Made by a program: the position numbers and the translations under genes
Part shown: piece by piece, positions 1-64,000 of the stretch
How positions within the stretch are numbered: the first letter of the stretch is position 1
How the letters are laid out: each line of letters opens with the position of its first letter
DNA from: Halobellus inordinatus
Lineage (GTDB): Archaea > Halobacteriota > Halobacteria > Halobacteriales > Haloferacaceae
NCBI RefSeq assembly: GCF_024464655.1
Contig: NZ_JANHAV010000002.1
Coordinates: forward strand, 310,001 to 374,000
Direction of reading: 5' to 3'
Length of the DNA stretch: 64,000 nt
Notes under the pieces: generated by a model
What the model was told of the DNA's origin: nothing
The model's database searches: none
Seen by the model: only the letters and a program-made list of their open reading frames with translations

Positions 1-1107
1 GACGAACTCGAAGCCGAACTCGAAGCGGCGCTCCTAGAGATCCCGCAGATCCCCGACGACGACGTCCCGATCGGCGACGACGAGTCCGAGAACGTCGAAC
101 GCCGTCGCGAAGGCTTCGACGACTTGCGGAGCCTCCCCGAGGAGGTCGTCCCTCACTACGACCTCGGCGAGGAACTGGAGATCCTCGACTTCCAGCGCGG
201 CGCGAAAGTGACTGGTGGCGGCTTCTACTTCACGAAGGGCGACGGCGCGCGACTCGAACACGCCCTGGTCCAGTTTATGCTCGACGTCCACCGCGAGCAG
301 GGCTACACCGACGTCTTCCCGCCGATCCCGGTCAACTCCCGGTCGATGATCGGCACCGGCCAGTTCCCGAAGTTCACCGAGGACGCCTACCGCATCGGCG
401 GGGCGAACGAGGACCCGTGGGACGACGACGACCTCTGGCTCTGCCCGACCGCGGAGGTCCCGGTGACGAATATGTACCGCGACGAGATCCTCCTCGACGA
501 CGACCTCCCGCTGAAAGTGCAGGCGTACACGCCGAACTTCCGGCGCGAGGCGGGCGAACACGGCACCGAAACCCGCGGTATCGTTCGCGTCCACCAGTTC
601 AACAAGGTGGAGATGGTGAACTTCGTCCGACCCGACGAGAGCGAGGAGCGCTTCGAGGGCCTCGTCGACGAGGCCGAGGAGGTCCTCCGCCGACTCGAAC
701 TCCCGTACCGCATCCTGGAGATGTGTACGGGCGACCTCGGCTTCACTCAGCGGAAGAAGTACGATCTCGAAGTGTGGGCACCCGGCGACGATATGGAAGA
801 CGGCCCCGCAGAGGGCGGCCGCTGGCTCGAAGTCTCCTCGGTCTCGAACTTCGGCGCGTTCCAGGCGCGCCGGGCCGGCCTGCGCTACCGTCCCGAACGC
901 CACGAATCGGCCGACTACCTCCACACGCTGAACGGTTCGGGGCTCGCAATCCCCCGCGTGATGGTCGCCATCCTCGAATACTATCAGAACGACGACGGCA
1001 CCGTGACCGTCCCCGAGCCGCTCCGTCCGTATATGGGAGGTACTGAGGTCATCGAGGGTCACGAACCGGTCGGCGAGTCGGCCGTCGGCGCTGGCAAGCG
1101 CGAGTGA
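1..1107 (+). CDS. serS: Serine--tRNA ligase, C-terminal 368 residues (5' end outside window)
   Basis: Cytosolic class II synthetase that charges tRNA-Ser with serine. The reading frame is open from base 1, so the coiled-coil N-terminal tRNA-binding arm lies mostly upstream; the first visible residues are still acidic and arm-like. The catalytic core is intact: the TAEVP segment near visible residue 149, motif 2 with FRREAGEHGTETRG and then VHQF near residues 180-199, and motif 3 with LNGSGLAIPRVM near residue 311. The gene ends with TGA and is followed by a B-family palindrome carrying an inserted C element. The family assignment is certain from the motifs; the start cannot be judged. Confidence 0.96.
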   Translation, partial: DELEAELEAALLEIPQIPDDDVPIGDDESENVERRREGFDDLRSLPEEVVPHYDLGEELEILDFQRGAKVTGGGFYFTKGDGARLEHALVQFMLDVHREQGYTDVFPPIPVNSRSMIGTGQFPKFTEDAYRIGGANEDPWDDDDLWLCPTAEVPVTNMYRDEILLDDDLPLKVQAYTPNFRREAGEHGTETRGIVRVHQFNKVEMVNFVRPDESEERFEGLVDEAEEVLRRLELPYRILEMCTGDLGFTQRKKYDLEVWAPGDDMEDGPAEGGRWLEVSSVSNFGAFQARRAGLRYRPERHESADYLHTLNGSGLAIPRVMVAILEYYQNDDGTVTVPEPLRPYMGGTEVIEGHEPVGESAVGAGKRE

Positions 1108-1126
1108 CCGGCCATCTGCGACCGAA

Positions 1127-1293
1127 CTATAGTAGCGTTTGCAAGTCTTCACGCACTGAATCGCACGCAGTCGTGCGATTGGCTGTGTAATCATAGGGAT
1201 TATCGTAACTGTTCGGAGATTCTCGCCGTACCGTCCGGCGAGAAATCTACGAGGACTTACGATAGTCCCTATCAGTTGCAAACGCTACTATAG
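1127..1293. repeat. B-family palindromic element, copy B1, interrupted by C1
   Basis: The ends are an exact 18-bp inverted repeat (CTATAGTAGCGTTTGCAA at 1127-1144, its complement at 1276-1293). Inside is a second stem, ATCGCACG/CGTGCGAT, around 1160-1179. Removing the C element and one TCA leaves 86 bp, the same length as copy B2 at 44823-44908. It lies between serS and the next gene. Confidence 0.9.
1194..1271. mobile_element. C-family mini-element, copy C1, inserted in B1
   Basis: This is a 78-bp element with terminal inverted repeats TAGGGATTATCGTAA and TTACGATAGTCCCTA and an inner perfect stem TCTCGCCG/CGGCGAGA. It is flanked on both sides by TCA (1191-1193 and 1272-1274). Copy B2 carries the same locus with a single TCA and no insert, so B2 is an empty-site comparison supporting insertion with a 3-bp duplication. 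It has no coding capacity. Confidence 0.88.
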
Positions 1294-1412
1294 CCTCGAT
1301 TGCCCGTTCTTGGCATCATAACGTCTCGTTAACGTCGACACCCGGCTGAACTGGGCTAAATCCGGACGCACTGTCGCGCCGTTTCTTGGGATCGACAGCG
1401 GTAGTCCCTGCT

Positions 1413-1712
1413 ATGACCGATCGATCCGGACACAGACTGGGCGCGACCGACTGGGAGTTGATCGCCCGTCACGACTTCGGGGGCACGCAGGAACTCGATG
1501 CGACGATTGTCGGCGCGCTCGGTGAGGACGGCTGCTGGGACGGAGCGCCGCTCTACACCGCCGCCGACACCGAACGCGCCGAGCAGTTCCTCGCGTCCGT
1601 CGACGGCGACGACGCGCGCGTCGTCTTCACTGTCGCGGGCCACACCGTCCGCGTGTCGGCAGACGGCACCGTCGAGGTGCAGGCGACAGACGGTGGACCA
1701 CGAGAGGCCTGA
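1413..1712 (+). CDS. Small acidic hypothetical protein, 99 aa
   Basis: I do not recognise a family. The protein is acidic, without membrane segments or cysteine clusters apart from one Cys, and its C-terminal half (VFTVAGHTVRVSADGTVEV) looks like consecutive beta strands. The ATG at 1413 is preferred; an in-frame TTG at 1386 would add nine residues. The gene stops at TGA 1710-1712, and an A-family element begins at the very next base, with that TGA as the left copy of its flanking repeat. Haloarchaeal codon use supports a real gene. Confidence 0.7.
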   Translation: MTDRSGHRLGATDWELIARHDFGGTQELDATIVGALGEDGCWDGAPLYTAADTERAEQFLASVDGDDARVVFTVAGHTVRVSADGTVEVQATDGGPREA

Positions 1713-1791
1713 TACTGTCGGACAGCAGTTCGTGAATCATTTTGGCACCCACGGGGTGCCGAAAATTTTCACATAGTTCTGCCCGACAGTA
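1713..1791. mobile_element. A-family mini-element, copy A1
   Basis: This is a 79-bp imperfect palindrome. Its ends are TACTGTCGGACAG and CTGCCCGACAGTA (one mismatch), with an inner hairpin GGCACCC/GGGTGCC around 1744-1760. It is flanked by TGA on both sides (1710-1712, 1792-1794); the left TGA is the stop codon of the preceding gene. Same orientation as A2, opposite to A3. Confidence 0.88.
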
Positions 1792-1854
1792 TGACCCCCG
1801 CGACGTCGCGGCCGTGACGAACGCCTTTTCTCCGCTGCGCTCGTCGGATCGGAC

Positions 1855-2400
1855 GTGACTGTCGACGCTGCGGACGCTGCACCGGACGACGCTGCCGAGG
1901 TGCTTCACGTGCGCTACGAGGGCGACGACGACCCCGACAAGTGCACGGCCCGAAAGCTCGCGCGCTTCGATCTCGTGGAACTCCACCGCTCCGACCGAGC
2001 GACGCCGTACGGCGTCGTCTTGAACCCCCACGCCGAGCGTGCGCTCTCGCCTGCAGACGCCGACGCGGGCCCGCTCGTCGCGCTCGACTGCTCGTGGGAA
2101 TCTGCGGGGGAGGCCCGCTTCTCACTCCCCGGCGAACACCGCGCGCTCCCGTACCTCGTGGCCGCGAACCCGGTCAACTTCGGGCGGCCGATGCAACTGA
2201 CGACCGTCGAGGCGCTCGCCGCCGGACTCGTGATCTTCGGCCGCCGCGAGCGAGCCGAGCAGTTGCTCTCGAAGTTCACGTGGGGCCACACCTTCCTGGA
2301 GCTGAACGAGGAACCGCTCCGGCGGTACGCCGACTGCGAGGACTCCTCGGAGGTCGTCGCCGTCCAGCAGGAGTATCTCGACCGGGGCGAAGGCGAGTAG
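1855..2400 (+). CDS. tsr3: Tsr3 (DUF367): 16S rRNA aminocarboxypropyltransferase
   Basis: Tsr3 transfers the 3-amino-3-carboxypropyl group of S-adenosylmethionine to a (pseudo)uridine in helix 31 of small-subunit rRNA, in the cytosol. The 181-residue protein shows family features: an N-terminal [13 protein letters not shown] block (about residues 25-37), [15 protein letters not shown], a LDCSWES segment near residue 75, and the [15 protein letters not shown] motif near residues 97-111. The start is GTG at 1855; no better in-frame ATG precedes the conserved block. The gene is monocistronic, downstream of element A1. It is one of five RNA-modification genes in the window. Confidence 0.93.
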
Positions 2401-2423
2401 ATCGGGATTCAGAGACCGTCTAA

Positions 2424-2786
2424 CTACCCGCTGATCAGGCCACCGATCGCTCCGCCGATCGCGCTGTCGACGGCGAACAACACCGTGAGGACGACCCCGA
2501 CGATGAAGACGCCCGCACCGCCGAGGAATCCGCCCAGCGGACCGCCGGCGAGGCCGAGCAGGCCGCCGATCGTCGCGGCGAGCACAGAGAGCACGATGCC
2601 GGAGATCGAGCCAGCGATTAGCCCGTTCCACGCGCCGTTCCCGACGCCGCCAGCCAGATAGCCCGCGACGAACCCGCCGATGAGGCCCGCACCGACCTGG
2701 CCGACAAACGGAAGCGAGAGGCCGACCGCGCCGACGACGAGCATCACGAGGAAGCCGATGCCGACGGCACGCCAGTCTGTGTTCAT
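2424..2786 (-). CDS. DUF5518-type small membrane protein, 120 aa
   Basis: A very hydrophobic, glycine-rich protein with about four membrane helices and no soluble domain. The sequence opens MNTDWRAVGIGFLVML and has repeated GG/GLIGGFVAGYLAGG segments, typical of the haloarchaeal DUF5518 family. Function is unknown. The ATG at 2786 is chosen over a GTG nine codons upstream because the family begins with this short Asn/Asp/Trp segment. It is convergent with tsr3 and divergent from the GTPase gene that follows. Confidence 0.8.
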   Translation of the reverse strand: MNTDWRAVGIGFLVMLVVGAVGLSLPFVGQVGAGLIGGFVAGYLAGGVGNGAWNGLIAGSISGIVLSVLAATIGGLLGLAGGPLGGFLGGAGVFIVGVVLTVLFAVDSAIGGAIGGLISG

Positions 2787-2932
2787 ACTCGTGTCCACGC
2801 TTCCGAGCGGCAAAACGTCGGCGGGTGTCCGACGGATCGCTCTCAGGGCCGCGTTTCCGACAACGTCGCCGCACGGCCTGTGACAGGGTCGAACGGACGC
2901 GCTTTTACGGTTCGGCCGAGTACGGACCGCAT

Positions 2933-3907
2933 ATGATTTTCGAGTCCCTTCCGACGACGCCCCGGTCGGAGGAACTTCTCGACAAGGCGTTCTCGCGGGC
3001 GGCCCGCGCGGGGCGCGCGAAGTCCGGTCTCGAGGCCCAGCAGTCGATGCTGCAGACGGCCTCGTCGATCCTCTCGGACAACCTCGAGAACGTCGTCACG
3101 CAGTGGCCCGACTTCGGCACGGTCGATCCCTTCTACTACGAACTCGCGGACGCGATCGTCGATGTCGACGAACTCCGCCAGAGCCTCTCGGAGGTGACGT
3201 GGGCGAGTCGGCAGATCGCCGAACTCCGCCGCGAGTACCAGCCGAAGCTCCGCAAGACCGATCCCGAGACGGCACGCAAACACCGCAAACAGGCGTTCGC
3301 GCGGATGGCGGACGTCGTCGAGGAAGTCGCAGACGACCTCGAACGGATCGGTGAGGCCCGCGACGCGCTGAAGACGCTCCCCGACATCCGACCGGACGAA
3401 CCGGCGATCGTCGTCGCCGGCTATCCCAACGTCGGCAAATCGTCGTTCGTCAACGGCGTCACCCGCGCGAAGAACGAGATCGCCCGCTATCCGTTCACGA
3501 CCAAAGGCGTCCACGTCGGACACTTCGAGCGCGACCGGGTCCGCTATCAGATCATCGATACGCCGGGCCTGCTCGATAGACCCGAAGACGAGCGCAACGA
3601 CATCGAGCGGCAGGCCGTGAGCGCGATCGAGCACCTTGCGGACGCGGTCGTTTTCGTCCTCGACGCCAGCGGGGCGTGCGGCTACCCGCTGGACGCGCAG
3701 TTGGAACTCCGCGACGCTGTCGCCGAGCGGTTCCGCGAACGCGACGTCCCCGTCCTCACTGTCAACAACAAGTGTGACCGCTCGCGGGACGTCGAGGCGG
3801 ACCTCCAGATGAGCGTCGAGACCGGCGAAGGAGTCGACGAGGTGCTCGACGCGGCGGTCGAGGCGGTCGGTTGGGAGCCCGACATCCCGCCGTCCCGGCA
3901 GGAGTAG
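2933..3907 (+). CDS. NOG1-type GTP-binding protein, 324 aa
   Basis: OBG/NOG1-family GTPase; in eukaryotes NOG1 acts in large-subunit ribosome assembly, and the archaeal form is presumed similar. An N-terminal helical domain (residues 1-150) precedes the G domain: G1 GYPNVGKSS (162-170), G3 DTPG near 208, and G4 NKCD near 277. A TATA-like TTTTA near 2903-2907 is about 27 bases before the ATG at 2933, which fits a leaderless transcript and excludes upstream in-frame starts. The C-terminal NOG1 extension of eukaryotes is absent, as in other archaea. Confidence 0.92.
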   Translation: MIFESLPTTPRSEELLDKAFSRAARAGRAKSGLEAQQSMLQTASSILSDNLENVVTQWPDFGTVDPFYYELADAIVDVDELRQSLSEVTWASRQIAELRREYQPKLRKTDPETARKHRKQAFARMADVVEEVADDLERIGEARDALKTLPDIRPDEPAIVVAGYPNVGKSSFVNGVTRAKNEIARYPFTTKGVHVGHFERDRVRYQIIDTPGLLDRPEDERNDIERQAVSAIEHLADAVVFVLDASGACGYPLDAQLELRDAVAERFRERDVPVLTVNNKCDRSRDVEADLQMSVETGEGVDEVLDAAVEAVGWEPDIPPSRQE

Positions 3908-3958
3908 TCCCGAATTACTTTCCTCACTGGGACTGACAGGTCCGAGTACGTGTGACTG

Positions 3959-5218
3959 ATGTTTGATCCGCTTACTGCACCCTTTGTCGACGTCCTCTGG
4001 CGTCTCCTGGTCGCGCTCGGTCTCGGCGCACTCGTCGGCCTCGAACGCGAACAGAGTGAATCCGGCGGCAAGTTCGCGGGGAGTCGAACGTTCCCGTTGT
4101 TTGCACTCTATGGGGCGCTCGTCTTCACTTTCTTCCGCAGCACCTTCCCGGTCGCACTCGGTCTCCTCATCGTCCCGCTCACCGTTGCATACGGCGCGAA
4201 GGTCTGGTACGAGGGAGACATCGGGCTGACAACCCTCGTTGCGGCGTTGCTCACGACGCTTCTAGGCGCGATGACGATGCACTCCGATCGCGGTGCGACG
4301 CTTGCAATCGTCGTTGGAGGGGTCGTCACGATCCTCCTCTCGGTGAAAGAGCCCATCCACACGTTCGCGGACCAGATCGAGGAACACGAACGACGAGCGT
4401 CAGCGAAGTTCATCCTCGTCGCGTTAGTCGTTCTCCCGGCGCTCCCCGACCGATCGATGGACGTACTCTACGGCCTCAATCCGCGGTTCGTCTGGCTGAT
4501 GGTCGTCTTCGTCAGCGGCCTCGGGTCCGCCGCGTACCTGCTCGGTCGCTTCTTGGGGCCGGAGCGTGGCATCGCACTCACCGGCGTCATCGGCGGATTC
4601 GTCTCCTCGACGGCGACGACAGTCTCGATGGCGGGCAAGACGGCCGAAAACGAGACGCTGTACCGCATCTGTGGCTTTGCGGTCGTCACCGCGTCGGTCG
4701 TGATGTTCCCCCGCGCTCTCGTCGAGGTGTCCGTCGTCAACCCCCAATTGCTCCCGAGCGTCGCGCTACCCCTGGGAGTGATGACGGCCGTCGGGGCCGT
4801 CTCGGCAGCGTTCCTCTACTGGTGGACGGCCACCACCGAGACCGTCGAGGTCGACGAACTCAAGAATCCGTTTCGACTGCAACCGGCGCTCGTTTTCGGC
4901 GCCGTCTTCGCGATCGTGCTTCTCGTTTCTGAGTCCGCCAACGAGTGGCTGGGCGCGTCTGGCGTGTACGCGACGGCGTTTTTCTCCGGGCTCGCCGACG
5001 TCGACGCAATGACGATCACCCTGAGCCGACTCGCTGCCGAAGGCACCGTCTCGACCGAGGTCGCGACGACGGGGATCGTCATTGCGGCGATCGCCAACAC
5101 GTTCGTCAAGGCGGTGCTCGCGCTGTTTCTCGGCACGTACCGATTGGGACGACTCGTCGCGGTCGTTCTCGGTGTCGTCGTTCTCAGCGGCGTGGCGGTT
5201 CTCTTTCTGATCGTCTGA
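3959..5218 (+). CDS. MgtC/SapB-DUF4010 membrane protein, 419 aa
   Basis: Polytopic membrane protein with two domains. Residues about 1-140 match the MgtC/SapB type (LLVALGLGALVGLERE near 17-32, where the acidic/arginine motif lies in the first loop). Residues about 170-419 are the DUF4010 part with six or more helices. MgtC-family proteins are linked to Mg2+ homeostasis and to inhibition of membrane ATPases in bacteria, but the archaeal two-domain form has no established substrate. It is monocistronic, with convergent neighbours. Confidence 0.88.
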   Translation: MFDPLTAPFVDVLWRLLVALGLGALVGLEREQSESGGKFAGSRTFPLFALYGALVFTFFRSTFPVALGLLIVPLTVAYGAKVWYEGDIGLTTLVAALLTTLLGAMTMHSDRGATLAIVVGGVVTILLSVKEPIHTFADQIEEHERRASAKFILVALVVLPALPDRSMDVLYGLNPRFVWLMVVFVSGLGSAAYLLGRFLGPERGIALTGVIGGFVSSTATTVSMAGKTAENETLYRICGFAVVTASVVMFPRALVEVSVVNPQLLPSVALPLGVMTAVGAVSAAFLYWWTATTETVEVDELKNPFRLQPALVFGAVFAIVLLVSESANEWLGASGVYATAFFSGLADVDAMTITLSRLAAEGTVSTEVATTGIVIAAIANTFVKAVLALFLGTYRLGRLVAVVLGVVVLSGVAVLFLIV

Positions 5219-5230
5219 CCTCGGCGTGAC

Positions 5231-5998
5231 TTACGCGGCGGTGTACGTCACGTCGACTCGCGCCGTGACAGTGACCGATCCGGCGTCGAACTGTGTCGGC
5301 GCGCCACCTGCGTCGGACGCGGTCTCACGGACTGCGTAGACGGGGCCGTAGTCACCGCCGGTCGACGCGGACTGGACGCCCGTCACGGTGAGATTGGCTG
5401 CGGCGGCAACCGCGTCGGCGTCGGTCCGAGCGGCGTTCATCGCCCGTTCGAGTGCCCGCTCGCGGAGCTCGGCGCGTGTCTCCGCACTGAGCGTGAACTG
5501 CACGCCGTAGACCTCGCTGGCGCCGTTGCCGATGGCGGTATCGACGACAGTCCCGGCGGCGTCGGGTGTCGTTTCGATCCGGTACGCGTGGACAGCCTCA
5601 TAGCCGGCGACGTCTCGCTCACTGGTCTTGCGGTCGACGTCCGCGTAGTAGGGCTGGAGTCGGTAGGACGCGGTCGTCACCGACTCGTCGTCGACCCCGG
5701 CGTCACGGAGCGCGTCGCGCATCTGCGTCGCGTTCTCGGCGACTGCGCTACGGGCCGCCTCGGCCGTGTCGGCGCGAGCGGTGACCGCGACTGTCACCAC
5801 TGCTCGATCGGCGTCTGCCGACACCTCGCCGGTGCCGGTCGTCGAGATCGTTCGTGTCACGTCTCCGGCCGCTGTGCCGTCGGCTGCGCCTCCGGTCGGT
5901 GCCGCGTCGGTCGTCGTGGACTGGAGCGGTCCGCTACATCCGGCGAGGAGGACGAGCGCTGCAACGAGGACTGCTGTAAACCCGATTCGACGGTTCAT
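5231..5998 (-). CDS. SIMPL-domain (DUF541) lipoprotein, 255 aa
   Basis: Exported lipoprotein with a SIMPL/DUF541 domain. The N-terminus MNRRIGFTAVLVAALVLLAGC is a signal peptide with lipobox LAGC, followed by a Thr/Ala/Gly-rich linker; the SIMPL domain runs from about residue 50 (ISTTGTGEVSADADRAVVTV) to the end. Family members are periplasmic or surface proteins of unknown biochemical role, some linked to oxidative stress. The ATG at 5998 is preferred to a GTG two codons upstream because it gives the compact signal peptide. An AT-rich CAATAG about 27 bases upstream suggests a leaderless transcript. Confidence 0.9.
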   Translation of the reverse strand: MNRRIGFTAVLVAALVLLAGCSGPLQSTTTDAAPTGGAADGTAAGDVTRTISTTGTGEVSADADRAVVTVAVTARADTAEAARSAVAENATQMRDALRDAGVDDESVTTASYRLQPYYADVDRKTSERDVAGYEAVHAYRIETTPDAAGTVVDTAIGNGASEVYGVQFTLSAETRAELRERALERAMNAARTDADAVAAAANLTVTGVQSASTGGDYGPVYAVRETASDAGGAPTQFDAGSVTVTARVDVTYTAA

Positions 5999-6119
5999 AC
6001 ACACCCGTTCGTTCGCTCGGCTATTGAACGCGCGCTTGGCGCAAGGAACTCTTTGAGCCTTTAACGCTGAATTTGGCGCATCTTACTCCGGTGGCATCCG
6101 GGTTCCGTGGCCGAATTGG

Positions 6120-7439
6120 CTACGCCGTCGAGCGGTCGACGCCGACGTAGCGGATCTCGACGCGGATCTCCTCGTGGCCGAACGGTCCGATCGGATCCGG
6201 GGCGAGCGCCGAAACTCGGTCGCGTATTGCCGTGGCGACCGGCGGCGGCGACGACGACGGTGGGTGGCCGACGGTCACGACGATCGTCTGCGGCGTCTGG
6301 AGCGGAAAGCCCTCGTAGGTCACTTCGAGATCCAAGAGTATGGCGTCCGGCGGCAGCTCGGCTTCGATCGCCGCTGTCGCGTCTTTCTCGAAGTCGTTCG
6401 TCCGATAGGAGCTGTAAGTGAACGCGCCGAGCATCCCTGTGAGAAGTAGGAGGGCTATCGCGAGCGCCGCGATCCGCTGTATCGTCGTCGAGCGAGCCTC
6501 CTCCTCGCGGAACCAGAGCTTCGGGCGGTAGCCCAACCGCCAGAGCACGACGAGCGCGACGAGGTTGATCGCGAGGATGTTCACGAGCACGAGCACCGCA
6601 GACCCGACGACTGACTGCGGCTCGCCCCACGCGATGCCGATGCCGACGACTGCCGTCGGCGGGACGAGGGCGGCGGCGATCATCACGCCGACGAGCGCCG
6701 AGGAGACGCCCGAGGCGAGCGAGACCGCACCCGCAGTGCCCGCACCGAGCGCGATCACGAGTGAGAGGACGTCGGGAGCGAGACGCTCTCTGACCTCACC
6801 GATCGCGAACACCTCCTCGGCCGTGAGCGGGACCACGTTCGTCACCCGCAACAACACGGCGAAGAGCGCCGCGGCGGCGATCGCGAGACCGCCGCCGAGT
6901 GCCTGGAGCTTGATGCCACGGATCGCGAGGTCGCGATCGTCGACGACGGTGCCGACGCTCGCGGCCATCGCTGGGCCGATCAGCGGCGCGATGACCATCG
7001 AGCCGACGACGACGGCGGGCGAGTCGAGGAGCAAGCCGGCCGTCGCGACGACGGCGCTGACGGCGGTCATCAGCACGTACGGTCGGACCGTAGGTGCCAT
7101 CTCGTCCGCTCGCGCGACGAGTTCCTCGCGGGCGATCCGGTCGCCGTTGCCGTTCTCTTCTTCTTCTGCCTCGTAGCGTTCTTCGAGCGCCTCGAACCGA
7201 TCGGACACGACGGTCTCGGCCTGGATGACGACAGTGTAGGCGTCCCGCTCGATACCGACGCCCCGCAGTTGGTCCAACACTGGTTCGACGGCCGCCGTCG
7301 GGAGCGGGAACGTGACGACGGCGGTGTAATCGCGGCCGCTGGTCTCGTCGGAAACGGCGTAATCGACGTCCTCCTCGTCGAGAACGTCGAGTACGGCCTC
7401 TCGCTTCCCGGTCGGGACCATCACCTGGACGAGTCGCAC
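6120..7439 (-). CDS. DUF389 (TIGR00341-type) membrane protein, 439 aa
   Basis: An N-terminal cytosolic domain (about 1-110) with two ferredoxin-like beta-alpha-beta stretches (MRLVQVMVPTGKREAVLDVL) is followed by the DUF389 membrane domain (about 120-345) with seven or so helices and signature segments LLDSPAVVVGSMVIAPLIGP and LVPPTAVVGIGIA. A C-terminal soluble segment (about 350-439) contains two beta-rich blocks. No function is established. It is not in an evident operon; the 291-bp gap to the next gene holds that gene's promoter. Confidence 0.9.
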   Translation of the reverse strand: MRLVQVMVPTGKREAVLDVLDEEDVDYAVSDETSGRDYTAVVTFPLPTAAVEPVLDQLRGVGIERDAYTVVIQAETVVSDRFEALEERYEAEEEENGNGDRIAREELVARADEMAPTVRPYVLMTAVSAVVATAGLLLDSPAVVVGSMVIAPLIGPAMAASVGTVVDDRDLAIRGIKLQALGGGLAIAAAALFAVLLRVTNVVPLTAEEVFAIGEVRERLAPDVLSLVIALGAGTAGAVSLASGVSSALVGVMIAAALVPPTAVVGIGIAWGEPQSVVGSAVLVLVNILAINLVALVVLWRLGYRPKLWFREEEARSTTIQRIAALAIALLLLTGMLGAFTYSSYRTNDFEKDATAAIEAELPPDAILLDLEVTYEGFPLQTPQTIVVTVGHPPSSSPPPVATAIRDRVSALAPDPIGPFGHEEIRVEIRYVGVDRSTA

Positions 7440-7658
7440 GTCCGAGCCTCACGCTGGGACGACAAGAATCCGACGGGTCGACTGGTGAGTGCAGACGACC
7501 GTACACTGGGGCGAACAGCCGACACGCCGGTCCTCGACCGGGTTCGGTGGGGGTAGGTTGCGCTACCGCCGGTCGACCGCTCCCGCGCCGGTGTGCCGGA
7601 CGATCGCGACTCGGCGCGGGGCGAACACTACGTCACGGCGTGGCTGGCCGTACCCTCG

Positions 7659-7666
7659 TATAAAAA
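7659..7666 (+). promoter_or_regulatory. TATA-like box for the rhomboid/kinase transcript
   Basis: GTATAAAA is the clearest TATA-like motif in the 7440-7730 gap. A start of transcription about 25 bases downstream would give a leader of roughly 40 bases before the rhomboid ATG. The rest of the gap shows no other feature. Confidence 0.5.
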
Positions 7667-7730
7667 CCTACGCGAGCGACCTGAGCGCTCGCCCAAGCAC
7701 TCATAGCGGTTCGGGTTCGACGTACAGACG

Positions 7731-8435
7731 ATGCGGCGCGTCTCGGTGACGAATCTGCTTACCCCCTTCGCCAACGGGGTGCGGCCGGTCCTCGCCCAAC
7801 ACCGTTCGCTGTCCGCTCCGATCACGGACTTCCTCACGGTGGCGGTGTGCGCAGTCTATGCGCTCCAGGCCTTCCAGACCGTCCTGTGGGACGCGCCGTC
7901 GGTGTTCGTCACCACAAACTACGTGTACCTCCGCGCGCCGTGGCTCGCCTGGCCGCTGTCGCCGTTACTCCACGGTGGATTAGCTCACGTCGTCCCCAAC
8001 GTCCTCACGCTGTTCGTGTTCGGGCGGATCGCGGAGGCACACCTCTCGAAGATCCGATTCGCCGCGATGGCGATTCTGGCGGCGGCTGGCTCGATTGCGG
8101 CGCTGGCCGGCTGGGGAATCGCTTTCGGATCGGACCCGAACGTCGCCGTCTACGGTATCAGCGGCGTCGTCTTCGCTGCCGCCGGGTTCGCCCTAGTGCA
8201 CGTGCCGCAGCACGGGCGGGTGACCGACCTCGAACTCCTGGCGCTTTTGTTCGGCGTCTGTGCCGCCGGACTCGTCGGAATCGAGGTTTTCACAGCCGTA
8301 CTCCTCCGATCTCCCGCGAGCATCAACGTCGGCCACGCAGCAGGCCTCCTCGTTGGCCTCGGGACGGCCGGCGTCACCCGGGGTTGTGGAGACGCCCGCC
8401 AGCGCCCTTCGTCCGCCGAAACCCGTCAGCGGTGA
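7731..8435 (+). CDS. Rhomboid-family intramembrane serine protease, 234 aa
   Basis: A six-helix membrane protein with intact catalytic features: HGGLAHVVPN (about residues 82-91, supplying the helix-2 His/Asn), the serine motif GISG (about 143-146, nucleophilic Ser), and the helix-6 histidine in NVGHAAGLLVGL (near 205). It would cleave transmembrane substrates in the cytoplasmic membrane; the substrate is unknown. Residues 1-35 form a cytosolic Arg-rich tail. The kinase gene follows after 40 bases on the same strand, suggesting co-transcription. Confidence 0.92.
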   Translation: MRRVSVTNLLTPFANGVRPVLAQHRSLSAPITDFLTVAVCAVYALQAFQTVLWDAPSVFVTTNYVYLRAPWLAWPLSPLLHGGLAHVVPNVLTLFVFGRIAEAHLSKIRFAAMAILAAAGSIAALAGWGIAFGSDPNVAVYGISGVVFAAAGFALVHVPQHGRVTDLELLALLFGVCAAGLVGIEVFTAVLLRSPASINVGHAAGLLVGLGTAGVTRGCGDARQRPSSAETRQR

Positions 8436-8475
8436 ATCAGTACATTCAATTCTCCGGATCAAATGCTGGGAGGTA

Positions 8476-10542
8476 GTGAAGATCAAGCGTGCGTTCTTGC
8501 TCTCGATACTGATCGTCGCGATCATCCTCTCGGGAGCCGTCTTTGTCGGGTTTCAGCAGTACAAAGACACCCTGTACGCGCACGAGGAGATGGAGGTCCA
8601 GCGGTCGGCCGAACACGTCAGCTCGGAGCTCCAAAAGCAGTTCACGGCGCTGGAGCGGACTGTCTCTGTCGCGGCCGCGAATTCGGCCATCGGAGACCAC
8701 GGGAGCACCGCACAACAGCAGGCCTTAGCGAGGTTCGTGAATCGGTCGGGATTCTCGGGCGCGTCAGTCATCGCGGCCAACGGGACGATGACGAACATCG
8801 TCTCCGACGTCTCTCCGGAGACGCGTCGGGAACTCGTCGGATCGGAGTTCGGCGACCGCGAGTACTTCCAGCGCGCGATGAACGGAACGACGTACGTCAG
8901 CGACCCGGTCGAAGCCGAATCCGGCAACCACATCATCACGGTCAGTGCGCCGATCTACCGTGACGGCCGCGTCGTCGGCACGCTGAACGCCGTGTTTCAC
9001 CTCTCGGAAGACGAGTTCTTCTCCCGGTTCGCGTCGACGCTCGACGGCGAGGAGTGCTTGCGGCTCTACTCGCGGGACGGGACGCGAATCTTTGCCAGCG
9101 GCTCGCCGACGAGCACTGACTTCGTTCACAACGTAACCGTCTCGGAGACGGGTTGGACGGTCAGCGTGCGCGAGGACCGCTCGGAAGTGGAATCGACGAT
9201 CCAGATGGTGACGTTCGTGCAGATCGGGTCGCTCCTGGCGGTTCTCAGCATCCTCTTCGGGTTCGGGTGGTGGATCTACCGGCAGAGTATCCAGCAACTC
9301 ACGCGCCTGCTGGGCGGCTTTCAGGCCCTCGAAGACGAGCAGTACGGCACCACGGTCGACCTCGACGACACCGACGAGTGGCAGCACGTCGAGCACGGAT
9401 TCAACCAACTCAGCAACGCGCTCGCCCAGTCGCGCGCCGAGCGCCGGGAGCGCGAGCGCGAACTCAGACGCGAACGCGACCGTTTCGAGGCGCTGTTCGA
9501 AGGCGTCCCGGAGCCGATCGTCACCGTCGAACTCACCGACGGCGGGGCGGTGCTCTGCGACGTCAACGAGGCGTTCGAGACGACGTTCGGCTACGACGCC
9601 GAGGCGGCGATCGGCGAAGACATCAACGACCTCATCGTCCCACCCCATCAGGAGGCAGCAACGGAGGCCGAACTGCTCGACGAGAAGGCAGCCGACGGCC
9701 GGCGCTTGACGCGCGAAGTGCGGCGCAGGGCCCGCGACGGCGTCCGGGACTTTCTCTTCCGGTCGGCCCCGATCGAACACGACGGCGACGTCACGCACCA
9801 GTTCGGCGTGTACATCGACATCACCGACCGCAACGAGTACGAACAGCGCCTGCGCGAGCAACGCGACAACCTCGACACCCTGAATCAGGTGGTCCGCCAC
9901 GACATCCGAAACGACCTCCAGTTGGTGACCGCCTACGCGGACTTGCTCTTGGAACTCCGCGAAGCGGAACTCGACGACGCGGAGACGAACGAAGAGCGCG
10001 AGTACATCCGGAAGATCCGCGAAAGTTCCGCCCACGCGGTCGAACTCACCCAGACCGCGCGGGATATGGCGGAGGTGATGCTCACAGACGAGAGCGAGCG
10101 TCGGCCGGTGAGTCTCCGCGCCGCAATCGAAAGCGAACTCAGCAATCTCACATCCGAGACCGACGCCGTCGTCGCCACTCAGGGGCCGATTCCGGAGGAG
10201 AAAGTGCTGGCAAATGGCATTCTCGGCTCGGTTTTCAGGAACCTCCTGACGAACGCCGTTCAGCACAACGACAAGGAGGTGCCCGAGGTGACCGTCTCGG
10301 CGACCGTCGACGACGACGCCGAGGTGGTGCAGGTCCGCGTCGCGGACAACGGGCGGGGCGTGCCCGAATCCCAGAAGGAAGCCATCTTCGGCAAGGGCGA
10401 GAAAGGCCTCGAGAGCAGCGGGACGGGCCTCGGTCTGTATCTCGTCCAGACGCTGGTCGACACCTACGGCGGCGACGTCTGGGTCGAAGACAACGACCCG
10501 GAGGGTGCGGTCTTCGTCGTCGAACTGCCGATCGCCGAGTAA
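8476..10542 (+). CDS. Membrane sensor histidine kinase (Cache-HAMP-PAS-HisKA-HATPase), 688 aa
   Basis: Domains in order: TM helix 5-25; extracellular Cache-type sensor about 40-240 (GDREYFQRAMNGTTYVSDPV); TM helix about 244-266; HAMP about 268-320; PAS about 335-460; H-box VVRHDIRNDL with phospho-His near 475; HATPase with N-box NLLTNAVQHN near 588 and G-box GTGLGLYLV near 650. The start is uncertain: GTG 8476 places TM1 at the N-terminus, with GGAGGT just upstream but unusually close. An in-frame start inside the rhomboid gene would add 72 residues of atypical composition and is rejected. No response regulator is adjacent, common for haloarchaeal kinases. Confidence 0.9.
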   Translation: MKIKRAFLLSILIVAIILSGAVFVGFQQYKDTLYAHEEMEVQRSAEHVSSELQKQFTALERTVSVAAANSAIGDHGSTAQQQALARFVNRSGFSGASVIAANGTMTNIVSDVSPETRRELVGSEFGDREYFQRAMNGTTYVSDPVEAESGNHIITVSAPIYRDGRVVGTLNAVFHLSEDEFFSRFASTLDGEECLRLYSRDGTRIFASGSPTSTDFVHNVTVSETGWTVSVREDRSEVESTIQMVTFVQIGSLLAVLSILFGFGWWIYRQSIQQLTRLLGGFQALEDEQYGTTVDLDDTDEWQHVEHGFNQLSNALAQSRAERRERERELRRERDRFEALFEGVPEPIVTVELTDGGAVLCDVNEAFETTFGYDAEAAIGEDINDLIVPPHQEAATEAELLDEKAADGRRLTREVRRRARDGVRDFLFRSAPIEHDGDVTHQFGVYIDITDRNEYEQRLREQRDNLDTLNQVVRHDIRNDLQLVTAYADLLLELREAELDDAETNEEREYIRKIRESSAHAVELTQTARDMAEVMLTDESERRPVSLRAAIESELSNLTSETDAVVATQGPIPEEKVLANGILGSVFRNLLTNAVQHNDKEVPEVTVSATVDDDAEVVQVRVADNGRGVPESQKEAIFGKGEKGLESSGTGLGLYLVQTLVDTYGGDVWVEDNDPEGAVFVVELPIAE

Positions 10543-10656
10543 CGAGGTCGGTCTCGAAGCCGTCTCACCACGGGTCGCCCGCGTCGCGGAGTTTTTTGCC
10601 TCCCGACCCCGCCGCGAGGAGTAGAATTATGAAGGATCACCTCGTTCGTGGGGACG

Positions 10657-10893
10657 ATGGAGGACAGCGAGTACGACGACCTCACTTCGTCGCTGACGCC
10701 GCACGAGTCGGCGGGCGGGGTGACGACGTATCGGAACACTGTGAGTATCGCCTGTCCCGCGTGCGGTGACCCGTTCGACGATCTGGTCATCTGCGAGGAC
10801 GAGTACAACAGCCTCGAACTCAGTATGCTGCTCGATCTCTGCGTAACGACACACGAGGACGAGGTACTTCTCTTTACGCACAAAAAGCAGTAA
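10657..10893 (+). CDS. Small CxxC protein of the 'flagella cluster' (DUF7385-like) type, 78 aa
   Basis: A short acidic protein whose order of elements (GGVTTYRN, then CPACGDPF, then a variable loop, then DEVLLFTHK at the C-terminus) resembles small haloarchaeal proteins labelled 'flagella cluster protein'. The label is from memory and the function is unknown; two Cys of the CPAC motif plus further Cys may bind zinc. The ATG at 10657 is preferred to a GTG at 10648. It is convergent with the ribonuclease gene, 27 bases away. Confidence 0.65.
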   Translation: MEDSEYDDLTSSLTPHESAGGVTTYRNTVSIACPACGDPFDDLVICEDEYNSLELSMLLDLCVTTHEDEVLLFTHKKQ

Positions 10894-10920
10894 GCGGCCC
10901 GGCCGCGCGGTCGGAGACGC

Positions 10921-12258
10921 TTACTCGTCCCGCAGATCGATCCGCTCGGGCGGAAGCCCTTCTTCGTTGACCACGTTCCCGTCGTCGTCGACAGTGACCA
11001 CGCCGCGGTTGTTGACGGCGTGTGGGTCCAGATGCACCTCTTCGAGGAACTGTTTGTAGAGCCGTTCGGCCGTCTCGCCGTCCTTCTGGCGCTCGGACGC
11101 GCGGTCGCACAGTTCGACTAAGTCCTCGGGGACGTCGTTCTCGTGGACGATCCAGTGGTTGATGAGGTCCGACAGTCGCCGGATGGGCGAGGTGAAGTGT
11201 CCGTAGATGTCGAAGTTGAGCGCGTAGTGACCGCCGAAGGGATCGTTCATATACTTCGCGCGCGGCATCACCTTCAGCACCGCCCGCTGGATCTTGTTGA
11301 GCGCTCGCGAATCGGAGTTCTCTAAGGCGTCGTTGACGGCTTTTCGGGGGTCGTCCCAGGAGGCACCGGAGATGTTCACGCCGTCGAGTTCGGTGATTTC
11401 GCGGAGCGCCTCGTCCCACTGATCCGGGGTCGGCTGGGGGTGGACGCGGTACATCGCCTCGACGCCGCGGTTCCACATCAGTTCGTGCGTGACGGCCTTG
11501 TTGGCCTTCAGCATACACTCCTCGATGATCGTGTGGGCGCGGTCGCGGCTCGGATTCAAGACGAGCGAGCCGTCTTCCTTCCGCTGTTCGTGGAGCTGAT
11601 CGGCGAGTTCGTAGACGAGCGCGTTCTCCTCGTGGAGCGGCGCCTCGGGGTCGTCGAGGCGGTTCTCACACTGCGTGTAGGTCAGCCGCTCGTTGGAGTG
11701 GATGACGGACTTGTAGATGTCGACCTCCTCGAAGGAGAGCGTCTCTTTGTTGATCTCCATCTCGACTGTGTGTGCGAGACGGTCTTCCTCGGGGACCAGA
11801 GAACAGACCGTCTCCGCGAGGACCGGCGGGAGCATATGGATCGTGTAGCCGGGGAGATAGACCGTGTTCCCACGCTCGACGGCTTCGTTCCACATCTCGG
11901 ACTCCGGGTGGACGTAGTGGGTCACGTCGGCGATGTGGACCCACAGCGTGTACGTCTCCTCGCTCTCGCGGATGCTGAGGGCGTCGTCGAAGTCCTGAGC
12001 GTCGATGGGGTCCGTCGTCCAGGTCGTCAGATCGCGGAGGTCCTTGCGCTCGTCGAGTTCGTCTTCGATCTCGTCTTGGATGCCTTCGGTGCGCGAGCGC
12101 GCCTCCGAGAGCACCGGCGACGGGAACTGATCGCGGATTCCGAACTCCTCGAAGAGTTCCGCTCGCTTTTCTTCCAACTGCCGGGCGACGTCGATAGAGA
12201 TTTCGACGGGGCCTTGCCCCTCGGCCGTCCCGGCCTGCGACTGCGCGTCGTTCGACAT
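10921..12258 (-). CDS. RNB-domain exoribonuclease (RNase II/R family), 445 aa
   Basis: A single-domain RNB ribonuclease expected to degrade RNA 3'-to-5' in the cytosol. The catalytic acidic motif TTDPIDAQDFDDALSI lies near residues 90-105. Also visible are YTIHMLPPVLAETVCSLVP (near 150) and the conserved FTSPIRRLSDLINH near residue 360. The OB-fold cold-shock and S1 domains of bacterial RNase R are absent; the compact form is usual in haloarchaea. The ATG at 12258 (MSNDAQ) starts just before the recognisable domain. Upstream in-frame codons have shadow-like Arg-rich composition. Confidence 0.92.
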   Translation of the reverse strand: MSNDAQSQAGTAEGQGPVEISIDVARQLEEKRAELFEEFGIRDQFPSPVLSEARSRTEGIQDEIEDELDERKDLRDLTTWTTDPIDAQDFDDALSIRESEETYTLWVHIADVTHYVHPESEMWNEAVERGNTVYLPGYTIHMLPPVLAETVCSLVPEEDRLAHTVEMEINKETLSFEEVDIYKSVIHSNERLTYTQCENRLDDPEAPLHEENALVYELADQLHEQRKEDGSLVLNPSRDRAHTIIEECMLKANKAVTHELMWNRGVEAMYRVHPQPTPDQWDEALREITELDGVNISGASWDDPRKAVNDALENSDSRALNKIQRAVLKVMPRAKYMNDPFGGHYALNFDIYGHFTSPIRRLSDLINHWIVHENDVPEDLVELCDRASERQKDGETAERLYKQFLEEVHLDPHAVNNRGVVTVDDDGNVVNEEGLPPERIDLRDE

Positions 12259-12392
12259 ACCGCTTCTTACTGGGGAGAGGTAGTTAGTGGTGTCGCACGT
12301 GAGTCCCCAGCGAGTCGAGGACGGCGAGCGCCGGGATCGCCCGGAGCGGCGAAACGGTACCGGTTTAATTGCCCCGCTCGGAGCACTCTGTC

Positions 12393-13130
12393 GTGTCCCG
12401 CGTACCGCTCCCCGCAGAGATGCGCCGCGGCGTCCGCGATGCAGCGCCGATTCTGATCGGGATCGCCCCGTTCGGGCTCGTCGCGGGCGCGGCCGCCATC
12501 GACGCCGGACTGACGCCGCTGCAGGCCGTCGGGCTGTCGGTCGTCGTCTTCGCGGGGGCCTCACAACTGGCCGCTATCGACTTGCTGGGGAGCAACGCCG
12601 AACTGCTGGTCGTCCTCGTCACAGGGCTCGTGATCAACCTCCGGATGGTGATGTACTCCGCGTCGATCGCGCCGCACTTCCGGCCGCTCCGAACCTGGTG
12701 GAAGTCGCTCTGTTCGTACGTGCTCACCGATCAGGCGTACGCGCTCTCGATCGCGCGCTATACGGACCGCGACCTCGACTCCACCGAGCGGCGAGACTAC
12801 TACCTCGGCGTCGCGGTGTCGCTGTGGGTCGTCTGGCAGTGTTGTACCGTCCTGGGGATCGTCGTCGGCGCGCGCGTCCCCGACTCGTGGGGGCTGGAGT
12901 TCGCCGTCCCGCTGGTGTTCTTGAGCCTCCTCGTCCCCGCTGTCACCACGCGGCCGAAACTCGTCGCGGCGGTCGTCGGCGGCAGCGTCGCCGTCGCCGG
13001 CGACGTCTTCGGCGTGCCGTTCAACCTCGGCCTCATCGCCGGTGGCCTGGCGGGCGTCGTCGCCGGCGTGATCGCGGACGAGCGACTGGCGACGGCGAGC
13101 CGTGACACCGACGACGGAGGTGCTCACTGA
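12393..13130 (+). CDS. AzlC-family branched-chain amino acid exporter, large subunit, 245 aa
   Basis: Polytopic membrane protein with the AzlC core: GIAPFGLVAGAAAIDAGL, then SVVVFAGASQLAAIDLL near residue 57 and INLRMVMYSASIAPHF near residue 82. With AzlD it forms a two-component exporter (branched-chain amino acids in bacteria). GTG 12393 is chosen because TTTAAT at 12364-12369 lies about 27 bases upstream, fitting a leaderless transcript; ATG 12420 is the alternative. The azlD-like gene starts inside the stop codon (TGATG), so the two are translationally coupled. Confidence 0.88.
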   Translation: MSRVPLPAEMRRGVRDAAPILIGIAPFGLVAGAAAIDAGLTPLQAVGLSVVVFAGASQLAAIDLLGSNAELLVVLVTGLVINLRMVMYSASIAPHFRPLRTWWKSLCSYVLTDQAYALSIARYTDRDLDSTERRDYYLGVAVSLWVVWQCCTVLGIVVGARVPDSWGLEFAVPLVFLSLLVPAVTTRPKLVAAVVGGSVAVAGDVFGVPFNLGLIAGGLAGVVAGVIADERLATASRDTDDGGAH

Positions 13131-13465
13131 TGCCGACCGACTACGGCCCGCTCTCGGTCTGGGGCGTCGTCGTCGCGCTCGGCCTCGCCACGTTCGGCAT
13201 CCGCGCGTCGTTCATCTACCTGTTCGGTCGGATCGACGACGTCCCCGAGCGAGTGACCGGTGCGCTTCGCTTCGTACCGCCGGCGGTGTTCGCCGCACTC
13301 GCCGTTCCATCGTTCGTCGCGCCCGGTGGCGCGGTCGCGGTCGTCGGCAACGAGCGACTGTTCGCGGGTATCGTCGCGGGTGCGGTCGCGTGGTACGTCG
13401 ACGACGTCTTCGCGACGATATTCGCCGGGATGGCGGCGCTGTGGCTGCTCCGGTTCGGTCTCTGA
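13130..13465 (+). CDS. AzlD-family transport protein, 111 aa
   Basis: Small membrane partner of the AzlC-type protein, with four predicted helices. The conserved core GLATFGIRASFIYLFG and then VPPAVFAALAVPSFVAP is typical of AzlD. Its ATG overlaps the last base of the azlC-like stop codon, which implies coupled translation and a stoichiometric complex. The C-terminal helix ends AALWLLRFGL. The transported compound cannot be deduced from sequence. Confidence 0.9.
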   Translation: MPTDYGPLSVWGVVVALGLATFGIRASFIYLFGRIDDVPERVTGALRFVPPAVFAALAVPSFVAPGGAVAVVGNERLFAGIVAGAVAWYVDDVFATIFAGMAALWLLRFGL

Positions 13466-13516
13466 TGCTGAGACGCGCCCGCCGTCGCGCGCTCCCAAAC
13501 GTTTTCAGCGGCTCTT

Positions 13517-14284
13517 GTGAACCGGTCGGGCGTGCCCTCCCGCTCGTTCCGTTCCACCCTTGGTTCCCTCTGCGTCGGTAACGACCCTTACGCCACCTCG
13601 AAGCGTCGCCGGCTCGCTGCAGCGAGTCTCGTCGGCGGTTTCACTGTCCTCCTCAGTGTTGCGCTCGTGGCCTGCTGGCTCGTCTTAACGACTGCTGGCC
13701 CGCTCGGGCGACTCAGCGCGGTCACGACGATGACCGGCGGAAAGCCGGTCCCGGCAGCGTTCGTTCCCGTTTGGGCCTACGGGGGAGCGATGGGGTTGCC
13801 GGTGACACTCGTCGAGACGACAGGCGGCGGCCGAACGATGGTCGTCCGCAACACCGTCGAACTGCTCGATGGTCCTGGCTCTGTGATACTCGGCGTGCTC
13901 CCTGCGACCCTGCTCGTCGGGGCCGGCGCGGTCTCCGCACAGTGCGTCTACGCGGTACGGTCGAACGCCGGCGGATTCGCCGGCGGCGCGGCTGTCACGG
14001 GCGGCTACGTCACTGTCGCCGTCCTGCTCGCACTCCTCGCCCGTGTCGGTGTCGGAGATGCACCTGTCGGCGCGCAGGGGTACGTCAGGATCGGCGTGAC
14101 GGGCTTTCCGCCCGAAACGCTCGCCGGTGACACCGTCGGACTGCCACCGTGGCGAAGTGCGTTCACGACGCTCGTCGCGGCGATCGGCTTCGGCGGCTTC
14201 GGCGGCGCACTCTCGTCCGTCTTCGAACGAACCAGCAGTTCAGGCTCGGGAGAGACAGCATCGGCACGCGATTCAGACGCGTAA
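13517..14284 (+). CDS. Hypothetical membrane protein, 255 aa
   Basis: Not recognised. An N-terminal basic stretch (KRRRLAAASL near residue 29) precedes a strong membrane helix (about 37-60). Further helices lie near residues 118-140, 150-175 and 215-235, and a Ser/Thr/Glu-rich tail follows. The lumenal segment between helices 1 and 2 contains TGGKPVPAAFVPVWAYGGAMGLPV and a loop with VETTGGGRTMVV. GTG 13517 is the assigned start, but the first 25 residues are weakly haloarchaeal in composition, so a later start is possible. Confidence 0.6.
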   Translation: MNRSGVPSRSFRSTLGSLCVGNDPYATSKRRRLAAASLVGGFTVLLSVALVACWLVLTTAGPLGRLSAVTTMTGGKPVPAAFVPVWAYGGAMGLPVTLVETTGGGRTMVVRNTVELLDGPGSVILGVLPATLLVGAGAVSAQCVYAVRSNAGGFAGGAAVTGGYVTVAVLLALLARVGVGDAPVGAQGYVRIGVTGFPPETLAGDTVGLPPWRSAFTTLVAAIGFGGFGGALSSVFERTSSSGSGETASARDSDA

Positions 14285-14376
14285 ACGCGAGACCCGCCTG
14301 TGGACGTTCAACCACGAACAACGGACTGCGTCCGGAACGGCTGTACCTTTAATTCGTCCGGGTGTGTCGTACCGCT

Positions 14377-16359
14377 ATGAATTGGCGGGAGGCGGAAGCG
14401 GCGTTCGACGACGACGTCCTCGGGGAGACGACGCTGGCACGGCTGTTCGACGAGAGCGCGGCCCGGAACGCGGACGCCGTCGCCCAACGGTACAAAGGCG
14501 GCGTCTACGACCGCTCGCTCGTCGCAAGCGGCGTCGTATCCGCCGCGCCAGACGGCGATTACGCCGGGGTGACGTACGCGGAGATGCGCGAGATCGTCCG
14601 CGCACTCGCCGCCGGCTTTCGCTCGCTCGGCGTCGACGCCGGGGACCGCGTCGGTATCTTCTCGGGCACGCGGATGGAGTGGGCACAGACCGACTTCGCA
14701 CTGCTCTCGGCGGGCGCCGTCGTCACGACCGTCTACACCTCCTCCTCGCAGTCGCAGGTAGAGTATCTCCTCTCCGACCCCGACGCGAGCGGCGTCGTCG
14801 TCGAGAACGACGAGTTGCTCTCGCGCGTGCTCGCCGTCGAAGACGACCTCGATCTGGGGTTCGTCGTCGTCGTCGACGAGATCCCGGACGGCAGCGGGAT
14901 GGCCGGCGCCGTCCGCGACCGCGACGACATCTACACGCTCGCAGAGGTCTACGACCGCGGAACCGAGGCCTTCGACGAGACCGCCTACGAGTCGTGGCTG
15001 GACGAACGCGACCCCGAAGACCTCTCCTCGCTGATATATACGTCGGGGACGACCGGCCAGCCGAAAGGCGTCGAACTCACACACCACAATTTCCGGTCGA
15101 ACGTCAATCAGTGCTACCGGCGGTTCGGTCCGCGACCAGACAAGACAGGCGGCGTGATCTCTGCGGGATCGACGACGCTCTCGTTTCTCCCGCTCGCGCA
15201 CGTCTTCGAGCGTCTCGCCGGACACTTCCTGATGTTCGCCGCGGGCGCGACCGTCGCCTACGCCGAGAGCCCCGACACGCTCCGGGAGGACTTCCAACTG
15301 GTCCGGCCGACGGTCGGCACGAGTGTCCCGCGGGTCTACGAGAAGCTCTACGACGCGATCCGCTCGCAGGCGGCCGAGTCACCAGTCAAACGCCGGATCT
15401 TCGCGTGGGCGGTCGACGTAGGGCAGGCGTACCACGCGGCCGACGATCCGGGCGCGGTGCTGTCGGCCAAACACCGCCTCGCGGACCGCCTCGTCTTCGA
15501 GCAGGTTCGCGAGGCGCTCGGCGGGCGCGTCGACTTCTTCATCAGCGGCGGCGGGAGCCTCTCACCGGAGCTGTGTCGGCTGTATCACGCGATGGGTCTG
15601 CCGATCCTCGAAGGCTACGGCCTCACCGAGACCGCCCCCGTCGTCGCCGTCAACCCACCTGAAGAGCCGAAAGTGGGAACGATCGGCCCGCCGCTTCCGG
15701 ACGTCGAGGTCGACCTCGATCAGAGCATCGTCGGCGACCAGTCCGGCGCCGCCGGCGGCGACGTGGGTGAACTGCTCGTCCGGGGGCCGAACGTTTCCGA
15801 CGGCTACTGGAACCGCCCTGACGACACTGCCGCGGCGTTCTCCGACGACGGGTGGTTCCGCACTGGCGATATCGTCGAACTGCGGCCGGACGGGTACATC
15901 ACCTTCCGCGAGCGAGCGAAGCAGATTCTCGTGCTCTCGACGGGTAAGAACGTCGCTCCGGGACCGATCGAAGACGCCTTCGCCGCGAGCCCCGTCGTCG
16001 AACAGTGTCTCGTCGTCGGCGACGGCCGGAAGTTCGTCTCCGCGCTCGTCGTCCCCAACTTCGAGGGCGTCCGGGAGTGGGCCGACAGCGAGGGCGTCGA
16101 CCTTCCTGCAGACCGAGCCGAGATCGCACGCGACGATCGCGTCCGCGAGCGGATCCAACGCGAGATCGACGCCGCCAACGAGAACTTCGAGTCCTACGAG
16201 CAGATCAAGCGCTTCCGCATCCTCTCCGAGGAGTTCTCCGAGGAGAACGACCTGTTGACGCCGACGATGAAGAAAAAGCGCCGGAACATCCTGGCTCAGT
16301 ACGGCGATCAGGTCGAGATGCTCTACGATCCCGACGCGGATACGACGTTCTCGCAGTAG
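14377..16359 (+). CDS. Long-chain fatty acid--CoA ligase (AMP-forming), 660 aa
   Basis: ANL-superfamily enzyme that activates a fatty acid as acyl-AMP and transfers it to CoA. Visible motifs: the P-loop YTSGTTGQPKGVELTH (from residue 221), GYGLTETAPVVAVN near residue 413, DGWFRTGDIVELRPDGY near 492, and the hinge/lysine region KNVAPGPIED near 525. Length and the KMKKKRR-type C-terminus fit long-chain acyl-CoA synthetases of the FadD15 kind. A TATA-like CCTTTAATT at 14346-14354 lies about 27 bases before ATG 14377 (leaderless). Together with the thiolase at 18391 it suggests fatty-acid degradation or acyl remodelling. Confidence 0.92.
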   Translation: MNWREAEAAFDDDVLGETTLARLFDESAARNADAVAQRYKGGVYDRSLVASGVVSAAPDGDYAGVTYAEMREIVRALAAGFRSLGVDAGDRVGIFSGTRMEWAQTDFALLSAGAVVTTVYTSSSQSQVEYLLSDPDASGVVVENDELLSRVLAVEDDLDLGFVVVVDEIPDGSGMAGAVRDRDDIYTLAEVYDRGTEAFDETAYESWLDERDPEDLSSLIYTSGTTGQPKGVELTHHNFRSNVNQCYRRFGPRPDKTGGVISAGSTTLSFLPLAHVFERLAGHFLMFAAGATVAYAESPDTLREDFQLVRPTVGTSVPRVYEKLYDAIRSQAAESPVKRRIFAWAVDVGQAYHAADDPGAVLSAKHRLADRLVFEQVREALGGRVDFFISGGGSLSPELCRLYHAMGLPILEGYGLTETAPVVAVNPPEEPKVGTIGPPLPDVEVDLDQSIVGDQSGAAGGDVGELLVRGPNVSDGYWNRPDDTAAAFSDDGWFRTGDIVELRPDGYITFRERAKQILVLSTGKNVAPGPIEDAFAASPVVEQCLVVGDGRKFVSALVVPNFEGVREWADSEGVDLPADRAEIARDDRVRERIQREIDAANENFESYEQIKRFRILSEEFSEENDLLTPTMKKKRRNILAQYGDQVEMLYDPDADTTFSQ

Positions 16360-16441
16360 AACCGGACATTCGTCCACCAATTATACGAGCAAAATTCGCA
16401 TTCACCACCTATTGTCGGTCGAAAGCCGGCCGGAATGTGTG

Positions 16442-16483
16442 GATTTATACCCTTCGGGGGATCAAAACGGAGGTATGGAGGTG
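16442..16483 (+). promoter_or_regulatory. Promoter and Shine-Dalgarno of the antiporter gene
   Basis: A TATA-like GATTTATAC at 16442-16450 is followed by GGAGGTG at 16477-16483, five bases before GTG 16489. A strong Shine-Dalgarno is unusual among the mostly leaderless genes here, and it fixes the start at GTG 16489 rather than the upstream ATG at 16435, which would lie within the promoter. Confidence 0.6.
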
Positions 16484-16488
16484 TCCTA

Positions 16489-18357
16489 GTGGCGACCGCA
16501 GGCGGGGCGAATCTCATCCCCATCGTAGCCGCGATCATCGGAATCGGCGTAATTTCACAGATCCTCTCGGATCGCTTTCGCATCCCGAGCGTCGTCTTTC
16601 TGATCGCGTCCGGAATCCTCCTCGGCCCGGAAGTGCTCGGCGTCGTCGGACCGGACTCCTTCGGCAACGCGCTGAGTGCGATCGTCGGCCTCTCGGTCGC
16701 GATCATCGTCTTCGAGGGTGCGTTTCACCTCCGCATCCAGAAGCTCCGGGAGGCCCCGGCGGCGACACTCAAGCTTATCACGCTCGGGGCCGCCATCGCG
16801 CTCGTCGGGACTGCCGTCGCCGTCCACGTCCTGCTCGCCGCCTCGTGGTCCCTCTCGTTCCTGATCGGAGCCCTGCTCGTCGCGACCGGGCCGACGGTCA
16901 TCACGCCGATTCTGGAAGTCGTCCCCGCACGCGACCGCGTCGAGGCCGCCTTAGAGACCGAGGGGATCGTCAACGACGTGACCGCGGCGATCCTCGCGGT
17001 CGTCATCTTCGAGGCGATAATCTCCGGTGTCACGGAACCGATGGCGCTGCTGACGCTCTTCGCCGAGCGCCTGGGCGTCGGCGTCGTCATCGGCGGCATC
17101 GTCGCGGCCGTGCTTCTCTATGCGCTCCGGTACGTCGACCTCTCGCCGGGGAACGCACCGCAGAACGCCCGCCTGCTCACTCTCGCCGGCGCGCTCGTCG
17201 CCTACGGAGCCGCAGACACAATCGCGACGGAGGCGGGGATCGCCGCCGTCGCCACCGCGGGCATTCTGATGGGCAACGCCGACATCCCGTACGAAGAGGA
17301 GATTTCGGCGTTCAAAGGCGACGTGACGCTGCTCGTCCTCTCGTTCGTCTTCATCGCGCTGGCGGCGCTGTTGCAGTTCGACATCCTGCGGACGATCGGT
17401 CCCCCCGGACTCCTCGTCGCCGCCGTCGTCGCACTCGTGTTGCGCCCGGCGCTCGTGTTCCTCTCGGCGCGCGGCGATCGCTTCAGCACCGGCGAGAAGT
17501 GGTTTATGAGCCTCGTCGGTCCTCGGGGGATCATTCCGGCCTCGGTCGCGACGCTTTTCGCGATCGAACTCCGGAACGCCGGCCTCGACGAGGCGGCGAA
17601 CACGCTCGTCGGCACGGTCTTTCTCGTCATCCTCGTCACCGTCGTTCTCGAAGGCGGATTCGCCCGACAGATAGCCGAATACCTCGACATCATCCCAATG
17701 CGCGTACTCATCATCGGAGGCGGGAAGGTGGGCCGAACGCTCGCCGAACGCCTCGAAGGCCGCGGAGAGAACGTAGTGCTCATCGAACAGGACCAAGAGA
17801 CGGTCGAAACCGCGCGGAACGCCGGCTTCACCGTCCACCACGGCGACGGCACCGACACGGACGTCCTCCGGTCGGCCGGCGCGGAGAACGCGCGGATCGT
17901 CGTCGGCGCGACCGGCAACGACGACGTGAACCTGCTCGTCTCACAGCTCGCCAGCTCGAAGTTCGGCCCCGAGACGATCCTCGCGCGGGTGAACAACCCC
18001 GACAACGCCGAAGCGTTCGAGGAACTCGGCGTTCGCACGATCTCGGCGACGCTGGCGACGGCGCAGGCGATGGACAACTACATCGAGCGGCCGTCGATGA
18101 TGGACTGGATGGGCGAGATCGGTCGCTCCGGCGACGTCCAGGAGATCGAAGTCACGTCCGAGGAGATCGTCGGCCGCACGATCCGCGAGGTCGGGCCCGA
18201 ACTCCCGGACGACTCGCTCATCGTCCTCGTCCAGCGCGAGGGCGAGACCCACGTCCCCGACGCGGACTTGACGCTCCAGCAAGGCGACCGGATCACGATC
18301 ATCGGTGGGCGCGAGGAGGTCCGCGAGGCGATCCAGTACGTCCACCCCGACAAGTAG
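16489..18357 (+). CDS. Na+/H+ antiporter (CPA family) with C-terminal TrkA/RCK domains, 622 aa
   Basis: Residues about 5-395 form a cation:proton antiporter with roughly twelve helices (ISQILSDRFRIPSVVFLIASG; ALLVATGPTVITPILE with the conserved acceptor region near 130; MSLVGPRGIIPASVATL near 345). From residue 404 an RCK_N (TrkA-N) Rossmann domain begins with MRVLIIGGGKVGRTLAERL and contains the acidic NAD-binding IEQD. A TrkA-C domain (about 540-622) ends in GDRITIIGG. It acts in the cytoplasmic membrane in Na+/K+ and pH homeostasis; nucleotide binding to RCK probably gates activity. Confidence 0.92.
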   Translation: MATAGGANLIPIVAAIIGIGVISQILSDRFRIPSVVFLIASGILLGPEVLGVVGPDSFGNALSAIVGLSVAIIVFEGAFHLRIQKLREAPAATLKLITLGAAIALVGTAVAVHVLLAASWSLSFLIGALLVATGPTVITPILEVVPARDRVEAALETEGIVNDVTAAILAVVIFEAIISGVTEPMALLTLFAERLGVGVVIGGIVAAVLLYALRYVDLSPGNAPQNARLLTLAGALVAYGAADTIATEAGIAAVATAGILMGNADIPYEEEISAFKGDVTLLVLSFVFIALAALLQFDILRTIGPPGLLVAAVVALVLRPALVFLSARGDRFSTGEKWFMSLVGPRGIIPASVATLFAIELRNAGLDEAANTLVGTVFLVILVTVVLEGGFARQIAEYLDIIPMRVLIIGGGKVGRTLAERLEGRGENVVLIEQDQETVETARNAGFTVHHGDGTDTDVLRSAGAENARIVVGATGNDDVNLLVSQLASSKFGPETILARVNNPDNAEAFEELGVRTISATLATAQAMDNYIERPSMMDWMGEIGRSGDVQEIEVTSEEIVGRTIREVGPELPDDSLIVLVQREGETHVPDADLTLQQGDRITIIGGREEVREAIQYVHPDK

Positions 18358-18390
18358 CGTGCGCCGCGCTCCTCGTTCGCGTCCGGACGA

Positions 18391-19524
18391 CTACCGCAGG
18401 AACTCGATCGCTTCGCCCTGTCCGAACCCGACGCAGAGCGTCGCGAGCCCGCGGTCGACGTCTCGCTTTTGCATCTCGTGAATGAGTGTCACGGGTAGTC
18501 GCGCGCCGGACGCGCCGAGCGGGTGGCCGATCGCGATCGCGCCGCCGTTGACGTTGTACCGCTCGCTCTCGACGCCGAGTTCTCGCCGGGCGTAGACGCA
18601 CTGGCTGGCGAACGCCTCGTTGAGTTCGACGAGACCGTAGTCGTCGATGCCGGTGCCGGCGCGTTCGAGCAGCGCGCGCGTCGCCGGCACCGGGCCGATT
18701 CCCATCACTGTCGGATCGACGCCGGCGACGGCGTTGGTGCCGACCTCTGCGAGGATATCGAGGCCGTGTTCCTCGGCGAACGCTTCAGAGGTGACGAGCA
18801 CGGCGGCCGCACCGTCTGTCACCTGCGAGGAGTTGCCGGCGGTGACGGTGCCGTCACCGGTGAACGCCGGCGAGAGCTCCGAGAGCACCTCAAGGGAGGT
18901 GTCGGGGCGGATACCCTCGTCTTCGGTGACGGTCCCGTCGTCGGTCTCGACGGGGACGATTTCGTCGTCGAAGCGCCCCGATTCGGTCGCGTCGGCGGCC
19001 AGCTGGTGTGAGCGGAGGGCGTACTCGTCTTGCGCCTCGCGGGAGACCTCGTACTCGTCTGCGACCTTCTCGGCGGTCATTCCCATCTGGAGCTGGAAGA
19101 CGTTGTACTCCTCCGTGAGATCGGGGTGGAGATGCTGATAGGAGTCGCCGTCCATCGGCACGCGGCTCATATTCTCGACGCCGCCCGCGACGATGCACTC
19201 GCGGTTGCCCGCGGCGATGGCGTCGGAGGCGGAGACGATCGCCTGCATCGAGGAGGCGCACCAGCGGTTGATCGACGTCGCGGGCACGTTCTCTCCCAAC
19301 TCCGAGAGGAGCGCAATGACGCGGGCGAGGTTGTTGTCCTGCTCGCCGCGCTGCTGGGCGACGCCCCACATCAGGTCGTCGACGTCGTCGCTTTCCACTC
19401 CGGTCTCCGCTAAGATGTGGTCGATCAGCGTGACCGAGAGGTCCTCACTGCGGACGTCCGCGAAGACGCCACCGGCCTTTCCGAACGGCGTGCGGTACGC
19501 AGCGGCGATGACTGGCGTTGGCAT
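18391..19524 (-). CDS. Thiolase (acetyl-CoA C-acyltransferase), 377 aa
   Basis: Catalyses thiolytic cleavage of 3-ketoacyl-CoA or the reverse condensation. Catalytic residues are visible: the nucleophilic Cys in [11 protein letters not shown] (Cys89), the histidine in [17 protein letters not shown] (near 330), and the second Cys in [10 protein letters not shown] near the C-terminus. The start ATG 19524 gives [16 protein letters not shown], the usual family opening. A TATA-like CTTTTATC about 27 bases upstream indicates a leaderless transcript, with an inverted-repeat operator candidate further upstream. Its upstream gene is divergent, so the site could serve either. Confidence 0.93.
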
Positions 19525-19548
19525 AGCATACGATGACACCCCCGTCGG

Positions 19549-19620
19549 GATAAAAGGGTACGAACGCGCAGGACTGCACACAGAGTTGTACGGGCGTGCA
19601 GTTCTTCGACGGGCGTACAA
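19549..19620 (-). promoter_or_regulatory. Thiolase TATA box and upstream inverted-repeat operator candidate
   Basis: The TATA-like box CTTTTATC (minus strand) spans 19549-19556. Upstream, TTGTACG (19586-19592) and CGTACAA (19614-19620) form a perfect 7-bp inverted repeat around spacer bases, each arm also carrying a CGGGCGT(G/A)CA word; another TGTACG follows at 19628. The position upstream of the TATA/BRE suits an activator, or a regulator of the divergent AAA-ATPase gene. Confidence 0.45.
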
Positions 19621-19726
19621 TCTTCTCTGTACGCAGTGCCGCGATCACTCTGTCGCGCCCGTTGTCGATTCTTCTCTCACCGTCGTTTCGACGCGCTTAT
19701 GCGCGTGAGTGGGTAACGTCTTCGGG

Positions 19727-21100
19727 ATGAGTAACCGGGCTCTCGAAGTGGTCGAGTTCCTCCTCACGGCACATCTCTACACCGAAGACCGTGACCTCGA
19801 CGAGAACGATCTCCCGCCGCGGTACCGCCGAGTTTTCTGGACGGATCCGTCCGACGAGGACGGCGATGACGACGACGAAGAATCGAACGTCGTCGGCATC
19901 GAGCGGCCGCTCGTCGTCACCAACAGCGTCGCGCGAAAGGCGACCGGGGTCGAACACCCCTGGGAAGCGGTCTCGGATCTGCTCTTTACCCAGCGCGAGG
20001 AGTTCTCCGGGCGCATCTCGCTGACGCAACCCGAGATGGCGATCGAGTGGTTCCTCGACCGGGCCGACCGCGAGCGACTGGCGACGAATCCGACGATCGC
20101 GGCCGCCGTCGAGGACCACGACGGCGTGGACGTGACCCACGCGGAAGCGCGCGAGCAGACCCGTCCGATCCAGGCCGACCGCGTCTGGATCGACAGCCTC
20201 CTCGACGAGTATTTCGACGAGGAGGAAGACGCCGAGATGCTCGATCTCGTGCACGTCCGCGCGCCCGAGGAGATCGAGATGACGCTCGACGACCTCGTGT
20301 TGACCACCGACCAGGAGGGAGAGATACAGAAGCTGATGCAGGCGATCGAACACCGCGAGTACCTCGCCGAAATCGGTCTCCGCGAGATCGGGAAGATCCT
20401 CTTCGTCGGGCCGCCGGGAACGGGGAAAACGACCGTCTCACGCGCCCTCGCGCACGAGCTCGGCCTGCCGTTCGTCGAGGTCAAACTCTCGATGATCACG
20501 AGTCAGTACCTCGGCGAGACGGCGAAGAACGTCGAGAAGACCTTCGAGGTCGCAAAGCGGCTCTCGCCGTGTATCCTCTTTATCGACGAGTTCGACTCCG
20601 TCGCGAAGACGCGCCGTTCCGACGAGCACGCGGCGCTGAAGCGCGCGGTCAACACCCTCCTGAAAAGCATCGACGACATATCGCTGATCCGCGACGAGGT
20701 GATCCTCATCGGCGCGACCAACCACCCCGACCAGCTCGACGCGGCGGCGTGGCGGCGCTTCGACGAGATTGTCAACTTCCCGAAACCCGACAGCGGGATG
20801 CGGGCGGACATCCTCCGCATCATCACAAAGCGGATGGACATCGCCGAGTTCGACCCCGAGGCGGTGGCCGAGCGAACTGAAGGGCTCACCGGATCTGACC
20901 TCCGGATGGTGCTTCGGGAGGCCGTCCTGGAGGCGCTGACCGAGGAACGGACGACGCTCACCCAGGAGGATATCGTCGAAGCCGTCGAGGACTTCGAGGA
21001 GCGGGACAACCTGAAGAATATGGATATGATGTCGGACGGCGAACAGCTCGTCGCGGGCGACGGCGACGGGCACTCACACGACCACGCGCACGATCACTGA
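19727..21100 (+). CDS. AAA-family ATPase with unique N-terminal domain and His-rich tail, 457 aa
   Basis: A single AAA module occupies about residues 195-430: Walker A VGPPGTGKTT (from 227), Walker B CILFIDEFDS (near 283), sensor ILIGATNHPDQLD (near 327), then a C-terminal helical lid with TGSDLRMVLREAV. The first 190 residues are an unrecognised acidic domain with an Asp/Glu run near residue 47. The last nine residues are HSHDHAHDH, a possible metal-binding tail. TATA-like CTTATG is about 27 bases before ATG 19727 (leaderless). Substrate unknown; proteasomal-ATPase coiled coil and HbYX motif are absent. Confidence 0.88.
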   Translation: MSNRALEVVEFLLTAHLYTEDRDLDENDLPPRYRRVFWTDPSDEDGDDDDEESNVVGIERPLVVTNSVARKATGVEHPWEAVSDLLFTQREEFSGRISLTQPEMAIEWFLDRADRERLATNPTIAAAVEDHDGVDVTHAEAREQTRPIQADRVWIDSLLDEYFDEEEDAEMLDLVHVRAPEEIEMTLDDLVLTTDQEGEIQKLMQAIEHREYLAEIGLREIGKILFVGPPGTGKTTVSRALAHELGLPFVEVKLSMITSQYLGETAKNVEKTFEVAKRLSPCILFIDEFDSVAKTRRSDEHAALKRAVNTLLKSIDDISLIRDEVILIGATNHPDQLDAAAWRRFDEIVNFPKPDSGMRADILRIITKRMDIAEFDPEAVAERTEGLTGSDLRMVLREAVLEALTEERTTLTQEDIVEAVEDFEERDNLKNMDMMSDGEQLVAGDGDGHSHDHAHDH

Positions 21101-21134
21101 TCGACGGCGTCGGTCGATTCGTTTTCACCACCAG

Positions 21135-22385
21135 TCACCCGTCGTCTGTTTCTAGAACGAGCAGCCCGAACGGTCCCGCGACGAACGCGCGGCCGGCCGC
21201 GACCACGGGCGAGGCGTACGCGGTCGCGTGGACTGAATCCTCACGCCACCGGAGACGCTCCGGGCCGAGCAACCCACCGGCGTCCCGCCGGAACGCGCGG
21301 ACGCCGCTCCCTGCGACGAGGACGTCCTCGTCGGTCACGACGGGCGCGGCCGTCCCTTCGCTCGGCACGTGTGCCTGCCAGTTCGTGTCACCTGTCTCTC
21401 CGTCGAGTTCGTGGAGGTCGCCGGCGACGACGTAGACGTCGCTCCCGTCGACCGCAACTGGGGCGCGGCTCTGGAGGTCGCGTCGCCAGCGCACCTCGCC
21501 CGCGCGGTCGACCGCGACCGTCTCCTGCCACCCGGTCTGGATCACGCCGGACTCGTCCGCGACGGCGGCGGCGTACGGCGTATCGACCGGCACGCGGAAG
21601 CGCTCCTCGCCGCCCTCGCGGTCGAGTTTCACGAGCGCGTTTCGATCCGGGACGTAGACGCCGTCGTCGGTCACGGCGGGCGGGATCTGCGTCGCGGTCG
21701 AGTCGCCGAGGTTGTACTCGTCGTAGACGAGTCGAGCGAGCGAGCGCCGCCAGCGCTCGGTGCCGTCGGGGGCGAGCCTGACGCACGCGGTTGCGCTCCG
21801 GACGTAGACGTCGCCGTCGGCGACGGTGACGCCGTACGTCCGCTCGTCGCCGACGCGGTGGGAATCGAGGACGTCGCCCTCAGCCGTCGAGAGGACCGTG
21901 ACCGACGCTCGTTCCGGTCCGGTTTCGCCTCCCTCGGCGTCGTCTGCCCGCCCCACTTCTCGTGTCGGGACGTACAGCCGTCCGCGCTCGGGGTCGAGAG
22001 CGGGCGCGCCGGACACCTCGCGGTCGAGGTCTCGCGTCCACTCGTCTCGCCCGTCGATTCCGATCGCGACGACGCGCCGCTCCGCGGCGAAGTACACGAT
22101 CCCGTCGTGAACGACCGGCGGTGCGTACGGCCAGTCGGCCGGAACTAACGGCGCGTGCTCGTCAGGCGCCGGCGCGGCGCCCGCGACGCGGTTTGCGTTG
22201 CCGGGGCCGTTCCCGTACACGAGCCAGTCGCCGTCGTGAAACCCCGTCCGCTCGCCGCCGGTCAGCGCGCTGCAACCGGCCAGAGACGTTACAGAGGCGG
22301 TTACCGCGAGTGCGAGAAACCGTCGGCGGGAGGTCACAGAGTGCGAGCGGGCCGCTTCGCTGTGAGGCGCATCCGTGGGGACCAT
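21135..22385 (-). CDS. Tat-exported PQQ-like beta-propeller lipoprotein, 416 aa
   Basis: The N-terminus carries a twin-arginine signal (SRRRFLALAVTASVTSLAGC) with lipobox LAGC near residue 38, so it is exported folded and lipid-anchored. The remainder is a propeller of PQQ-type repeats, each with a pattern such as PPVVHDGIVYFAAERRVVAIG, GAPALDPERGRLYVPT, and APVVTDEDVLVAGSG. Such proteins act as scaffold or dehydrogenase-like domains; catalytic PQQ-dehydrogenase residues are not evident. It is monocistronic, divergent from the MBL-fold gene. Confidence 0.88.
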   Translation of the reverse strand: MVPTDAPHSEAARSHSVTSRRRFLALAVTASVTSLAGCSALTGGERTGFHDGDWLVYGNGPGNANRVAGAAPAPDEHAPLVPADWPYAPPVVHDGIVYFAAERRVVAIGIDGRDEWTRDLDREVSGAPALDPERGRLYVPTREVGRADDAEGGETGPERASVTVLSTAEGDVLDSHRVGDERTYGVTVADGDVYVRSATACVRLAPDGTERWRRSLARLVYDEYNLGDSTATQIPPAVTDDGVYVPDRNALVKLDREGGEERFRVPVDTPYAAAVADESGVIQTGWQETVAVDRAGEVRWRRDLQSRAPVAVDGSDVYVVAGDLHELDGETGDTNWQAHVPSEGTAAPVVTDEDVLVAGSGVRAFRRDAGGLLGPERLRWREDSVHATAYASPVVAAGRAFVAGPFGLLVLETDDG

Positions 22386-22486
22386 ACTGCCCCGATTCAG
22401 TCACCGGCGAAAAGTGCTTTCCGCTCCCGCGACTCCGCCGCGGTGAGCCAACAATATATCACTCACCGGTCCCCTACCTCCGAGCG

Positions 22487-23311
22487 ATGCGGGTCACTCT
22501 CCTCGGGACGGGCGATACGACCGGGACGCCGACAGTCGACTGCGAGTGCGACACCTGCGCGGAGGCGCGCCGTCGCGGCGTCGAGCGCACGCGCTTCTCT
22601 GTGCACGTCGAAAACGAGCGCACCGGCGCGTCGCTGCTCGTGGACTTCAGCCCCGACTTCCGCCATCAGTTCTTAACCCAGGGTGTCTCGCTGCCGGACG
22701 CGGGGATCGTCACCCACATCCACTTCGATCATCTCGACGGCCTCGGCAACGCCTACCGCCTGTTCGACGATCTTCCCGTCTACGCCGCCGACGAGACCGA
22801 TCCCGCAACGGGCGAGAGCGTCGCAGAGACCGTGAGCAGCAAGTACGACTACCTGGACCGGGTGACCGTCCACTCGCAGACGCCGCTGGAACCGTTCGAG
22901 GTCTGCGGGCTGGAGGTGACGCTCGTCCCCGTCGAACACCCGCCGCTTTTGTGCTACGGGCTGGCGATCGAGGACCCCGAGACGGGAGCGAAACTGTCGC
23001 TGTCGGGCGATACGAACTACGCCGTCCCCGAGAAATCCCGCGAGGTGCTCGACGATCCCGATCTGTTCCTCGCCGACGCGATCGTCCCGGCGTCGCTGTG
23101 CAAGCATCACCCGCTCGGGGGCGACCACCACGACGCCGCCGGCGTCCCGCGGACCTTCGGCTCGAAGCATATGACCCGAGAGGGCGCGCTGGACCTCGCT
23201 GCCGACCTGTCGGCGACGGAGACCCGCCTCGTCCACACGGCGCACTTTTATCCCGTCGAGGAGGCGTTCGAGGAACCGCTCGCGGTCGACGGCGAGACCT
23301 ACGACCTCTGA
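22487..23311 (+). CDS. MBL-fold metallohydrolase (PhnP/RNase Z-like), 274 aa
   Basis: The metal-binding signature HIHFDHLDG lies near residues 83-91, with an N-terminal GTGDTTGTPTVDCECDTC loop whose cysteines resemble the zinc site of PhnP-type phosphodiesterases. A second set of ligands is SGDTNY and the C-terminal HTAHFYPVEE. The histidine-rich KHHPLGGDHHDAAG segment is notable. Substrate unknown; cyclic phosphodiester or nucleotide are possibilities from the family. ATATAT at 22454-22459 is about 30 bases before ATG 22487. A longer upstream reading frame is an overlap with the lipoprotein gene and is rejected. Confidence 0.9.
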   Translation: MRVTLLGTGDTTGTPTVDCECDTCAEARRRGVERTRFSVHVENERTGASLLVDFSPDFRHQFLTQGVSLPDAGIVTHIHFDHLDGLGNAYRLFDDLPVYAADETDPATGESVAETVSSKYDYLDRVTVHSQTPLEPFEVCGLEVTLVPVEHPPLLCYGLAIEDPETGAKLSLSGDTNYAVPEKSREVLDDPDLFLADAIVPASLCKHHPLGGDHHDAAGVPRTFGSKHMTREGALDLAADLSATETRLVHTAHFYPVEEAFEEPLAVDGETYDL

Positions 23312-23360
23312 ATCTCACAGCAAAAGGAGCGTGTGGTGGCTGCCGCGACGTGCCACGTCG

Positions 23361-23885
23361 CTACCCGAGCAGGTACTTCGCCGCCCGGGTGTTTCCGAGG
23401 TCGGCCTTCTCGATGACCGCGTCGAGGCCGAGGACCCGTCCAGCGCCGAGGACGCCCAGCGTGGCGAACAGCAGCAGGCCCATCAGGTCGCCGTTGACCA
23501 GGCCGTGGCTCCAGGCGGCGTTCCCGAGGTAGAAGAACACCATCAGGAAGGCCCCGAAGAAGCTCGCCAGTCTGACGAACGCGCCGACGACGAGGCCGAG
23601 TCCGATGAGCGTCTCACCCAGCGGGATCATCAGGTTGGTGAACTCCAGCAGCCACGGCGTCTGGCCGACCCAGACGAGAAAGCCCTGGATCGGGCTTCCG
23701 CCGGTCGAGTTGAGGAGCCACCCCTGCGCGTTGAACGGCTCGGCGGCGAGGTACTTGGTCACCCCCGCGTGGAGGAACCAGTACCCGGTCACCACGCGCA
23801 GCACGGCGACCCAGTAGCCTGCGAGCGTCCCCTGCAGGTCGAAGTCGACGACGTTTCCAACGGTCGTCTGAATGGATGTGGCCAT
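23361..23885 (-). CDS. DoxX-family membrane protein, 174 aa
   Basis: Four predicted membrane helices with the DoxX pattern: LRVVTGYWFLHAGVTKYLA near residue 30, LMIPLGETLIGLGLVVGAFVR near 86, and MVFFYLGNAAWSHGLVNGDL near 114. DoxX proteins are linked to respiratory or thiosulfate:quinone oxidoreductase functions in some archaea, but many are of unknown role. It has its own promoter and a Shine-Dalgarno (GAGGTGA) just upstream. Both neighbours lie in independent units. Confidence 0.9.
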   Translation of the reverse strand: MATSIQTTVGNVVDFDLQGTLAGYWVAVLRVVTGYWFLHAGVTKYLAAEPFNAQGWLLNSTGGSPIQGFLVWVGQTPWLLEFTNLMIPLGETLIGLGLVVGAFVRLASFFGAFLMVFFYLGNAAWSHGLVNGDLMGLLLFATLGVLGAGRVLGLDAVIEKADLGNTRAAKYLLG

Positions 23886-23891
23886 CGTCCG

Positions 23892-23934
23892 TCACCTCAC
23901 ATCTGCACCTTTTGCCGGCAAGATTGTATAAATA
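23892..23934 (-). promoter_or_regulatory. DoxX promoter (TATA) and Shine-Dalgarno
   Basis: Reading the minus strand, TATTTATACAAT (23923-23934) is a strong TATA-like box, and GAGGTGA (23892-23898) lies six bases before ATG 23885. This is a short-leader, SD-led mRNA. The flanking 23936-23983 stretch is A/T-rich without a gene. Confidence 0.6.
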
Positions 23935-23983
23935 GAAGCCGATTCCCAGTATCTAAAAAACAAATCACCCGAAACCGAGTCAG

Positions 23984-24964
23984 TTATTTGAACCGGTCGA
24001 GCCCGGATTGGCGGCGACGGACGCCGGGCGGGTTCCCCTCCCAGGGCGTGCGCGCGTCTCGGAGTGCGTCGGCGTCAACCTCGGGAGCGACAGCGGGGTC
24101 GTGGGCGCCGCAGTCGGCGCCACACGCTCGACTCGGATCGACGACGCGATCGAACTGCGTACAATAGGGGCGGCCGTCGTCGGTCACTTCGGCGTGGGCA
24201 CACGCCGGGGCGTCGTAGGTGCGCCACCCCTTCCCGTAGACCCGCTCGGCCACGCGCCGGCGAGCACGGACCTTCGCGTCGACGCCGACGACCTCGATCT
24301 CGGTTTCGAGCGGGCGTTCCTCGGCGAGTTCGACGCCGGGCGCGTTCGTCGGCAGCGGCGTGGGATCGCGGATCACGTCTCGGCTCTGCGTCTCCGGATC
24401 GAAGCGCCAGACGCCCACTTCGGTCGGGATCCGGTTCAGATGCGCTCGCGTGACGTGGCTCTCGGTCGCCAGGATCACCGAATCGAACAGCCCGAGCGAG
24501 ACGTCGGTGCGGAGCTGTCGGTCGAGCGCTCCCGGGTCGCCGAGGTCGGGTTTGTTCTCGATGCCGACGAGGCGGTCGAACCAGTCGTCGGGATACCGGG
24601 CCGTCTGCCGGACGTAGTCGCGGGTCTTGCGCCGCTCCGTCTCGAAGAACCCGACCTCTACGGCAGCGTCGACAGCGGCGTCGTGGAGACGATCAGACTC
24701 GCGGACGGCGCGGTGTCGGGCGACCCCCTCGCCGACGCCGACGTCGCTCTCGACGGCGCGGACCGGGATCGTCTCCGCCGTGATTCGCGCCCGGTCGTCG
24801 AACGCCGGTCCGGGAACGACGCCGACGACGTCCATAATTCGCCGGCCCGAACGCTCGACGGCCGCGCCGAGTTGCCGGCCCAGCACCCACTCGGTCGCCG
24901 CTTCGAGATGTGCACAGAGTGCGAGTTCGAAAGCGAACTCCTGGGGCGCGTCGGCGTCGAACAC
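23984..24964 (-). CDS. DUF5787-type protein, PD-(D/E)XK nuclease-like with cysteine cluster, 326 aa
   Basis: A haloarchaeal protein I assign to DUF5787 from memory; no function is established. The sequence suggests a PD-(D/E)XK nuclease core: Asp130, then strand residues and the triad end Glu136-Asn137-Lys138 (DRLVGIENK), followed by Gln150 in LDRQLRTDV. One cysteine lies near the N-terminus (Cys17, ELALCAHLE) and four near the C-terminus (Cys255, 268, 281, 285). That split arrangement is reminiscent of Fe-S nucleases such as Cas4 and AddB. ATG 24964 begins at the first well-formed helix. No helicase or cas gene is adjacent. Confidence 0.75.
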   Translation of the reverse strand: MFDADAPQEFAFELALCAHLEAATEWVLGRQLGAAVERSGRRIMDVVGVVPGPAFDDRARITAETIPVRAVESDVGVGEGVARHRAVRESDRLHDAAVDAAVEVGFFETERRKTRDYVRQTARYPDDWFDRLVGIENKPDLGDPGALDRQLRTDVSLGLFDSVILATESHVTRAHLNRIPTEVGVWRFDPETQSRDVIRDPTPLPTNAPGVELAEERPLETEIEVVGVDAKVRARRRVAERVYGKGWRTYDAPACAHAEVTDDGRPYCTQFDRVVDPSRACGADCGAHDPAVAPEVDADALRDARTPWEGNPPGVRRRQSGLDRFK

Positions 24965-25064
24965 GCCCGTACGTTGGACTCGGCGGACAAAAGCACCTCG
25001 TCGGGTGCCGAGTCACGTCTCGGTCCGATCGCCGCTGCGACCGATTGTACAGCCGGCAGTCTCA

Positions 25065-25142
25065 TACTGTCGGACAGCAGTTCGTGAACTATGTTGGACC
25101 CACGGGGTGCCGATACTCTTCACACAGTTCTGTCCGACCGTA
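25065..25142. mobile_element. A-family mini-element, copy A2
   Basis: 78 bp with ends TACTGTCGGACAG and CTGTCCGACCGTA (one mismatch). It is flanked by TCA at 25062-25064 and 25143-25145; the right TCA is the stop codon (TGA, minus strand) of the nfu-like gene. It has the same orientation as A1 yet is flanked by TCA instead of TGA, so the flank is target sequence, not element sequence. Confidence 0.88.
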
Positions 25143-25475
25143 TCAGAAGTGTCCGGGGTCTTCGGTACCGTACTGCAGTTCGCCGCCGCGGCCGCCCTCG
25201 ACCGTGCTGCTGCCGTGGTCGCCGGCGCTCGGAACCTTCACCCGCACGTCCTGGACTTCCTCGAAGTCCATTATCAGGTCCGCTTTGATGTTGTCGGCGG
25301 TGATGTTCGAGATGCCGCAGCCGGCGCACGCGCCGCCCAACTCGACGACGACCTCGCCGGTGTCGGGATCGGCTTTCCGAACCACGCTCTCGCCGCCGTG
25401 CATCTGGATGATCGGCATCTGGCCGGCCATCCAGGTCTCGATGCGCCGCCGGAGAGAGTCCTCTGTGTCGCTCAT
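25143..25475 (-). CDS. NifU-like (Nfu) iron-sulfur scaffold protein, 110 aa
   Basis: Carries the Nfu domain (residues about 5-85) with the cluster-binding [18 protein letters not shown] near residue 52, where the CxxC pair binds a shared [4Fe-4S] cluster. It delivers clusters to apo-proteins in the cytosol. The C-terminal tail ([20 protein letters not shown]...) is Gly/Ser-rich. ATG 25475 is chosen because upstream in-frame residues are not Nfu-like. The stop codon coincides with the flanking repeat of element A2, so the mRNA 3' end would include that hairpin. Confidence 0.92.
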
Positions 25476-25589
25476 TACCACCCGTTGGCGCTCGATGCTT
25501 TGGTAGCTTGCGGTTGCGCTCGCGCTTTTCTGGCGTCGAGAAAAGTGTGTCACGGTCTTCCACGACCGATCGGGAGGCAAAACGGAGCG

Positions 25590-26558
25590 CTACAGCAGAG
25601 CGCGATCGCCCGTTCCGTCGGTCATCGCGCTCGCCACTGCGCCCATCACGACGACCTCGTCGCCGAGCGTCGTCAGTTCGATCTCCGGGACGTTCGACAT
25701 CACCATCTCGTCCATCCGCTCGCGGATCGGATCCAGCGTCAGTTCCGGGTTGTTGAGCGCGACGGCGCCGCCGACGTAAATGATGAGCGGGGCGTACGCG
25801 TGGACGATGTTCGCGACGCCCATCGCGTTCCAGTGGGCCAGTTGGTCGACGACGTACGTGGCGAACTCGTCGTTGCCGGCGTGTTCGAAGACGTCGACCG
25901 CCGAGAAGTCGGGATCTTCGACCGGCAGTGTCGTCTCGACGTCGTCTTCCCTGTAGAGAAACTCGGCGTAGCGCGGAATGTTGTTCCCCGAGCAGTACGC
26001 CTCCCAGTGGCCGTCGTGGCCGCAGCCACAGGTGAGGTGTCCCTGCGGGTCGAGCGTCATGTGGCCGACCTCGCCCGCGTTCCCGTCCCATCCCGAGAGG
26101 ACGTTGCCGTCGACACAGACGCCCGCGCCGATCCCCGAGGAGATGGTGAGATACACCATATCGTCGGGATTTCGCTCGGAGTGGAAGCGCTCGCCGATGA
26201 CGCCGGCGTTCGTGTCGTTGTGGAGATACACTCGCTCGGTGTCCAAAAGCACGGAGAGCGGCCCAGTGAGGGGGATTCGATCGATGGTGTCCGGCAGGTT
26301 CGCCGGGTTCTCGACGGCACCCTCGGCGAGGTCGAGCGGGCCGATCGCGCCGATGCCCGCCGCCGTCGCCTCCTCGGGATCGATTCCGGCGTCGTCGCAC
26401 GCCTCTCGAACGACCCGAAGTACGGCTTCGGTGACGATGATCCCAGTCGGCGCGTGCGGCGTGTTGTCGTCGCTGTTTCCGATGACCGTGCCGTCGTCGT
26501 CGGCGACGACCGCACGGACGTTGGTCGCCCCGAGGTCGACGCCCACGTAGTAGGCCAT
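25590..26558 (-). CDS. ROK-family sugar kinase, glucokinase type, 322 aa
   Basis: ATP-dependent hexokinase of the ROK family, probably glucokinase. The phosphate-1 motif DLGATNVR lies at residues 8-15, the catalytic Asp is in LHNDTNAG near 119, and the ROK zinc motif appears as CGCGHDGHWEAYCSG near 180, with His replacing a Cys seen in the bacterial motif. The adenosine motif is YVGGAVALNNPE near 270. A TTAA-containing box about 27 bases upstream of ATG 26558 suggests a leaderless mRNA. Sugar specificity cannot be proved from sequence. Confidence 0.9.
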   Translation of the reverse strand: MAYYVGVDLGATNVRAVVADDDGTVIGNSDDNTPHAPTGIIVTEAVLRVVREACDDAGIDPEEATAAGIGAIGPLDLAEGAVENPANLPDTIDRIPLTGPLSVLLDTERVYLHNDTNAGVIGERFHSERNPDDMVYLTISSGIGAGVCVDGNVLSGWDGNAGEVGHMTLDPQGHLTCGCGHDGHWEAYCSGNNIPRYAEFLYREDDVETTLPVEDPDFSAVDVFEHAGNDEFATYVVDQLAHWNAMGVANIVHAYAPLIIYVGGAVALNNPELTLDPIRERMDEMVMSNVPEIELTTLGDEVVVMGAVASAMTDGTGDRALL

Positions 26559-26678
26559 TGTGGTGATACGGGTGAGCCCCGCACTTAACTCAGCGGGTTC
26601 ACCACCCCGGTGACGACCGTTCACCAGTCGCTCTCGGCGTCAGTGAGGGCCCGAAATCGAGGAGGATACGTCTGTCGG

Positions 26679-27059
26679 TCAGTAGTCGGGGGCGTCGTCT
26701 TCGACGGCGCGCTTCATCGAGTCGCGGCGCGACTTCGCGTCCCGACCGGTGGCTTCCAGCAGGAAGTCGTTCTTCGCGTCGACGGCGTCGCCGGCGGCTT
26801 CCAGATCGTCGGGCGATAGTTCGGCGGGGTCACGCTCTTCGAATTCGACGCCGAGGCGATCCTTCTTCCCGCTGTAGGATACAGCACCGGCGACAATGCG
26901 TTTGAAGACCGGATTATCAGGCTCCTCGACGACGTAGAGGTCGCTGTCCTTGTACTCCATCGTGTCTGTGATCGGACCGAAGTACTCCTCGACGGTCGTC
27001 TCCATATCCGGGATGCGTTCCTCCAGCGTCTCCCCGCGACGCATCTTGTACTCCTTCAT
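26679..27059 (-). CDS. DUF5611-type conserved protein, 126 aa
   Basis: A small acidic soluble protein found widely in haloarchaea (DUF5611, by memory). The opening MKEYKMRRGETLEERIPDM is characteristic. No catalytic motif, cysteine or membrane helix is visible; the central part (DLYVVEEPDNPVFKRIVAGAVSYSGKKDRLGVEFEERD) is beta-rich. A GTAAAC about 27 bases upstream fits a leaderless start. The zinc-ribbon gene lies upstream on the same strand, 69 bases away. Confidence 0.78.
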   Translation of the reverse strand: MKEYKMRRGETLEERIPDMETTVEEYFGPITDTMEYKDSDLYVVEEPDNPVFKRIVAGAVSYSGKKDRLGVEFEERDPAELSPDDLEAAGDAVDAKNDFLLEATGRDAKSRRDSMKRAVEDDAPDY

Positions 27060-27128
27060 AGACCGTGCTTCGGCAGGTGGTGGTTTACCTGTTTCGTCCC
27101 CGCGCCGTGACGGCCGGTCGAAACGACC

Positions 27129-28355
27129 TTACCGCTCGCGCTCGGCGATGTAGCCCTTCTTGCACTCGGGGCAGATGTCCCCCGCGCGCATCGAGGACGC
27201 GCCCGCGGTTCGAGAGTGTCCGCAGTTCGGGCAGTAGAATTCGACCTGCTCGTCCGGGACGTCGGATTCGAGCGTCGTCGACTCCCGCGCGCGAGTGAAG
27301 CCGTCCTCGCCGGGATCGGCGCTCGCGGGCTCTGTGCGCTGTTGCTGGCTCGCGACGGCCCCGTGTCCCTCTTCGGCGGCGATCCCGTCGATCGTCTCTG
27401 CACCGTCGCTTTCTGCGGCCGCCGCGTGCCCGTTCACCTCTGGCGTCAGTCCATTTCCGCCGAGGTCGACGTCGGCGTCGTTCCCGGTGGTCGCCGCGTA
27501 GCCCTCGTCGTCGCCCTCGTGTTCGGGCCAGGCGTCGGCGCCGTCGTCGCGTTCGGGCCACTCGCCGTGGCCGCGTTCGTCGCTGTCCGCTGGCTCGCTC
27601 TGCTCTGCGTCGCCGTCGATGATCTCCGCATCGTTCGTCACCTCCTCTTCCCCGACGGGGTCCTCATCGGCTGGCTCGCCCTGCTCGGCGGCCGCGGACT
27701 GCTGTGCGGCCCGACTCGGATCCGTCTCCGTCTCCTCGGGCCACTGCGTCTCGTCGCGCTCGGTCTCCGCGTCGTCGAGAATGACCGCGTCGTCGGCGTC
27801 GGGGTCGGCTTCGACGTCGTCCCACTCGTCGCTGCCGGTCTCCCAGCCGTCGGAGGTGCCGTCTGTCTCGGCTGCGTTCCCGTCTTCGGCGACGGCGTCA
27901 GCCTCGCTCTCGACGCCGCTTCCGTGAGCGTCCGCCTCGGCTTCGTCGATCTGATTCATCGGACTACCGGTGTCCTGGTCGGCGGACGCGGCGGCCGTCT
28001 CTCCGGGCTGGTCCGCGTCGGCCCCGTCGACGGGAGACGTCGCGGCCGCCGTCGACGGCGCCGCCTCGCCAGTCGCTGGCGCGTCCGTCCCGGATGCGTC
28101 CGCTGCCGACGCGCCCGTACTGCCGGTCGACGCCTGTTCGCTCTCTGTGGGATCCGGCTCGTCGAGGCCGACGTCCTCGGGCGAGCGGATCGCCGTCACC
28201 TCCTTGTTCTGACTGACGACCTGTTCGTCTCCACACCGCTCACAGACCTGCACCTCGCGGATCGTGACGACGACCTCGTCCCCCTGTTCCTCCCGATCGC
28301 GTTCGACCTCGGGTTCCCCGTACGCGTGCCCGAGAAGACGGCACTTGAGTCCCAT
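27129..28355 (-). CDS. Zinc-ribbon protein with long acidic linker (DUF7093-like), 408 aa
   Basis: Two short zinc-binding ends are joined by a very long disordered region. Residues 1-60 contain MGLKCRLLGHAYGEPEVERD and CERCGDEQ; the last 45 residues contain CPNCGHSRTAGASSMRAGDICPECKKGY, a four-cysteine ribbon. Between them, about 270 residues are almost entirely Asp, Glu, Ala, Thr, Ser, Gly and Gln. The N-terminal part matches what I recall as DUF7093. An RNA-polymerase or nucleic-acid-linked role is conceivable from the ribbons but unproven. ATG 28355 gives the conserved opening; a GTG/ATG six codons upstream is less likely. Confidence 0.75.
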   Translation of the reverse strand: MGLKCRLLGHAYGEPEVERDREEQGDEVVVTIREVQVCERCGDEQVVSQNKEVTAIRSPEDVGLDEPDPTESEQASTGSTGASAADASGTDAPATGEAAPSTAAATSPVDGADADQPGETAAASADQDTGSPMNQIDEAEADAHGSGVESEADAVAEDGNAAETDGTSDGWETGSDEWDDVEADPDADDAVILDDAETERDETQWPEETETDPSRAAQQSAAAEQGEPADEDPVGEEEVTNDAEIIDGDAEQSEPADSDERGHGEWPERDDGADAWPEHEGDDEGYAATTGNDADVDLGGNGLTPEVNGHAAAAESDGAETIDGIAAEEGHGAVASQQQRTEPASADPGEDGFTRARESTTLESDVPDEQVEFYCPNCGHSRTAGASSMRAGDICPECKKGYIAERER

Positions 28356-28502
28356 TACCCGCCTTTCCGGCATTGAGCGTCAAAAGTGTACCTCCTGCGT
28401 CAGACGGACGGCAGACGGAACGCGAGTGACCGGCGTCCGAGAGCACGTCTGGACGGTCGCGACGGCGGTAAGCGTATACCCGACCGGGGCGAATCACCAC
28501 CC

Positions 28503-28805
28503 ATGAGAGCGCGGCGCGAGTTCCGAGACAGACGTGACACCGAAGTAGCGGTTCTCGACGCCCTCGTCGATCGTGCAGAGGAGGGAATGACCGTCTTCGA
28601 GGTGCGCGCCGCTGTCGACGCCGACATCGACGAAATCGAAGCGGCGCTCGCGGCACTGAAAGAAGACGACCTCATCTCCGTCCAGAACGGCGACGACGAC
28701 CGCGTCGTCATCCTCGTAGACGACCGAGCCGTCCCCGACCCCGAGGAGGAACGTCCCGACGAACGCGGCTTCGTCGACGCGCTCCGGGATCGACTGGGGC
28801 TGTGA
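28503..28805 (+). CDS. Small winged-helix-like protein (DUF6432 type), 100 aa
   Basis: Residues 1-70 look like a winged helix: RDTEVAVLDALVDRAEEGMTVFEVRAAVDADIDEIEAALAALKEDDLISV, followed by a short hairpin. The C-terminal 30 residues are acidic and end FVDALRDRLGL. I assign it to haloarchaeal DUF6432 from memory; DNA binding is an inference. ATG 28503 is the first plausible start. The YgfZ-like gene follows after 84 bases on the same strand, a recurrent-looking pairing, and the two may be one unit. Confidence 0.72.
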   Translation: MRARREFRDRRDTEVAVLDALVDRAEEGMTVFEVRAAVDADIDEIEAALAALKEDDLISVQNGDDDRVVILVDDRAVPDPEEERPDERGFVDALRDRLGL

Positions 28806-28889
28806 ACGACGGCCGACCGACGGCGCTCGCCGTCGGCTCCCCGCCACAGGACGCTGCGGTTTTCACCCCTGAACGCGGACAGACGTACG

Positions 28890-30014
28890 ATGACGGTCGT
28901 CACGGAACTGCACGAGGCGCACGGTGCGACGTTCGAAGAGCGCGGCGGCCGCCGGATCGTCCGCGAGTACGGCCGTCCGGAGCGGACCCACCGGGCAGTC
29001 CGCAACGGCGCGGGCGTGATCGAGATGGGCTACGGCGTCGTCGTGGTCGAAGGAGACGATCGCATCGCGTTCGTCGACGACACCGTCTCGAACCGCGTCC
29101 CGCGCGCTGACGGCGAGGGCGTCTACGCGCTGCTTTTGGACCCCCAGGGCCGGATCGAGACTGATCTGTACGTCTACAACGCCGGTGAGCGGCTCCTCTG
29201 TTTCACTCCGCCAGCGCGCGCGGGACCGCTCGCCGAGGAGTGGTCCGAGAAGGTGTTCATCCAGGACGTCGAGATCACCGAGGCGTCCTCTGAGTTCGCC
29301 GTTTTCGGCGTTCACGGCCCCCAATCGACCGAGAAGGTCGCGAGCGTGCTCAACGGCGCGGGCGCGCCCGAACCCGAACTGTCGTTCGTCCGCGGGTCGA
29401 TGGGCGATGAGGGCGTGACCGTGATCGCCGGCGACGGCCTCGCCGGCGAGGAGGGCTACGAGGTCGTCTGCACCGCCGACGCGGCCGAACGGGTCTTCGA
29501 GACGCTCCTGATGTTCGGGCTGAACGCCGTCCCGTTCGGCTACGCGACCTGGGAGACGCTCACGGCGGAGGCGGGGACACCGCTTTTCGACACCGAACTA
29601 CAGGGTCGGATCCCGAACGTCCTCGGTCTCCGCAACGCGCTCGACTTCGAGAAGGGCTGTTACGTCGGCCAGGAGGTCGTCTCGAAGGTCGAAAACCGCG
29701 GGCAGCCGAGCCAGCGACTCGTCGGCCTCCGGATCGAGACGGGCGGCGAGGCCGACCCGGACGCGGGGGCGGCGGCGGTCCCGCCGGCCGAGACTCCAGT
29801 CTTCGACGGCAACGAGCGCGTGGGGGCCGTGACGCGCGCCGTCACGAGCCCGTCGCTGGAGACGCCGATCGCACTGGCGCTCGTGGATTTCGATCTCGAC
29901 GCGACGTCGCTGTCGATCCGTGACGACGCCGACGTCGCGGCCGAGCGCATCGCGCTCCCGTTCGTCGAGGGTAGCGCCGCGTCGGCACGGCTCCCGACCT
30001 ACGCTGCGGACTGA
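28890..30014 (+). CDS. YgfZ/GcvT-type folate-binding protein, 374 aa
   Basis: Annotated usually as aminomethyltransferase-like, but the diagnostic YgfZ motif KGCYVGQEVV lies near residue 254 with its conserved cysteine. YgfZ proteins are folate-dependent factors in repair or assembly of iron-sulfur proteins rather than the glycine cleavage T-protein. The folate-binding fold runs from about residue 40 (NGAGVIEMGYGVVVVEGDDR) to 240, and a C-terminal beta domain follows. No gcvH, gcvP or lpdA gene is near, which supports the YgfZ reading. Start ATG 28890. Confidence 0.87.
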   Translation: MTVVTELHEAHGATFEERGGRRIVREYGRPERTHRAVRNGAGVIEMGYGVVVVEGDDRIAFVDDTVSNRVPRADGEGVYALLLDPQGRIETDLYVYNAGERLLCFTPPARAGPLAEEWSEKVFIQDVEITEASSEFAVFGVHGPQSTEKVASVLNGAGAPEPELSFVRGSMGDEGVTVIAGDGLAGEEGYEVVCTADAAERVFETLLMFGLNAVPFGYATWETLTAEAGTPLFDTELQGRIPNVLGLRNALDFEKGCYVGQEVVSKVENRGQPSQRLVGLRIETGGEADPDAGAAAVPPAETPVFDGNERVGAVTRAVTSPSLETPIALALVDFDLDATSLSIRDDADVAAERIALPFVEGSAASARLPTYAAD

Positions 30015-30032
30015 TTTTCTCGTCTCCGCCGG

Positions 30033-31115
30033 CTATCGTCCGAGTAACTTCCCGAGGTGCTCCCGCGAGAAGAACGACGTCGGGCGGTCCATGTGGACGC
30101 CGATCTCACCGGAGAGCGCACGGAGGCCGAGCCGCTGCACCGGCTCCGGGAGCGAGTACGCGCGGCGGAGCCAGTGGCCGAACGCGATCTCCCGGGAGAG
30201 TTCCGAGCGCCACGCGGACTCGTAGTCCCGGAGCGTCGCCGGATCGTCGGGATCTACGGCGTCGGCGGCGCAGTCTGCCGCGGTCATCCCGTAGAGGATG
30301 CCGCCGCCCGTGAACGGCTTGGTCTGTGCGGCGGCGTCCCCGATCAAAAAGACGCGACGGCTGTGTACTCGCTCGGGCGGGCCGATCGGAATCCCGCCCG
30401 AGCAGAAGTGTTCGGTCTCGACGTCGTAGGCGTCGGTCAGGCGGTCGAAGAGGTCGTTCACCGATTCGCCCGGCGGCGCAGCGAGGCCGTACTCGACGCC
30501 CGCGTCGCCGCGCGGGATGCGCCAGGCGAAGAACCGGGGTGCGGTGAGGTGGACGTCGACGAAGTCGCCGTCGTCGGGGTCGGGATCGAACGCGAGCACG
30601 CCGTGCAGCAGTTCTTCCGGCTCGGGTAGGCCGACCTGCCGCCGGACGCGCGAAGTCGGGCCGTCGCAGCCGGCGACCATCTTCGCCTCCACCGTCTCGG
30701 TGCCGTCGGCGTTCGAGACGGTGAGTTCGACGGCGTCGTGGCGCTCGTCGACGTCGACGACAGTGTGGTGTTCGTGAACGTCCGCGCCCGCGTCGCGAGC
30801 GCAGTCTGCGAGCGTCCGGTCGAGTTCGACGCGATCGATGACGTTCGAGATCTCCTCGCGCTTGTAGAACGGATACGACGAGGAGTCGGGACCGCCGACG
30901 TGGAAGCGCGCGCCGTAGACGCGATTCTGGAGGAGTTTCTGCTTCGCGTCGTCGGGGACGTACGCCCAGATGTCGGTGCTGACGTGGCCCGAACAGGCCA
31001 GCGGCGTCCCGACGGTCCCCTGCTCGAAGGCGACGACGTCGTAGCCTGCTGCCGCCGCGCGCCGGGCGAAGCGCGCGCCGGCCGGGCCGACGCCGACGAC
31101 CGCGAAATCGTACAT
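30033..31115 (-). CDS. Geranylgeranyl reductase-family flavoprotein, 360 aa
   Basis: FAD-dependent oxidoreductase with the dinucleotide-binding VVGVGPAGARFARRAAAAG at residues about 6-24, the acidic E of FEQG following, a middle GCDGPTSRVRRQVGL motif (near 158), and the second FAD motif VFLIGDAAAQTKPFTGGGI near 270. Such enzymes reduce geranylgeranyl groups of archaeal membrane lipids or respiratory quinones, and this gene is one of several paralogs usually present. The specific substrate is not deducible. ATG 31115 is preferred to the adjacent GTG. Confidence 0.88.
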   Translation of the reverse strand: MYDFAVVGVGPAGARFARRAAAAGYDVVAFEQGTVGTPLACSGHVSTDIWAYVPDDAKQKLLQNRVYGARFHVGGPDSSSYPFYKREEISNVIDRVELDRTLADCARDAGADVHEHHTVVDVDERHDAVELTVSNADGTETVEAKMVAGCDGPTSRVRRQVGLPEPEELLHGVLAFDPDPDDGDFVDVHLTAPRFFAWRIPRGDAGVEYGLAAPPGESVNDLFDRLTDAYDVETEHFCSGGIPIGPPERVHSRRVFLIGDAAAQTKPFTGGGILYGMTAADCAADAVDPDDPATLRDYESAWRSELSREIAFGHWLRRAYSLPEPVQRLGLRALSGEIGVHMDRPTSFFSREHLGKLLGR

Positions 31116-31208
31116 CACGCTCCCGTAGCGGACGCGGCGGCAAATACCTTCCCGGTGGACGCGACCGTCCCTGGCGACGCCCGCTTCCGCCCTACTCGTG
31201 ACGCCCGC

Positions 31209-32273
31209 TTACGCCTCGCTCGTGACGACTGCGAGCCCACGCGTCGTCGTCTCCCGGAACGCCTCGGGCCACGCCACGTCGACGCGCCTGAAGGAGTCGC
31301 CGCCGTCCTGAGTTCGGTACAGGCCGCGGTCGGTGAGCGCGAACAGTTCACCGTCCGCGACGCCGGGCGCGAGCGTCGCCCGGAGAACGCCGGTCCCGGT
31401 CGGCACGCCGACGTCGTCGAGGCGGTCCCATCTCGTCGACCCGCGCTCTGCTTCCGCGTCCTCCCGCCGGTACAGATACGACGCCGCCGTCTCCGGGGTG
31501 TGTGCCCGGTGCGCCCCCGCGGCCGCCGAGAGGAGGACGCGCCCCGGTTCACCGGGGTCGATAGCGACGCTCCAGCAGTAGCGGTGCTTCAGTCCGTCCT
31601 GTGGGAACTGCCACGTCTCGCCGCCGTCGTCGCTCTCGGCGTAGCCGTCGCCTGCGGCGACGCACACGCGGTCGGGCGCGTCGGGGTGGATCGCCATCGT
31701 GTGCGTGTCGCGGCGAGTCGACGGCGCGCGTTCCTCCCAGGTCTCGCCGCCGTCGTGGGTCTGGATCAGCGCGCCGGCCTCGACGGCGACGTAGAGGTGC
31801 TCGGGGTCCGCGGGGTCGACTTCGATCCAGCGGACGTGGTGCGTGTCGGGACGCGGGGGGAACGACCACTGCGGCGCCGACGGCAGATCGGTCAGCCCCG
31901 ACAGTTCCGTCCACGTGTCGCCGCCGTCTCTCGTGTGGTACACGCCGCTGGGCTCGGTACCGGCGTAGACCACGTCGGGACCGTGCGGCGAGACGGTCAC
32001 GCTCGTCACCGATTTCGGGAGTACGTCGCTGCCGACTCGTTTCCACGTCTGCCCGGCGTCGACCGAGCGGAACAGCCCGGCGTCGAACGTCCCACAGAAG
32101 ACGCGCTCTGGGGCGTCGCTCGCGGCGTCTAGGCACTCGACCCGATGGCCGTCGAGCGTGTGCTCGGCGGAGGGACCGCGGAACGGCTCAGTGTCGGCAC
32201 CGCCTTCGGTACTGGTCTCCGCGTCGCGAACGACGAGGACGCCCTCGCGGGAGGCGGCGTAGCAGGTGACCAT
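31209..32273 (-). CDS. BNR/sialidase-type beta-propeller protein, 354 aa
   Basis: Several copies of the Asp-box motif are visible (SVDAGQTWKRV, TRDGGDTWTEL, THDGGETWEER, SDDGGETWQF, TQDGGDSFRR), spaced about 40-60 residues apart, giving a six- or seven-bladed propeller. No signal peptide is visible, so it is probably cytosolic. Sialidase catalytic residues are not recognisable; 'glycosyl hydrolase' names for this group are unsupported. ATG 32273 begins MVTCYAASREGVLVVRD, the first strand. An upstream in-frame start adds only eight residues. Confidence 0.82.
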   Translation of the reverse strand: MVTCYAASREGVLVVRDAETSTEGGADTEPFRGPSAEHTLDGHRVECLDAASDAPERVFCGTFDAGLFRSVDAGQTWKRVGSDVLPKSVTSVTVSPHGPDVVYAGTEPSGVYHTRDGGDTWTELSGLTDLPSAPQWSFPPRPDTHHVRWIEVDPADPEHLYVAVEAGALIQTHDGGETWEERAPSTRRDTHTMAIHPDAPDRVCVAAGDGYAESDDGGETWQFPQDGLKHRYCWSVAIDPGEPGRVLLSAAAGAHRAHTPETAASYLYRREDAEAERGSTRWDRLDDVGVPTGTGVLRATLAPGVADGELFALTDRGLYRTQDGGDSFRRVDVAWPEAFRETTTRGLAVVTSEA

Positions 32274-32360
32274 ACCCGATGTATGCGACCCAGTCACTTG
32301 GCCTCGCCGACGAAGGGAACCGCGGCCGGCGCGGGAGAAACGGCTTCGGTGAGCCTCTCA

Positions 32361-32438
32361 TAGGGATTATCGCAACTGTTCAGAGATTCTCGTCGTACCG
32401 TCCGGCGAGACATCTATGCAGACTTACGATACTCCCTA
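32361..32438. mobile_element. C-family mini-element, copy C2
   Basis: 78 bp, ends TAGGGATTATCGCAA and TTACGATACTCCCTA; inner stem TCTCGTCG/CGGCGAGA with one G-T type mismatch. Flanked by TCA at 32358-32360 and 32439-32441. The right TCA is the stop codon (TGA) of uvrA on the minus strand, so the element starts immediately after the uvrA coding sequence. Confidence 0.88.
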
Positions 32439-35387
<2,949 letters not shown>

Positions 35388-35462
35388 CTACGACCCGATA
35401 TGGAGAGCGGAGAGGAAAGTTCGTCGGTTCCGGCGGTCACGTCGGCGTCGAAATGGCTCTCA

Positions 35463-35540
35463 TAGGGATTCTCGTAACTATTCGGAGATTCTCGCCGTAC
35501 CGTCCGGCGAGAAATCTATGACGACTTACGATAATCCCTA
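35463..35540. mobile_element. C-family mini-element, copy C3
   Basis: 78 bp, ends TAGGGATTCTCGTAA and TTACGATAATCCCTA (one mismatch), inner stem TCTCGCCG/CGGCGAGA. Flanked by TCA at 35460-35462 and 35541-35543. Unlike C2 and C4 it does not touch a stop codon; it lies in the uvrA upstream region, 73 bases from the uvrA start. Confidence 0.87.
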
Positions 35541-35650
35541 TCAGAACAGTGTCCGCCGAAGCGGATGTAACAGCGACCGACGGCCAGTCAAAAGCAGCAG
35601 TCAGCGTACAGCAGCGGTGATACGACCCGACGGTTGCCCCGTGGTTGTCG

Positions 35651-36004
35651 TCAGTTCAGCTTTTCGCGCGCGACGGCGACGCCCGTGGGTGCGATGATGA
35701 TCTGGTCGTCGCCCTTCTGTGCGATGTCGCCGTCGACCTCGTCTGCGACCTGTCGGAGGTCGTCGATGATGTGCTCCATCGTGCTGTCGGTGGTCGTGTG
35801 TCGCGTGATGTCTGCGATGACGAGATCACCGTCGTAGACAGCGTCTTTGATGGCGACGACGTCCTGCTGGCTGCTGATCGTCGCGATCCGGACGTTCATC
35901 TCCGCGGCCCCACGCGAAGATTCTACGCCCTCGATGTCGAGGTCGAGGTACTCGTCGGTCGTGTGCTGTCCGCCCCCGCTGATGATCTTGCTCATAATGC
36001 CCAT
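35651..36004 (-). CDS. sepF: SepF-like cell division protein, 117 aa
   Basis: Archaeal SepF, the membrane anchor of FtsZ in archaea that lack FtsA. An N-terminal amphipathic helix ([11 protein letters not shown]) is followed by a linker ([13 protein letters not shown]) and the SepF domain (about residues 35-117) with [29 protein letters not shown] and the C-terminal [23 protein letters not shown] 36004 keeps the amphipathic helix complete; ATG 35995 is the alternative. It is monocistronic, flanked on both sides by C elements. Confidence 0.93.
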
Positions 36005-36146
36005 ACCACCTACAAACGAAAGAACGACGTTAGTTCTTACGTCAGACGAACGTCAGACGAGTGACGATTGCGGGAGGTGACGCGGTGTCGCGCCCCGGAT
36101 GAGAAATTACACGGGGACGATCGTGAGGACGACAGTCGAGCGGTCA

Positions 36147-36248
36147 TAGGGGCTATCGCACCTGTTCGGAGAGTCTCGCCGTACCGTCCGGCGAGAAATC
36201 TATGACGACTTACGATAATCCCTATATGGAGACGTACGATACTCCCGA
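36147..36248. mobile_element. C-family mini-element, copy C4, with duplicated right end
   Basis: The typical 78-bp element spans 36147-36224; a second, diverged 24-bp copy of its right end follows at 36225-36248 (19 of 24 bases identical). TCA flanks the whole: 36144-36146 and 36249-36251, the latter being the TGA stop codon of the PUA-protein gene on the minus strand. Confidence 0.83.
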
Positions 36249-36728
36249 TCAGACGACGAACTCGAAGAGGTCGTCGCCGACGTGGTGGATCGACTCGACG
36301 ACCTTCCCCGAGTCGCCGGTCATCTCCTCGCCGTCGACGAGCGCGCGACCGATCGCGAGGACCTTTCCGTGGGTCTCCTCGGCGATGGTGACGAGATCGC
36401 CCTCCGTCACGTCGTCGTCGGCTTCGACGATGCCGGGGCGCATCACGTCCGCGCCGTCGCTGACGAACGAGATGGCGCCCGCATCGACGGTGACGACGCC
36501 CTTCGTCGGCCCGTGTCGGTTCGCTCCCTGCACGGTCAGAAATGCCTCGTCCTCGAACTGGACGACGTCGGTTTCGCCGTCGACGAGGACGACGTCGAAC
36601 GGTTCGTCCGCGAGTTCGACCATCTCGTAGGTGTCGCCGTCGAGAGCAACGCCCGTCTTCGCCTCGATGCCGGCTTCCAGCTCCTCGATCTCGTCCGCGC
36701 GGAGGTGGTGGCGGGATTTAATCTGCAT
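36249..36728 (-). CDS. PUA-domain RNA-binding protein (MCT-1/MCTS1 type), 159 aa
   Basis: Residues about 1-70 form the N-terminal pre-PUA domain (MQIKSRHHLRADEIEELEAGIEAKTG), and residues about 75-155 the PUA domain (GVVTVDAGAISFVSDGADVMRPGIVEADDDVTEGDLVTI). The architecture matches archaeal homologues of MCTS1/Tma20, linked in eukaryotes to translation re-initiation and ribosome recycling. ATG 36728 gives the conserved opening; an upstream GTG adds four residues. The mRNA would run straight into element C4. Confidence 0.9.
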   Translation of the reverse strand: MQIKSRHHLRADEIEELEAGIEAKTGVALDGDTYEMVELADEPFDVVLVDGETDVVQFEDEAFLTVQGANRHGPTKGVVTVDAGAISFVSDGADVMRPGIVEADDDVTEGDLVTIAEETHGKVLAIGRALVDGEEMTGDSGKVVESIHHVGDDLFEFVV

Positions 36729-36905
36729 ATCCGAGGACACGGCGCGCCAGCCGATAAATCACGCGACACGGGCCCCGCCGGGCCGGCGAGACTCTGCGCA
36801 CTGGTGCAACACCGTAGCGGCGTCGGTGCGGTGTCGTGGCGGCGTCGATGCCCCGTCTCCCGCCCGCGGAAAAACGCTAAGTGCGGGTGGTGCGTGGTGA
36901 GTTTT

Positions 36906-37250
36906 ATGTGGCGCTCCCGGACCAACCGGGATGGATCGACGGTCGTCTGTATCGCATGCGGGACCTCACTCCCGCGCTCGGAGGCGCGCGAGTACGACAA
37001 GCACGGAAACCGCTGGGAGAGACACGGAAAGACGTTCGAACACCTCTGTAAGGAGTGCTATCGCGACCTCTGTCACCAACCGCGGGACGAACTCGAAGCG
37101 TTGTTGCTCGAACTCGAACGGACGGACGCGGAGCGAGGCAGCGAGACCGACGGCGAAGCAGGACAGCCCAACGCGACGTTCCTCTCGCGGTACTTCCGGG
37201 CCGTCGAAGAGCGGTACGGCCCCGCTGAAGAGCCTGGACACGAGTCCTGA
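36906..37250 (+). CDS. Small zinc-binding protein with two CxxC motifs, 114 aa
   Basis: CIACGTSLPRSEAREYD (residues 15-31) and LCKECYRDLCHQPRDEL (near 48-64) supply four to five cysteines for a zinc knuckle or HNH-like treble clef. The last 25 residues (FLSRYFRAVEERYGP) form a helix that looks conserved. Similar small proteins occur across haloarchaea, function unknown. ATG 36906 is the best start; a far upstream start would overlap the PUA gene. It stops at TGA 37248-37250, immediately followed by element A3. Confidence 0.78.
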   Translation: MWRSRTNRDGSTVVCIACGTSLPRSEAREYDKHGNRWERHGKTFEHLCKECYRDLCHQPRDELEALLLELERTDAERGSETDGEAGQPNATFLSRYFRAVEERYGPAEEPGHES

Positions 37251-37328
37251 TACTGTCGGACAGACTATGTGAAAATCATCGGCACCCCGTGGGTGCCAAT
37301 ATGATTCACGAACTGCTGTCCGACAGTA
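37251..37328. mobile_element. A-family mini-element, copy A3
   Basis: 78 bp with a perfect 13-bp terminal inverted repeat TACTGTCGGACAG/CTGTCCGACAGTA and inner hairpin GGCACCC/GGGTGCC. It is inverted relative to A1 and A2. Flanked by TGA at 37248-37250 (stop codon of the zinc protein) and 37329-37331. Confidence 0.9.
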
Positions 37329-37343
37329 TGAGAACAGCCCTTT

Positions 37344-37736
37344 TTACGCCCGACTGACGACGACCGCATCTCTGATTTCTAGCGCCGTCTCGAACTCCTC
37401 GCGCCGGTCGGTCTTCGTTCCGAGACGGCGGAGTTGCTGGCAGTGCGCTCTGCTGACCGCGTCGATCTCTGACTCCGAGAGGCCGATGTCTGCCCCGAGG
37501 TCGGTCCAGTAGCCGCTCGGGACGAGGTAGACGTCGCGTTCCTCGTCGGTGACGGGACATTCGTAGGCGCGTCGATACTCGTCGCGCTTCGATTCGAGGT
37601 GGGCCTGCACCTCCCGGAGGAGCGAGCCGAGCCGCTCCGGGGCGATGCTAGCGGTCGCGCCGGTGTACTGGAGCACGTCGCCGTCGAGCGGGACCGGCAC
37701 ACGATCGGCGTCGTCGGGCCGGTCGTCTGCAGCCAT
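37344..37736 (-). CDS. Conserved hypothetical protein of the SAMP1-like operon, 130 aa
   Basis: Not recognised. A soluble acidic protein, with a helix LGSLLREVQAHLESKRDEYRRAYECPVTDEERDVYLVP (about 33-70) and a C-terminal helical part. It is the last gene of a four-gene minus-strand unit: its ATG at 37736 lies one base after the end of the preceding gene's stop codon. Location after a MoaD-like gene and its companion suggests a role in the same pathway, but nothing in the sequence proves it. Confidence 0.7.
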   Translation of the reverse strand: MAADDRPDDADRVPVPLDGDVLQYTGATASIAPERLGSLLREVQAHLESKRDEYRRAYECPVTDEERDVYLVPSGYWTDLGADIGLSESEIDAVSRAHCQQLRRLGTKTDRREEFETALEIRDAVVVSRA

Positions 37737-37737
37737 C

Positions 37738-38007
37738 TCACCCACCGGCCCGCATCGCTTTCTGTGCGAACCGTTCGATGAGCGAATCGAGCACGTCCGG
37801 GTCGCCCTCGAAGACCACCGTCACCTCCGTGAGCTCGAGCGTCGGGCCGACGGCGACTTTCTCCGCGGAGAGTGAGACGGTCCACTCCTCGCCCTCGACG
37901 TGCTCGTCGTCGACGATCGTCCCGCCGAGCTTTTCGAGGTAGTGACGGGCCAGTCGGACCGAGATTCCCCGAAACGACTTCTCGCGGGTCACTCGATCTG
38001 TGCTCAC
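37738..38007 (-). CDS. MoaD-associated small protein with C-terminal Gly-Gly, 89 aa
   Basis: Begins MSTDRVTREKSFRGISVRLARHYLEKLGGTI and ends MRAGG. The fold pattern (helix, strand, strand, helix) resembles the ferredoxin-like C-terminal domain of Thermus MoaD-related proteins (DUF1952); this match is from memory and uncertain. Its GTG start at 38005-38007 overlaps the stop codon of the SAMP1-like gene (GTGA), so the two are translationally coupled. The C-terminal diglycine resembles that of ubiquitin-like proteins, though this protein lacks the MoaD beta-grasp pattern. Confidence 0.7.
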   Translation of the reverse strand: MSTDRVTREKSFRGISVRLARHYLEKLGGTIVDDEHVEGEEWTVSLSAEKVAVGPTLELTEVTVVFEGDPDVLDSLIERFAQKAMRAGG

Positions 38008-38297
38008 GACGGCCCCCCGAACGCGCCGCCGGCGACCGGCGGGAAGATGCTCAGCGTGTCGTCCGGTTCGATCGGCGTGTCGGTACCCGCTTCGTGTTCG
38101 ACGTCGCGACCGTTCAGGAGGACGTTCACCTGCGGTCGGACCTGTCCGTCTTCGATGATCTGGCCGGCCAACCCCTCGAATTCGGATTCGAGCGCGACGA
38201 GGACGTCTCCGACCGTCTCAGCGTCGTATTCGCGGGTGATTGTCTTCGTCCCGACCGCTTCGCGGAAGTTGGCGAAGAACCGCAGTTGAAACGTCAT
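38004..38297 (-). CDS. SAMP1/MoaD-like ubiquitin-like modifier, 97 aa
   Basis: Beta-grasp protein of the MoaD/SAMP1 family (MTFQLRFFANFREAVG; VNVLLNGRDV near 66; DTLSIFPPVAGG near 81-92). SAMP1 is both a protein modifier and the sulfur carrier for molybdopterin in haloarchaea, activated by the E1-like UbaA at a C-terminal Gly-Gly. Here the coding sequence continues past VAGG with AFGGPS, so neither diglycine is terminal. The stop overlaps the next gene's start. ATG 38297 gives the family opening. No E1-like gene is in the window. Confidence 0.85.
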   Translation of the reverse strand: MTFQLRFFANFREAVGTKTITREYDAETVGDVLVALESEFEGLAGQIIEDGQVRPQVNVLLNGRDVEHEAGTDTPIEPDDTLSIFPPVAGGAFGGPS

Positions 38298-38385
38298 ACC
38301 CGTTTCTGGGGCGCAGCAGGCAAAAAAGGTGCGCGCCTGTGCGACCGATTGCCGCACCCGGTGACGGACACGACCGTGCCTCGAC

Positions 38386-38796
38386 TTACCGGTCGCCGAA
38401 TCGGATCCCGTCTTCGACGAGCCGATAGTTGCGCTCGCGGTCGATGTGGGTCGCGAGCCACTCGTGTTCGTAGAGCTGTGCGATCAGTTCCGCATAGAGG
38501 TTCCGCCACGCGATCGCGTAGATCGGGGACTGCCCCCACGCGCGGAGTTCGGGGATGAACTCGTCGTAGGTCTCCATTCGGTCTTCGAGGTGCTCGATCG
38601 CGTCGACAGCGTAACTCGCGGCTTCCGACTCCGAGTCGGCGGACTCGATGGCCTCGTCGAGACTTCGCTGTAGTCCGCCCACCGCCTCTTTCATATCGGC
38701 GGCGGCGTTCGCGCCATCCTCCGGGAGCGATTCGAGAATCTGCTGTGGGACGCCGAGCGAGAGTTCGCGGTCGGTCTCCGACGCGTCGTCTGTCAT
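38386..38796 (-). CDS. Conserved hypothetical helical protein, 136 aa
   Basis: Not recognised. Predicted all-helical and acidic: an N-terminal flexible part, then helices around residues 30-75 (DMKEAVGGLQRSLDEAIESADSESEAASYAVDAIEHLEDRM) and 90-125 with several Trp/Tyr. No cysteines or membrane segments. It is 88 bases upstream of the SAMP1-like gene on the same strand and may head that operon. ATG 38796. Confidence 0.72.
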   Translation of the reverse strand: MTDDASETDRELSLGVPQQILESLPEDGANAAADMKEAVGGLQRSLDEAIESADSESEAASYAVDAIEHLEDRMETYDEFIPELRAWGQSPIYAIAWRNLYAELIAQLYEHEWLATHIDRERNYRLVEDGIRFGDR

Positions 38797-38831
38797 ATCC
38801 GCATCGAGGGCTGCCGGGGTGAAAAAGTCGC

Positions 38832-38861
38832 CGTCGCGGGATCGGTTGTTCGGAGTCGATC
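38832..38861 (+). repeat. 30-bp direct repeat, left copy
   Basis: Matches 40640-40669 at 29 of 30 bases (one A/G difference). The two copies frame a 1.8-kb segment of four small genes. Neither copy overlaps a tRNA or a recognised gene. Confidence 0.75.
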
Positions 38862-38970
38862 TTTCGGGGGCGTTATGCAGGGTCTCTCGACCTCCTATGC
38901 GGGTCTTACCGCGGATACTGGATCCTAACGAAGTATGCAGCCCTCATTGTGAGGATACGGCCGCTCGACA

Positions 38971-39234
38971 ATGCTCTCTCGACCTTTCGAATTCGCGACA
39001 CACGACCGTTTCCGGCGGTTCATCGCGTGGTATACGGCCATCCTCGGTGGCTTCTCTACGCTGCTTGTAGGTACGGTCGTCCTCATCGCATACGTGTTTG
39101 AGGGCAACCTCACCATCTACATCGACAAATTTGGCGAAGCGGGACTCGAAGTCGCGCTCTTTGCGGTCGTCTGTGGAACCGTCCCGTTCGGTCTCTACGT
39201 GCTCGACGACATTCTCCGCGCCGACGACGAGTGA
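38971..39234 (+). CDS. Small two-helix membrane protein, 87 aa
   Basis: Two predicted membrane helices (FIAWYTAILGGFSTLLVGTVVLIAYVF near residues 17-43; VALFAVVCGTVPFGLYVL near 61-78) joined by a short loop; acidic C-terminus ADDE. No family recognised. It is divergent from the operon before it and convergent with the regulator gene that follows. ATG 38971 is the first start. Confidence 0.68.
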   Translation: MLSRPFEFATHDRFRRFIAWYTAILGGFSTLLVGTVVLIAYVFEGNLTIYIDKFGEAGLEVALFAVVCGTVPFGLYVLDDILRADDE

Positions 39235-39277
39235 GCGACGCGACGTTTCGCTATCCGCACGACTCGCCGGTCGTCTC

Positions 39278-39628
39278 TTACTCTGCAGCGTCGTCCGCAC
39301 CTGTCTCAGCGTCGCCTGGGTCCGTCCCAGCACCGTCGCCGGCCACGCTCGCCCCGACGAGCGCCTCGAAGTCGGTGTCGGGGTCGTGCCGCGCGTCGCG
39401 GTGCTCCAGCGCGGCCTCGCCCACCTCGGTGATCTCGTAGAGCCCGCTGTTCTCGGCCGGTCCGACGCGCCGCACGCAACCGTAGTCCGCGAGCGTGCCC
39501 AGGCGTGTGTTCATATACCCGCGGTCACGTTCCAGCGCGACCGCGACGTTGACGGCGTTGTTCCGGCCCTTCTCGGCCAGATACCCCAGAATCTCGAAAT
39601 CCGTCGGTTCCACCAGTTCCAGTCCCAT
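39278..39628 (-). CDS. PhiH1 repressor-like winged-helix regulator, 116 aa
   Basis: Residues 1-80 form a winged helix: LVEPTDFEILGYLAEKGRNNAVNVAVALERDRGYMNTRLGTLADYGCVRRVGPAENSGLYEITEVG, the pattern of haloarchaeal regulators related to the repressor of phage PhiH. A disordered acidic tail follows (about 85-116). The tail contains DAETGADDAAE. ATG 39628 begins the domain. Its paralog lies 190 bases away on the same strand; DNA targets are unknown. Confidence 0.82.
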   Translation of the reverse strand: MGLELVEPTDFEILGYLAEKGRNNAVNVAVALERDRGYMNTRLGTLADYGCVRRVGPAENSGLYEITEVGEAALEHRDARHDPDTDFEALVGASVAGDGAGTDPGDAETGADDAAE

Positions 39629-39816
39629 TTGTGTACGACCTGCCGGCGTCGCCACCGGCACCGATACAGTTCGTATCTACTGCCAGTATATAGTGTTTCT
39701 CCCTTCGTGAGTCGGTGCTCGGGTGGCCGTCAGACGAACGCCGTGCGACGATTCGAGACGCGAGAACGCCACTATAGAAGACAGTGGAGATCCGTTCGGC
39801 TCTCGACCGGCAGGCG

Positions 39817-40155
39817 CTACGCGCCGACTGTGTCGTCGGCGCCACCGACATCGCCCGATCCCTCGGTCCGGGATTTCAGTTCCTCGGCGACGAGTTCGTC
39901 GAAGTCGACGCCCTCCGTACGATACTGATCACGCTGTTCGACGACGACACGTCCCTTCTCGGTGATCTCGTAGAGCCCGCTGTTCGGTGCCGGCCCGACG
40001 CGCTCGACGAGATCGTAGTCCGCGAGCACGGGGAGTCGCGTGTTGATGTACGATCTGTTCTTGTCCAGAATATGCGAGAGGTTCACAGCCGTGTTCCGAC
40101 GCCCGTCGGAGAGCGCCTCCAGGATGTCGAAGTCGGTGGGGACTGCGAGTTTCAT
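39817..40155 (-). CDS. PhiH1 repressor-like winged-helix regulator, 112 aa
   Basis: Paralog of the regulator at 39278: AVPTDFDILEALSDGRRNTAVNLSHILDKNRSYINTRLPVLADYDLVERVGPAPNSGLYEITEKG aligns along the whole winged helix, including the NSGLYEIT wing. The acidic tail differs. ATG 40155. The 188 bases between the two genes contain a TATATA-like stretch near 39686-39692, so the two are probably transcribed separately. Likely DNA-binding transcription factor. Confidence 0.84.
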   Translation of the reverse strand: MKLAVPTDFDILEALSDGRRNTAVNLSHILDKNRSYINTRLPVLADYDLVERVGPAPNSGLYEITEKGRVVVEQRDQYRTEGVDFDELVAEELKSRTEGSGDVGGADDTVGA

Positions 40156-40264
40156 ACCCCGGACTTCACGCCCAAGAACAAATAATCAACTATGTGGCAG
40201 CGGTACAACAGCGGTGTTTGCGGAGAAAAATGCAGTAACACGATCCTACTGAGAGTATCGACCC

Positions 40265-40531
40265 CTATCGTTCGTCGAGAAGCTCACGCGCGAACCGCAG
40301 ATCTTCGATGATCCGTTCGTGTCTGGCGATGGCTCGTTCGACGTACTGTTCCGTTGATTCCGTCTTGGCCCCCTTCGATTCGTCGTAGTACGCTTGCAGC
40401 AGATGCGATTCGAGCGCCCGCGACGTCGCTTCGTTCGCTGTGAGAAGCGACCGGACGATCGTCCAATCGACAGCCCGCTCGTCCGGGAGCTCCTCGAGGG
40501 GGTGACCAACTCCCTCTTGTTGCTTTGACAT
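40265..40531 (-). CDS. Hypothetical helical protein, 88 aa
   Basis: Not recognised. Predicted mostly alpha-helical: SLLTANEATSRALESHLLQAYYDESKGAK (about 29-57) and TEQYVERAIARHERIIEDLRFARELLDER (about 60-88) would form a helical hairpin. Acidic, no cysteines. ATG 40531 is chosen over a GTG one codon upstream. Upstream sequence is A/T-rich (TTATACTGATGC near 40537) and could hold its promoter. It lies within the segment framed by the 30-bp direct repeat. Confidence 0.65.
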   Translation of the reverse strand: MSKQQEGVGHPLEELPDERAVDWTIVRSLLTANEATSRALESHLLQAYYDESKGAKTESTEQYVERAIARHERIIEDLRFARELLDER

Positions 40532-40639
40532 CACATTATACTGATGCTAACTGATACTTAAACTTTGCACTTCACTGATAGTTCATCCGCAACTTCGCTA
40601 TCGTCGCGTTTGCCAGTCGTTACTCGCTCGGTCACGTCT

Positions 40640-40669
40640 CGTCGCGGGATCGGTTGTTCGGGGTCGATC
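40640..40669 (+). repeat. 30-bp direct repeat, right copy
   Basis: Second copy of the repeat at 38832-38861, same orientation, 29 of 30 bases identical. It lies in the gap before the archaeosine synthase gene. Confidence 0.75.
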
Positions 40670-40726
40670 CCTCCGATAGAATACGGTCAGTCGTGGTAGG
40701 AAGCACCTACGGCGCTGCTGCGTGCG

Positions 40727-42541
40727 TCACACTTCTTCGACGTGCCGCACTTGCACCGCCTCGCCGCGCGTCGACTCCACCATCTCGCTGCCGAACATCT
40801 GCGCGCGGCCGACGGCGAACGCCTTCGGTCCCTCGACGACGACCTCGTCGCCGACGCGGATGTCCTCGTCGGCGTCGACGACGCCCGGCGCGAGGACGCT
40901 GCCGTGCGGGACGAAGCCGTCGATCTCGACGCGCTTCGTCGGGGCGTCGGACTCGTCCCAGACGCGCGCGCCGGCGAGCGTGAACGACAGGACGCCGTAC
41001 TGCGGCACCATCGTCGCGAGCTGTTGGTCGCCGCCGCCGTCGCCGTCGGTGTCGCCGTCGCGGACCTGCAGTTTGGGATACCGACTCGTCGTCTGCATCT
41101 CCACGTCCGCGAAGAGTTCGTCGCCCGCTCCGGGCCCGAACTGGTAGTCCGCGAGCGCCTTGATCGTGTTGTGCTGGCGCTCGCGCTTGCTGTACTTCAG
41201 TTCGCCGCCCAGTGTCGACATCAGATTCCCGATCGACTCCGTCGTCGTCGGGTGTTCGTCGACGGTGTACTCGAATGGGACGTCCACGTCGGCCGCGACA
41301 CGCTCGCAGATGTCGCGGTAGCCCTCGTCGGGCACGTGCGCGATCACGCGCGGGTACTCGTTCCGTTCGAGGTAGCGCCGGAGCACGTCCGCGACGAAGG
41401 ACTTCTCGTCTTCGGACCACCGGCCTGTCACGACCGAATCGTAGTGCTGGGCGGGGTAGGTGAGCTCTAACTCCATCGGGACGACGCCGATCGGCGACGT
41501 CATCGAGACCATATGGCCGCGATATTGGACTGCGTCGTGGAACTGCGCGTGGCTCTGCGACTCGCTGTAGGGCTTCGTCGCCGAGCACGGAACGAGAACA
41601 AGCGGGTTCGAAAAGCGGTTTCGGTACCGGCTCGTCACCCGGTCGGCGAAGCGCTGGATCTCGACGCGGCGGAGCGTATCCTCGGTGGCGGCGGCGAGTT
41701 CGCTGTCGCGGACGACCGGCGTCCGCTCCTCGACGTAGCCGTACTGCTGGTCGAACTCGCGGAACGCGGCCGTGAGCCACTGGTCGTGACGCGCCTGTCC
41801 TTCGATGTAGTCGCGAAGCCGACCGTCGCGGATCCGCCGGCGGACCGTCGCGAGCTGGGATTCGAGCGCGTACTCGTTGTGGTCGGCGCAGTCCTCGCGG
41901 TCGAACACCGCGGGGTTGTCCGGCTCGGATTCGGGGTCGATATCGACGCGCTTGCCCCGACAGGCCGGACACGAGCACGGCAGTTCGTCGAGGTCTTCGA
42001 GGAAGTACTCGCCCTCGGCGGTGAGATAGAAGCCCTGGAGGCCGCGGACTCGCGCCCGCTTCGCGTCCAGTAGGTCGACGCCGGCGTAGACGAGCGTGGC
42101 CGCGTTTCGGGGCGTCGCGACGCCGGAGAGATACAGCGCCGTGTCGGCCGGCAACGCCTCGCGCGCGGCGATGATCTCCTCGCGGAACGCCGAGGCGTGG
42201 CCGACGAAACCCTGCGCGTCCGAGAGGATGTACGCGTCGGCGCCGTAGTCGCCGGCCGTCTCCGCGGTCACGACTGCCGCGCTCGGGTAGTCGACGTCGG
42301 GGTAGTCGACGGCGAACGTCTCCTGTACGCGCTCGTCGGTGCCGGCCGGGAACGCCCGGTGCGGGAGGACCGTCAGGATCTCCCGGTAGCCTTTGGGCAC
42401 CTCGCGCTCGCTCGTCCAGAGGCTCCCGGCGTCGTCGACGCTGCCGTCGACGAGCGCGGGCGTCCGAAGCGGGTCCGAGAGGCGGAGTTCGCCCAGGCGA
42501 GCGGCCCCGTCTCGCCTGTGAACCTCGAAGTAATCGGTCAT
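40727..42541 (-). CDS. arcS: Archaeosine synthase subunit alpha (ArcS, TgtA2-type), 604 aa
   Basis: Converts preQ0 at position 15 of tRNA into the archaeosine precursor by adding lysine. An N-terminal TGT-like domain (about 1-270) retains CSCPAC near 194-199 but is catalytically divergent; the ArcS core carries VPCSATKPYSESQSH near 316-330; a C-terminal PUA domain (about 525-604) has VVVEGPKAFAVGRAQM and binds the acceptor arm. The radical-SAM partner RaSEA is not in the window. TgtA, the enzyme acting just before, is encoded 750 bases away on the same strand. Start ATG 42541. Confidence 0.94.
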   Translation of the reverse strand: MTDYFEVHRRDGAARLGELRLSDPLRTPALVDGSVDDAGSLWTSEREVPKGYREILTVLPHRAFPAGTDERVQETFAVDYPDVDYPSAAVVTAETAGDYGADAYILSDAQGFVGHASAFREEIIAAREALPADTALYLSGVATPRNAATLVYAGVDLLDAKRARVRGLQGFYLTAEGEYFLEDLDELPCSCPACRGKRVDIDPESEPDNPAVFDREDCADHNEYALESQLATVRRRIRDGRLRDYIEGQARHDQWLTAAFREFDQQYGYVEERTPVVRDSELAAATEDTLRRVEIQRFADRVTSRYRNRFSNPLVLVPCSATKPYSESQSHAQFHDAVQYRGHMVSMTSPIGVVPMELELTYPAQHYDSVVTGRWSEDEKSFVADVLRRYLERNEYPRVIAHVPDEGYRDICERVAADVDVPFEYTVDEHPTTTESIGNLMSTLGGELKYSKRERQHNTIKALADYQFGPGAGDELFADVEMQTTSRYPKLQVRDGDTDGDGGGDQQLATMVPQYGVLSFTLAGARVWDESDAPTKRVEIDGFVPHGSVLAPGVVDADEDIRVGDEVVVEGPKAFAVGRAQMFGSEMVESTRGEAVQVRHVEEV

Positions 42542-42666
42542 ACACCCGAATGTGCCGCCAGGGGTGAATTATCTGTCTGTTCGCGAGCGGTGTCGGCGGG
42601 TCTTCGGCCGACCGCTCCGCCGACTCGGCCCGCGTGCTTTTGCGCTATGCCTTCATAGAAGCGCGT

Positions 42667-43263
42667 ATGCACGTCACCGGCGCGTGGTCGGCGGCCGAGG
42701 CGGGCGAGTTCCTCAAAACGACGCGAGTGCCCGTCCGCCTCGCGTGTCACACGCCCAAGGGCCACCTCTGGATGCTCTCGCTGTGGTACCTCTGGACCGG
42801 CAGCGACGCGTCCGACGAAGTAGCGGAAGTCAGTGACGCGCCCGACGAAGCAGCCGGCGGTAACGACGCGTCCGACGAGGTGGCGGAGGTCGGCGCCGCG
42901 CCAACCGACCTCGCCGGCTGTCGATCTGAGGGACCCGAACTCTGCTGTGCGACGAGCGCGAACGCGGACGTCGTCGAGTATCTCCGTAGCGACGACGCCG
43001 TCGCCTTCGAGATTTCGACGAACCACCCGCCGTACCGGGGTGTCCGCGGTCGCGGGACGGCTACGGTCGAACCCGACGAGGAAAAGGCCCTCCTCACGCA
43101 CCTGCTCGACCGCTATCTCGGCGGGACCGACAACGACCTCGCCGGGCGACTCCTCGCCCCCGAGCGCGAGGAGGTCCGGATCCGAATCACGCCGGAGCGA
43201 CTCCACTCCTGGGATTTCTCGGAACGGATGCGCGACGTGTCGACGGCGACTCGCGAGGAGTGA
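42667..43263 (+). CDS. Pyridoxamine 5'-phosphate oxidase-like flavin-binding protein, 198 aa
   Basis: FMN-binding split-barrel protein: FLKTTRVPVRLACHTPKGHLWMLSLWYLW (residues 15-43) and AVAFEISTNHPPYRGVRGRGTATV near 115-138 are typical of this superfamily. An acidic insert of three tandem ten-residue units (about residues 47-76, DASDEVAEV type) interrupts the barrel after strand 2; the unit is a 30-nt tandem repeat. Substrate unknown. ATG 42667 gives the usual domain opening. It stands between arcS and tgtA on the opposite strand. Confidence 0.82.
   Translation: MHVTGAWSAAEAGEFLKTTRVPVRLACHTPKGHLWMLSLWYLWTGSDASDEVAEVSDAPDEAAGGNDASDEVAEVGAAPTDLAGCRSEGPELCCATSANADVVEYLRSDDAVAFEISTNHPPYRGVRGRGTATVEPDEEKALLTHLLDRYLGGTDNDLAGRLLAPEREEVRIRITPERLHSWDFSERMRDVSTATREE
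42805..42894 (+). repeat. 3 x 30-nt in-frame tandem repeat
   Basis: Units begin at 42805, 42835 and 42865, each coding for D-A-(S/P)-D-E plus five residues. Units 1 and 3 differ at only three third-codon positions over the first 27 bases; unit 2 is more diverged. Confidence 0.85.
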
Positions 43264-43287
43264 CGCGGCGTCGCCGACACTGCGGGT

Positions 43288-44778
43288 TCAGTTTTCGGCC
43301 CGTGACTCGCCGGTCAGCGACTCCAGTTTGACGCGTTCCGGCACGCGTGCGAGTGCTGACGCCGGCCAGTCGTCGTGCGCCAGCACGAAGGTCGTCTCCG
43401 GGTTCGCGGCGACGAGCCGTGAGACGCCCTCCGCCGCCGCTTCGTACGCGCTCCGGTCCGTCCGCTCGGGGACTTCGGCGGTGAACGGGTACGTCTCCGA
43501 GAGCGCGCGCGGGAACGGGCCGAACGGCGGCACCACGCGCCAGGCGGCGTCGTAGGTGTCGCCCGAGGGCTTGCCGCCCTGCGTGAGCAGGACCGTCTCG
43601 CCGGCGTCGAGTCGTCCGATACGCTCGTGGTGCCGACGTACCTCGGGCCGCCGCGCCGACTCCGCTGAGAGATAGAAGAACGACCCCTTCGAGATGGGGT
43701 CTTCGCGTTCGAGTTGCTCGGCGTGATCCAAGAGCGCGCGGTAGCCGTCGAGCATTGCCGGATGTCCGCGTGCGCGCGATTCGACCAGTTCGAGGAGGTT
43801 GCCCGAGCGGATGGCCTGCTTGACGCGCCGGACCTCCGAGAAGGACACGTGGAGGTTGTGCTCCGCCAACAGGCGCTCGCGCTCCTCGTCGCCGTACGCG
43901 CGGAGTTCGTCGGGGTCGTGCGCCGAACAGACCGCACACGAGCAGGGGAAGTACTCGAGGTCGTCGAGTTGTTCGGTCCCGCGGACCGTCAGATAGCGGT
44001 CGTCGCGGGCGTAGATGGCGTAGGCGGCGGAGTCGAAGAGGTCACAACCCGCGGCGACCGCCAGCGCGAACATCATCGGATGACCTGCGCCGAACAGGTG
44101 GACGGGGGCGTCGCGGCCGAGTCCGCGCTTGGCGGCGGCGACGGCGCCGATCATATCGGCGTAGCGGTAGTTGTTCATCAGCGGGACCACCGCGCCGACG
44201 GGGAAGACGTCGAGGTCGGTCGCGTAGGCGTGACGCCCCGCCTCCTCGCGGAGGTCCGGGTACGTGGACCCCTGCACGGGGGCGTTCACGAGCATCTCGC
44301 CGGTGTCGACGCCCTCGGCGTCCGCTAGCGCCTCCTCGGTGAGGCGCAGTTCGCGCTCGGCCTGCTCGCGGGAGACGTCCGGTGGCGTCGGGATGTCGAC
44401 CGGCGTTCCGATGTCAGAGCCGATCTCGCGCTGGAATTCGAGGATCTCGCGGGTCGTCACCTCGATGTCGCCGTACTCTGCGAGCTGGAACGACCCCGAG
44501 TCGGTGACGATCGCGCCGTCGAAGCCAAGCAGTTCGTGGAGCCCCACGTCGAGGGCCGTCTCGTGGAGGTCCTCGTTCTTGTGGATGATGTAGGAGTTCG
44601 TGATCAGGATCTCCGCACCGAAGTCCGATTCGAGCCGCGCGGGGGAGATAGTTCGAATGTTAGGGTTGACGACCGGCATCAACGCCGGCGTCTCGACTGT
44701 CACCCCCGCCCGGGGGACCGATAGCTCGCCGATCCGGCCGGCGGCGTCCCCGTCGCGGAGCTCGAAGTGATCGCGCAT
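43288..44778 (-). CDS. tgtA: tRNA-guanine(15) transglycosylase (TgtA), 496 aa
   Basis: Exchanges guanine-15 of tRNA for preQ0, the first step of archaeosine synthesis. The TIM-barrel catalytic domain covers residues about 1-340: [14 protein letters not shown] near 90, [15 protein letters not shown] near 167, [15 protein letters not shown] near 190, and the zinc motif [11 protein letters not shown] near 279. The C-terminal part (about 350-496) matches the haloarchaeal middle domain; the PUA domain of other archaeal TgtA proteins is absent and instead occurs in ArcS. Start ATG 44778. The gene is upstream of arcS on the same strand. Confidence 0.94.
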
Positions 44779-44822
44779 AGCGGAACGTCGGCGGCCGGCT
44801 GGTAAGTATCGTCGGATTTGCC

Positions 44823-44908
44823 CTATAGTAGCGTTTGCATGTCTTCACTCACCTAACCGCACGCAGTCGTGCGATTATCTGTGTGATCAGTTGCAAACGC
44901 TACTATAG
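44823..44908. repeat. B-family palindromic element, copy B2 (uninterrupted)
   Basis: 86 bp with perfect ends CTATAGTAGCGTTTGCA (44823-44839) and TGCAAACGCTACTATAG (44892-44908), and inner stem CGCACG/CGTGCG. It lies between tgtA and htpX starts (divergent promoters). It is the empty-site counterpart of B1: the GATCAGTTG at 44885-44893 is where C1 sits in B1. Confidence 0.9.
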
Positions 44909-44978
44909 TCTGGGTATCCTTGCCCAGGACGCGGGCGACCACCGAGTATTTGTGTCCGTGTAGACAACGCATCCCCGT

Positions 44979-45803
44979 ATGCGTCACCTCGGACTGAAAG
45001 CGCGAATGGCGATCGTCGGCTCGATCCTGTTCGCATTCTACGCCGTCGCGGCGGTCGTCGTGATGGGCGTGTTCGGATTTCCCCTCTGGCTCGTCCTGCT
45101 CGGCAGCGTCGCCTTCGTCGGCGTCCAGTACAAAGTCGGCAAATGGATGGCGCTGCGGACGGTCGGCGCGGAGGATCTCCCCGAAGACCGCAATCCCGAG
45201 ATCCACCGCCGCGTCGAGTCGCTCTCGCGCTCGATGGGGATCGAGAAGCCCCGGCTGATGATCGCGCGGATGGGCGTCCCGAACGCCTTCGCCGTCGGCC
45301 GGAAAGGCGCGGGGACGGTCGTCGTCTCCCAGGAACTCCTCTCCCAACTCGGCCCCGACGAGGTCGAGGGCGTGCTCGCACACGAACTCGCGCACATCCG
45401 CAATCGCGACGTCGTGATGATGGTGCTCGGCCAGGGCGTCGCCTCTATCGTCGCCATCGTCGCCCAGTGGGCCGTCCTCCTCACCGGCGACAACGACATC
45501 GCGGACTTCTTCCTCGCCATCGTCGTCGGCCAGATTACCCAGATGCTGGTGATGCTCTTCGTCTTCGCCATCTCGCGGTACCGCGAGTACGTCGCCGACA
45601 GCGACGCTGCAGAGGCGATCGGTGGCGGCGAACCGCTCGCGCGCGCCTTAGAGAAGATCGACCGTGGAAACCAGCGGCGCAACGAGTCCGCAGTCGACGA
45701 GCAGGTGAACGCGCTCTGCATCTTCGGCGAGGAACGCGGGCTCGCCCGCCTGTTCGCGACTCACCCGCCGATCGAGAAGCGCGTCGAGCGACTCCGTAAC
45801 TGA
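44979..45803 (+). CDS. htpX: HtpX-family zinc metalloprotease, 274 aa
   Basis: Integral membrane M48 peptidase for quality control of membrane proteins. Two N-terminal helices (about 8-30 and 34-50), the zinc motif HELAH near residue 135 with the third ligand glutamate in SRYREYVADSDAAE near 200, and two further helices between. The active site faces the cytosol. ATG 44979. The next gene starts in its stop codon (TGATG overlap), so they are co-translated. Confidence 0.95.
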   Translation: MRHLGLKARMAIVGSILFAFYAVAAVVVMGVFGFPLWLVLLGSVAFVGVQYKVGKWMALRTVGAEDLPEDRNPEIHRRVESLSRSMGIEKPRLMIARMGVPNAFAVGRKGAGTVVVSQELLSQLGPDEVEGVLAHELAHIRNRDVVMMVLGQGVASIVAIVAQWAVLLTGDNDIADFFLAIVVGQITQMLVMLFVFAISRYREYVADSDAAEAIGGGEPLARALEKIDRGNQRRNESAVDEQVNALCIFGEERGLARLFATHPPIEKRVERLRN

Positions 45804-46078
45804 TGGTCGACGTCCGGACGCTCGCCGCGGCCGTCCTCGGCGTCGCGCTCGGTCTCCTGTTCGTCCTCGCGCCCGAGACGATCGTGCGGGTGCAGACTGC
45901 CGGACGGCTCCCGCAGGACCGACACGGACGGTACGGCGAAGATAGCCCACGGGACGGCTCCGGCGACGCTGAGGAGACTGGCGTCGACGGCGTTCCGACG
46001 CGATGGCGACAGCTCGTTCGCGTCGTCGGCGCCGCGCTGATTCTCGGTGGAGCGTACTTCGGCTGGACGCTCGTGTAG
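45803..46078 (+). CDS. Small membrane protein coupled to htpX, 91 aa
   Basis: Two predicted helices: residues 8-26 (AAAVLGVALGLLFVLAPETI) and 70-91 (LVRVVGAALILGGAYFGWTLV), separated by a polar loop rich in Arg/Asp/Gly. The ATG overlaps the last base of the htpX stop codon, pointing to coupled translation and possibly to a partner or substrate adaptor of HtpX. No named family recognised. Confidence 0.78.
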   Translation: MVDVRTLAAAVLGVALGLLFVLAPETIVRVQTAGRLPQDRHGRYGEDSPRDGSGDAEETGVDGVPTRWRQLVRVVGAALILGGAYFGWTLV

Positions 46079-46102
46079 TAGTGTCCGGCCGCGGCCGGCA
46101 GC

Positions 46103-46927
46103 TCACACCAGCGCCAGAACCGGCGCGAGGAGCGTCTGCGGGAGCTGTCCCGGATCTGCGTACTGCAGCGTGAGATAGAGCAACGAGAACAGCGTCGCGT
46201 TGTACGCGCCGTGAATCAGCGCCGGCACGACGAGATTCTTCGTGAGTTCGTACATCGTCCCGAACACGAGTGTCGGCAAGACCAGTACAGAAATGCTGAC
46301 GAGCCGTGCCTGCGGTGCGCCCGACAGCGAGAAGAAGTGGATCGACGCGAAGATCAGGCTCGCGAGGACGATCGCGGCGGGCGCTGGCAGCGCTTCGCTC
46401 AGCCGATTCTGGACGACGCCCCGGTAGAGCAGTTCCTCGCCCGGGCCGATCAGGAGAAACGACGCGGGGACGAGAAGCAGGAGGATCTCGGGATTCTCCA
46501 TTCCGACTTCGGCGGCGGTGTTCGGCGCTGCTTCGGCCCCGATCGCCGAGATGATCACCGACGCGACGACCAACAGCGCGAGTGAGCCGACGTAGCCGCC
46601 GACGACGAGCGCCACGTCGCGCAGCGACGGGACGGTGAGTCCGACGTATTCGAGTCCGCGACCGCGATACCGGAGGTAGCCGAGCGCGACGCCGCCGAAG
46701 CCCACGCCGGTCGCGAGCGCTAGCGAGAGAACGATGCTCAAGAGCGGCGTCACGGCGACGCCGGCGAGGCCGAGGACGACCGCCGCGGCGATGACGAGGA
46801 GCGCACCGGCGGCGATGCCGACGACCGCGAGGAGGATCGCGACGGCGAGCGCGCGGAGCGCGTCGCGGGCGGCGTCGGGCGACGTCGGATCGTCCGCGCC
46901 GTCGACAGTATTCAGTTCGGAGGACAC
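46103..46927 (-). CDS. CPBP-family intramembrane metalloprotease, 274 aa
   Basis: Eight or so membrane helices with the CPBP (CAAX protease/bacteriocin-processing) motifs: GPGEELLYRGVVQNRL near residue 161 (EExxxR), ASLIFASIHFFSL near 190 (FxxxH), and a final IHGAYNA near 240. In eukaryotes the family trims prenylated proteins; in archaea the substrate is unknown. GTG 46927 starts a 20-residue acidic N-terminus before the first helix. It is convergent with the htpX pair. Confidence 0.9.
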   Translation of the reverse strand: MSSELNTVDGADDPTSPDAARDALRALAVAILLAVVGIAAGALLVIAAAVVLGLAGVAVTPLLSIVLSLALATGVGFGGVALGYLRYRGRGLEYVGLTVPSLRDVALVVGGYVGSLALLVVASVIISAIGAEAAPNTAAEVGMENPEILLLLVPASFLLIGPGEELLYRGVVQNRLSEALPAPAAIVLASLIFASIHFFSLSGAPQARLVSISVLVLPTLVFGTMYELTKNLVVPALIHGAYNATLFSLLYLTLQYADPGQLPQTLLAPVLALV

Positions 46928-47016
46928 ACGTCTACTACGTGCTGCGGCGTCAAAATCCTTCGTCTCGCGGATGCGGGTCGCCCGCAGCGTCGATCACTGC
47001 CAGCGGTCCGTGACGC

Positions 47017-47607
47017 TCACTGCCAGCGGTCTGCGAGTTCGTAGCGCGTGATCCCGGTGACGGTGCGACCGTCGCGTATCTCCCCGTCGAGCACGTCCGA
47101 CAGGAGGTCGTCGTACTCCGCGAGCGAAACGCGGATGCTCTCGTTGAAATCGAGGTCCTGCTCGGCCGTCGGCTCGCAATCACGGGCGAGATAGAAGTGG
47201 TGGACGCTGTTCAACAGCCCGTTCGCGGGCTCGATCGTGAACAACTGCCGGAGCGATCCTGCCTCGTAGCCGGTCTCTTCTGCGAGTTCGCGCCGCGCGA
47301 CCGCGTCGAGGTCGTCGTCGTCGGGTTCGGCGCTCCCAGCCGGGAGCCCGCGGTTGACCCGCCCGACGGCCTGCCGCCACTCCTCGATCAGGACGACCTC
47401 GCCGTCGGGCGTGAGCGGGAGGATCACGACCGCCTGCGGTTCCTCGACGTAGTGGAAGCCGGTCTCGGTGCCGTTCGGCAAGACGACGTCGTCGCGGCGG
47501 ACGTCGAACCCCGGACAGGTGTAGTCGATCTCGGTCCCGGTCGTCTCCCAGGCCAGTTCTTCGGCGTCATCCCCAGGATCGTCGGAGTCGGCGTCGCGCT
47601 CGCTCAT
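47017..47607 (-). CDS. NUDIX hydrolase, ADP-ribose pyrophosphatase type, 196 aa
   Basis: The Nudix box is GSAEPDDDDLDAVARRELAEETGY (near residues 90-113), with the catalytic REL.EE.G intact and an Asp in place of the first Glu of the consensus. The N-terminal GFHYVEEPQAVVILPLTPDGEVVLIEEWRQAVGR is typical of ADP-ribose pyrophosphatases. Cytosolic, hydrolysing nucleoside diphosphate derivatives. ATG 47607 is chosen; an ATG seven codons upstream is possible. Its last codons plus stop are repeated 23 bases downstream. Confidence 0.9.
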   Translation of the reverse strand: MSERDADSDDPGDDAEELAWETTGTEIDYTCPGFDVRRDDVVLPNGTETGFHYVEEPQAVVILPLTPDGEVVLIEEWRQAVGRVNRGLPAGSAEPDDDDLDAVARRELAEETGYEAGSLRQLFTIEPANGLLNSVHHFYLARDCEPTAEQDLDFNESIRVSLAEYDDLLSDVLDGEIRDGRTVTGITRYELADRWQ

Positions 47608-47681
47608 ACCGAATTCTCCAGTCCGCATCGCCAAGAATTGGCCGGGTCGGCGTGACCGGATCGTCTCCGTACGCTCGCTCG

Positions 47682-48977
47682 TCAGCCGCGGAGCCGGTCT
47701 CGAAGCACGAGTCCGCCACCGCCGAGGACACAGCCGAGCGAGACGAGCGTGATCGCGACGTGAATCTCGGTGAACCAGAAGGGCGTCTGAAGCCCGGTCT
47801 GGAAGATCATCAGGAGGAACGACAGCACCGGGACGTTGCGGCCGTCTCCGATCGTCGTCGGCTCGTCCCCGTCTGCATCGGAGTAGGACGTCGCCCCGAC
47901 CGTCTCGCCCGCCGGCAGGCGTTCGGCCTCGTAGGGCACCTGCGGCGTCTCGTAACTCCAGACGGTCGCGCCCGTCCGGTTCACTTCGACGACGCGCTGA
48001 TTCAGCGAGTCCGTGATCAGCGTGTTGCCGTTGGGGAGCCGATCGGCGTCCCGCGGCCAGTTGAAGTTGACGCCCTCCGCGGCGTAGATTTCCCACGCGG
48101 CCGTCCATTCGCCGTTCTCGCCGCGCGTGAGTTCGACGATGCGGTCGTTGTGGCTGTCGGCGACGAGGACGCTCCCGTTGCCCAGCCACTGCGGATTGTG
48201 CTGCTGGCGGAGGAGCGTCGGATCGCCCTGCGTGGGCTCGCCGTCGCCCTCGTTGATCACTTCGACGACGCCCTCGCCGCGTTCGACGATCACCAGTTGG
48301 TGGGCGTTGCGGACGGAGACGAGATACCGGTCCTCGGAGATGACATCGACGTCGTTGATGTGGAGCCAGTCGGTCTTCGTGGGATCAGCGGGCGCGTCGT
48401 ACCGCGAACTCGCGTTCCACTGCCAGGTGATCTCGCCGTCTTTCACCGTAAAGATCCGCTCGTACTCCATATCGGTGACGAGGAACTCGCCCGAGTCGAG
48501 GCGCTCGACGTCGTGGACCTCGCTGTTCGCCCGGCTCCGGACCGGGAAGGAGTACTCGTACTGGATTTCGGGGTCGGCCCCGCTGTCGGCGTTCGGATCG
48601 ATGATCCGGAAGCCGGTGTGGGTGCACGGCGACTCGTAGGGGCCGCAGTCGTCGTAGCCGCTGTCCATAAACCCGGCCATCACGCTGCCGTTCGCCAGCA
48701 CCGTGACGTCGAAGTAGCTGTCAGTCTCGCCGGCCCGCCAGACGGTCTGGCGGCCGTCGAGCAGGTAGACCGAACCCTTCTCGTGGAGTCCCGGGCCGCC
48801 GCCCTGCGAGCCGACGAGCGTCTGCCGCGTCTCGCCGTCGCCGGCGGCACCGACGTTGGGCGCGAGCGCGGCACCGACGGCGAGCGAGGAGACGAAGAGG
48901 ACGACGCCGACGACCGCGAGCGCGGCACCGGCGCGCTGTCCCGTGAGAGAGCTATCGGAGGGGGCCTTGGGAGGCAT
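47682..48977 (-). CDS. Arylsulfotransferase (ASST)-type membrane-anchored propeller, 431 aa
   Basis: An N-terminal helix (about 17-40) and a C-terminal helix (about 400-422) anchor a large extracytoplasmic beta-propeller with repeats such as HDVERLDSGEFLVTDMEYERIFTV, HINDVDVISEDRYLVSVRNAHQLVIV and WPRDADRLPNGNTLITDSLNQRVVEV. This arrangement matches archaeal arylsulfotransferase-family proteins. The catalytic histidine of true ASST cannot be assigned with certainty, so sulfotransferase activity is unproven. ATG 48977. Confidence 0.83.
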   Translation of the reverse strand: MPPKAPSDSSLTGQRAGAALAVVGVVLFVSSLAVGAALAPNVGAAGDGETRQTLVGSQGGGPGLHEKGSVYLLDGRQTVWRAGETDSYFDVTVLANGSVMAGFMDSGYDDCGPYESPCTHTGFRIIDPNADSGADPEIQYEYSFPVRSRANSEVHDVERLDSGEFLVTDMEYERIFTVKDGEITWQWNASSRYDAPADPTKTDWLHINDVDVISEDRYLVSVRNAHQLVIVERGEGVVEVINEGDGEPTQGDPTLLRQQHNPQWLGNGSVLVADSHNDRIVELTRGENGEWTAAWEIYAAEGVNFNWPRDADRLPNGNTLITDSLNQRVVEVNRTGATVWSYETPQVPYEAERLPAGETVGATSYSDADGDEPTTIGDGRNVPVLSFLLMIFQTGLQTPFWFTEIHVAITLVSLGCVLGGGGLVLRDRLRG

Positions 48978-49060
48978 CGACTGCGTGTGGCAAGCACGAG
49001 CGGCGAGAAAAACCGTTCGGTGTGAAACCGCTCGGTGTGGAGACTACGCTCCCGCGTCGG

Positions 49061-49456
49061 CTACTCCCACTCGGCTTTCAACTCGATCTGATACCCGAAC
49101 GGGTCCGTGACGTAGACGGCTGGGGCGACGCCGGTCGCGCCCAGGGGGTCCAGCCGTCGGTCGATCTCGATGCCGGCGTCGTCGAGCGTCGCTTCGATCC
49201 CGTCGATCGTCTCGTCGACGCGGATCGCGACGTGATCGTACGCGGCCTTCGTCGGTTCCTCGAACCCGTCGCTGGGCTGGAGGTGGATCACCGCGCCGGG
49301 TGCGAGCCGTACCGAGAAGAACGGCTTTGCCCCCGATTCGTACAGGTCCATCCCGTCGATACCGAAGCCGAGCGCGTCGCGGTAGAACCCGAGCGCGGTC
49401 TCGATTCGGTCTTCGGGAATGTGGAGTTTGACGTGGTCGATCGCAGTCGCGTTCAC
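49061..49456 (-). CDS. VOC-family (glyoxalase/dioxygenase superfamily) protein, 131 aa
   Basis: A single vicinal-oxygen-chelate domain made of two beta-alpha-beta-beta-beta units: AIDHVKLHIPEDRIETALGFYRDALGFG and YDHVAIRVDETIDGIEATLDDAGIEID, ending in VTDPFGYQIELKAEW with the terminal metal-ligand glutamate. Putative metal ligands are His, His and Glu. Function unresolved. GTG 49456 is used because upstream in-frame residues are not part of the domain; the downstream gene is convergent on neither side. Confidence 0.85.
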   Translation of the reverse strand: MNATAIDHVKLHIPEDRIETALGFYRDALGFGIDGMDLYESGAKPFFSVRLAPGAVIHLQPSDGFEEPTKAAYDHVAIRVDETIDGIEATLDDAGIEIDRRLDPLGATGVAPAVYVTDPFGYQIELKAEWE

Positions 49457-49594
49457 ACTCTGTGTTCGGTCCTCGACGACAAAAGTCCGTGTGGCCGTGG
49501 GGACCCCTCGTCCCCCACTTATGGTCGATGTACCTGGCCGATATCGATACATCCGAAGACCTATTCCGTCCCGCGGGTAGGGCGAACCTACACG

Positions 49595-50737
49595 ATGTTC
49601 GTCGGCCACGAGTTCCTGGCGTTCGCACTCGCTGGCTTGGGTGCCACCCGTCTCGGCGGCGACGAGCGCGCGTCCTTATGGCTCGGAGCCGTCGCCGCAC
49701 TCGCGGCGTTGCTGCCGGACCTCGACGTCGTCTACGCGGTCGCGACCTACGCGGCCGCCGTCGCAGGCGGCACGCCGCTCGGCTGGGAGGCGTTCTGGGG
49801 CGTCGCCAACGGGGTCCACCGCGTCGTCACCCACCCGCTCCCTGTCGGCGTCGTCGGGACGCTGGTCTTCGGCGCGACTGTCGTTGCTGTTCGACGCGGA
49901 CGCGGGACGAACTCGAATCTCGCACGGCCGACCGATTCGACCGGACCCAACGATGTCGAGCCCCCGTCTCCGATCGCTCGCCGACATAGCTCCATTCCCG
50001 CTGTCGCGGGCGTCGCCGTCGCTGTCGTCGCCGCTATCACGCTTCTCGCGACGTTTTACACCACTGACGGGGGGGCTGCGACACTCGTCGCTGCCGCTTT
50101 CCTCCTCGTCGTCGGCGTCGTCGGCGCCCTCGCGGGCCGTCGAACCACCGCTGCGTTCGCTGGCGACCGGACGTCGCTATCGTCGACGGCACTGACAGCC
50201 GCTGCCGGCGTCGGCTTCCTCACGCATCCGTTCGGCGACGTCTTCCTGGCCGCGCCGCCGCCGCTGCTCTCCCCGTTCGGACCGCCGCTTCTCACCGAGC
50301 GGATCGTCCTCGCGACCGATCCGACGCTGAATCTCCTCGGCGTTCTGTTCGCGGAGGTCGCGACCGTCTGGGCGGGCGTCGCGGTGTTTTCGCGCGTGAC
50401 CGCCGATCGGCTCGGGGGGGTCCGGCTTCGGGGCGCAGTCGACGCCCGTGCCGCACTCGGCGTCGGATACGCCCCGGCCGCGTTCCTCCTCCCGCGTCCG
50501 ACGATCGCGGACGCACACGTCCTCGGATTCACGATCGTCCCGCTGGCTATCGTCGTCGCGCTCTGGGCCGGCCGGTCGGCCCGCGCTCGACTGCAACGCG
50601 CCGACGCCGAGGCGACTGCGACGGCGGATCGATCAGCGCCCGCTCGCGTCGATGCGGCGTACGTCAGCGTCGTCGTCGGCCTGACGACGCTCACGCTGGC
50701 GGGTGTCGCGTACGGTGCTGCGTATCTGCTCCTCTGA
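49595..50737 (+). CDS. DUF457-type membrane metal-dependent hydrolase, 380 aa
   Basis: Membrane protein with the DUF457 pattern: MFVGHEFLAFALAG with the first His at residue 5, LAALLPDLDVVYA near residue 40 (acidic pair), and HRVVTHPLPV near 80. Later helices include GFLTHPFGDVF near residue 212 with another His/Asp pair. These His/Asp residues at membrane faces suggest a metallohydrolase related to YdjM and phospholipase C zinc folds; the substrate is unknown. ATG 49595 gives the conserved opening. Confidence 0.85.
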   Translation: MFVGHEFLAFALAGLGATRLGGDERASLWLGAVAALAALLPDLDVVYAVATYAAAVAGGTPLGWEAFWGVANGVHRVVTHPLPVGVVGTLVFGATVVAVRRGRGTNSNLARPTDSTGPNDVEPPSPIARRHSSIPAVAGVAVAVVAAITLLATFYTTDGGAATLVAAAFLLVVGVVGALAGRRTTAAFAGDRTSLSSTALTAAAGVGFLTHPFGDVFLAAPPPLLSPFGPPLLTERIVLATDPTLNLLGVLFAEVATVWAGVAVFSRVTADRLGGVRLRGAVDARAALGVGYAPAAFLLPRPTIADAHVLGFTIVPLAIVVALWAGRSARARLQRADAEATATADRSAPARVDAAYVSVVVGLTTLTLAGVAYGAAYLLL

Positions 50738-51032
50738 GTGACGCTCCGAGCCCCGCTCCAGCGCCGACTCGGGCGGCAGTCAGGCCTAATTATGTTACTG
50801 GTACAAACATTTAGCAGTACTCAGCATAACTTTACGAACGTCTGTCACATCTCGTCGCCCTCGACTCACCGCTCGCCACTCGCCCCGCGATTCCGCCGCT
50901 ACCTCCGCTTTCCCCATTTCTCCTCCGCCGCGACCAGTCAGACGGGCGCCGTCGACGCCCGGATACGAATCTGCCGAGTGCGCGGGCGCTAGGTATTGCA
51001 CCGAACGATCACGATAGCCCACGGGAGCAACG
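50738..51032. other. Intergenic region, 295 bp
   Basis: No gene or A/B/C element is seen. The first third is unusually A/T-rich for this genome (TAATTATGTTAC near 50787, TTTAGCAG, CATAACTTTACG), consistent with promoter sequence; the remainder is normal in composition. Confidence 0.5.
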
Positions 51033-51374
51033 ATGGGAACTGACGCCGACACCTCGATCGAACTGCTGGAGTCGCTCACGCCGCTGTGGTGGCAGGGAGC
51101 GATCGTGTTCTTCCTCCTCGGTGACTCGCTGACGACGTTCGTCGGGTACCAGATGCACACGGTCGTCGAAGCGAGCCCCGTGGCCGCCTGGTTCATCAGT
51201 TCCCACGGAATGTTGCTGCTAGTCCCGGTCAAGGTGGCGGTCGTCTGTGGATTCTACGGGCTGTATCGCGCCACTCCGCGGCCACACAACATCGGCGTAC
51301 CGCTGGGCCTGTGCGCACTGGGCTTCGTCGTCACGGTGTGGAACAGTGCGGTGATCGTCGCGGCCCTGCTGTAA
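51033..51374 (+). CDS. Small membrane protein with GDSLTT motif (DUF5658-like), 113 aa
   Basis: Three predicted helices: residues about 18-40 with LGDSLTTFVGYQ, 60-80 with LLLVPVKVAVVCGFYGL, and 92-112. The D-S-L-T-T followed by E-A-S-P is similar to the polar motif of haloarchaeal DUF5658 membrane proteins, but I am not certain of the family. Function unknown. ATG 51033 is the first start. Confidence 0.72.
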   Translation: MGTDADTSIELLESLTPLWWQGAIVFFLLGDSLTTFVGYQMHTVVEASPVAAWFISSHGMLLLVPVKVAVVCGFYGLYRATPRPHNIGVPLGLCALGFVVTVWNSAVIVAALL

Positions 51375-51528
51375 CGTGCGGGACACAGCGACTCCTTCTG
51401 CAGCGTGCTCTCCCACCGAAATAACAGTTACTTGATTGCTATCATACCCTGAAAATTATAGGGCAGCAAGGGACACTCCCGGACGTGAAGCGAGTTGCGT
51501 CTATGATTAACGGGGGCCGCCAGCGACG

Positions 51529-52035
51529 ATGAGCAGCGACGATGACTCCGAGACCACCCGGACTGACACCGAGGACTCTCGGTTTTCGGTCGAGCGCTAC
51601 TCCGTCGTACTCAACCGCTTCGTCCACGGCGTCGAGATGGTTGCCGCGACGGTGTTCGCCATCCTCTTTGCGACCGGCGTGGTCGATCTGATGCTCCAGA
51701 TCGCCGACGCGGTCCGGAACGGCAATATCACGGACCCGCTCGTCGTTATCGGCTTCATCGACACGGGGCTCCTGCTCTTGATCATCGTCGAGGTGTATCA
51801 GACGGTCCTGGCGTACGTCGAAGAGAACCAGACGCGTCGGATCGTGCAACTGGTCATCTACACCGGCGTCATCGCGATGGTCCGGAAGGCCATCATCTTC
51901 CGGACCGGCGAGTACGCGACGGTGCAGGACGCCTTGATCGCCGCGGGTGCGTACGCCCTCCTCATCTTCGCGCTGGTCAGCCTGCTCTTTGCGGAGCGCG
52001 TCTACGGCGACGACACCCCGTTGATGGCTGGCTGA
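51529..52035 (+). CDS. PsiE-family membrane protein, 168 aa
   Basis: Phosphate-starvation-inducible PsiE-type protein with four helices after a polar N-terminus: VLNRFVHGVEMVAATVFAILFATGVVDL (about 27-54), DPLVVIGFIDTGLLLLIIVEVYQTVLAYV (about 69-97), RIVQLVIYTGVIAMVRKAIIF (about 104-124), and a final helix near 140-160. PsiE is widespread and its role is not established. ATG 51529. The leader has an A/T-rich patch around 51450-51461. Confidence 0.82.
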   Translation: MSSDDDSETTRTDTEDSRFSVERYSVVLNRFVHGVEMVAATVFAILFATGVVDLMLQIADAVRNGNITDPLVVIGFIDTGLLLLIIVEVYQTVLAYVEENQTRRIVQLVIYTGVIAMVRKAIIFRTGEYATVQDALIAAGAYALLIFALVSLLFAERVYGDDTPLMAG

Positions 52036-52077
52036 GCCTCTGCCTCGGGAGCTTCTCATCACTGCACGCTGCCGTGT

Positions 52078-52785
52078 TCACGTGCCGCGCGCTCTGAGCG
52101 CCGAAAGGATCTCCTGAACCCGTTCTGGATCGTTCGTCCAACAGCCTTGGTACCCGTCTGACTCCTCCCGTGCGAGGAGCGCGCAGGCTTGTGTGTCGTC
52201 GCCACCGCCGTCGAACGCGAGCGTCCAGTACTGGCCGAGTTCGGAATCGTCGTCGCCGTGATAGGTCACGCCGTCGATCGCCGACGGCGTCCAGTCTTCG
52301 ACCCCGTGGACGTGAATGTGGAGGGCCGTCTCCCGTGCGAGGTACCGATAGGTCGCCGCCTGTGGTTCGAACGCGGACAACTGCTGAAAGCTCACGCGGA
52401 GCGTCCCGCGCCCGACGCGGAGGGCGCGATCCTCGATCTCTCGTGAGACGGCCAGGAGTTCGCTGCGCTCCATCGTCGCGAACGTCGTCTCGTCGAGTAC
52501 CTCGAACAGCGCGCGATACCCCGCCGAGACGTCGCTTCGATCCCCCGGCCGGGCGATCGGCGGCTCGAGCAGTCCCTCCACGCTCTCGACCGGGAGAACG
52601 CCGGTAAATTTGCCGTCCTCTCTGATGGCGAGAAAGGGGGCTGGCCCACCGGGCGGGAGCACTCGATGCGTCACGTCGACGCCGTGGCGCGCGAACCAGG
52701 ATTCGAGGTCCGTCTCGTCGGCGCCCCGGTAGACGACGAACTGCTTTCGTGGGTGTGCTGTCGCTTCGAGGATCGCATCGAGCAT
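52078..52785 (-). CDS. DICT-domain sensory protein, 235 aa
   Basis: A DICT domain, found in diguanylate-cyclase and two-component proteins and thought to sense light or small molecules, covers about residues 95-220: SELLAVSREIEDRALRVGRGTLRVSFQQLSAFEPQAATYRYLAR and HIHVHGVEDW. The N-terminal 80 residues (MLDAILEATAHPRKQFVVYRGADETDLESWFARHG) form another alpha/beta unit. It begins two bases after the DUF7344 gene ends on the same strand, an operon. Likely signal input to the regulator. Confidence 0.82.
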   Translation of the reverse strand: MLDAILEATAHPRKQFVVYRGADETDLESWFARHGVDVTHRVLPPGGPAPFLAIREDGKFTGVLPVESVEGLLEPPIARPGDRSDVSAGYRALFEVLDETTFATMERSELLAVSREIEDRALRVGRGTLRVSFQQLSAFEPQAATYRYLARETALHIHVHGVEDWTPSAIDGVTYHGDDDSELGQYWTLAFDGGGDDTQACALLAREESDGYQGCWTNDPERVQEILSALRARGT

Positions 52786-52787
52786 CG

Positions 52788-53180
52788 CTAGGACTGCGAC
52801 GTCTCGGCCTCGATGCTCCTCGTGATCAGGTCCTCGACGGCGGCATCGACGTCCTCGGCGCGCACGACTCCGGTATCGGCGTCGTATTCTACGAGACCCA
52901 GATCTTCGAGCAGCGGGAGGTGACTGTGCACCAGTTCGAGGGCGATTCGATCGTGGTCCTCGACGGTCGCCATCGCGCCTGTCTCCGTCGTCTCCCACCC
53001 GGCGAGCACGGTCGCGAGTTCGTCGACGGTACTGTCTGAGTGCTCGATCACGAACGACAACAGGCGGCGCCGCCGCGTGGAGGCGAGCGCGCGGTAGAAC
53101 TGATCGTCCGCGAGCCACGGAGTCTCGTCTGCGTCCGCTGTCTCTCCGCTTTTCGATTGCCCCTCCTGGTCGTCGGCCAT
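52788..53180 (-). CDS. DUF7344-type winged-helix regulator, 130 aa
   Basis: Residues about 25-110 look like a winged-helix domain related to ArsR regulators and commonly labelled DUF7344: DDQFYRALASTRRRRLLSFVIEHSDSTVDELATVLAGWE, then RIALELVHSHLPLLEDLGLVEYDADTGVV. The N-terminal 20 residues are acidic and flexible. ATG 53180. A perfect 14-bp palindrome lies in its promoter region. It is upstream of and nearly contiguous with the DICT gene, suggesting a regulator-sensor pair. Confidence 0.85.
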   Translation of the reverse strand: MADDQEGQSKSGETADADETPWLADDQFYRALASTRRRRLLSFVIEHSDSTVDELATVLAGWETTETGAMATVEDHDRIALELVHSHLPLLEDLGLVEYDADTGVVRAEDVDAAVEDLITRSIEAETSQS

Positions 53181-53197
53181 AAGATTACTTTATTGTG

Positions 53198-53211
53198 TAT
53201 TGGTACCAATA
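53198..53211. promoter_or_regulatory. Palindromic operator candidate upstream of DUF7344 gene
   Basis: TATTGGTACCAATA is a perfect 14-bp palindrome, 18-31 bases upstream of ATG 53180, overlapping the expected TATA position. It suits negative autoregulation by the DUF7344 protein; binding is not shown. Confidence 0.45.
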
Positions 53212-53303
53212 AACATTCTCACTAGCCACTTGGTAGGTGTCCTCTGCAGCGCTCGACAGCGTGCTATCGAATTGTGATCGCTACGCGTCGCTCGCCGGGA
53301 AAG

Positions 53304-53337
53304 ATGCGGGAGAAGTGGCCCGGCGCAGATATCGAAC
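53304..53337. repeat. Partial copy of the tRNA-Pro 3' end and its flank
   Basis: 34 bases matching 53447-53479 with one substitution and one inserted base. The copied portion covers the last 21 bases of the tRNA gene and 12 bases downstream. The 109 bases between the copies contain no gene. Confidence 0.8.
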
Positions 53338-53458
53338 ACGGGAAGACGGTCGCTCACTGTGTTCGCGCTGCGACTTCCCTGCTCGAATCTGCTTGACGAC
53401 TTCCGCCCGCGTTTCAGACTGCTCGCTTCGCTCGCAGTAGTGTGAAATGCGGGAGAAG

Positions 53459-53531
53459 TGGGCCGGCGCAGATTCGAACTGCGGTTACGGCCACCCGAAG
53501 GCCGAAGGATACCAAGCTACCCCACCGGCCC
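53459..53531 (-). tRNA. tRNA-Pro (anticodon CGG), 73 nt without CCA
   Basis: Acceptor stem GGGCCGG/CCGGCCC with discriminator A. The D arm is GGGGTAGCTTGGTATCCT. The anticodon stem CGGCC/GGCCG is perfect, with loop TTCGGGT (U33, anticodon CGG). Variable loop TAAC; T arm CGCAG-TTCGAAT-CTGCG. No intron. It decodes CCG, a frequent codon at this G+C. CCA is not encoded. Confidence 0.95.
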
Positions 53532-53620
53532 GCACACGAATAGTTGCCGTTCGTTCTTTTAACGCTTCCGAACCGAACGCGAATTCCCCTGTGACACCCC
53601 ACCTGCACCCACCCGGGCGG

Positions 53621-54052
53621 TCACTGTTCGAAGTACTGGTCGCGGTGACGACGACACCCGGGATTGAACGCCGCTCCGCAGCGTGGGCACGCATCGTCGC
53701 CGTCGAGGTACGTCCGCGCCGACAGCGTCACCCCGCAGACGCCACACAGGACGGCCGGTTCGTCGAAGCGCTCCCGAGGCCACGGCTCGGGGTCGTGATC
53801 GGCAGTTTCGGCGTGACACGTGTAACACGGTGGGAACCTCTCACAGCACCCGAACCGGAGGGCGACGACGTCGACGGCGCTGTCCCAGTGAGCACACCGC
53901 GTCTCGGCGTCGACAGCGACGCCACGGAGCGGCACGCGAAAACGCTCGTCGACTGCGGGTGCTGTGGTCGTCCGTCGACCCTGCTTCTCGTCTCCTTGGC
54001 CGCGTTCCGGCCGATTTCCGTTCATCCGTTCCCCCCCGTACTCTCCGTCCAT
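53621..54052 (-). CDS. CHY-type zinc finger protein, 143 aa
   Basis: CHY zinc finger (about residues 45-138) with the ordered ligands RCAHWDSAVDVVALRFGCCERFPPCYTCHAE, then VLCGVCGVTLSAR and CPRCGAAFNPGC. Typical CHY domains bind three zinc ions; in eukaryotes they accompany RING domains, while stand-alone archaeal versions are uncharacterised. ATG 54052 lies four bases after the stop of trmY on the same strand, so it is probably translated from the trmY mRNA; ATG 54025 is an alternative. Confidence 0.83.
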   Translation of the reverse strand: MDGEYGGERMNGNRPERGQGDEKQGRRTTTAPAVDERFRVPLRGVAVDAETRCAHWDSAVDVVALRFGCCERFPPCYTCHAETADHDPEPWPRERFDEPAVLCGVCGVTLSARTYLDGDDACPRCGAAFNPGCRRHRDQYFEQ

Positions 54053-54056
54053 CCCG

Positions 54057-54653
54057 TCAGTACGTGGTGTAGCCGTCGGTGTCGAGATAGTTGTGCGCGA
54101 CGGTGATCGCGTGGTCGGCGTGGAGCACCTCGGGACCGAGGCGGACGCGCTCGTCGGCCGCATCGGCCAGTAGCGACGCCTCGCGCTCGGTGAAATCGTG
54201 GTGATCCGAGAGTACGAACAGCGGATTGGTCGGCGGTTCGACGTCGGCGACGGGGTCGCCGTCCTCGTGGAGCTCGACGACCGTTGCGTCGCCGGCGACG
54301 TCTTCGAGCGTCGCCTCGAAGCCCATCTGCCGGATCGAGACGCCCGGCGTGCTCTCGGCGGGCATATGCCCGATCGCGTCCTCGCGGTGCTCCAGCGCCG
54401 TGCGAATCAGCGCCGCGGTGCTCCGCTCGTCGGGATTGAGGCGGTGCAGGTCGCTCCCCTCGAACCGCACGGTGAACTCGTCGCCGAGTACCAGGTGCAC
54501 TCGCACGTCGTCGCGGATCGAGTGTGAGAGGAAGAACGCGCTGTTGACGCAGCGACAGAGGACGTCGAGCCGTCCCGCGCCGCCGGCGAGGTCGTCGAGC
54601 GAGAACCCGGGCGTCGTCGGCGCGTCGTGTCCGACGATCAGAAACTGTCGCAT
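54057..54653 (-). CDS. trmY: tRNA (pseudouridine(54)-N1)-methyltransferase TrmY, 198 aa
   Basis: SPOUT methyltransferase that makes 1-methylpseudouridine at tRNA position 54 in archaea. Visible: [44 protein letters not shown], a family opening, [19 protein letters not shown] near residue 70, and the trefoil-knot SAM site [19 protein letters not shown] near 142. The pseudouridine substrate is made by Pus10, encoded at 59393. ATG 54653. Heads a two-gene unit with the CHY protein. Confidence 0.95.
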
Positions 54654-54718
54654 AGGCGTTCTCCCCGCTCGAACACCAAGAGTCGTCCGTTCTGAAAAAC
54701 CGGGTCCGCGGGCCCGCC

Positions 54719-55711
54719 TCAGAGTGTCGGCATCGGCAGCGTCGGTCCTGTGCCGTTCTCCGACCCCGTCGACGGCGGTGTCGGCGCGTTGCCCGTCTTC
54801 TGTCCGCTCACGAGGAAGTCGGCCAGGTTGCCGATGAACGCTTCGTTGTCGGCGGTGTACGCGTCGGTCGGTGCGAGAAAGTCGGTGTCCCCGACCATTG
54901 CCACGTCACCGGACTGCACCGCGACGGCGTACGTGTCGGCGCGGCGGGTCGTCGAGAGCTTCGTCTGCTCGATCGCCGTCAGCGCGCGCTCTCCGCTGTC
55001 AGTCGAGACGGCGACCGACCCGCGGAACACGACGCGATCGACGTCCTGCGAGAGCGATCCGCTTCCGGCGGTCGCGTAGATGCTCTTGAAGTTGTGCTGG
55101 TACTCGTGCATATTGAACAGGTACCCCGAGTGTCCGGCGACGCCGAACGTCGAACTCAGGCCGGGACCGCCGCTCGATGGTTGCTGGGGCCCGACTCCGA
55201 GTCCGAGGATGCTGAGTATGGACCCGGACGAAGACGCGGGGTCCGAGAGCAACAGGACGCGGCCGCCCGCGTCGTTGAACGCGCGGACGCCGGCGAGCTG
55301 TTCGGGTGTGTACGCCTGCGTCGGGTTCGCGACCAGCAGTGCGTCCGCGCTCCGGAGCGATTCGTTCCACGCGGAGCCGCGGGCCTGCTCTTGAGTCACG
55401 AACCGGACTTCGTGGCCGTTCTCGACGAGCGTGTTCACGAGCGTCGAGAGCTTTTCGTCGGAGAACTCGTTTCCGTGTGCCTTGTCGACGAGAACCGTCT
55501 TTCCGGTGGCGTCGCTGTCCATCGTGATCTCACCGGTCTCGTCGGCGGCGGCCACGCGGGCCGCGTCGAGGTCGGCCTGCTGTTGCGCGAGGTTCGACAC
55601 TTCCGGGGTGTCGCCGCCCGAGAAGATCGGAAGCACCGCTGCGCCACCGACAATGAGCGCGACGACGACGACGAACGCGACTGCGGGTCCGGTGAGGTCA
55701 CGCGCTTCCAT
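54719..55711 (-). CDS. DUF4350 membrane-anchored protein, 330 aa
   Basis: One N-terminal membrane helix (about 8-30), then an extracytoplasmic region with a GATase-like alpha/beta domain (DUF4350): [34 protein letters not shown] near residue 72 and [37 protein letters not shown] near 125. It ends in a low-complexity Pro/Thr/Ser/Gly tail. Its start overlaps the S49 peptidase gene by 14 bases, so they are co-translated; the pair may form a membrane complex. Confidence 0.83.
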
Positions 55712-56603
55712 TGGCGTTCACCTCCGGATTGTAGGGGGCGATTTCGTCCACCATCAACGGCCGCGTAACGGGGACGAGTCCGTTCGTCTGCGCACTCCGT
55801 TTGTAGATCATCGTTCCGTTGTCCGTTTGTGAGGTCAGCAGGACCAGCCCCAGCGACTGCGGAGGCTCCTGTCTCGTCACGTCGTAGTTCTCTAGTCCGG
55901 CCATCTCGGCCGCGTGGTCGATCGCCGTCGGCAACGCGCCGATCTGGTCGGCGTAGCCGTTCTCTACGGCTCTCGGTCCGAGGTAGGTCTTCGCGTAGGC
56001 GACCTCCTCGCGGGAGAGCGTGATGTTGTCGCCGCGGTGTTGCATCACGCGCCCGACGAACTGTCGTTTGAGCGATTCGACGGTCTGTCGACGCTCGTCG
56101 GCCGTCGGTTGCGCCTTGTCGGGGCCGGTCCGGATGACCGACTCGGGGAGGGGGACGCTGCCGCCGGAACTGACCACACCGACACTACCGACCTCTGTCG
56201 AGGAGAGGACGAAGATCTCGTCGGCCGGGAGCATCCCGTAGTACGCGCCGGATGCGCCGACGCCCTGCACCGAGGCGACCACGGGCATCTGTTCTGCTGT
56301 TCGTAACACTTCGAGGTACAGTCGCTCGCTGGGAGCGACATAGCCGCCACCGCTATCGACCTTGAGAACGACCGCTTCGATGGAATCGTTCGTCCGTGCA
56401 TTTCGGAGGTCTTCAGAAATGCCGTCCACCGTCGAGGCGGAGATGGTGCCGGAGACCGTAATCACCGACACCGTTCCCTCAGACTGCGTGGACGTCGTAT
56501 AATCGTAGGCAACGGGGGCGAGTACCGAACTCACCAGGACGGCCGCGACGATGGCGACGACGAATAGCGCCTTCGCCGACGCCGCGGATGAATCTCTATT
56601 CAT
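55698..56603 (-). CDS. S49-family (SppA-like) membrane peptidase, 301 aa
   Basis: A single N-terminal helix (about 10-34) anchors an S49 peptidase domain. VLKVDSGGGYVAPSERLY near residue 78 and the nucleophile segment GVGASGAYYGMLPADEIFVLSSTEVGSVGV near 114 are typical, with SGAYY placing the serine near residue 118. The Lys general base is not clearly assigned (candidate Lys in TGPDKAQPT). The C-terminal part (about 220-300) is extracellular and unlike SppA. ATG 56603. Acts on membrane peptides. It precedes the DUF4350 gene in an overlapping pair. Confidence 0.85.
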   Translation of the reverse strand: MNRDSSAASAKALFVVAIVAAVLVSSVLAPVAYDYTTSTQSEGTVSVITVSGTISASTVDGISEDLRNARTNDSIEAVVLKVDSGGGYVAPSERLYLEVLRTAEQMPVVASVQGVGASGAYYGMLPADEIFVLSSTEVGSVGVVSSGGSVPLPESVIRTGPDKAQPTADERRQTVESLKRQFVGRVMQHRGDNITLSREEVAYAKTYLGPRAVENGYADQIGALPTAIDHAAEMAGLENYDVTRQEPPQSLGLVLLTSQTDNGTMIYKRSAQTNGLVPVTRPLMVDEIAPYNPEVNANGSA

Positions 56604-56807
56604 ACTGCGTGGGAACCATATCCGAGGCTCCGTAAAGCGGTTCTTGAAACGAAAAGCCTGATTTCACCCACGTGTAACGGGCGACTACCGGTAATCGACT
56701 GTCGTCGCTAGCATATCCATACTGTGGGCTGTCCTCGACGACAAAGGGGCTCTGATCCGTGGCGAACAGCGAGACCCGAGCCGAGGCCACAACGACCGTC
56801 GCATTTG

Positions 56808-56874
56808 CACGTCTTCACGCACGTGATCGCGACTGCGTTCGGTCGGGTGCGCAATCAGTTGCAAATGCTGCGAT
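56808..56874. repeat. B-family palindromic element, degenerate copy B3
   Basis: GTCGCATTTGCACGTCTTCA at the left and ATCAGTTGCAAATGCTGCGA at the right still show the B ends and the CAGTTGC internal word, but the inner stem is altered (CGCGACTGCGTTCGGTCGGG) and the left arm lacks three bases. It lies in the 298-bp gap before the ABC exporter; no gene is seen there. Confidence 0.65.
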
Positions 56875-56901
56875 ATCTCACACCAGTCACAGCTGGCAGT
56901 A

Positions 56902-57669
56902 TCAGTCGGTCAGGCCGTAGCCGCGCCGGAAGAGAGCGATGTCGGCCACGATGATGCCGAGGGTGAGCGTGCCGAGCACGGCGAGCGACGCGTTCGGGTC
57001 GACTTCGCTGACGCCGAGGAAGCCGAACCGCACGCCGTTGACCATGTAGATCATCGGATTCAGGAGCGACACCTGCTGGACCGTCGCCGGCAACTCGTTC
57101 AGCGAGTAGAAGACGCCGCCGAAGAAGACGAGCGGCCGCAGAATGAACTGATTCAGCATCGTCAGGTCGTCGAAGTCGTCGGCCCAGAGGCCGCCGGCGA
57201 CGCCGAACCCGGCGAAAAGCAGTGTAATGACGACCGCGAACGCGACGAGATACAGCGGACGTGCCACCCCGACGGAGGTGAAGAACGCACCGATGAGGGC
57301 GATGAGCACGCCGACGATCGCACCCCGGATCGCCGCGGCCAGCACGTACGCGCTGACCATCGTCCGATACGAGAGCGGCGAGGTCAACACCTCCTCGATG
57401 TAGCGGTTCCAGCGGCCGTGGAAGATCGTGAACGAGGCGTTCTCGAAGGCGTTCGAGATCGCACCGAGGACGACCAGGCCGGGGAGAATAAAGAGAATGT
57501 ACGGGACACCGGCGATCTGATCGATGCGTTCGCCGAGGATGACGCCGAACACCGAGAAGTACAGCACGTTGGTGATGAACGGGGGGACGAAGGTGTTCCG
57601 CGGGCGGCGGACGAACCGGAGGACTTCGCGGCGCAGCAGCGAGACGAACCCCGTCGTGTCGATGCTCAT
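56902..57669 (-). CDS. ABC-2-type exporter permease, 255 aa
   Basis: Six predicted helices in the ABC-2 arrangement: LLRREVLRFVRRPRNTFVPPFITNVLYFSVFG at the N-terminus, GLVVLGAISNAFENASFTIFHGRWNRYIEEVL near residue 73, and YGLTD at the end. It pairs with the ATP-binding protein immediately upstream, whose stop codon overlaps its ATG (ATGA), as in DrrA/DrrB-type exporters. Substrate unknown; drug or lipid export is possible. ATG 57669. Confidence 0.88.
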   Translation of the reverse strand: MSIDTTGFVSLLRREVLRFVRRPRNTFVPPFITNVLYFSVFGVILGERIDQIAGVPYILFILPGLVVLGAISNAFENASFTIFHGRWNRYIEEVLTSPLSYRTMVSAYVLAAAIRGAIVGVLIALIGAFFTSVGVARPLYLVAFAVVITLLFAGFGVAGGLWADDFDDLTMLNQFILRPLVFFGGVFYSLNELPATVQQVSLLNPMIYMVNGVRFGFLGVSEVDPNASLAVLGTLTLGIIVADIALFRRGYGLTD

Positions 57670-58619
57670 TGCGACACCTCCGCGGTCGCGCGGCCCTCGC
57701 CTTGTCTGGTCATCTCGACGAAGACCTCTTCGAGCGACGTCCGCTGGATCTCCAAGTCGACGATCTCGTGGCCCTGCTCGTCGAGACACCGGACGACCTC
57801 CGGTGCGACGAGCCCGCCTTGGTGTGCGGTGACGACGAGTCGCGTGCCGTCGAGGTCGACGCTCTCGACCCGCTCGTCGACCGCCGTGAAGTCGGGGACG
57901 GCAGTCGGTGCGTGCCGCAGTTCCACGGCGATGTCGTCGGTCCCGCGGTCCATCAGTTCCTCGGGGCTGGCGACGTCGACGACGCGCCCGGAGTCGAGGA
58001 TGGCGACCTCGTCACAGAGCCGTTCGGCCTCCTCGATGTAGTGCGTCGTGAGCAGGATCGTCGTCCCCTGCTGGTTCAGGTCGACGATCGTCTCCCAGAG
58101 CTCGTGGCGGAGTTGGACGTCGACGCCGGCGGTCGGCTCGTCGAGGATGAGCAGATCGGGATCGGTGATGAGCGCTCGCGCGAGCATAAACCGACGCTTC
58201 ATCCCGCCCGAGAGCCAATCGAAGCGCGTGTCGCGTTTGTCGTAGATGCCGACGCGCTTCAGGACTTCGTCGGCGCGGTCGCCGGCTTCCCCGGGTGGCA
58301 CGCCGTGATAGCCGGCTTTGTGTTCGAGCACTTCCCGGATCGGGAAGAAGCGATCGACGTTGAACTCCTGAGGCGCGAGCCCGATGTGATCGCGCGCCTC
58401 GCGGTAGTCGTCTTCGACGCCGTGGCCGAACACGCGCGCCTCGCCGCCCGTCTTGCGGACGAGGCCGACGAGGATGTTGATGAACGTCGTCTTGCCCGCG
58501 CCGTTCGGTCCGAGCAGCCCGAAGAACGATCCCTCTGGGACGGTGAGGTCGACGCCGTCGAGCGCCTGTACGTCGCCGTAGGATTTTCGCAGGTCGCGTA
58601 TCTCGATCGCGGCTTCCAT
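57666..58619 (-). CDS. ABC transporter ATP-binding protein (DrrA/CcmA type), 317 aa
   Basis: Walker A GPNGAGKTT near residues 38-46, signature LSGGMKRRFMLARALI near 137, Walker B LLILDEPTAGVD near 156, and H-loop TTHYIEEAERLCDE near 190. The C-terminal ~90 residues are the accessory domain of exporter-type ATPases (VELRHAPTAVPDFTAVD). It energises the permease encoded next. ATG 58619. The pair forms a two-gene operon. Confidence 0.92.
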   Translation of the reverse strand: MEAAIEIRDLRKSYGDVQALDGVDLTVPEGSFFGLLGPNGAGKTTFINILVGLVRKTGGEARVFGHGVEDDYREARDHIGLAPQEFNVDRFFPIREVLEHKAGYHGVPPGEAGDRADEVLKRVGIYDKRDTRFDWLSGGMKRRFMLARALITDPDLLILDEPTAGVDVQLRHELWETIVDLNQQGTTILLTTHYIEEAERLCDEVAILDSGRVVDVASPEELMDRGTDDIAVELRHAPTAVPDFTAVDERVESVDLDGTRLVVTAHQGGLVAPEVVRCLDEQGHEIVDLEIQRTSLEEVFVEMTRQGEGRATAEVSQ

Positions 58620-58705
58620 TCACTTACCCTCTCTTCCGAGCGGTCCTAAGGACAGCGGATTCGGCCTACCTTTCCCGTTCTGTAACCCTCGGCGCCGAAA
58701 CAACG

Positions 58706-59284
58706 ATGCCCGTCGCCGGTCATCGTCTTGTTGTGGAGTCGTCGAACAGCTCATCCGCCGCTGACGGCGAGATCGTCAGTCCCGCGGCGGGCATCGAGAG
58801 CGATGTCGACCCTGCAACCGCCGACCGACTCGCGCGGCTGCGCCGACTCAGCCGTCTGCTCGACAGCGCGATCGAAATCCCCGGCACGAACCTCAAGGTC
58901 GGTCTCGACCCGCTCTTGGGTCTGTTGCCCGTTGTCGGCGACGCACCGGCGACGGCCGCTTCGGCGTACGTGGTTGCGGAGGCGGCGGCGCTCGGTGCTC
59001 CCCGAGCGACGCTCGCGCGGATGTGTCTGTACCTCCTCGTCGACGCCGTTTTCGGCTCGGTCCCGCTCGTCGGCGACGCCTTCGACGTGCTCTGGCGGGC
59101 GAACGACCGGAACGTCCGCCTGCTCGAAGCGCGACTGGTCGATCCCCGCGGCGAGACGCGCGACCGACGAGTCGTGGTCGCGCTCGGGACCGCCGTCTTC
59201 GTCGCTGTGCTCGCGGTGGGGGCGGGCGCGGCTGTCACCGTCTGGTGGCTGTTACGCGTCGCGGGCGTTGCAGGCGTCGTCTGA
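58706..59284 (+). CDS. DUF4112 membrane protein, 192 aa
   Basis: DUF4112 core at about residues 40-145: LSRLLDSAIEIPGTNLKVGLDPLLGLLPVVGDAPATAASAYVV, then LVDAVFGSVPLVGDAFDVLWRANDRNVRLLE, with the two GD motifs typical of the family; a C-terminal membrane helix follows (about 155-180). Function unknown. ATG 58706. Divergent from the ABC operon and followed by pus10 on the same strand. Confidence 0.85.
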   Translation: MPVAGHRLVVESSNSSSAADGEIVSPAAGIESDVDPATADRLARLRRLSRLLDSAIEIPGTNLKVGLDPLLGLLPVVGDAPATAASAYVVAEAAALGAPRATLARMCLYLLVDAVFGSVPLVGDAFDVLWRANDRNVRLLEARLVDPRGETRDRRVVVALGTAVFVAVLAVGAGAAVTVWWLLRVAGVAGVV

Positions 59285-59392
59285 GGAGTCCGAATGCTGT
59301 CTGACGAGCCCGAAACTGTCGGGGCGTCGTCGGGACCACCGTCCCAGCGCCGAAAGGACAAGACAGAAGCGATAGCCGCCTTTTCTACGTCT

Positions 59393-60757
59393 ATGAGCAT
59401 TCTCGCCGACGCCCGCGCGCTCGATGCGCAGGAACCGGTCTGTGACGCCTGCCTGGGCCGGGTCTTCGCCGATCGGAGCCACGGGCTGACGAACGACGAA
59501 CGGGGGTCGAGCCTCCGTATCGCCGCCGCGCTCGACGACGACGAACCCTACGAATCGGTCGACACCGCCGACTGCTGGGTGTGTGAAGGCCTGTGTGACG
59601 AGTTCGACGAGTGGGCCGAGCGCTGTGCGGCCGCCGTCGAGGACGTCGAGTTCGACACCTATCAGGTCGGCACGCGCACGCCGCCGCTCGTCGAGGAGAA
59701 CGAACTGCTCTTCCGCGAGGGCGCTGGTCTCGAGGAGGACTCGGGCGAACTGTTCAAATCGGAGTTCAACCGCGAAGTGGGCAAGCGCGTGGGCCGGCTC
59801 ACCGACACGGCGGTCGACTTCGGGCGGCCGGACGTGCAGTTTACGCTGGATCTGGAAGCCGACCGCGTCGAGGTCGACGTCCACTCGGCGTTCGTCTACG
59901 GCCGCTACCGAAAACTCGAACGCGACATCCCCCAGACCGAGTGGCCGTGTAACGCCTGCGACGGTTCCGGCTACGTCGGCAAACAGCCCTGCGAGAAGTG
60001 CGACGGCACGGGCTACCTCTATCAGGACAGCGTCGAGGGCCTCACGGCTCCAGTCGTCCGCGACGTGATGGACGGCACCGACGCGAAGTTCCACGGCGCT
60101 GGCCGCGAGGACGTCGACGCGCGGATGCTCGGCACCGGCCGCCCGTTCGTCATCGAGGTGATGGAACCCCGTCGTCGCCACGTCGACACCGACCGACTGG
60201 AGGGCGACATCAACGCCTTCGCAGAGGGTCGCGTCGAGGTCGAGGGACTCCGACTGGCCGACTACGAGATGGTTGAGCGCGTCAAGGGCCTGGACGCGTC
60301 CAAGCGCTACCGCGCCGAAGTCGCGTTCGGCGACGCGGTCGACGCCGACGACCTGGCGGCCGCACTCGAGGAGCTCGACGGTGCGACGATCGAGCAGTAC
60401 ACGCCCCACCGCGTTGACCACCGCCGGGCGAGCCTGACCCGGAAACGCGAGGTCTACGAGACGAGTGGCGACCTCGACGACGACACCCACGCGACGGTCG
60501 AGATCCACGGCGCGGGCGGCCTCTACATCAAGGAACTCGTCTCCGGCGACGAGGGCCGAACGAACCCCAGCCTCGCGGGTCTGCTCGGCGTCGACGCCGA
60601 GGTGACCGCGCTCGACGTCGTCGGCGTCTACGGCGAGGACGAGGCGTTCGAAGACGAGGCGTACTTCCGCGAGGAGACCGCGGGCGACGGTGACGCCGAC
60701 ACCGACGAACCGGAGGCTGAGGCGTCCGGCGACGGAGCCGACGCCGCGGACGACTGA
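59393..60757 (+). CDS. pus10: tRNA pseudouridine synthase Pus10, 454 aa
   Basis: Makes pseudouridine 54 and 55 of tRNA in archaea. An N-terminal THUMP-like region with cysteines (CDACLGRVF near 17, CWVCEGLCDEF near 64) precedes the catalytic domain with FHGAGREDVDARMLGTGRPFVIEV (near 233-256), where the aspartate in EDVDARML is catalytic. An insertion with two CxxCxGxG-type motifs (CNACDGSGYVGKQPCEKCDGTGY, near 187) resembles DnaJ zinc fingers. The C-terminal 30 residues are acidic. ATG 59393. TrmY acts on the position-54 product. rnhB follows three bases later. Confidence 0.94.
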   Translation: MSILADARALDAQEPVCDACLGRVFADRSHGLTNDERGSSLRIAAALDDDEPYESVDTADCWVCEGLCDEFDEWAERCAAAVEDVEFDTYQVGTRTPPLVEENELLFREGAGLEEDSGELFKSEFNREVGKRVGRLTDTAVDFGRPDVQFTLDLEADRVEVDVHSAFVYGRYRKLERDIPQTEWPCNACDGSGYVGKQPCEKCDGTGYLYQDSVEGLTAPVVRDVMDGTDAKFHGAGREDVDARMLGTGRPFVIEVMEPRRRHVDTDRLEGDINAFAEGRVEVEGLRLADYEMVERVKGLDASKRYRAEVAFGDAVDADDLAAALEELDGATIEQYTPHRVDHRRASLTRKREVYETSGDLDDDTHATVEIHGAGGLYIKELVSGDEGRTNPSLAGLLGVDAEVTALDVVGVYGEDEAFEDEAYFREETAGDGDADTDEPEAEASGDGADAADD

Positions 60758-60760
60758 GCG

Positions 60761-61459
60761 ATGCCGCCCGCAGGTCAGACTCCCGGCGGCGACGCGATCG
60801 CGATCGGCAGCGACGAGGCCGGCAAGGGTCCCGTTCTCGGACCGATGGTCGCCGCGGCCGTGCGCGCGCCGCCCGACGGGATCCCCGACGAGGTCGACGA
60901 CTCGAAACGACTCTCGCCGGCGACGAGAGAGGAGATCGCCGAGACGCTTCGCGCCCGCAAGGACGTCGCTGTCGGCGTCGCCATCGTCTCGACCGACCGC
61001 ATCGACGACCCCGAGACTGATATGAACTCGCTGACGGTCGACGCACACGCCGAAGCGATCGCTGCCGTCGCTCGCGACGGCGACGCCGTCACCACCGACG
61101 CCGGCGACGTCAGCGAGTCGCGGTTCGCGCGTCGGGTCCGTGAGGGCGTCGCGGCCGAACCGGCTGGACCGACCGTCGACGTACAGGCAGAACACGGTGC
61201 CGACGCCGAGTACCCGATCGTCGCGGCCGCTTCCGTCGTCGCGAAAGTCCGTCGCGACGCGGCGATCGAGGCCCTCGACGCAGCGTACGCCGACTACGGG
61301 CCGATCGGAAGCGGCTATCCGAGCGACCAGACGACGCGGGCCTTCTTGCGTGACTTCGTCGCGGAAACGGGCGAACTGCCCGACTGCGCACGGGCGTCGT
61401 GGTCGACGTCTGCCGACGTGCTTGCCGCTGCGGAGCAGTCGGGACTCTCGGAGTTCTGA
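60761..61459 (+). CDS. rnhB: Ribonuclease HII, 232 aa
   Basis: Removes RNA from RNA-DNA hybrids, including single ribonucleotides in DNA. Catalytic acidic residues: IGSDEAGKGPVLGPM near 15-29 (Asp/Glu), TTDAGDVS near 111, and a C-terminal YPIVAAASVVAKVRRD near 151, the metal-binding block. Length is usual for the archaeal enzyme. The start is three bases after pus10 stops, so they are an operon. ATG 60761. Confidence 0.94.
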   Translation: MPPAGQTPGGDAIAIGSDEAGKGPVLGPMVAAAVRAPPDGIPDEVDDSKRLSPATREEIAETLRARKDVAVGVAIVSTDRIDDPETDMNSLTVDAHAEAIAAVARDGDAVTTDAGDVSESRFARRVREGVAAEPAGPTVDVQAEHGADAEYPIVAAASVVAKVRRDAAIEALDAAYADYGPIGSGYPSDQTTRAFLRDFVAETGELPDCARASWSTSADVLAAAEQSGLSEF

Positions 61460-61486
61460 CCGGCGGCGGGCGTATTTGATCCAGAG

Positions 61487-61723
61487 CTACCGCATCGCTT
61501 CGAGTGAGACGTACGAACCCGATTCGGCGGAGACCCAGGTCGTCGGCAGTTCGTCGGCGTCGGCGTCCTCAGGATAGATCGTACACTCGTCAGGCGCGTC
61601 GTCGTAGGCCTCGACGCGGGCGACGTACGCTCGGATTCGCCAGGCCGTCTCGGCGTCGTCAGCGGGGTCGTCGTGCTCAGCGTCCGCGGCGTCGACGTCA
61701 GGGAGGTGTGAGTCGGTTGCCAT
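61487..61723 (-). CDS. Small DUF7511-like protein, 78 aa
   Basis: Strongly acidic N-terminal half, then a conserved-looking C-terminus, VEAYDDAPDECTIYPEDADADELPTTWVSAESGSYVSLEAMR, that I recall as the haloarchaeal DUF7511 signature. No catalytic motif. ATG 61723. Convergent with rnhB. Confidence 0.72.
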   Translation of the reverse strand: MATDSHLPDVDAADAEHDDPADDAETAWRIRAYVARVEAYDDAPDECTIYPEDADADELPTTWVSAESGSYVSLEAMR

Positions 61724-61972
61724 CGTGGAGGTGTCGTCGTGGTCGTTGATCCGATGTACGCGGCGTCGGTCGTCGCCTGCTGCAGTCTTCGGTTGTCCCG
61801 GTTTCGTATTTAAACAGTCGCCTATTCTTGTAGGGTGAGACTCGACTGCCTCACGAACGAGGATGCGACAGGGTGAAGCGGTTTCGAAACGCGGACGGCG
61901 CGTGTGACTGACGACGCGTGAAACAGTGGATCGAAACTGCGAGAAGGCGGCACTGCGCCGGGCTGATAGCGT
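61724..61972. other. Intergenic region, 249 bp, between DUF7511 and SecD genes
   Basis: No gene is seen. It contains an A/T-rich GTATTTAAAC at 61805-61814, a TATA-like word, but too far from either start to be assigned. Confidence 0.45.
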
Positions 61973-63583
61973 TCAGCGATCGATCGTCGTCAGCGATCGC
62001 AGGATGTCGCCGTACGCCGGGCGGGTGATGAGAACCCCGACGAGGACGCCGAGGATGGTGAAGATGGCGAAGCCCTGGAGGTCGCCGAGCGAGAGGATCG
62101 CCAGCGGCGACATCGCGATGATCGTCGTCGCCGCCGCCGCGCCGATCACCCAGAACGCCTTGCGGAAGCGCGACTGGAAGACGCGGCGGGAGTTGATCTC
62201 GCCTTCGGCCATCACCTCGTCGGCGATGATGATGAGGTCGTCGACCCCGGTCCCGATGACGGCGATGAACCCGGCGATGACCGAGAGATCGAGCGGGTAG
62301 CCGATCCCTGCGGCGAACCCGAGCAGGATCACGACCTCCGAGAGCGCGGTCACGACCATCGGCGCGGCGACGCGCACGTCGCTGTAGCGGACGAAGACCA
62401 CGCCGCTGACGGCGAGCACCGCGATGATTCCGGTAATGAGCGAGTTGATGCGGAAGTCTGCCCCCTGGCTCGGTGAGATGTACGAGACCGTCCCACCGCT
62501 GTCCTGGGAGAAGTCCAGCTGTGCCGGGAGCGCACCGGCGCGGAGGTTGATCGCGACGTCCTGCGCCTCCGAGACGTTCGTCGTCTGCAGTTGGAAGACG
62601 GGGTCCTGTTCCCACGCGCCACTACGGAGGCTGTCTGCGAGCCCCGGACTCATCCCGAAGGCGTTCGTCACCTCATCGTTGACGACCAGGAGGAGACACG
62701 GTTCGGTGTTGTTCCGGTCCTGCTGGTAGACACACCGCGTCCCGCCCTGCTGGGCGAGGCCGGTGTCAATCATCGACTGCTGGAACTCTGGGGCGACCGG
62801 CTCGGAGACCGTCACGGGGACGTACGCGCCGCCGTTCCGACCCTCCTGTGCGGTACCGATGCTCTGGAAGTCCTCTTGCTGCAGCACGACGTCGCGGGCG
62901 TAGCTCCCGTTTCCGGTGGGGTAGTACGCTTCGATCACGACTGTCCCGCGCTCGCTGACGAGTTCGCGGACCGACGAGGCGTCCTGGTTCGGAACCTCGA
63001 CGAGCACGTAGTTCTCGCCCTGGGCGGTCGTGACCTGCTGGACGGTCCCACCCGAGAGCCCCGCCTCGTTGATCTTGTTCTGGAGGATGCGGACGACTTC
63101 CTGCCGAGTCGCGTCGGTGACACCGTCGCGAACCTCCGTCTCTTCGGTCGCGTAGCCGGTCGCATCGAGTGCAGCTGTCAGTTCGTCGGTAGTGACGTTC
63201 TCGGCAGTCACCTCGACGGTCGTCGTCGTCTCCGACTGCGCCTGCGCACTCGACTGCTGTCCGGCCGGCACGCCCGTGCGGGCGATGACGTCGGCGGGGC
63301 CGGCGTTTTCGAGTTCGTCAGCCACGGCCTGTTCGACCGCCCGGGTGCTGTCTGTGCCGAACGAGACGTCCTCGGCGGTGACGCCGACGAGCGGCGCCCG
63401 CACACGCGTCCCGCCGGAGAGCTCGAGGCCGTACTGAAGGTTCGTCACGCTACTCGTGGCCGCGACGTCGGAGCCGGCGGTCCCGTCGTCCGCTGCGAGC
63501 GTCGGCGAGAGGAGCGCGAATCCGGCGATCAGGATGAACACGACGAGGAGGGCGACGCGCCAGTTCTCGCGTACGTCGACCAT
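61973..63583 (-). CDS. secD: SecD protein-export membrane protein, 536 aa
   Basis: RND-type subunit of the Sec accessory complex. One N-terminal helix (about 8-28), a large extracytoplasmic P1 domain (about 45-330) that includes LQYGLELSGGTRV at its start and EINEAGLSGGTVQQVTTAQGENYVLVEVP, then five helices from about residue 355 with GTGVDDLIIIADEVMAE near 460. Archaeal SecD lacks SecA and works with SecYEbeta. ATG 63583 overlaps the SecF stop codon (TGATG); secF precedes it in the transcript. Confidence 0.95.
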   Translation of the reverse strand: MVDVRENWRVALLVVFILIAGFALLSPTLAADDGTAGSDVAATSSVTNLQYGLELSGGTRVRAPLVGVTAEDVSFGTDSTRAVEQAVADELENAGPADVIARTGVPAGQQSSAQAQSETTTTVEVTAENVTTDELTAALDATGYATEETEVRDGVTDATRQEVVRILQNKINEAGLSGGTVQQVTTAQGENYVLVEVPNQDASSVRELVSERGTVVIEAYYPTGNGSYARDVVLQQEDFQSIGTAQEGRNGGAYVPVTVSEPVAPEFQQSMIDTGLAQQGGTRCVYQQDRNNTEPCLLLVVNDEVTNAFGMSPGLADSLRSGAWEQDPVFQLQTTNVSEAQDVAINLRAGALPAQLDFSQDSGGTVSYISPSQGADFRINSLITGIIAVLAVSGVVFVRYSDVRVAAPMVVTALSEVVILLGFAAGIGYPLDLSVIAGFIAVIGTGVDDLIIIADEVMAEGEINSRRVFQSRFRKAFWVIGAAAATTIIAMSPLAILSLGDLQGFAIFTILGVLVGVLITRPAYGDILRSLTTIDR

Positions 63584-64000
63584 CAGCGGGCCACCCCCCT
63601 GAACTTGTACCAGCGGAGGAGACTCAGATTCAGCAGGTACGTGTTCATCAGGTCCGCGGCGAGTCCGAAGACGAGCACCGTCCCGATGGCTGCTAGCAGC
63701 TGAATGCCGAACAGCGTCGCCGTGATCGTCATCACGATCATCGCTGTGATCGACGTTAGCGTCATCGTCACACCGGTCCGCATCGCCCGGTAGGTCGACT
63801 CGTAGAAGTCACCCGAACGGCGGAGGATGTGGTTGTTCAGCAGGATGTCGGAGTCGACGGAGTACCCGATGAGCATCAGGAGCGCCGCGACGGTCCCGAG
63901 CGAGAGTTCGATCCCGAGGACGTTCATCAGCGCCAGTGGAATGACGATGTCCGAGAACGCGGAGATGACGACTGCGATAGAGGGCACGAACACGCGGAAC
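63583..64000 (-). CDS. secF: SecF protein-export membrane protein, C-terminal 138 residues (5' end outside window)
   Basis: The visible part contains helices 3-6 of SecF: ALMNVLGIELSLGTVAALLMLIGYSVDSDILLNNHI, with the GYSVDSDIL motif conserved in SecF, and a C-terminal LRWYKF tail. It is encoded upstream of SecD in the same transcript; the last base of its stop codon region is shared with the SecD start, so the two are translationally coupled. The 5' end continues beyond base 64000. Confidence 0.93.
   Translation of the reverse strand, partial: FRVFVPSIAVVISAFSDIVIPLALMNVLGIELSLGTVAALLMLIGYSVDSDILLNNHILRRSGDFYESTYRAMRTGVTMTLTSITAMIVMTITATLFGIQLLAAIGTVLVFGLAADLMNTYLLNLSLLRWYKFRGVAR

Follow-up and report, generated by a model that had tools for sequence, protein, structure and literature searches.

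The question raised by this locus is how a 78-bp palindrome came to lie inside a second short repeat that is also present, without the palindrome, elsewhere in the same DNA. The window (the whole 64-kb stretch analysed) belongs to a Halobellus genome of 3.4 Mb in 23 contigs. It holds two copies of the outer repeat, designated element B, and the first of these (B1) is split by the palindrome, designated element C, while the second (B2) is empty; the features are listed in Table 1. The first-pass annotation had described a nested insertion with an empty-site comparison, and this was confirmed by direct reading of the sequence. B1 including its C spans 161 bp (1130-1290), B proper as seen in B2 is 80 bp, and the difference of 81 bp is, as had been stated, the 78-bp C plus one TCA, with a single TCA in B2. 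The one adjustment concerned the outer limits of B. When CTATAG is counted at both ends, the copies measure 167 bp (1127-1293) and 86 bp (44823-44908); this outer CTATAG consists of the target C, the TA duplication and the first TAG of B, which is an element of 80 bp with a TA duplication. In the 64-kb window there were 8 matches to the C end, compared with 0.21 expected.

Table 1. Positions of the B and C elements and the associated gene in the window.
Feature	Position	Strand	Details
B1, B element (80 bp) split by C	1130..1290		TA duplications 1128-1129 and 1291-1292; target CTAG
Left TCA of C target duplication	1191..1193		Read directly
C nested in B1	1194..1271	+	78-bp palindrome; ends TAGGGATTATCGTAA / TTACGATAGTCCCTA; sequence read directly
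Right TCA of C target duplication	1272..1274		Read directly
Second C	32361..32438	+	TCA duplications 32358-32360 and 32439-32441; the right one is the uvrA stop codon (TGA, minus strand)
uvrA-like gene, stop codon is the C target duplication	32439..35387	-	UvrA_inter 3.6e-36; UvrA_DNA-bind 2.7e-32
Third C, noncoding site	35463..35540	+	TCA duplications 35460-35462 and 35541-35543
Fourth C, decayed	36147..36224	+	Without matching duplication
B2, empty B, one TCA at the equivalent site	44826..44905		TA duplications 44824-44825 and 44906-44907

The history of the nesting was examined copy by copy. B1 without its C differs at 1 of 80 bases from three empty B copies (L066, L071, L074), and the nested C is one base off a C copy found elsewhere (L009). 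C lies at the identical TCA in five B copies, three in one orientation and two in the other. A shared position might suggest that C and B form one composite element, spread as a unit after a single nesting event, and this is highly improbable given that C is present in both orientations and that the nested C copies are nearest to C copies elsewhere, whereas the closest relatives of the B1 part are empty B copies. Because of these same two features the five cases look independent, and judged from their sequences they are best read as separate insertions. The reverse nesting was also found. In the window's genome a B element interrupts C at CTA/TGAGG (L154, contig C19, approximately 54,764-54,846), and in a congener (G006) B is inserted at the identical C position (L120, 3030-3192). 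Since each family is found inside the other, both were active over overlapping periods. The earlier statement that B is older than C is therefore valid for B1 and does not extend to the families, as their relative age holds copy by copy. The presence of C at the same place in all relatives had been named as an argument against transposition, and this is not what was seen: the nine congeners displayed at the B1 site have neither B nor C there, and eleven congeners have uvrA with the same stop triplet and no C, in DNA that is too diverged beyond the stop to show both flanks.

The genome contains approximately 90 copies of C and at least 35 of B. The C-end pattern has 178 matches in the genome, compared with 0 for the reversed pattern, and the copies have a mean divergence of 6.3% from their consensus. 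Identical flanking triplets were observed in 73 of 87 C copies (TCA 31, TGA 28, TAA 5, TTA 3, others 6), which supports the earlier proposal that C is a unit inserting with a 3-bp duplication. The base before the duplication is C in 68 of the 87 and the base after it is G in 64 of the 87. The matched triplets and these flanking bases define the target as CTNAG, of which TNA is duplicated; TCA, which had been given as the flanking repeat, makes up 31 of the 73 exact duplications and is one case of this wider rule. TCA or TGA is the triplet in most copies, as might be the case if the repeats were a fixed REP-like structure with the TNA triplet as part of the element. The chance of this is close to negligible, as the triplet varies (TCA, TGA, TAA, TTA, TCT and others) yet matches as a direct, not an inverted, repeat, and as empty sites exist. 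C is a family of very small mobile hairpins that lack a transposase. It has the characteristics of a MITE: a length of 78 bp, approximately 90 copies, 15-bp inverted ends, no transposase gene, 3-bp repeats, and empty sites in the form of an empty B copy and of congeners without C. As DNA, the palindrome in B1 has a folding energy of -24.7 kcal/mol (z -6.7).

Element B is a MITE unrelated to C and follows the TA-in-CTAG rule of IS630. TA was observed at both sides in 28 of 36 B copies, 19 of which have C before and G after, and thus B shows the TA duplication and CTAG preference of an IS630-type MITE. Like B, IS630 / Tc1-mariner MITEs duplicate TA, mostly in CTAG. A preference of IS630 for CTAG is given in the title of Tenzen and Ohtsubo (1991), cited in PMC2170065. 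In the genus, three IS630-type transposase loci end in TATAGTAG as B does (L233 of G002, 1427-2486; L227 and L237 of G010, near 1429). They share only approximately 8 bp with the B end, beyond which the sequences differ, and a scan of the transposase loci for B ends gave no full-length element carrying the complete end. These three loci are noted as a possible parent type for B.

The most striking property of C is its location, as an unusually large share of its copies coincides precisely with the stop codons of ordinary genes. Genes were called with our own simple codon-model caller, which placed 66 genes in the window (86% coding), and each C copy was classified by joining its two flanks and typing the target triplet against the called genes. 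By this classification the 87 copies comprised 39 at a stop codon, 46 in noncoding DNA and 2 'coding'. The control consisted of the window and 300 kb of evenly chosen stretches; an earlier control taken from the surroundings of B and C elements was biased towards noncoding DNA and was dropped. With flanking bases matched and coding sites excluded, 30 of 59 TSA (TCA/TGA) duplications were at a stop codon compared with 11.9 expected, a share reached in 0 of 50,000 simulations. Among CTSAG copies, 22 of 37 were at a stop codon versus 31 of 131 control sites (p = 9e-5), and the excess stayed when the comparison was narrowed to WCTSAGW (13 of 26 versus 8 of 35, p = 0.03). B served as an internal control, being a noncoding MITE of the same genome, and was at stop codons in 1 of 35 copies. 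All ten host genes scanned matched Pfam families, including UvrA, a chemotaxis transducer, SAM synthetase, an AMP-binding ligase and dihydroorotate dehydrogenase, and are therefore real genes. Insertion at a stop rebuilds the stop codon, and the first codon of C, TAG, is a second in-frame stop. No description of MITEs at stop codons was found among the open-access papers searched.

Elements with C-type ends, in the same location, were found in other haloarchaea. With at most two mismatches, a level at which single matches will include chance ones, TNATAGGGATTATCGTAA was identified in 108 of the 392 genomes of the order, spread over 41 of its 95 genera. Apart from the window's genome, the richest had 93 matches, and reversed controls were near-empty. 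In other genera the elements are 79-109 bp long and have the common ends, the TNA duplication and unrelated interiors. In a first set of copies from other genomes 29 of 39 were at stop codons, and in a second set from 14 genomes a stop codon was the target in 31 of 54, whereas the CTSAG control sites of those loci gave 4 of 85 (p = 2.5e-12); the two sets overlap in a few loci, and the copies sampled were the best-scoring or first-listed ones. Two longer C variants (approximately 99 bp) are located 1.5 kb apart in another genome (G033; L121, 3017-3115 and 4522-4621), and both begin at the base right after the stop codon of a gene.

An excess at stop codons could arise at the moment of insertion or afterwards, and the age of the copies bears on this. 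The figures that follow are nearest-relative distances from one genome with few young copies. Copies whose nearest relative differs by 0-1 mismatches were divided into 3 at stops and 13 in noncoding DNA, near the control share, whereas those with a nearest relative at 3 or more mismatches were divided into 29 and 19 (p = 0.008 versus the 0-1 class). Copies at stop codons were also more diverged than the others (7.1% versus 5.6%, p = 0.003). The youngest copies are thus without the excess and the older copies have it, which points to survival after insertion and not to targeting. The argument is weakened by the 15 of 42 copies located in divergent intergenic regions, since copies there are not rare and noncoding copies are therefore not obviously harmful. 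The contrary reading, in which the transposase or a partner aims at gene ends through a wider target resembling haloarchaeal gene ends or through coupling to the termination of transcription or translation, draws on several genomes in which nearly all sampled copies are at stops (8 of 8 in G015, 5 of 5 in G153). It also draws on the extension of the target towards WCTSAGW, which last codons ending in A/T-C fit. We consider aiming unlikely, as the stop excess persists when sites are matched at WCTSAGW (13 of 26 versus 8 of 35), as the excess is absent among the youngest copies (3 of 16), and as five insertions entered one site of a noncoding MITE. The reading that C is a MITE which inserts at CTNAG, is moved in trans, and accumulates at stop codons by the survival of its older copies is the probable one.

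Under this reading by survival, a trans-acting transposase would recognise the 15-bp ends of C, insert the element at CTNAG and duplicate TNA, and selection would remove insertions inside genes. An insertion at a stop codon TGA would leave the stop restored, with the TAG of C as a second in-frame stop. Copies at stop codons would be the longest-lived, owing to the rebuilt stop and the TAG that comes after it in frame; being harmless, they would outlive copies elsewhere and accumulate in genome after genome. B would offer C a noncoding TCAG site, and each family would have entered the other. Such a history would illustrate how a mobile element persists where genes are densely packed: it enters a stop codon and rebuilds it, and TAG backs it up. 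In addition, C provides a countable and testable case of insertion preference versus later survival across many related genomes. A different kind of retention, in which copies at stop codons are kept as useful hairpins (a transcription terminator, a stabiliser of the mRNA 3' end or a processing site), would agree with the strong fold, the position directly after the stop codon of housekeeping genes, the enrichment of older copies at stops, and the same position of elements with unrelated interiors in other genera. This is rather doubtful in view of the weak covariation (five compensatory cells, compared with a shuffle mean of 0.9 and a maximum of 5) and of the uvrA copy, which is absent in all eleven congeners examined and is therefore not conserved there. 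The window C copy has no T run or terminator-like site, and an Rfam search with C gave no match. It may be suggested, quite tentatively, that haloarchaea across the order carry mobile hairpins which duplicate the stop codon and whose settled copies acquire a role at mRNA 3' ends, in which case the MITE family would keep supplying elements for gene ends. Gene pairs that differ naturally in having or lacking the hairpin at the same stop codon are material for the study of archaeal 3'-end function.

The first-pass annotation had called C non-autonomous, and indeed no copy encodes a transposase. A carrier of the C ends was sought among transposase loci (PF01609, PF13358, PF13586, PF13359), by a search for long pairs of C ends and in plasmid collections, and none was found; viral contigs contained only single C ends in unrelated DNA, and no carrier. 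At the cut-off that gave 178 ends in the genome, the 87 paired C elements cover 168, and therefore few ends are left to bound a longer carrier. C is therefore only presumed to be mobilised in trans and to belong to the IS5 family, no transposase with its ends having been found. The TNA rule points to a transposase akin to the IS1031 group of that family. One-ended matches in two genomes were rejected as carriers, as they are a C split by B (G006) and the longer C variants (G033). A C-like end (TAGGGAGTAGCGTAAG) at position 1504 of L342 (G269) and L344 (G340) was likewise rejected as a carrier end, no partner end being found. This single end, present in the two genomes, adjoins an IS5-like transposase gene, as seen in L342.

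Several known systems resemble C in part. Tourist MITEs of the PIF/Harbinger group are, like C, short, with inverted ends and a 3-bp duplication. The PIF target is CWCTTAGWG, which is close to the WCTSAGW of C. These MITEs are eukaryotic, the middle base of the C target is mainly C or G, and the comparison is one of features. For example, mPing, a Tourist MITE of this group, has the 3-bp target duplication TTA (PMC2836001). The IS1031 group of the IS5 family prefers 5'-TNA-3' and makes exclusively a 3-bp direct repeat, and ISLrh of this group itself entered TGA (PMC12016507). C has the 3-bp direct repeat of TNA that characterises the group and shares the target and repeat length with ISLrh, but the ISLrh ends (GAACCTGTCTAG..) do not resemble the C end TAGGGATTATCGTAA. 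The available text of PMC3119063 describes Haloquadratum MITEs, PATEs and small mobile repeats that are transposase-free, 80-110 bp long and present in many copies, and that strongly tend to land in other mobile elements. They are like C in being haloarchaeal, transposase-free and multi-copy and in landing element in element. According to the same text, SMR-A insert into IS605-type palindromes (also PATE palindromes) without duplicating the target, and PATEs have neither terminal inverted repeats nor a target duplication. By those descriptions C is not an SMR-A, as it makes a 3-bp duplication, and not a PATE, as it has inverted ends and a target duplication. The location of C at stop codons is not reported for the Haloquadratum elements in the available part of that paper. 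In Coxiella, QMITE1 and QMITE2 overlap the 3' ends of functional genes, a preference that the authors remark on without settling its cause (PMC5896051). These are like C in being located at gene 3' ends, but they overlap by 1-50 bp without an exact regenerated stop, are bacterial and are unrelated to C in sequence.

The third C of the window was not seen at the orthologous place in the nine congeners displayed. Another C-like end (TCGGGAGTATCGTAC), at 36234-36248, is at most 10 bp beyond the decayed fourth C, which is without a matching duplication. Positions 1710-1796 represent a third family of short repeats, whose ends resemble ATACTGTCGGACAG / CTGTCGGGCAGTAT; several copies were found in the window's genome, and approximately ten are present in a congener (G007) at 91-95% identity.

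Follow-up and report, generated by a model that had tools for sequence, protein, structure and literature searches.

The IS1031 and IS427 groups of the IS5 family are generally known to make a 3-bp T-N-A duplication of their target. Prokaryotic MITEs (PMC10969869) and the MITEs of Haloquadratum walsbyi (PMC3119063) are short and non-coding, with terminal inverted repeats, a target duplication and tens of copies. Haloquadratum also carries SMR-A/B, which are 80-110 bp long and have terminal inverted repeats, dozens of copies, no known mobiliser and a marked target preference; they leave their target unduplicated and insert mostly into other mobile elements (PMC3119063). Stop codons are not described as MITE insertion sites in the searched parts of PMC10969869 or PMC3119063.

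Family A of Halobellus inordinatus is an element of this kind. It shares the above features of the MITEs in PMC10969869 and PMC3119063 and differs from them in that no autonomous partner has been found. The elements are well under about 500 bp and lack a transposase gene, have terminal inverted repeats of 13 bp, make a target duplication of fixed length, and are present in multiple dispersed, mobile copies (about 70 copies, no sites found to be shared with relatives, and near-identical copies in the sister species G005). The SMRs, as PMC3119063 describes them, are similar to family A in size, terminal inverted repeats, copy number and target preference, but they duplicate nothing, whereas family A duplicates T-N-A and is thus not an SMR. 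No description of the family A sequence was found in the haloarchaeal and prokaryotic MITE literature examined. Family A is best read as a new family of MITEs that targets T-N-A and belongs to a previously known class of element.

Family A elements in the 64-kb window

The window, that is, the whole 64-kb stretch of DNA that was analysed, belongs to a 3.41-Mb haloarchaeal genome and contains the copies A1, A2 and A3. All three are near-palindromes of 78-79 bp with the 13-bp terminal inverted repeats TACTGTCGGACAG...CTGTCCGACAGTA. The original prediction was that each copy has a direct repeat of TGA or TCA at its two ends, with the stop of the neighbouring gene forming one of the two triplets, and this was confirmed by the coordinates and by an independent gene caller. 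A1 (79 bp, 1713..1791, plus strand, one mismatch in its terminal repeats) lies between a TGA at 1710..1712 and another at 1792..1794, both on the plus strand. The left one is the stop codon of a HalOD1-like gene (1413..1712, plus strand, start possibly at 1458). A2 (78 bp, 25065..25142, plus strand) has the same orientation as A1 and is flanked by TCA at 25062..25064 (plus strand) and at 25143..25145, the latter being, on the minus strand, the TGA stop codon of the NifU-like gene nfu (25143..25475, minus strand). A3 (78 bp, 37251..37328, minus strand), which has the opposite orientation to A1, is flanked by TGA at 37248..37250 and 37329..37331, both on the plus strand, and the left triplet is the stop codon of a zinc-ribbon-like DUF7562 gene (36906..37250, plus strand). 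The three abutted proteins match the Pfam families HalOD1, NifU and DUF7562, respectively. The gene ends at 1712 (plus), 25143 (minus) and 37250 (plus) were called independently by a caller whose training set was the long open frames of the H. inordinatus genome itself, with no curated annotation used; it gave a coding density of 85% and recovered the genes expected in the window.

Judged by nfu, the closest named relatives of this genome are Halobellus species, which places it in that genus. Relatives of the abutted genes end in the same way but carry no element. The nfu genes of five Halobellus relatives end CACTTC-TGA and are not followed by an element, and in several genomes relatives of the genes abutted by A1 and A3 also stop at a TGA that has no element next to it (unoriented rows from minus-strand matches were ignored in this comparison). 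The stops at the A sites are therefore older than the insertions. Insertion sites common to H. inordinatus and the examined loci of G004, G005 and G007 were not found.

Genome-wide distribution of family A

A covariance model was built from 32 copies and applied to 150 of the 1840 candidates from a first look, so that very decayed copies may have been missed. It identified 73 family A loci in the H. inordinatus genome, among which the few with the weakest scores may be false; the copy number is about 70. Nearly all are 77-79 bp long, and they are non-coding. A perfect 3-bp duplication is present in 59 copies, and in all 59 the duplicated word is T-N-A: TGA in 28, TCA in 25, TAA in 5, TTA in 1 and TAG in none. 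These counts bear out the proposal that the triplet belongs to the target and not to the element, i.e. that it is a target-site duplication. A TA duplication of the IS630/mariner type was ruled out, because what is repeated in these 59 copies is T-N-A.

Twenty-nine of the 59 copies (49%) are situated exactly at a stop codon, and the other 30 are at non-stop T-N-A words. The expectation from T-N-A sites outside genes is 7.7 copies (13%; P about 1e-10), the background being 751 kb sampled as stretches around copies, not the whole genome. In this sample stops make up 14% of the TGA/TCA sites and 8% of the TAA/TTA sites outside genes. The comparison with randomly occurring TGA and TCA, which had been suggested as a check, thus came out far above chance. 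The original prediction had held that the association would be due to chance or sampling if most copies were away from stops. Half of the copies are indeed off stops, yet the chance expectation is exceeded, and an explanation in which stops are occupied simply because they are among the numerous TGA/TCA words that occur outside genes is hardly credible. It is refuted for the H. inordinatus genome by the above tally, about 8 copies being expected, and by the repetition of the pattern in the unrelated family B (P 5e-6; see below). The more general idea that A elements insert at stops has to be narrowed: the excess is real, but it coexists with 30 copies at other T-N-A words and with low stop shares in the sister species (10/44 and 5/39).

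The use of other stop codons and the strand relation to the abutted gene had also been put forward as checks. TAA is the occupied stop in 3 of the 29 stop-sited copies. TAG, although it constitutes 22% of the called stops, is never occupied, because it is excluded by the T-N-A rule. Both orientations relative to the abutted gene are found (14 versus 15). At G000:C11:142693 (L053) a decayed copy is reduced to a single terminal repeat, which immediately follows the TGA with which a UspA-like gene ends. In copies with a decayed duplication (C1:45230, C17:5695 and C20:184573) it is mostly the triplet on the stop side that has stayed intact; this was dropped as circular evidence, since a gene with a mutated stop would escape calling.

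Target context and the stop excess

Targets follow the consensus YTNAR and often read GAC-TGA, as haloarchaeal gene ends do. In the non-stop copies the base before the target is C, less often T or G and almost never A, the base after it is G or A and almost never T, and GA or TA is often found further upstream. In a context model, each T-N-A site is weighted by the context of the 30 non-stop copies and positions are assumed to be independent; under it, 20-25% of copies are expected at stops instead of 13%. The 49% found in H. inordinatus exceeds this weighted expectation about twofold (with the widest context, P 4e-5). Enrichment as a function of the distance from the gene 3' end is confined to distance 0. 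Between 1 and 120 bp copy numbers are near expectation, and family A is depleted 121-400 bp downstream of genes and at sites without a gene 3' end facing them. A comparison limited to the 60 bp that follow genes makes the excess smaller but does not remove it: 29 of 37 copies are then at the stop versus 58% expected (P 0.008). Copies nearest the consensus are at stops in 5 of 19 cases, and other copies in 28 of 48 (P 0.07). Survival over time may be the cause of the residual excess; an incomplete context model is another possibility. Sequence preference and harmlessness account for most of the stop association, not clearly for all of it.

The sister species serve as natural controls. Their copies form a subfamily related to family A, and the stop shares, 10/44 in G005 versus 22% expected from context and 5/39 in G004 versus 15%, both fit the context model. 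The share is higher in H. inordinatus than in either, a gap for which the best explanation does not account. The duplication is a perfect T-N-A in 43 of the 44 G005 copies.

The same habit was found in family B, a MITE-like family unrelated to family A in sequence (78 bp, ends TAGGGATTATCGTA...TACGATAATCCCTA). It has four copies in the window, at 1194-1271, 32361-32438, 35463-35540 and 36147-36224. The copy at 32361..32438 (strand not assigned) has a TCA duplication and lies at the stop of a minus-strand gene of 982 aa. The family B duplication is mostly T-N-A, and 11 of 19 T-N-A copies in the 751 kb sampled are exactly at stops, an excess over chance with P 5e-6 and, against the family A context model, with P 8e-4. 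The repetition of the habit by family B indicates that it is a property of T-N-A insertion in this genome rather than of the family A sequence.

Origin of the stop association

We consider it about 75% probable that family A is a MITE family that targets T-N-A and to which stop codons offer sites that are common, harmless and a good match, context and survival together placing about half of the copies there. A transposase acting in trans would move the elements, recognizing a palindromic target around T-N-A and duplicating those three bases; movement of this type is suggested by the duplications, the copy number and the element-free relatives. The enzyme would not read stop codons as such, but would prefer Y-T-(C/G)-A-R, and upstream of this motif there is frequently a GA or TA. 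A stop is then a better-than-average target because haloarchaeal genes commonly end GAC-TGA, as the context weighting showed. Because insertion duplicates the T-N-A target, it restores the stop codon and changes neither the last codon nor the encoded protein, in support of the earlier proposal that insertion leaves the stop and the frame intact. Insertions in genes or promoters would be lost, since copies are depleted there. Several findings speak for this explanation: all 59 duplications are T-N-A, half of the copies are off stops, the non-stop copies share the gene-end context, the sister species fit context alone, the unrelated family B has the same habit, and element-free relatives have the same stops. 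Against it count the excess exactly at the stop that remains after context weighting and the 60-bp restriction, the transposase, which was not found, and the derivation of the context model from 30 non-stop copies on the assumption of independent positions. A 3-bp palindromic target that fits both TGA and TAA would be a simple route to a near-harmless transposon in a gene-dense archaeon, and a quantitative null composed of target context and survival, with sister species as controls, can be used to judge other claims of stop targeting.

The residual excess could also mean that stops are actively targeted beyond their local sequence, for instance through exposed single strands, a special topology or a recruiting factor at transcribed 3' ends. 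Enrichment at distance 0 and its absence at 1-120 bp would agree with this, as would the combined figure for families A and B, 40 of 49 copies at the stop within the first 60 bp after genes versus 58% expected (P 4e-4), which is seen in both families. The DNA at a stop, however, differs from the DNA a few bases on by sequence only, the sister species have no excess over context, and half of the copies lie off stops. Dedicated stop recognition was rejected as the main cause on the last two grounds, and active targeting appears quite unlikely. A broader form of the claim, that two unrelated MITE families pick the exact stop above what local sequence or 3'-end tolerance predicts and so reveal real stop- or 3'-end-specific targeting or retention in H. 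inordinatus, is unlikely. Positive selection of the stop-sited copies, with the hairpin acting as a transcription terminator or as a stabiliser of the mRNA 3' end, would fit the high stop share and the strength of the fold (A1, -40.7 kcal/mol, z -7.6; A2, -32.3 kcal/mol, z -3.5). The original prediction that insertion adds a hairpin directly after the gene holds to this extent, but a near-palindrome folds regardless, and the hairpin is best seen as a by-product, nothing supporting a terminator role. Only 1 of 23 pairs has a compensatory change (covariation term 0.16), there is no Rfam match, and no enrichment occurs 1-60 bp downstream, where a terminator would serve equally well. With almost no covariation and no orientation bias, a terminator function was rejected, and we regard it as very improbable. 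The preferred reading remains a MITE family with a T-N-A target, to which stops are well matched.

Search for the mobilising transposase

No autonomous partner with matching ends was found through solo ends, filtered 9-mer patterns, T-N-A-anchored patterns in G007 or PF01609 loci; the PF01609 loci in four genomes included none with ends matching family A. Pattern scans of IMG/VR returned single matches per contig, about the chance level. The end pair G007:C10:3056/5284 was discarded, its right end being inside a coding gene. A mobilising transposase was not found for the G005 subfamily either. Family A has the same 3-bp T-N-A duplication as the IS1031/IS427 groups, but no transposase or IS5-type end is linked to it, and the T-N-A word by itself makes an IS5-type link only a lead.

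Additional palindromic elements and predicted start codons

A third family of palindromic elements, about 86 bp long and with CTATAGTAGCGTTTGCAA ends, is present at 44823-44908 and also at about 1127-1293, where it is split by a family B copy. It is apparently inserted at CTATAG-like sites and is itself a target of family B at TGCAACTGA.

Loci L108-L147 of G005 comprise more than 40 nearly identical copies of the 78-bp subfamily with TACTGTCGGCTATA ends. Their near-identity indicates that they are young, the product of a recent burst. The terminal A of the element together with a TGA target always forms ATGA at the right edge of an inserted copy. In a few copies (L119, L127 and L131 in G005 and L264 in G004) a called gene has its predicted start at the new ATG, so that insertion might supply a putative start codon to the neighbouring gene.

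Follow-up and report, generated by a model that had tools for sequence, protein, structure and literature searches.

In the 64,000-nucleotide stretch of Halobellus inordinatus DNA analysed here (the window), four small genes, mem, reg1, reg2 and hel, occupy the interval from g38386 to arcS, which we take to encode archaeosine synthase, and are flanked by a 30-bp direct repeat. We propose that these genes probably form the regulatory edge of a surface-glycoprotein island and that the repeat arose by a duplication private to this genome and does not mark the ends of a mobile element. The island core would have been lost or relocated from between mem and reg1, or replaced by a homologous imported island, and the hel-reg2-reg1 trio would regulate surface genes that were once adjacent and are now possibly controlled in trans. 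Feature positions are collected in Table 1.

Table 1. Segment genes, anchors and repeat copies, in window coordinates.
Feature	Position	Strand	Description
g38386, left anchor	38386..38796	-	136 aa, no named family; brackets the variable site with arcS
repeat copy 1	38832..38861	+	30 bp, divergent g38386/mem intergenic region
mem	38971..39234	+	87 aa, predicted membrane protein by reading
mem/reg1 junction	39235..39277		point where G015 holds ~11.3 kb
reg1	39278..39661	-	winged-HTH-like regulator; homologues begin ~39628
reg2	39817..40155	-	winged-HTH-like regulator; smallest dN/dS among segment genes
hel	40265..40534	-	89 aa, predicted helical (sequence reading); leads hel-reg2-reg1 run
repeat copy 2	40640..40669	+	30 bp, hel-arcS intergenic region
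arcS, right anchor	40727..42541	-	Pfam TGT, DUF5591, TGT_C2, PUA

The repeat was first noticed as a direct match of 29 in 30 bases, and this description is accurate. The two copies differ by one base, A or G at repeat position 23, and their edges are sharp, the displayed flanks showing no match. A scan of the window with up to three mismatches returned these two sites and no others (mean of 0 over 100 dinucleotide shuffles). Across the whole genome (3,408,193 bases), a 28-base version at the same tolerance gave two forward and no reverse matches, and a reversed-pattern control gave 0. The many further copies named in the initial annotation as evidence against a framed segment are absent, and a dispersed repeat family was rejected for the 30-mer on its two copies genome-wide. 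First-order Markov simulation of the window (20 runs) produced direct pairs whose greatest length, with at most one mismatch, was 18-24 bp; since simulated windows reach 24 bp at most, the 30-bp repeat stands above chance. It is one of six direct pairs of at least 24 bp that the window scan found within 10 kb, the other five being three from a hairpin repeat family (one of 53 bp), one due to reg1/reg2 paralogy and one at the 3' end of a tRNA-Pro gene. Among 95 partly overlapping loci of other genomes, which amount to 563,792 bases and 412,140 distinct 31-mers, the 30-bp repeat was not found, the best match having 10 mismatches; the set covers this locus in 11 congeners as well as 29 hel loci. 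The exact 24-base core had no match in genome_contigs or viral_contigs, from which records of this genome were possibly omitted. With relatives sampled at one genome per species, the repeat appears, as far as it was searched, to be private to this genome.

Other repeats are present in the window. A 31-base hairpin motif occurs at 1221-1251, 32388-32418, 35490-35520 and 36174-36204, and also at about 13650-13740 of L122, a locus on contig C11 of the same genome. At up to three mismatches, this genome has 87-88 copies of it, the close relative G015 has 15 and G006 has one; 14 other congeners have none. The L122 copy looks like the core of an ~85-bp MITE/REP-like element with ends ATAGGGATT...AATCCCTAT, and two of the window copies frame a gene that is presumably sepF-like. 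Separately, a 27-bp direct repeat (53304-53330 and 53447-53473) overlaps the 3' end of the tRNA-Pro gene (53458-53531, reverse strand), a pattern that integration into a tRNA gene can leave.

Between the two copies of the 30-bp repeat, the small genes proved to be as the initial annotation had listed them. For the two regulators, which it labelled 'PhiH1-type', a PHROGs 'transcriptional regulator' family matches reg2 (1.1e-11) and reg1 (1.6e-7); the Pfam winged-HTH matches (HTH_24, HTH_45, HVO_A0261_N) are weak and below cut-off. Both may be winged-helix regulators of the PhiH1-repressor-like or HVO_A0261 type. PADLOC returned weak matches of reg1 and reg2 to its CasR, Csa3, CARF3--CARF_TM and LmuC models (E 0.0005-0.0035), which we read as shared winged-helix similarity. 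At E 0.01, no solved structure was found for the regulator family and no PHROG family for mem or hel. All four genes are intact, with dN/dS values against G015 of ~0.24 (hel), 0.12 (reg2), 0.29 (reg1) and 0.23 (mem), next to 0.11 for arcS. They have thus been under selection over the divergence from G015, which is consistent with continued function. The mem gene occupies the identical edge position in G015, has a homologue near hel and reg2 in G173, and is represented on contig C11 by an old, truncated paralogue.

The gene content between g38386 and arcS differs among the 11 congeners, so that variable content at a fixed site, as expected of an island, is observed here. In 10 of the 11, a CN-hydrolase gene (PF00795, the Pfam name coming from one of them) adjoins g38386, and G002 and G006 carry mem in addition. 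The best CN-hydrolase match in the genome under study is just 35% identical and lies elsewhere. Two arrangements include the regulators: in G005 the order is CN-hydrolase, CPD, giant surface protein, RHH, reg1, reg2, hel, arcS, and in G015 it is g38386, mem, S8-protease surface protein, CPD, surface protein, RHH, reg1, reg2, hel, arcS. The G015 genes between mem and reg1 make up the ~11.3 kb insert, which holds the S8-protease surface protein, a CPD/PGF-pre-PGF protein, the giant surface glycoprotein and a small RHH-type gene. Compared with G015, this piece is missing here from inside the segment and not at the repeats. It had been suggested that relatives without the segment would hold a single copy of the repeat. 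This was not what the congeners displayed: none of the 11 loci is an empty site with one copy (no repeat within 9 mismatches), and the nine that have no hel or reg genes carry the CN-hydrolase between g38386 and arcS. A much longer interval is seen in G008, where ~34 kb separate g38386 from arcS (L043 + L044, G008:C1, about 1099413-1134090; the two ends were read); going by G008, the site also accepts larger insertions.

More distant relatives place hel and reg2 at the same site. A hel profile matched 33 of 392 evenly sampled genomes of the order, including the genome under study but not G015, which is outside that set; the matches span 11 of 95 genera, and reg2 lies near hel in all 32 of the other hel genomes. 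Gene identities in L036, L039, L120 and L121 rest on tblastn. In G255 the order arcS-hel-reg2-reg1-g38386 is that of the window minus mem, with no copy of the repeat. In genus g45, which belongs to another family (f12), hel and arcS are neighbours in G164, G086 and G182 and stand three ORFs apart in G094. The segment had been expected to be missing from distant relatives. That expectation fails for reg2-hel, which occupies the site, repeat-free, in G022 of another genus (g38386-reg2-hel-(5.3 kb)-arcS) and in 10 of the 13 loci of genus g29. All 13 g29 loci contain arcS, and in these 10 reg2 and hel lie between it and g38386; in the remaining three g38386 is not within the stretch examined. By gene order, reg2-hel holds the g38386/arcS position in three genera (g1, g7 and g29). 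The simplest reading would be that reg2-hel occupied the site before the repeat existed, and we infer that it was there before these genera split; alternatively, the sharing could reflect repeated insertion at a hotspot. Because reg2-hel stands at this site elsewhere with no repeat, and because the piece missing relative to G015 lay between mem and reg1, the repeat does not seem, in the loci compared, to have delivered the segment. The earlier view of the segment as what remains after integration or recombination stands in so far as the site is variable and looks like a rearrangement remnant; the repeat as its frame or means of delivery finds no support in the relatives compared.

The same observations bear on the possibility that the repeat pair represents the attL/attR-like ends of a small element, mem-reg1-reg2-hel, whose integrase has been lost or lies elsewhere. 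The copies are long, sharp-edged and placed at the outer edges of the segment, nine of 11 congener loci are without hel and reg genes, and regulators resembling reg2 (about 50-60% identical) occur on 23 plasmid records. However, other genera hold reg2-hel at the equivalent site without the repeats, so that element and repeats do not co-occur, and the nine regulator-free congener loci contain a CN-hydrolase instead of an empty site. No integrase family was detected among the segment proteins by Pfam, NCBIfam, PADLOC or PHROGs, in agreement with the initial annotation, which had seen none. The single tRNA found in the window is ~13 kb away, the 24-base core has no exact match in the viral or genome contigs, and viral_contigs contain no confirmed relative of the regulators. 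We therefore regard att sites as very unlikely. A viral origin was also considered and rejected, the regulator alignment having no confirmed relative in viral_contigs and mem a single 18-residue partial match there. Four phage-record matches were found for reg2, 38-42% identical over 55-63% of the protein.

It is also conceivable, though improbable, that the 30-mer is an operator common to the g38386/mem and hel promoters and bound by reg1 or reg2. Relatives share a conserved stretch ~23-35 bp ahead of the g38386 start, and copy 1 is placed just upstream of it; copy 2 is situated upstream of hel, and the segment encodes two proteins of DNA-binding type. At most offsets, repeat words of 12-18 bases have a slight edge over letter-shuffled words in matching 29 hel upstream regions. 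This advantage is small (at most 0.65 mismatches), and words of at least 14 bases differ from every one of the 29 regions by 3 mismatches or more. Copy 2 is moreover ~70 bp beyond the TATA-like box of hel (by reading), and the genome has two copies and no more.

Both att sites and an operator are less likely origins of the repeat than ectopic copying, and for the repeat no evidence of an integrase, an att site or an operator was found. We consider that the repeat was probably made after the split from G015, most likely through ectopic copying of a short stretch from one of the two intergenic regions to the other (by microhomology or template switching) while neighbouring genes were being lost. 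No steps of its formation are visible in the relatives compared. Of 13 relatives, 7 have the five bases that open copy 1 (in GTCGCCGTCG) at the equivalent place in their flanks. The hel-arcS gap, which contains copy 2, is 88 bp longer than in G015, which suggests that copy 1 is the older; copy 1 lies where the CN-hydrolase was lost, which suggests that copy 2 is. Since gap length and CN-hydrolase loss point in opposite ways, the direction of copying is ambiguous.

The assignment of the segment to a surface-glycoprotein island is based on the company that hel keeps. Outside g29, hel/reg2, often with reg1, frequently adjoins an RHH-type gene, a giant surface glycoprotein gene and a gene for a CPD/PGF-pre-PGF protein. 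In 13 of 21 genomes, these 13 coming from six genera, hel has an S-layer-type signal (TIGR04207) no more than 3 kb away, where 0.11 would be expected at random; at 10 kb the count is 14 genomes from seven genera (expected 0.36). Congeners among them are not independent. These 21 genomes are our own, G015 and 19 others outside g29, the 13 g29 genomes being left out. Together they gave 51 matches over the cut-off, five below it having been dropped before the count, and in G098 the nearest signal was measured to the second hel match, not the best. Eight of the 21 have no signal within 3 kb of hel, and seven have none within 10 kb: our own, G022, G066, G074, G089, G173 and G195. In G066 and G089, secreted-looking ORFs of 930-931 aa without the signal lie beside reg2 or hel, G173 has a 1548-aa ORF beside mem, and in G195 hel is close to a contig end. 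Four g29 loci have hel-reg2 at arcS and no ORF of at least 900 aa save one antisense to a 667-aa ORF; at two g29 loci, secreted-looking ORFs of 667 and 707 aa lie beyond arcS on its far side. Given the g29 loci and the genomes without a signal, giant surface genes do not accompany hel-reg2-reg1 in all genera. At the locus studied here, no large secreted surface protein gene stands beside the segment. We speak of the edge of an island, not of an island, since such genes are absent here, occur near hel in most of the genomes counted, and have a related set on contig C11.

This related block on C11 (L122) comprises a reg2-like ORF with no Pfam match, an RHH gene whose product is 89% identical to that of G015, a gene for a 1623-aa surface glycoprotein, a CPD gene and the truncated mem. 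Together with the absence here of the core that G015 carries, it leads us to view the segment as a regulatory edge that stayed behind when an island core was lost or relocated. The block sits between two genes that we take to be peroxiredoxin-like and tatA-like. The two are immediate neighbours, 19-82 bp apart, in 9 of 11 congeners, and in G004 the distance is ~1.7 kb; G010 is without most of the peroxiredoxin-like gene. None of the 11 congeners has a C11-type block at this site, and the gap between the two genes measures 25 bp in G015 as against ~7.7 kb in the genome under study. The two border zones compared share no word of 10-30 bases that would form a direct repeat. An ORF that we presume to be TnpB-like is located just past the tatA-like gene (L122 14635-15924, G000:C11). 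Two stretches of ~80-100 bp, at about 5592-5692 and 13526-13605 of L122, match many places in other congeners (~80-90% identity) and represent further dispersed short repeat families of the genus.

Alternatively, the C11 block may have nothing to do with the arcS-locus loss, having been imported as a homologous island while the core was lost independently; the repeat would still be a private scar. We hold this to be a tentative second choice, less probable than our preferred reading. On C11, the mem copy is an old paralogue (dS 1.3-1.9) and the surface protein resembles its G015 counterpart only in part (29% over 344 residues), as import would allow. On the other hand, the C11 RHH and CPD genes diverge from the G015 arcS-locus copies about as much as arcS does (dS 0.25 and 0.46; arcS 0.37), and all 11 congeners lack the block there. 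Judged on these sequences, the C11 data fit both a relocated core and an imported homologous island. A more specific proposal, which we think unlikely, is that hel-reg2-reg1 is a dedicated switch for S-layer-like surface proteins that spans families, that in this species its targets have moved to a different chromosomal site, and that the intact switch, remaining at arcS and subject to purifying selection, now acts on them in trans, the repeat being a scar of the move.

The repeat itself is of minor importance, and the recurrent block beside it is more useful. This block, which several genera carry at or near arcS, combines hel and reg2, in many cases also reg1, with genes for an RHH-type protein, a giant surface glycoprotein and a CPD/PGF-pre-PGF protein, and it offers a testable handle on the ways in which haloarchaea may control variable surface proteins. 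In the genome under study, the regulators and the surface genes are at separate loci, which constitutes a natural test of control in cis versus in trans. No title or abstract opening found in the literature names a hel-reg2 island, and we make no claim that it is unpublished. Like the PhiH1-repressor-like and HVO_A0261-type regulators, reg1 and reg2 are short proteins with weak HTH_24, HTH_45 and HVO_A0261_N matches; unlike them, they are linked to a cellular surface-gene island, and their phage-record matches are weak.

As for the repeat, microhomology-mediated end joining in Haloferax volcanii, in which short junction homologies lead to deletions and rearrangements (PMC7776575), presents a possible haloarchaeal pathway for rearrangement at short homologies. 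The passages of PMC7776575 consulted describe no 30-bp copied insertion of the kind that we propose. The closest parallel to the island is GI1 of Haloquadratum walsbyi, a cell-wall-associated genomic island that, according to the part of PMC4535781 consulted, is variable and chromosomal and carries surface glycoprotein genes. The island considered here is likewise a variable chromosomal one with surface glycoprotein genes. In contrast to GI1 as presented in that part of the source, it has a regulatory edge (hel-reg2, often reg1) that recurs in different genera and families and does so repeatedly at arcS or close to it; in the genome under study this edge and the related surface genes occupy two loci.
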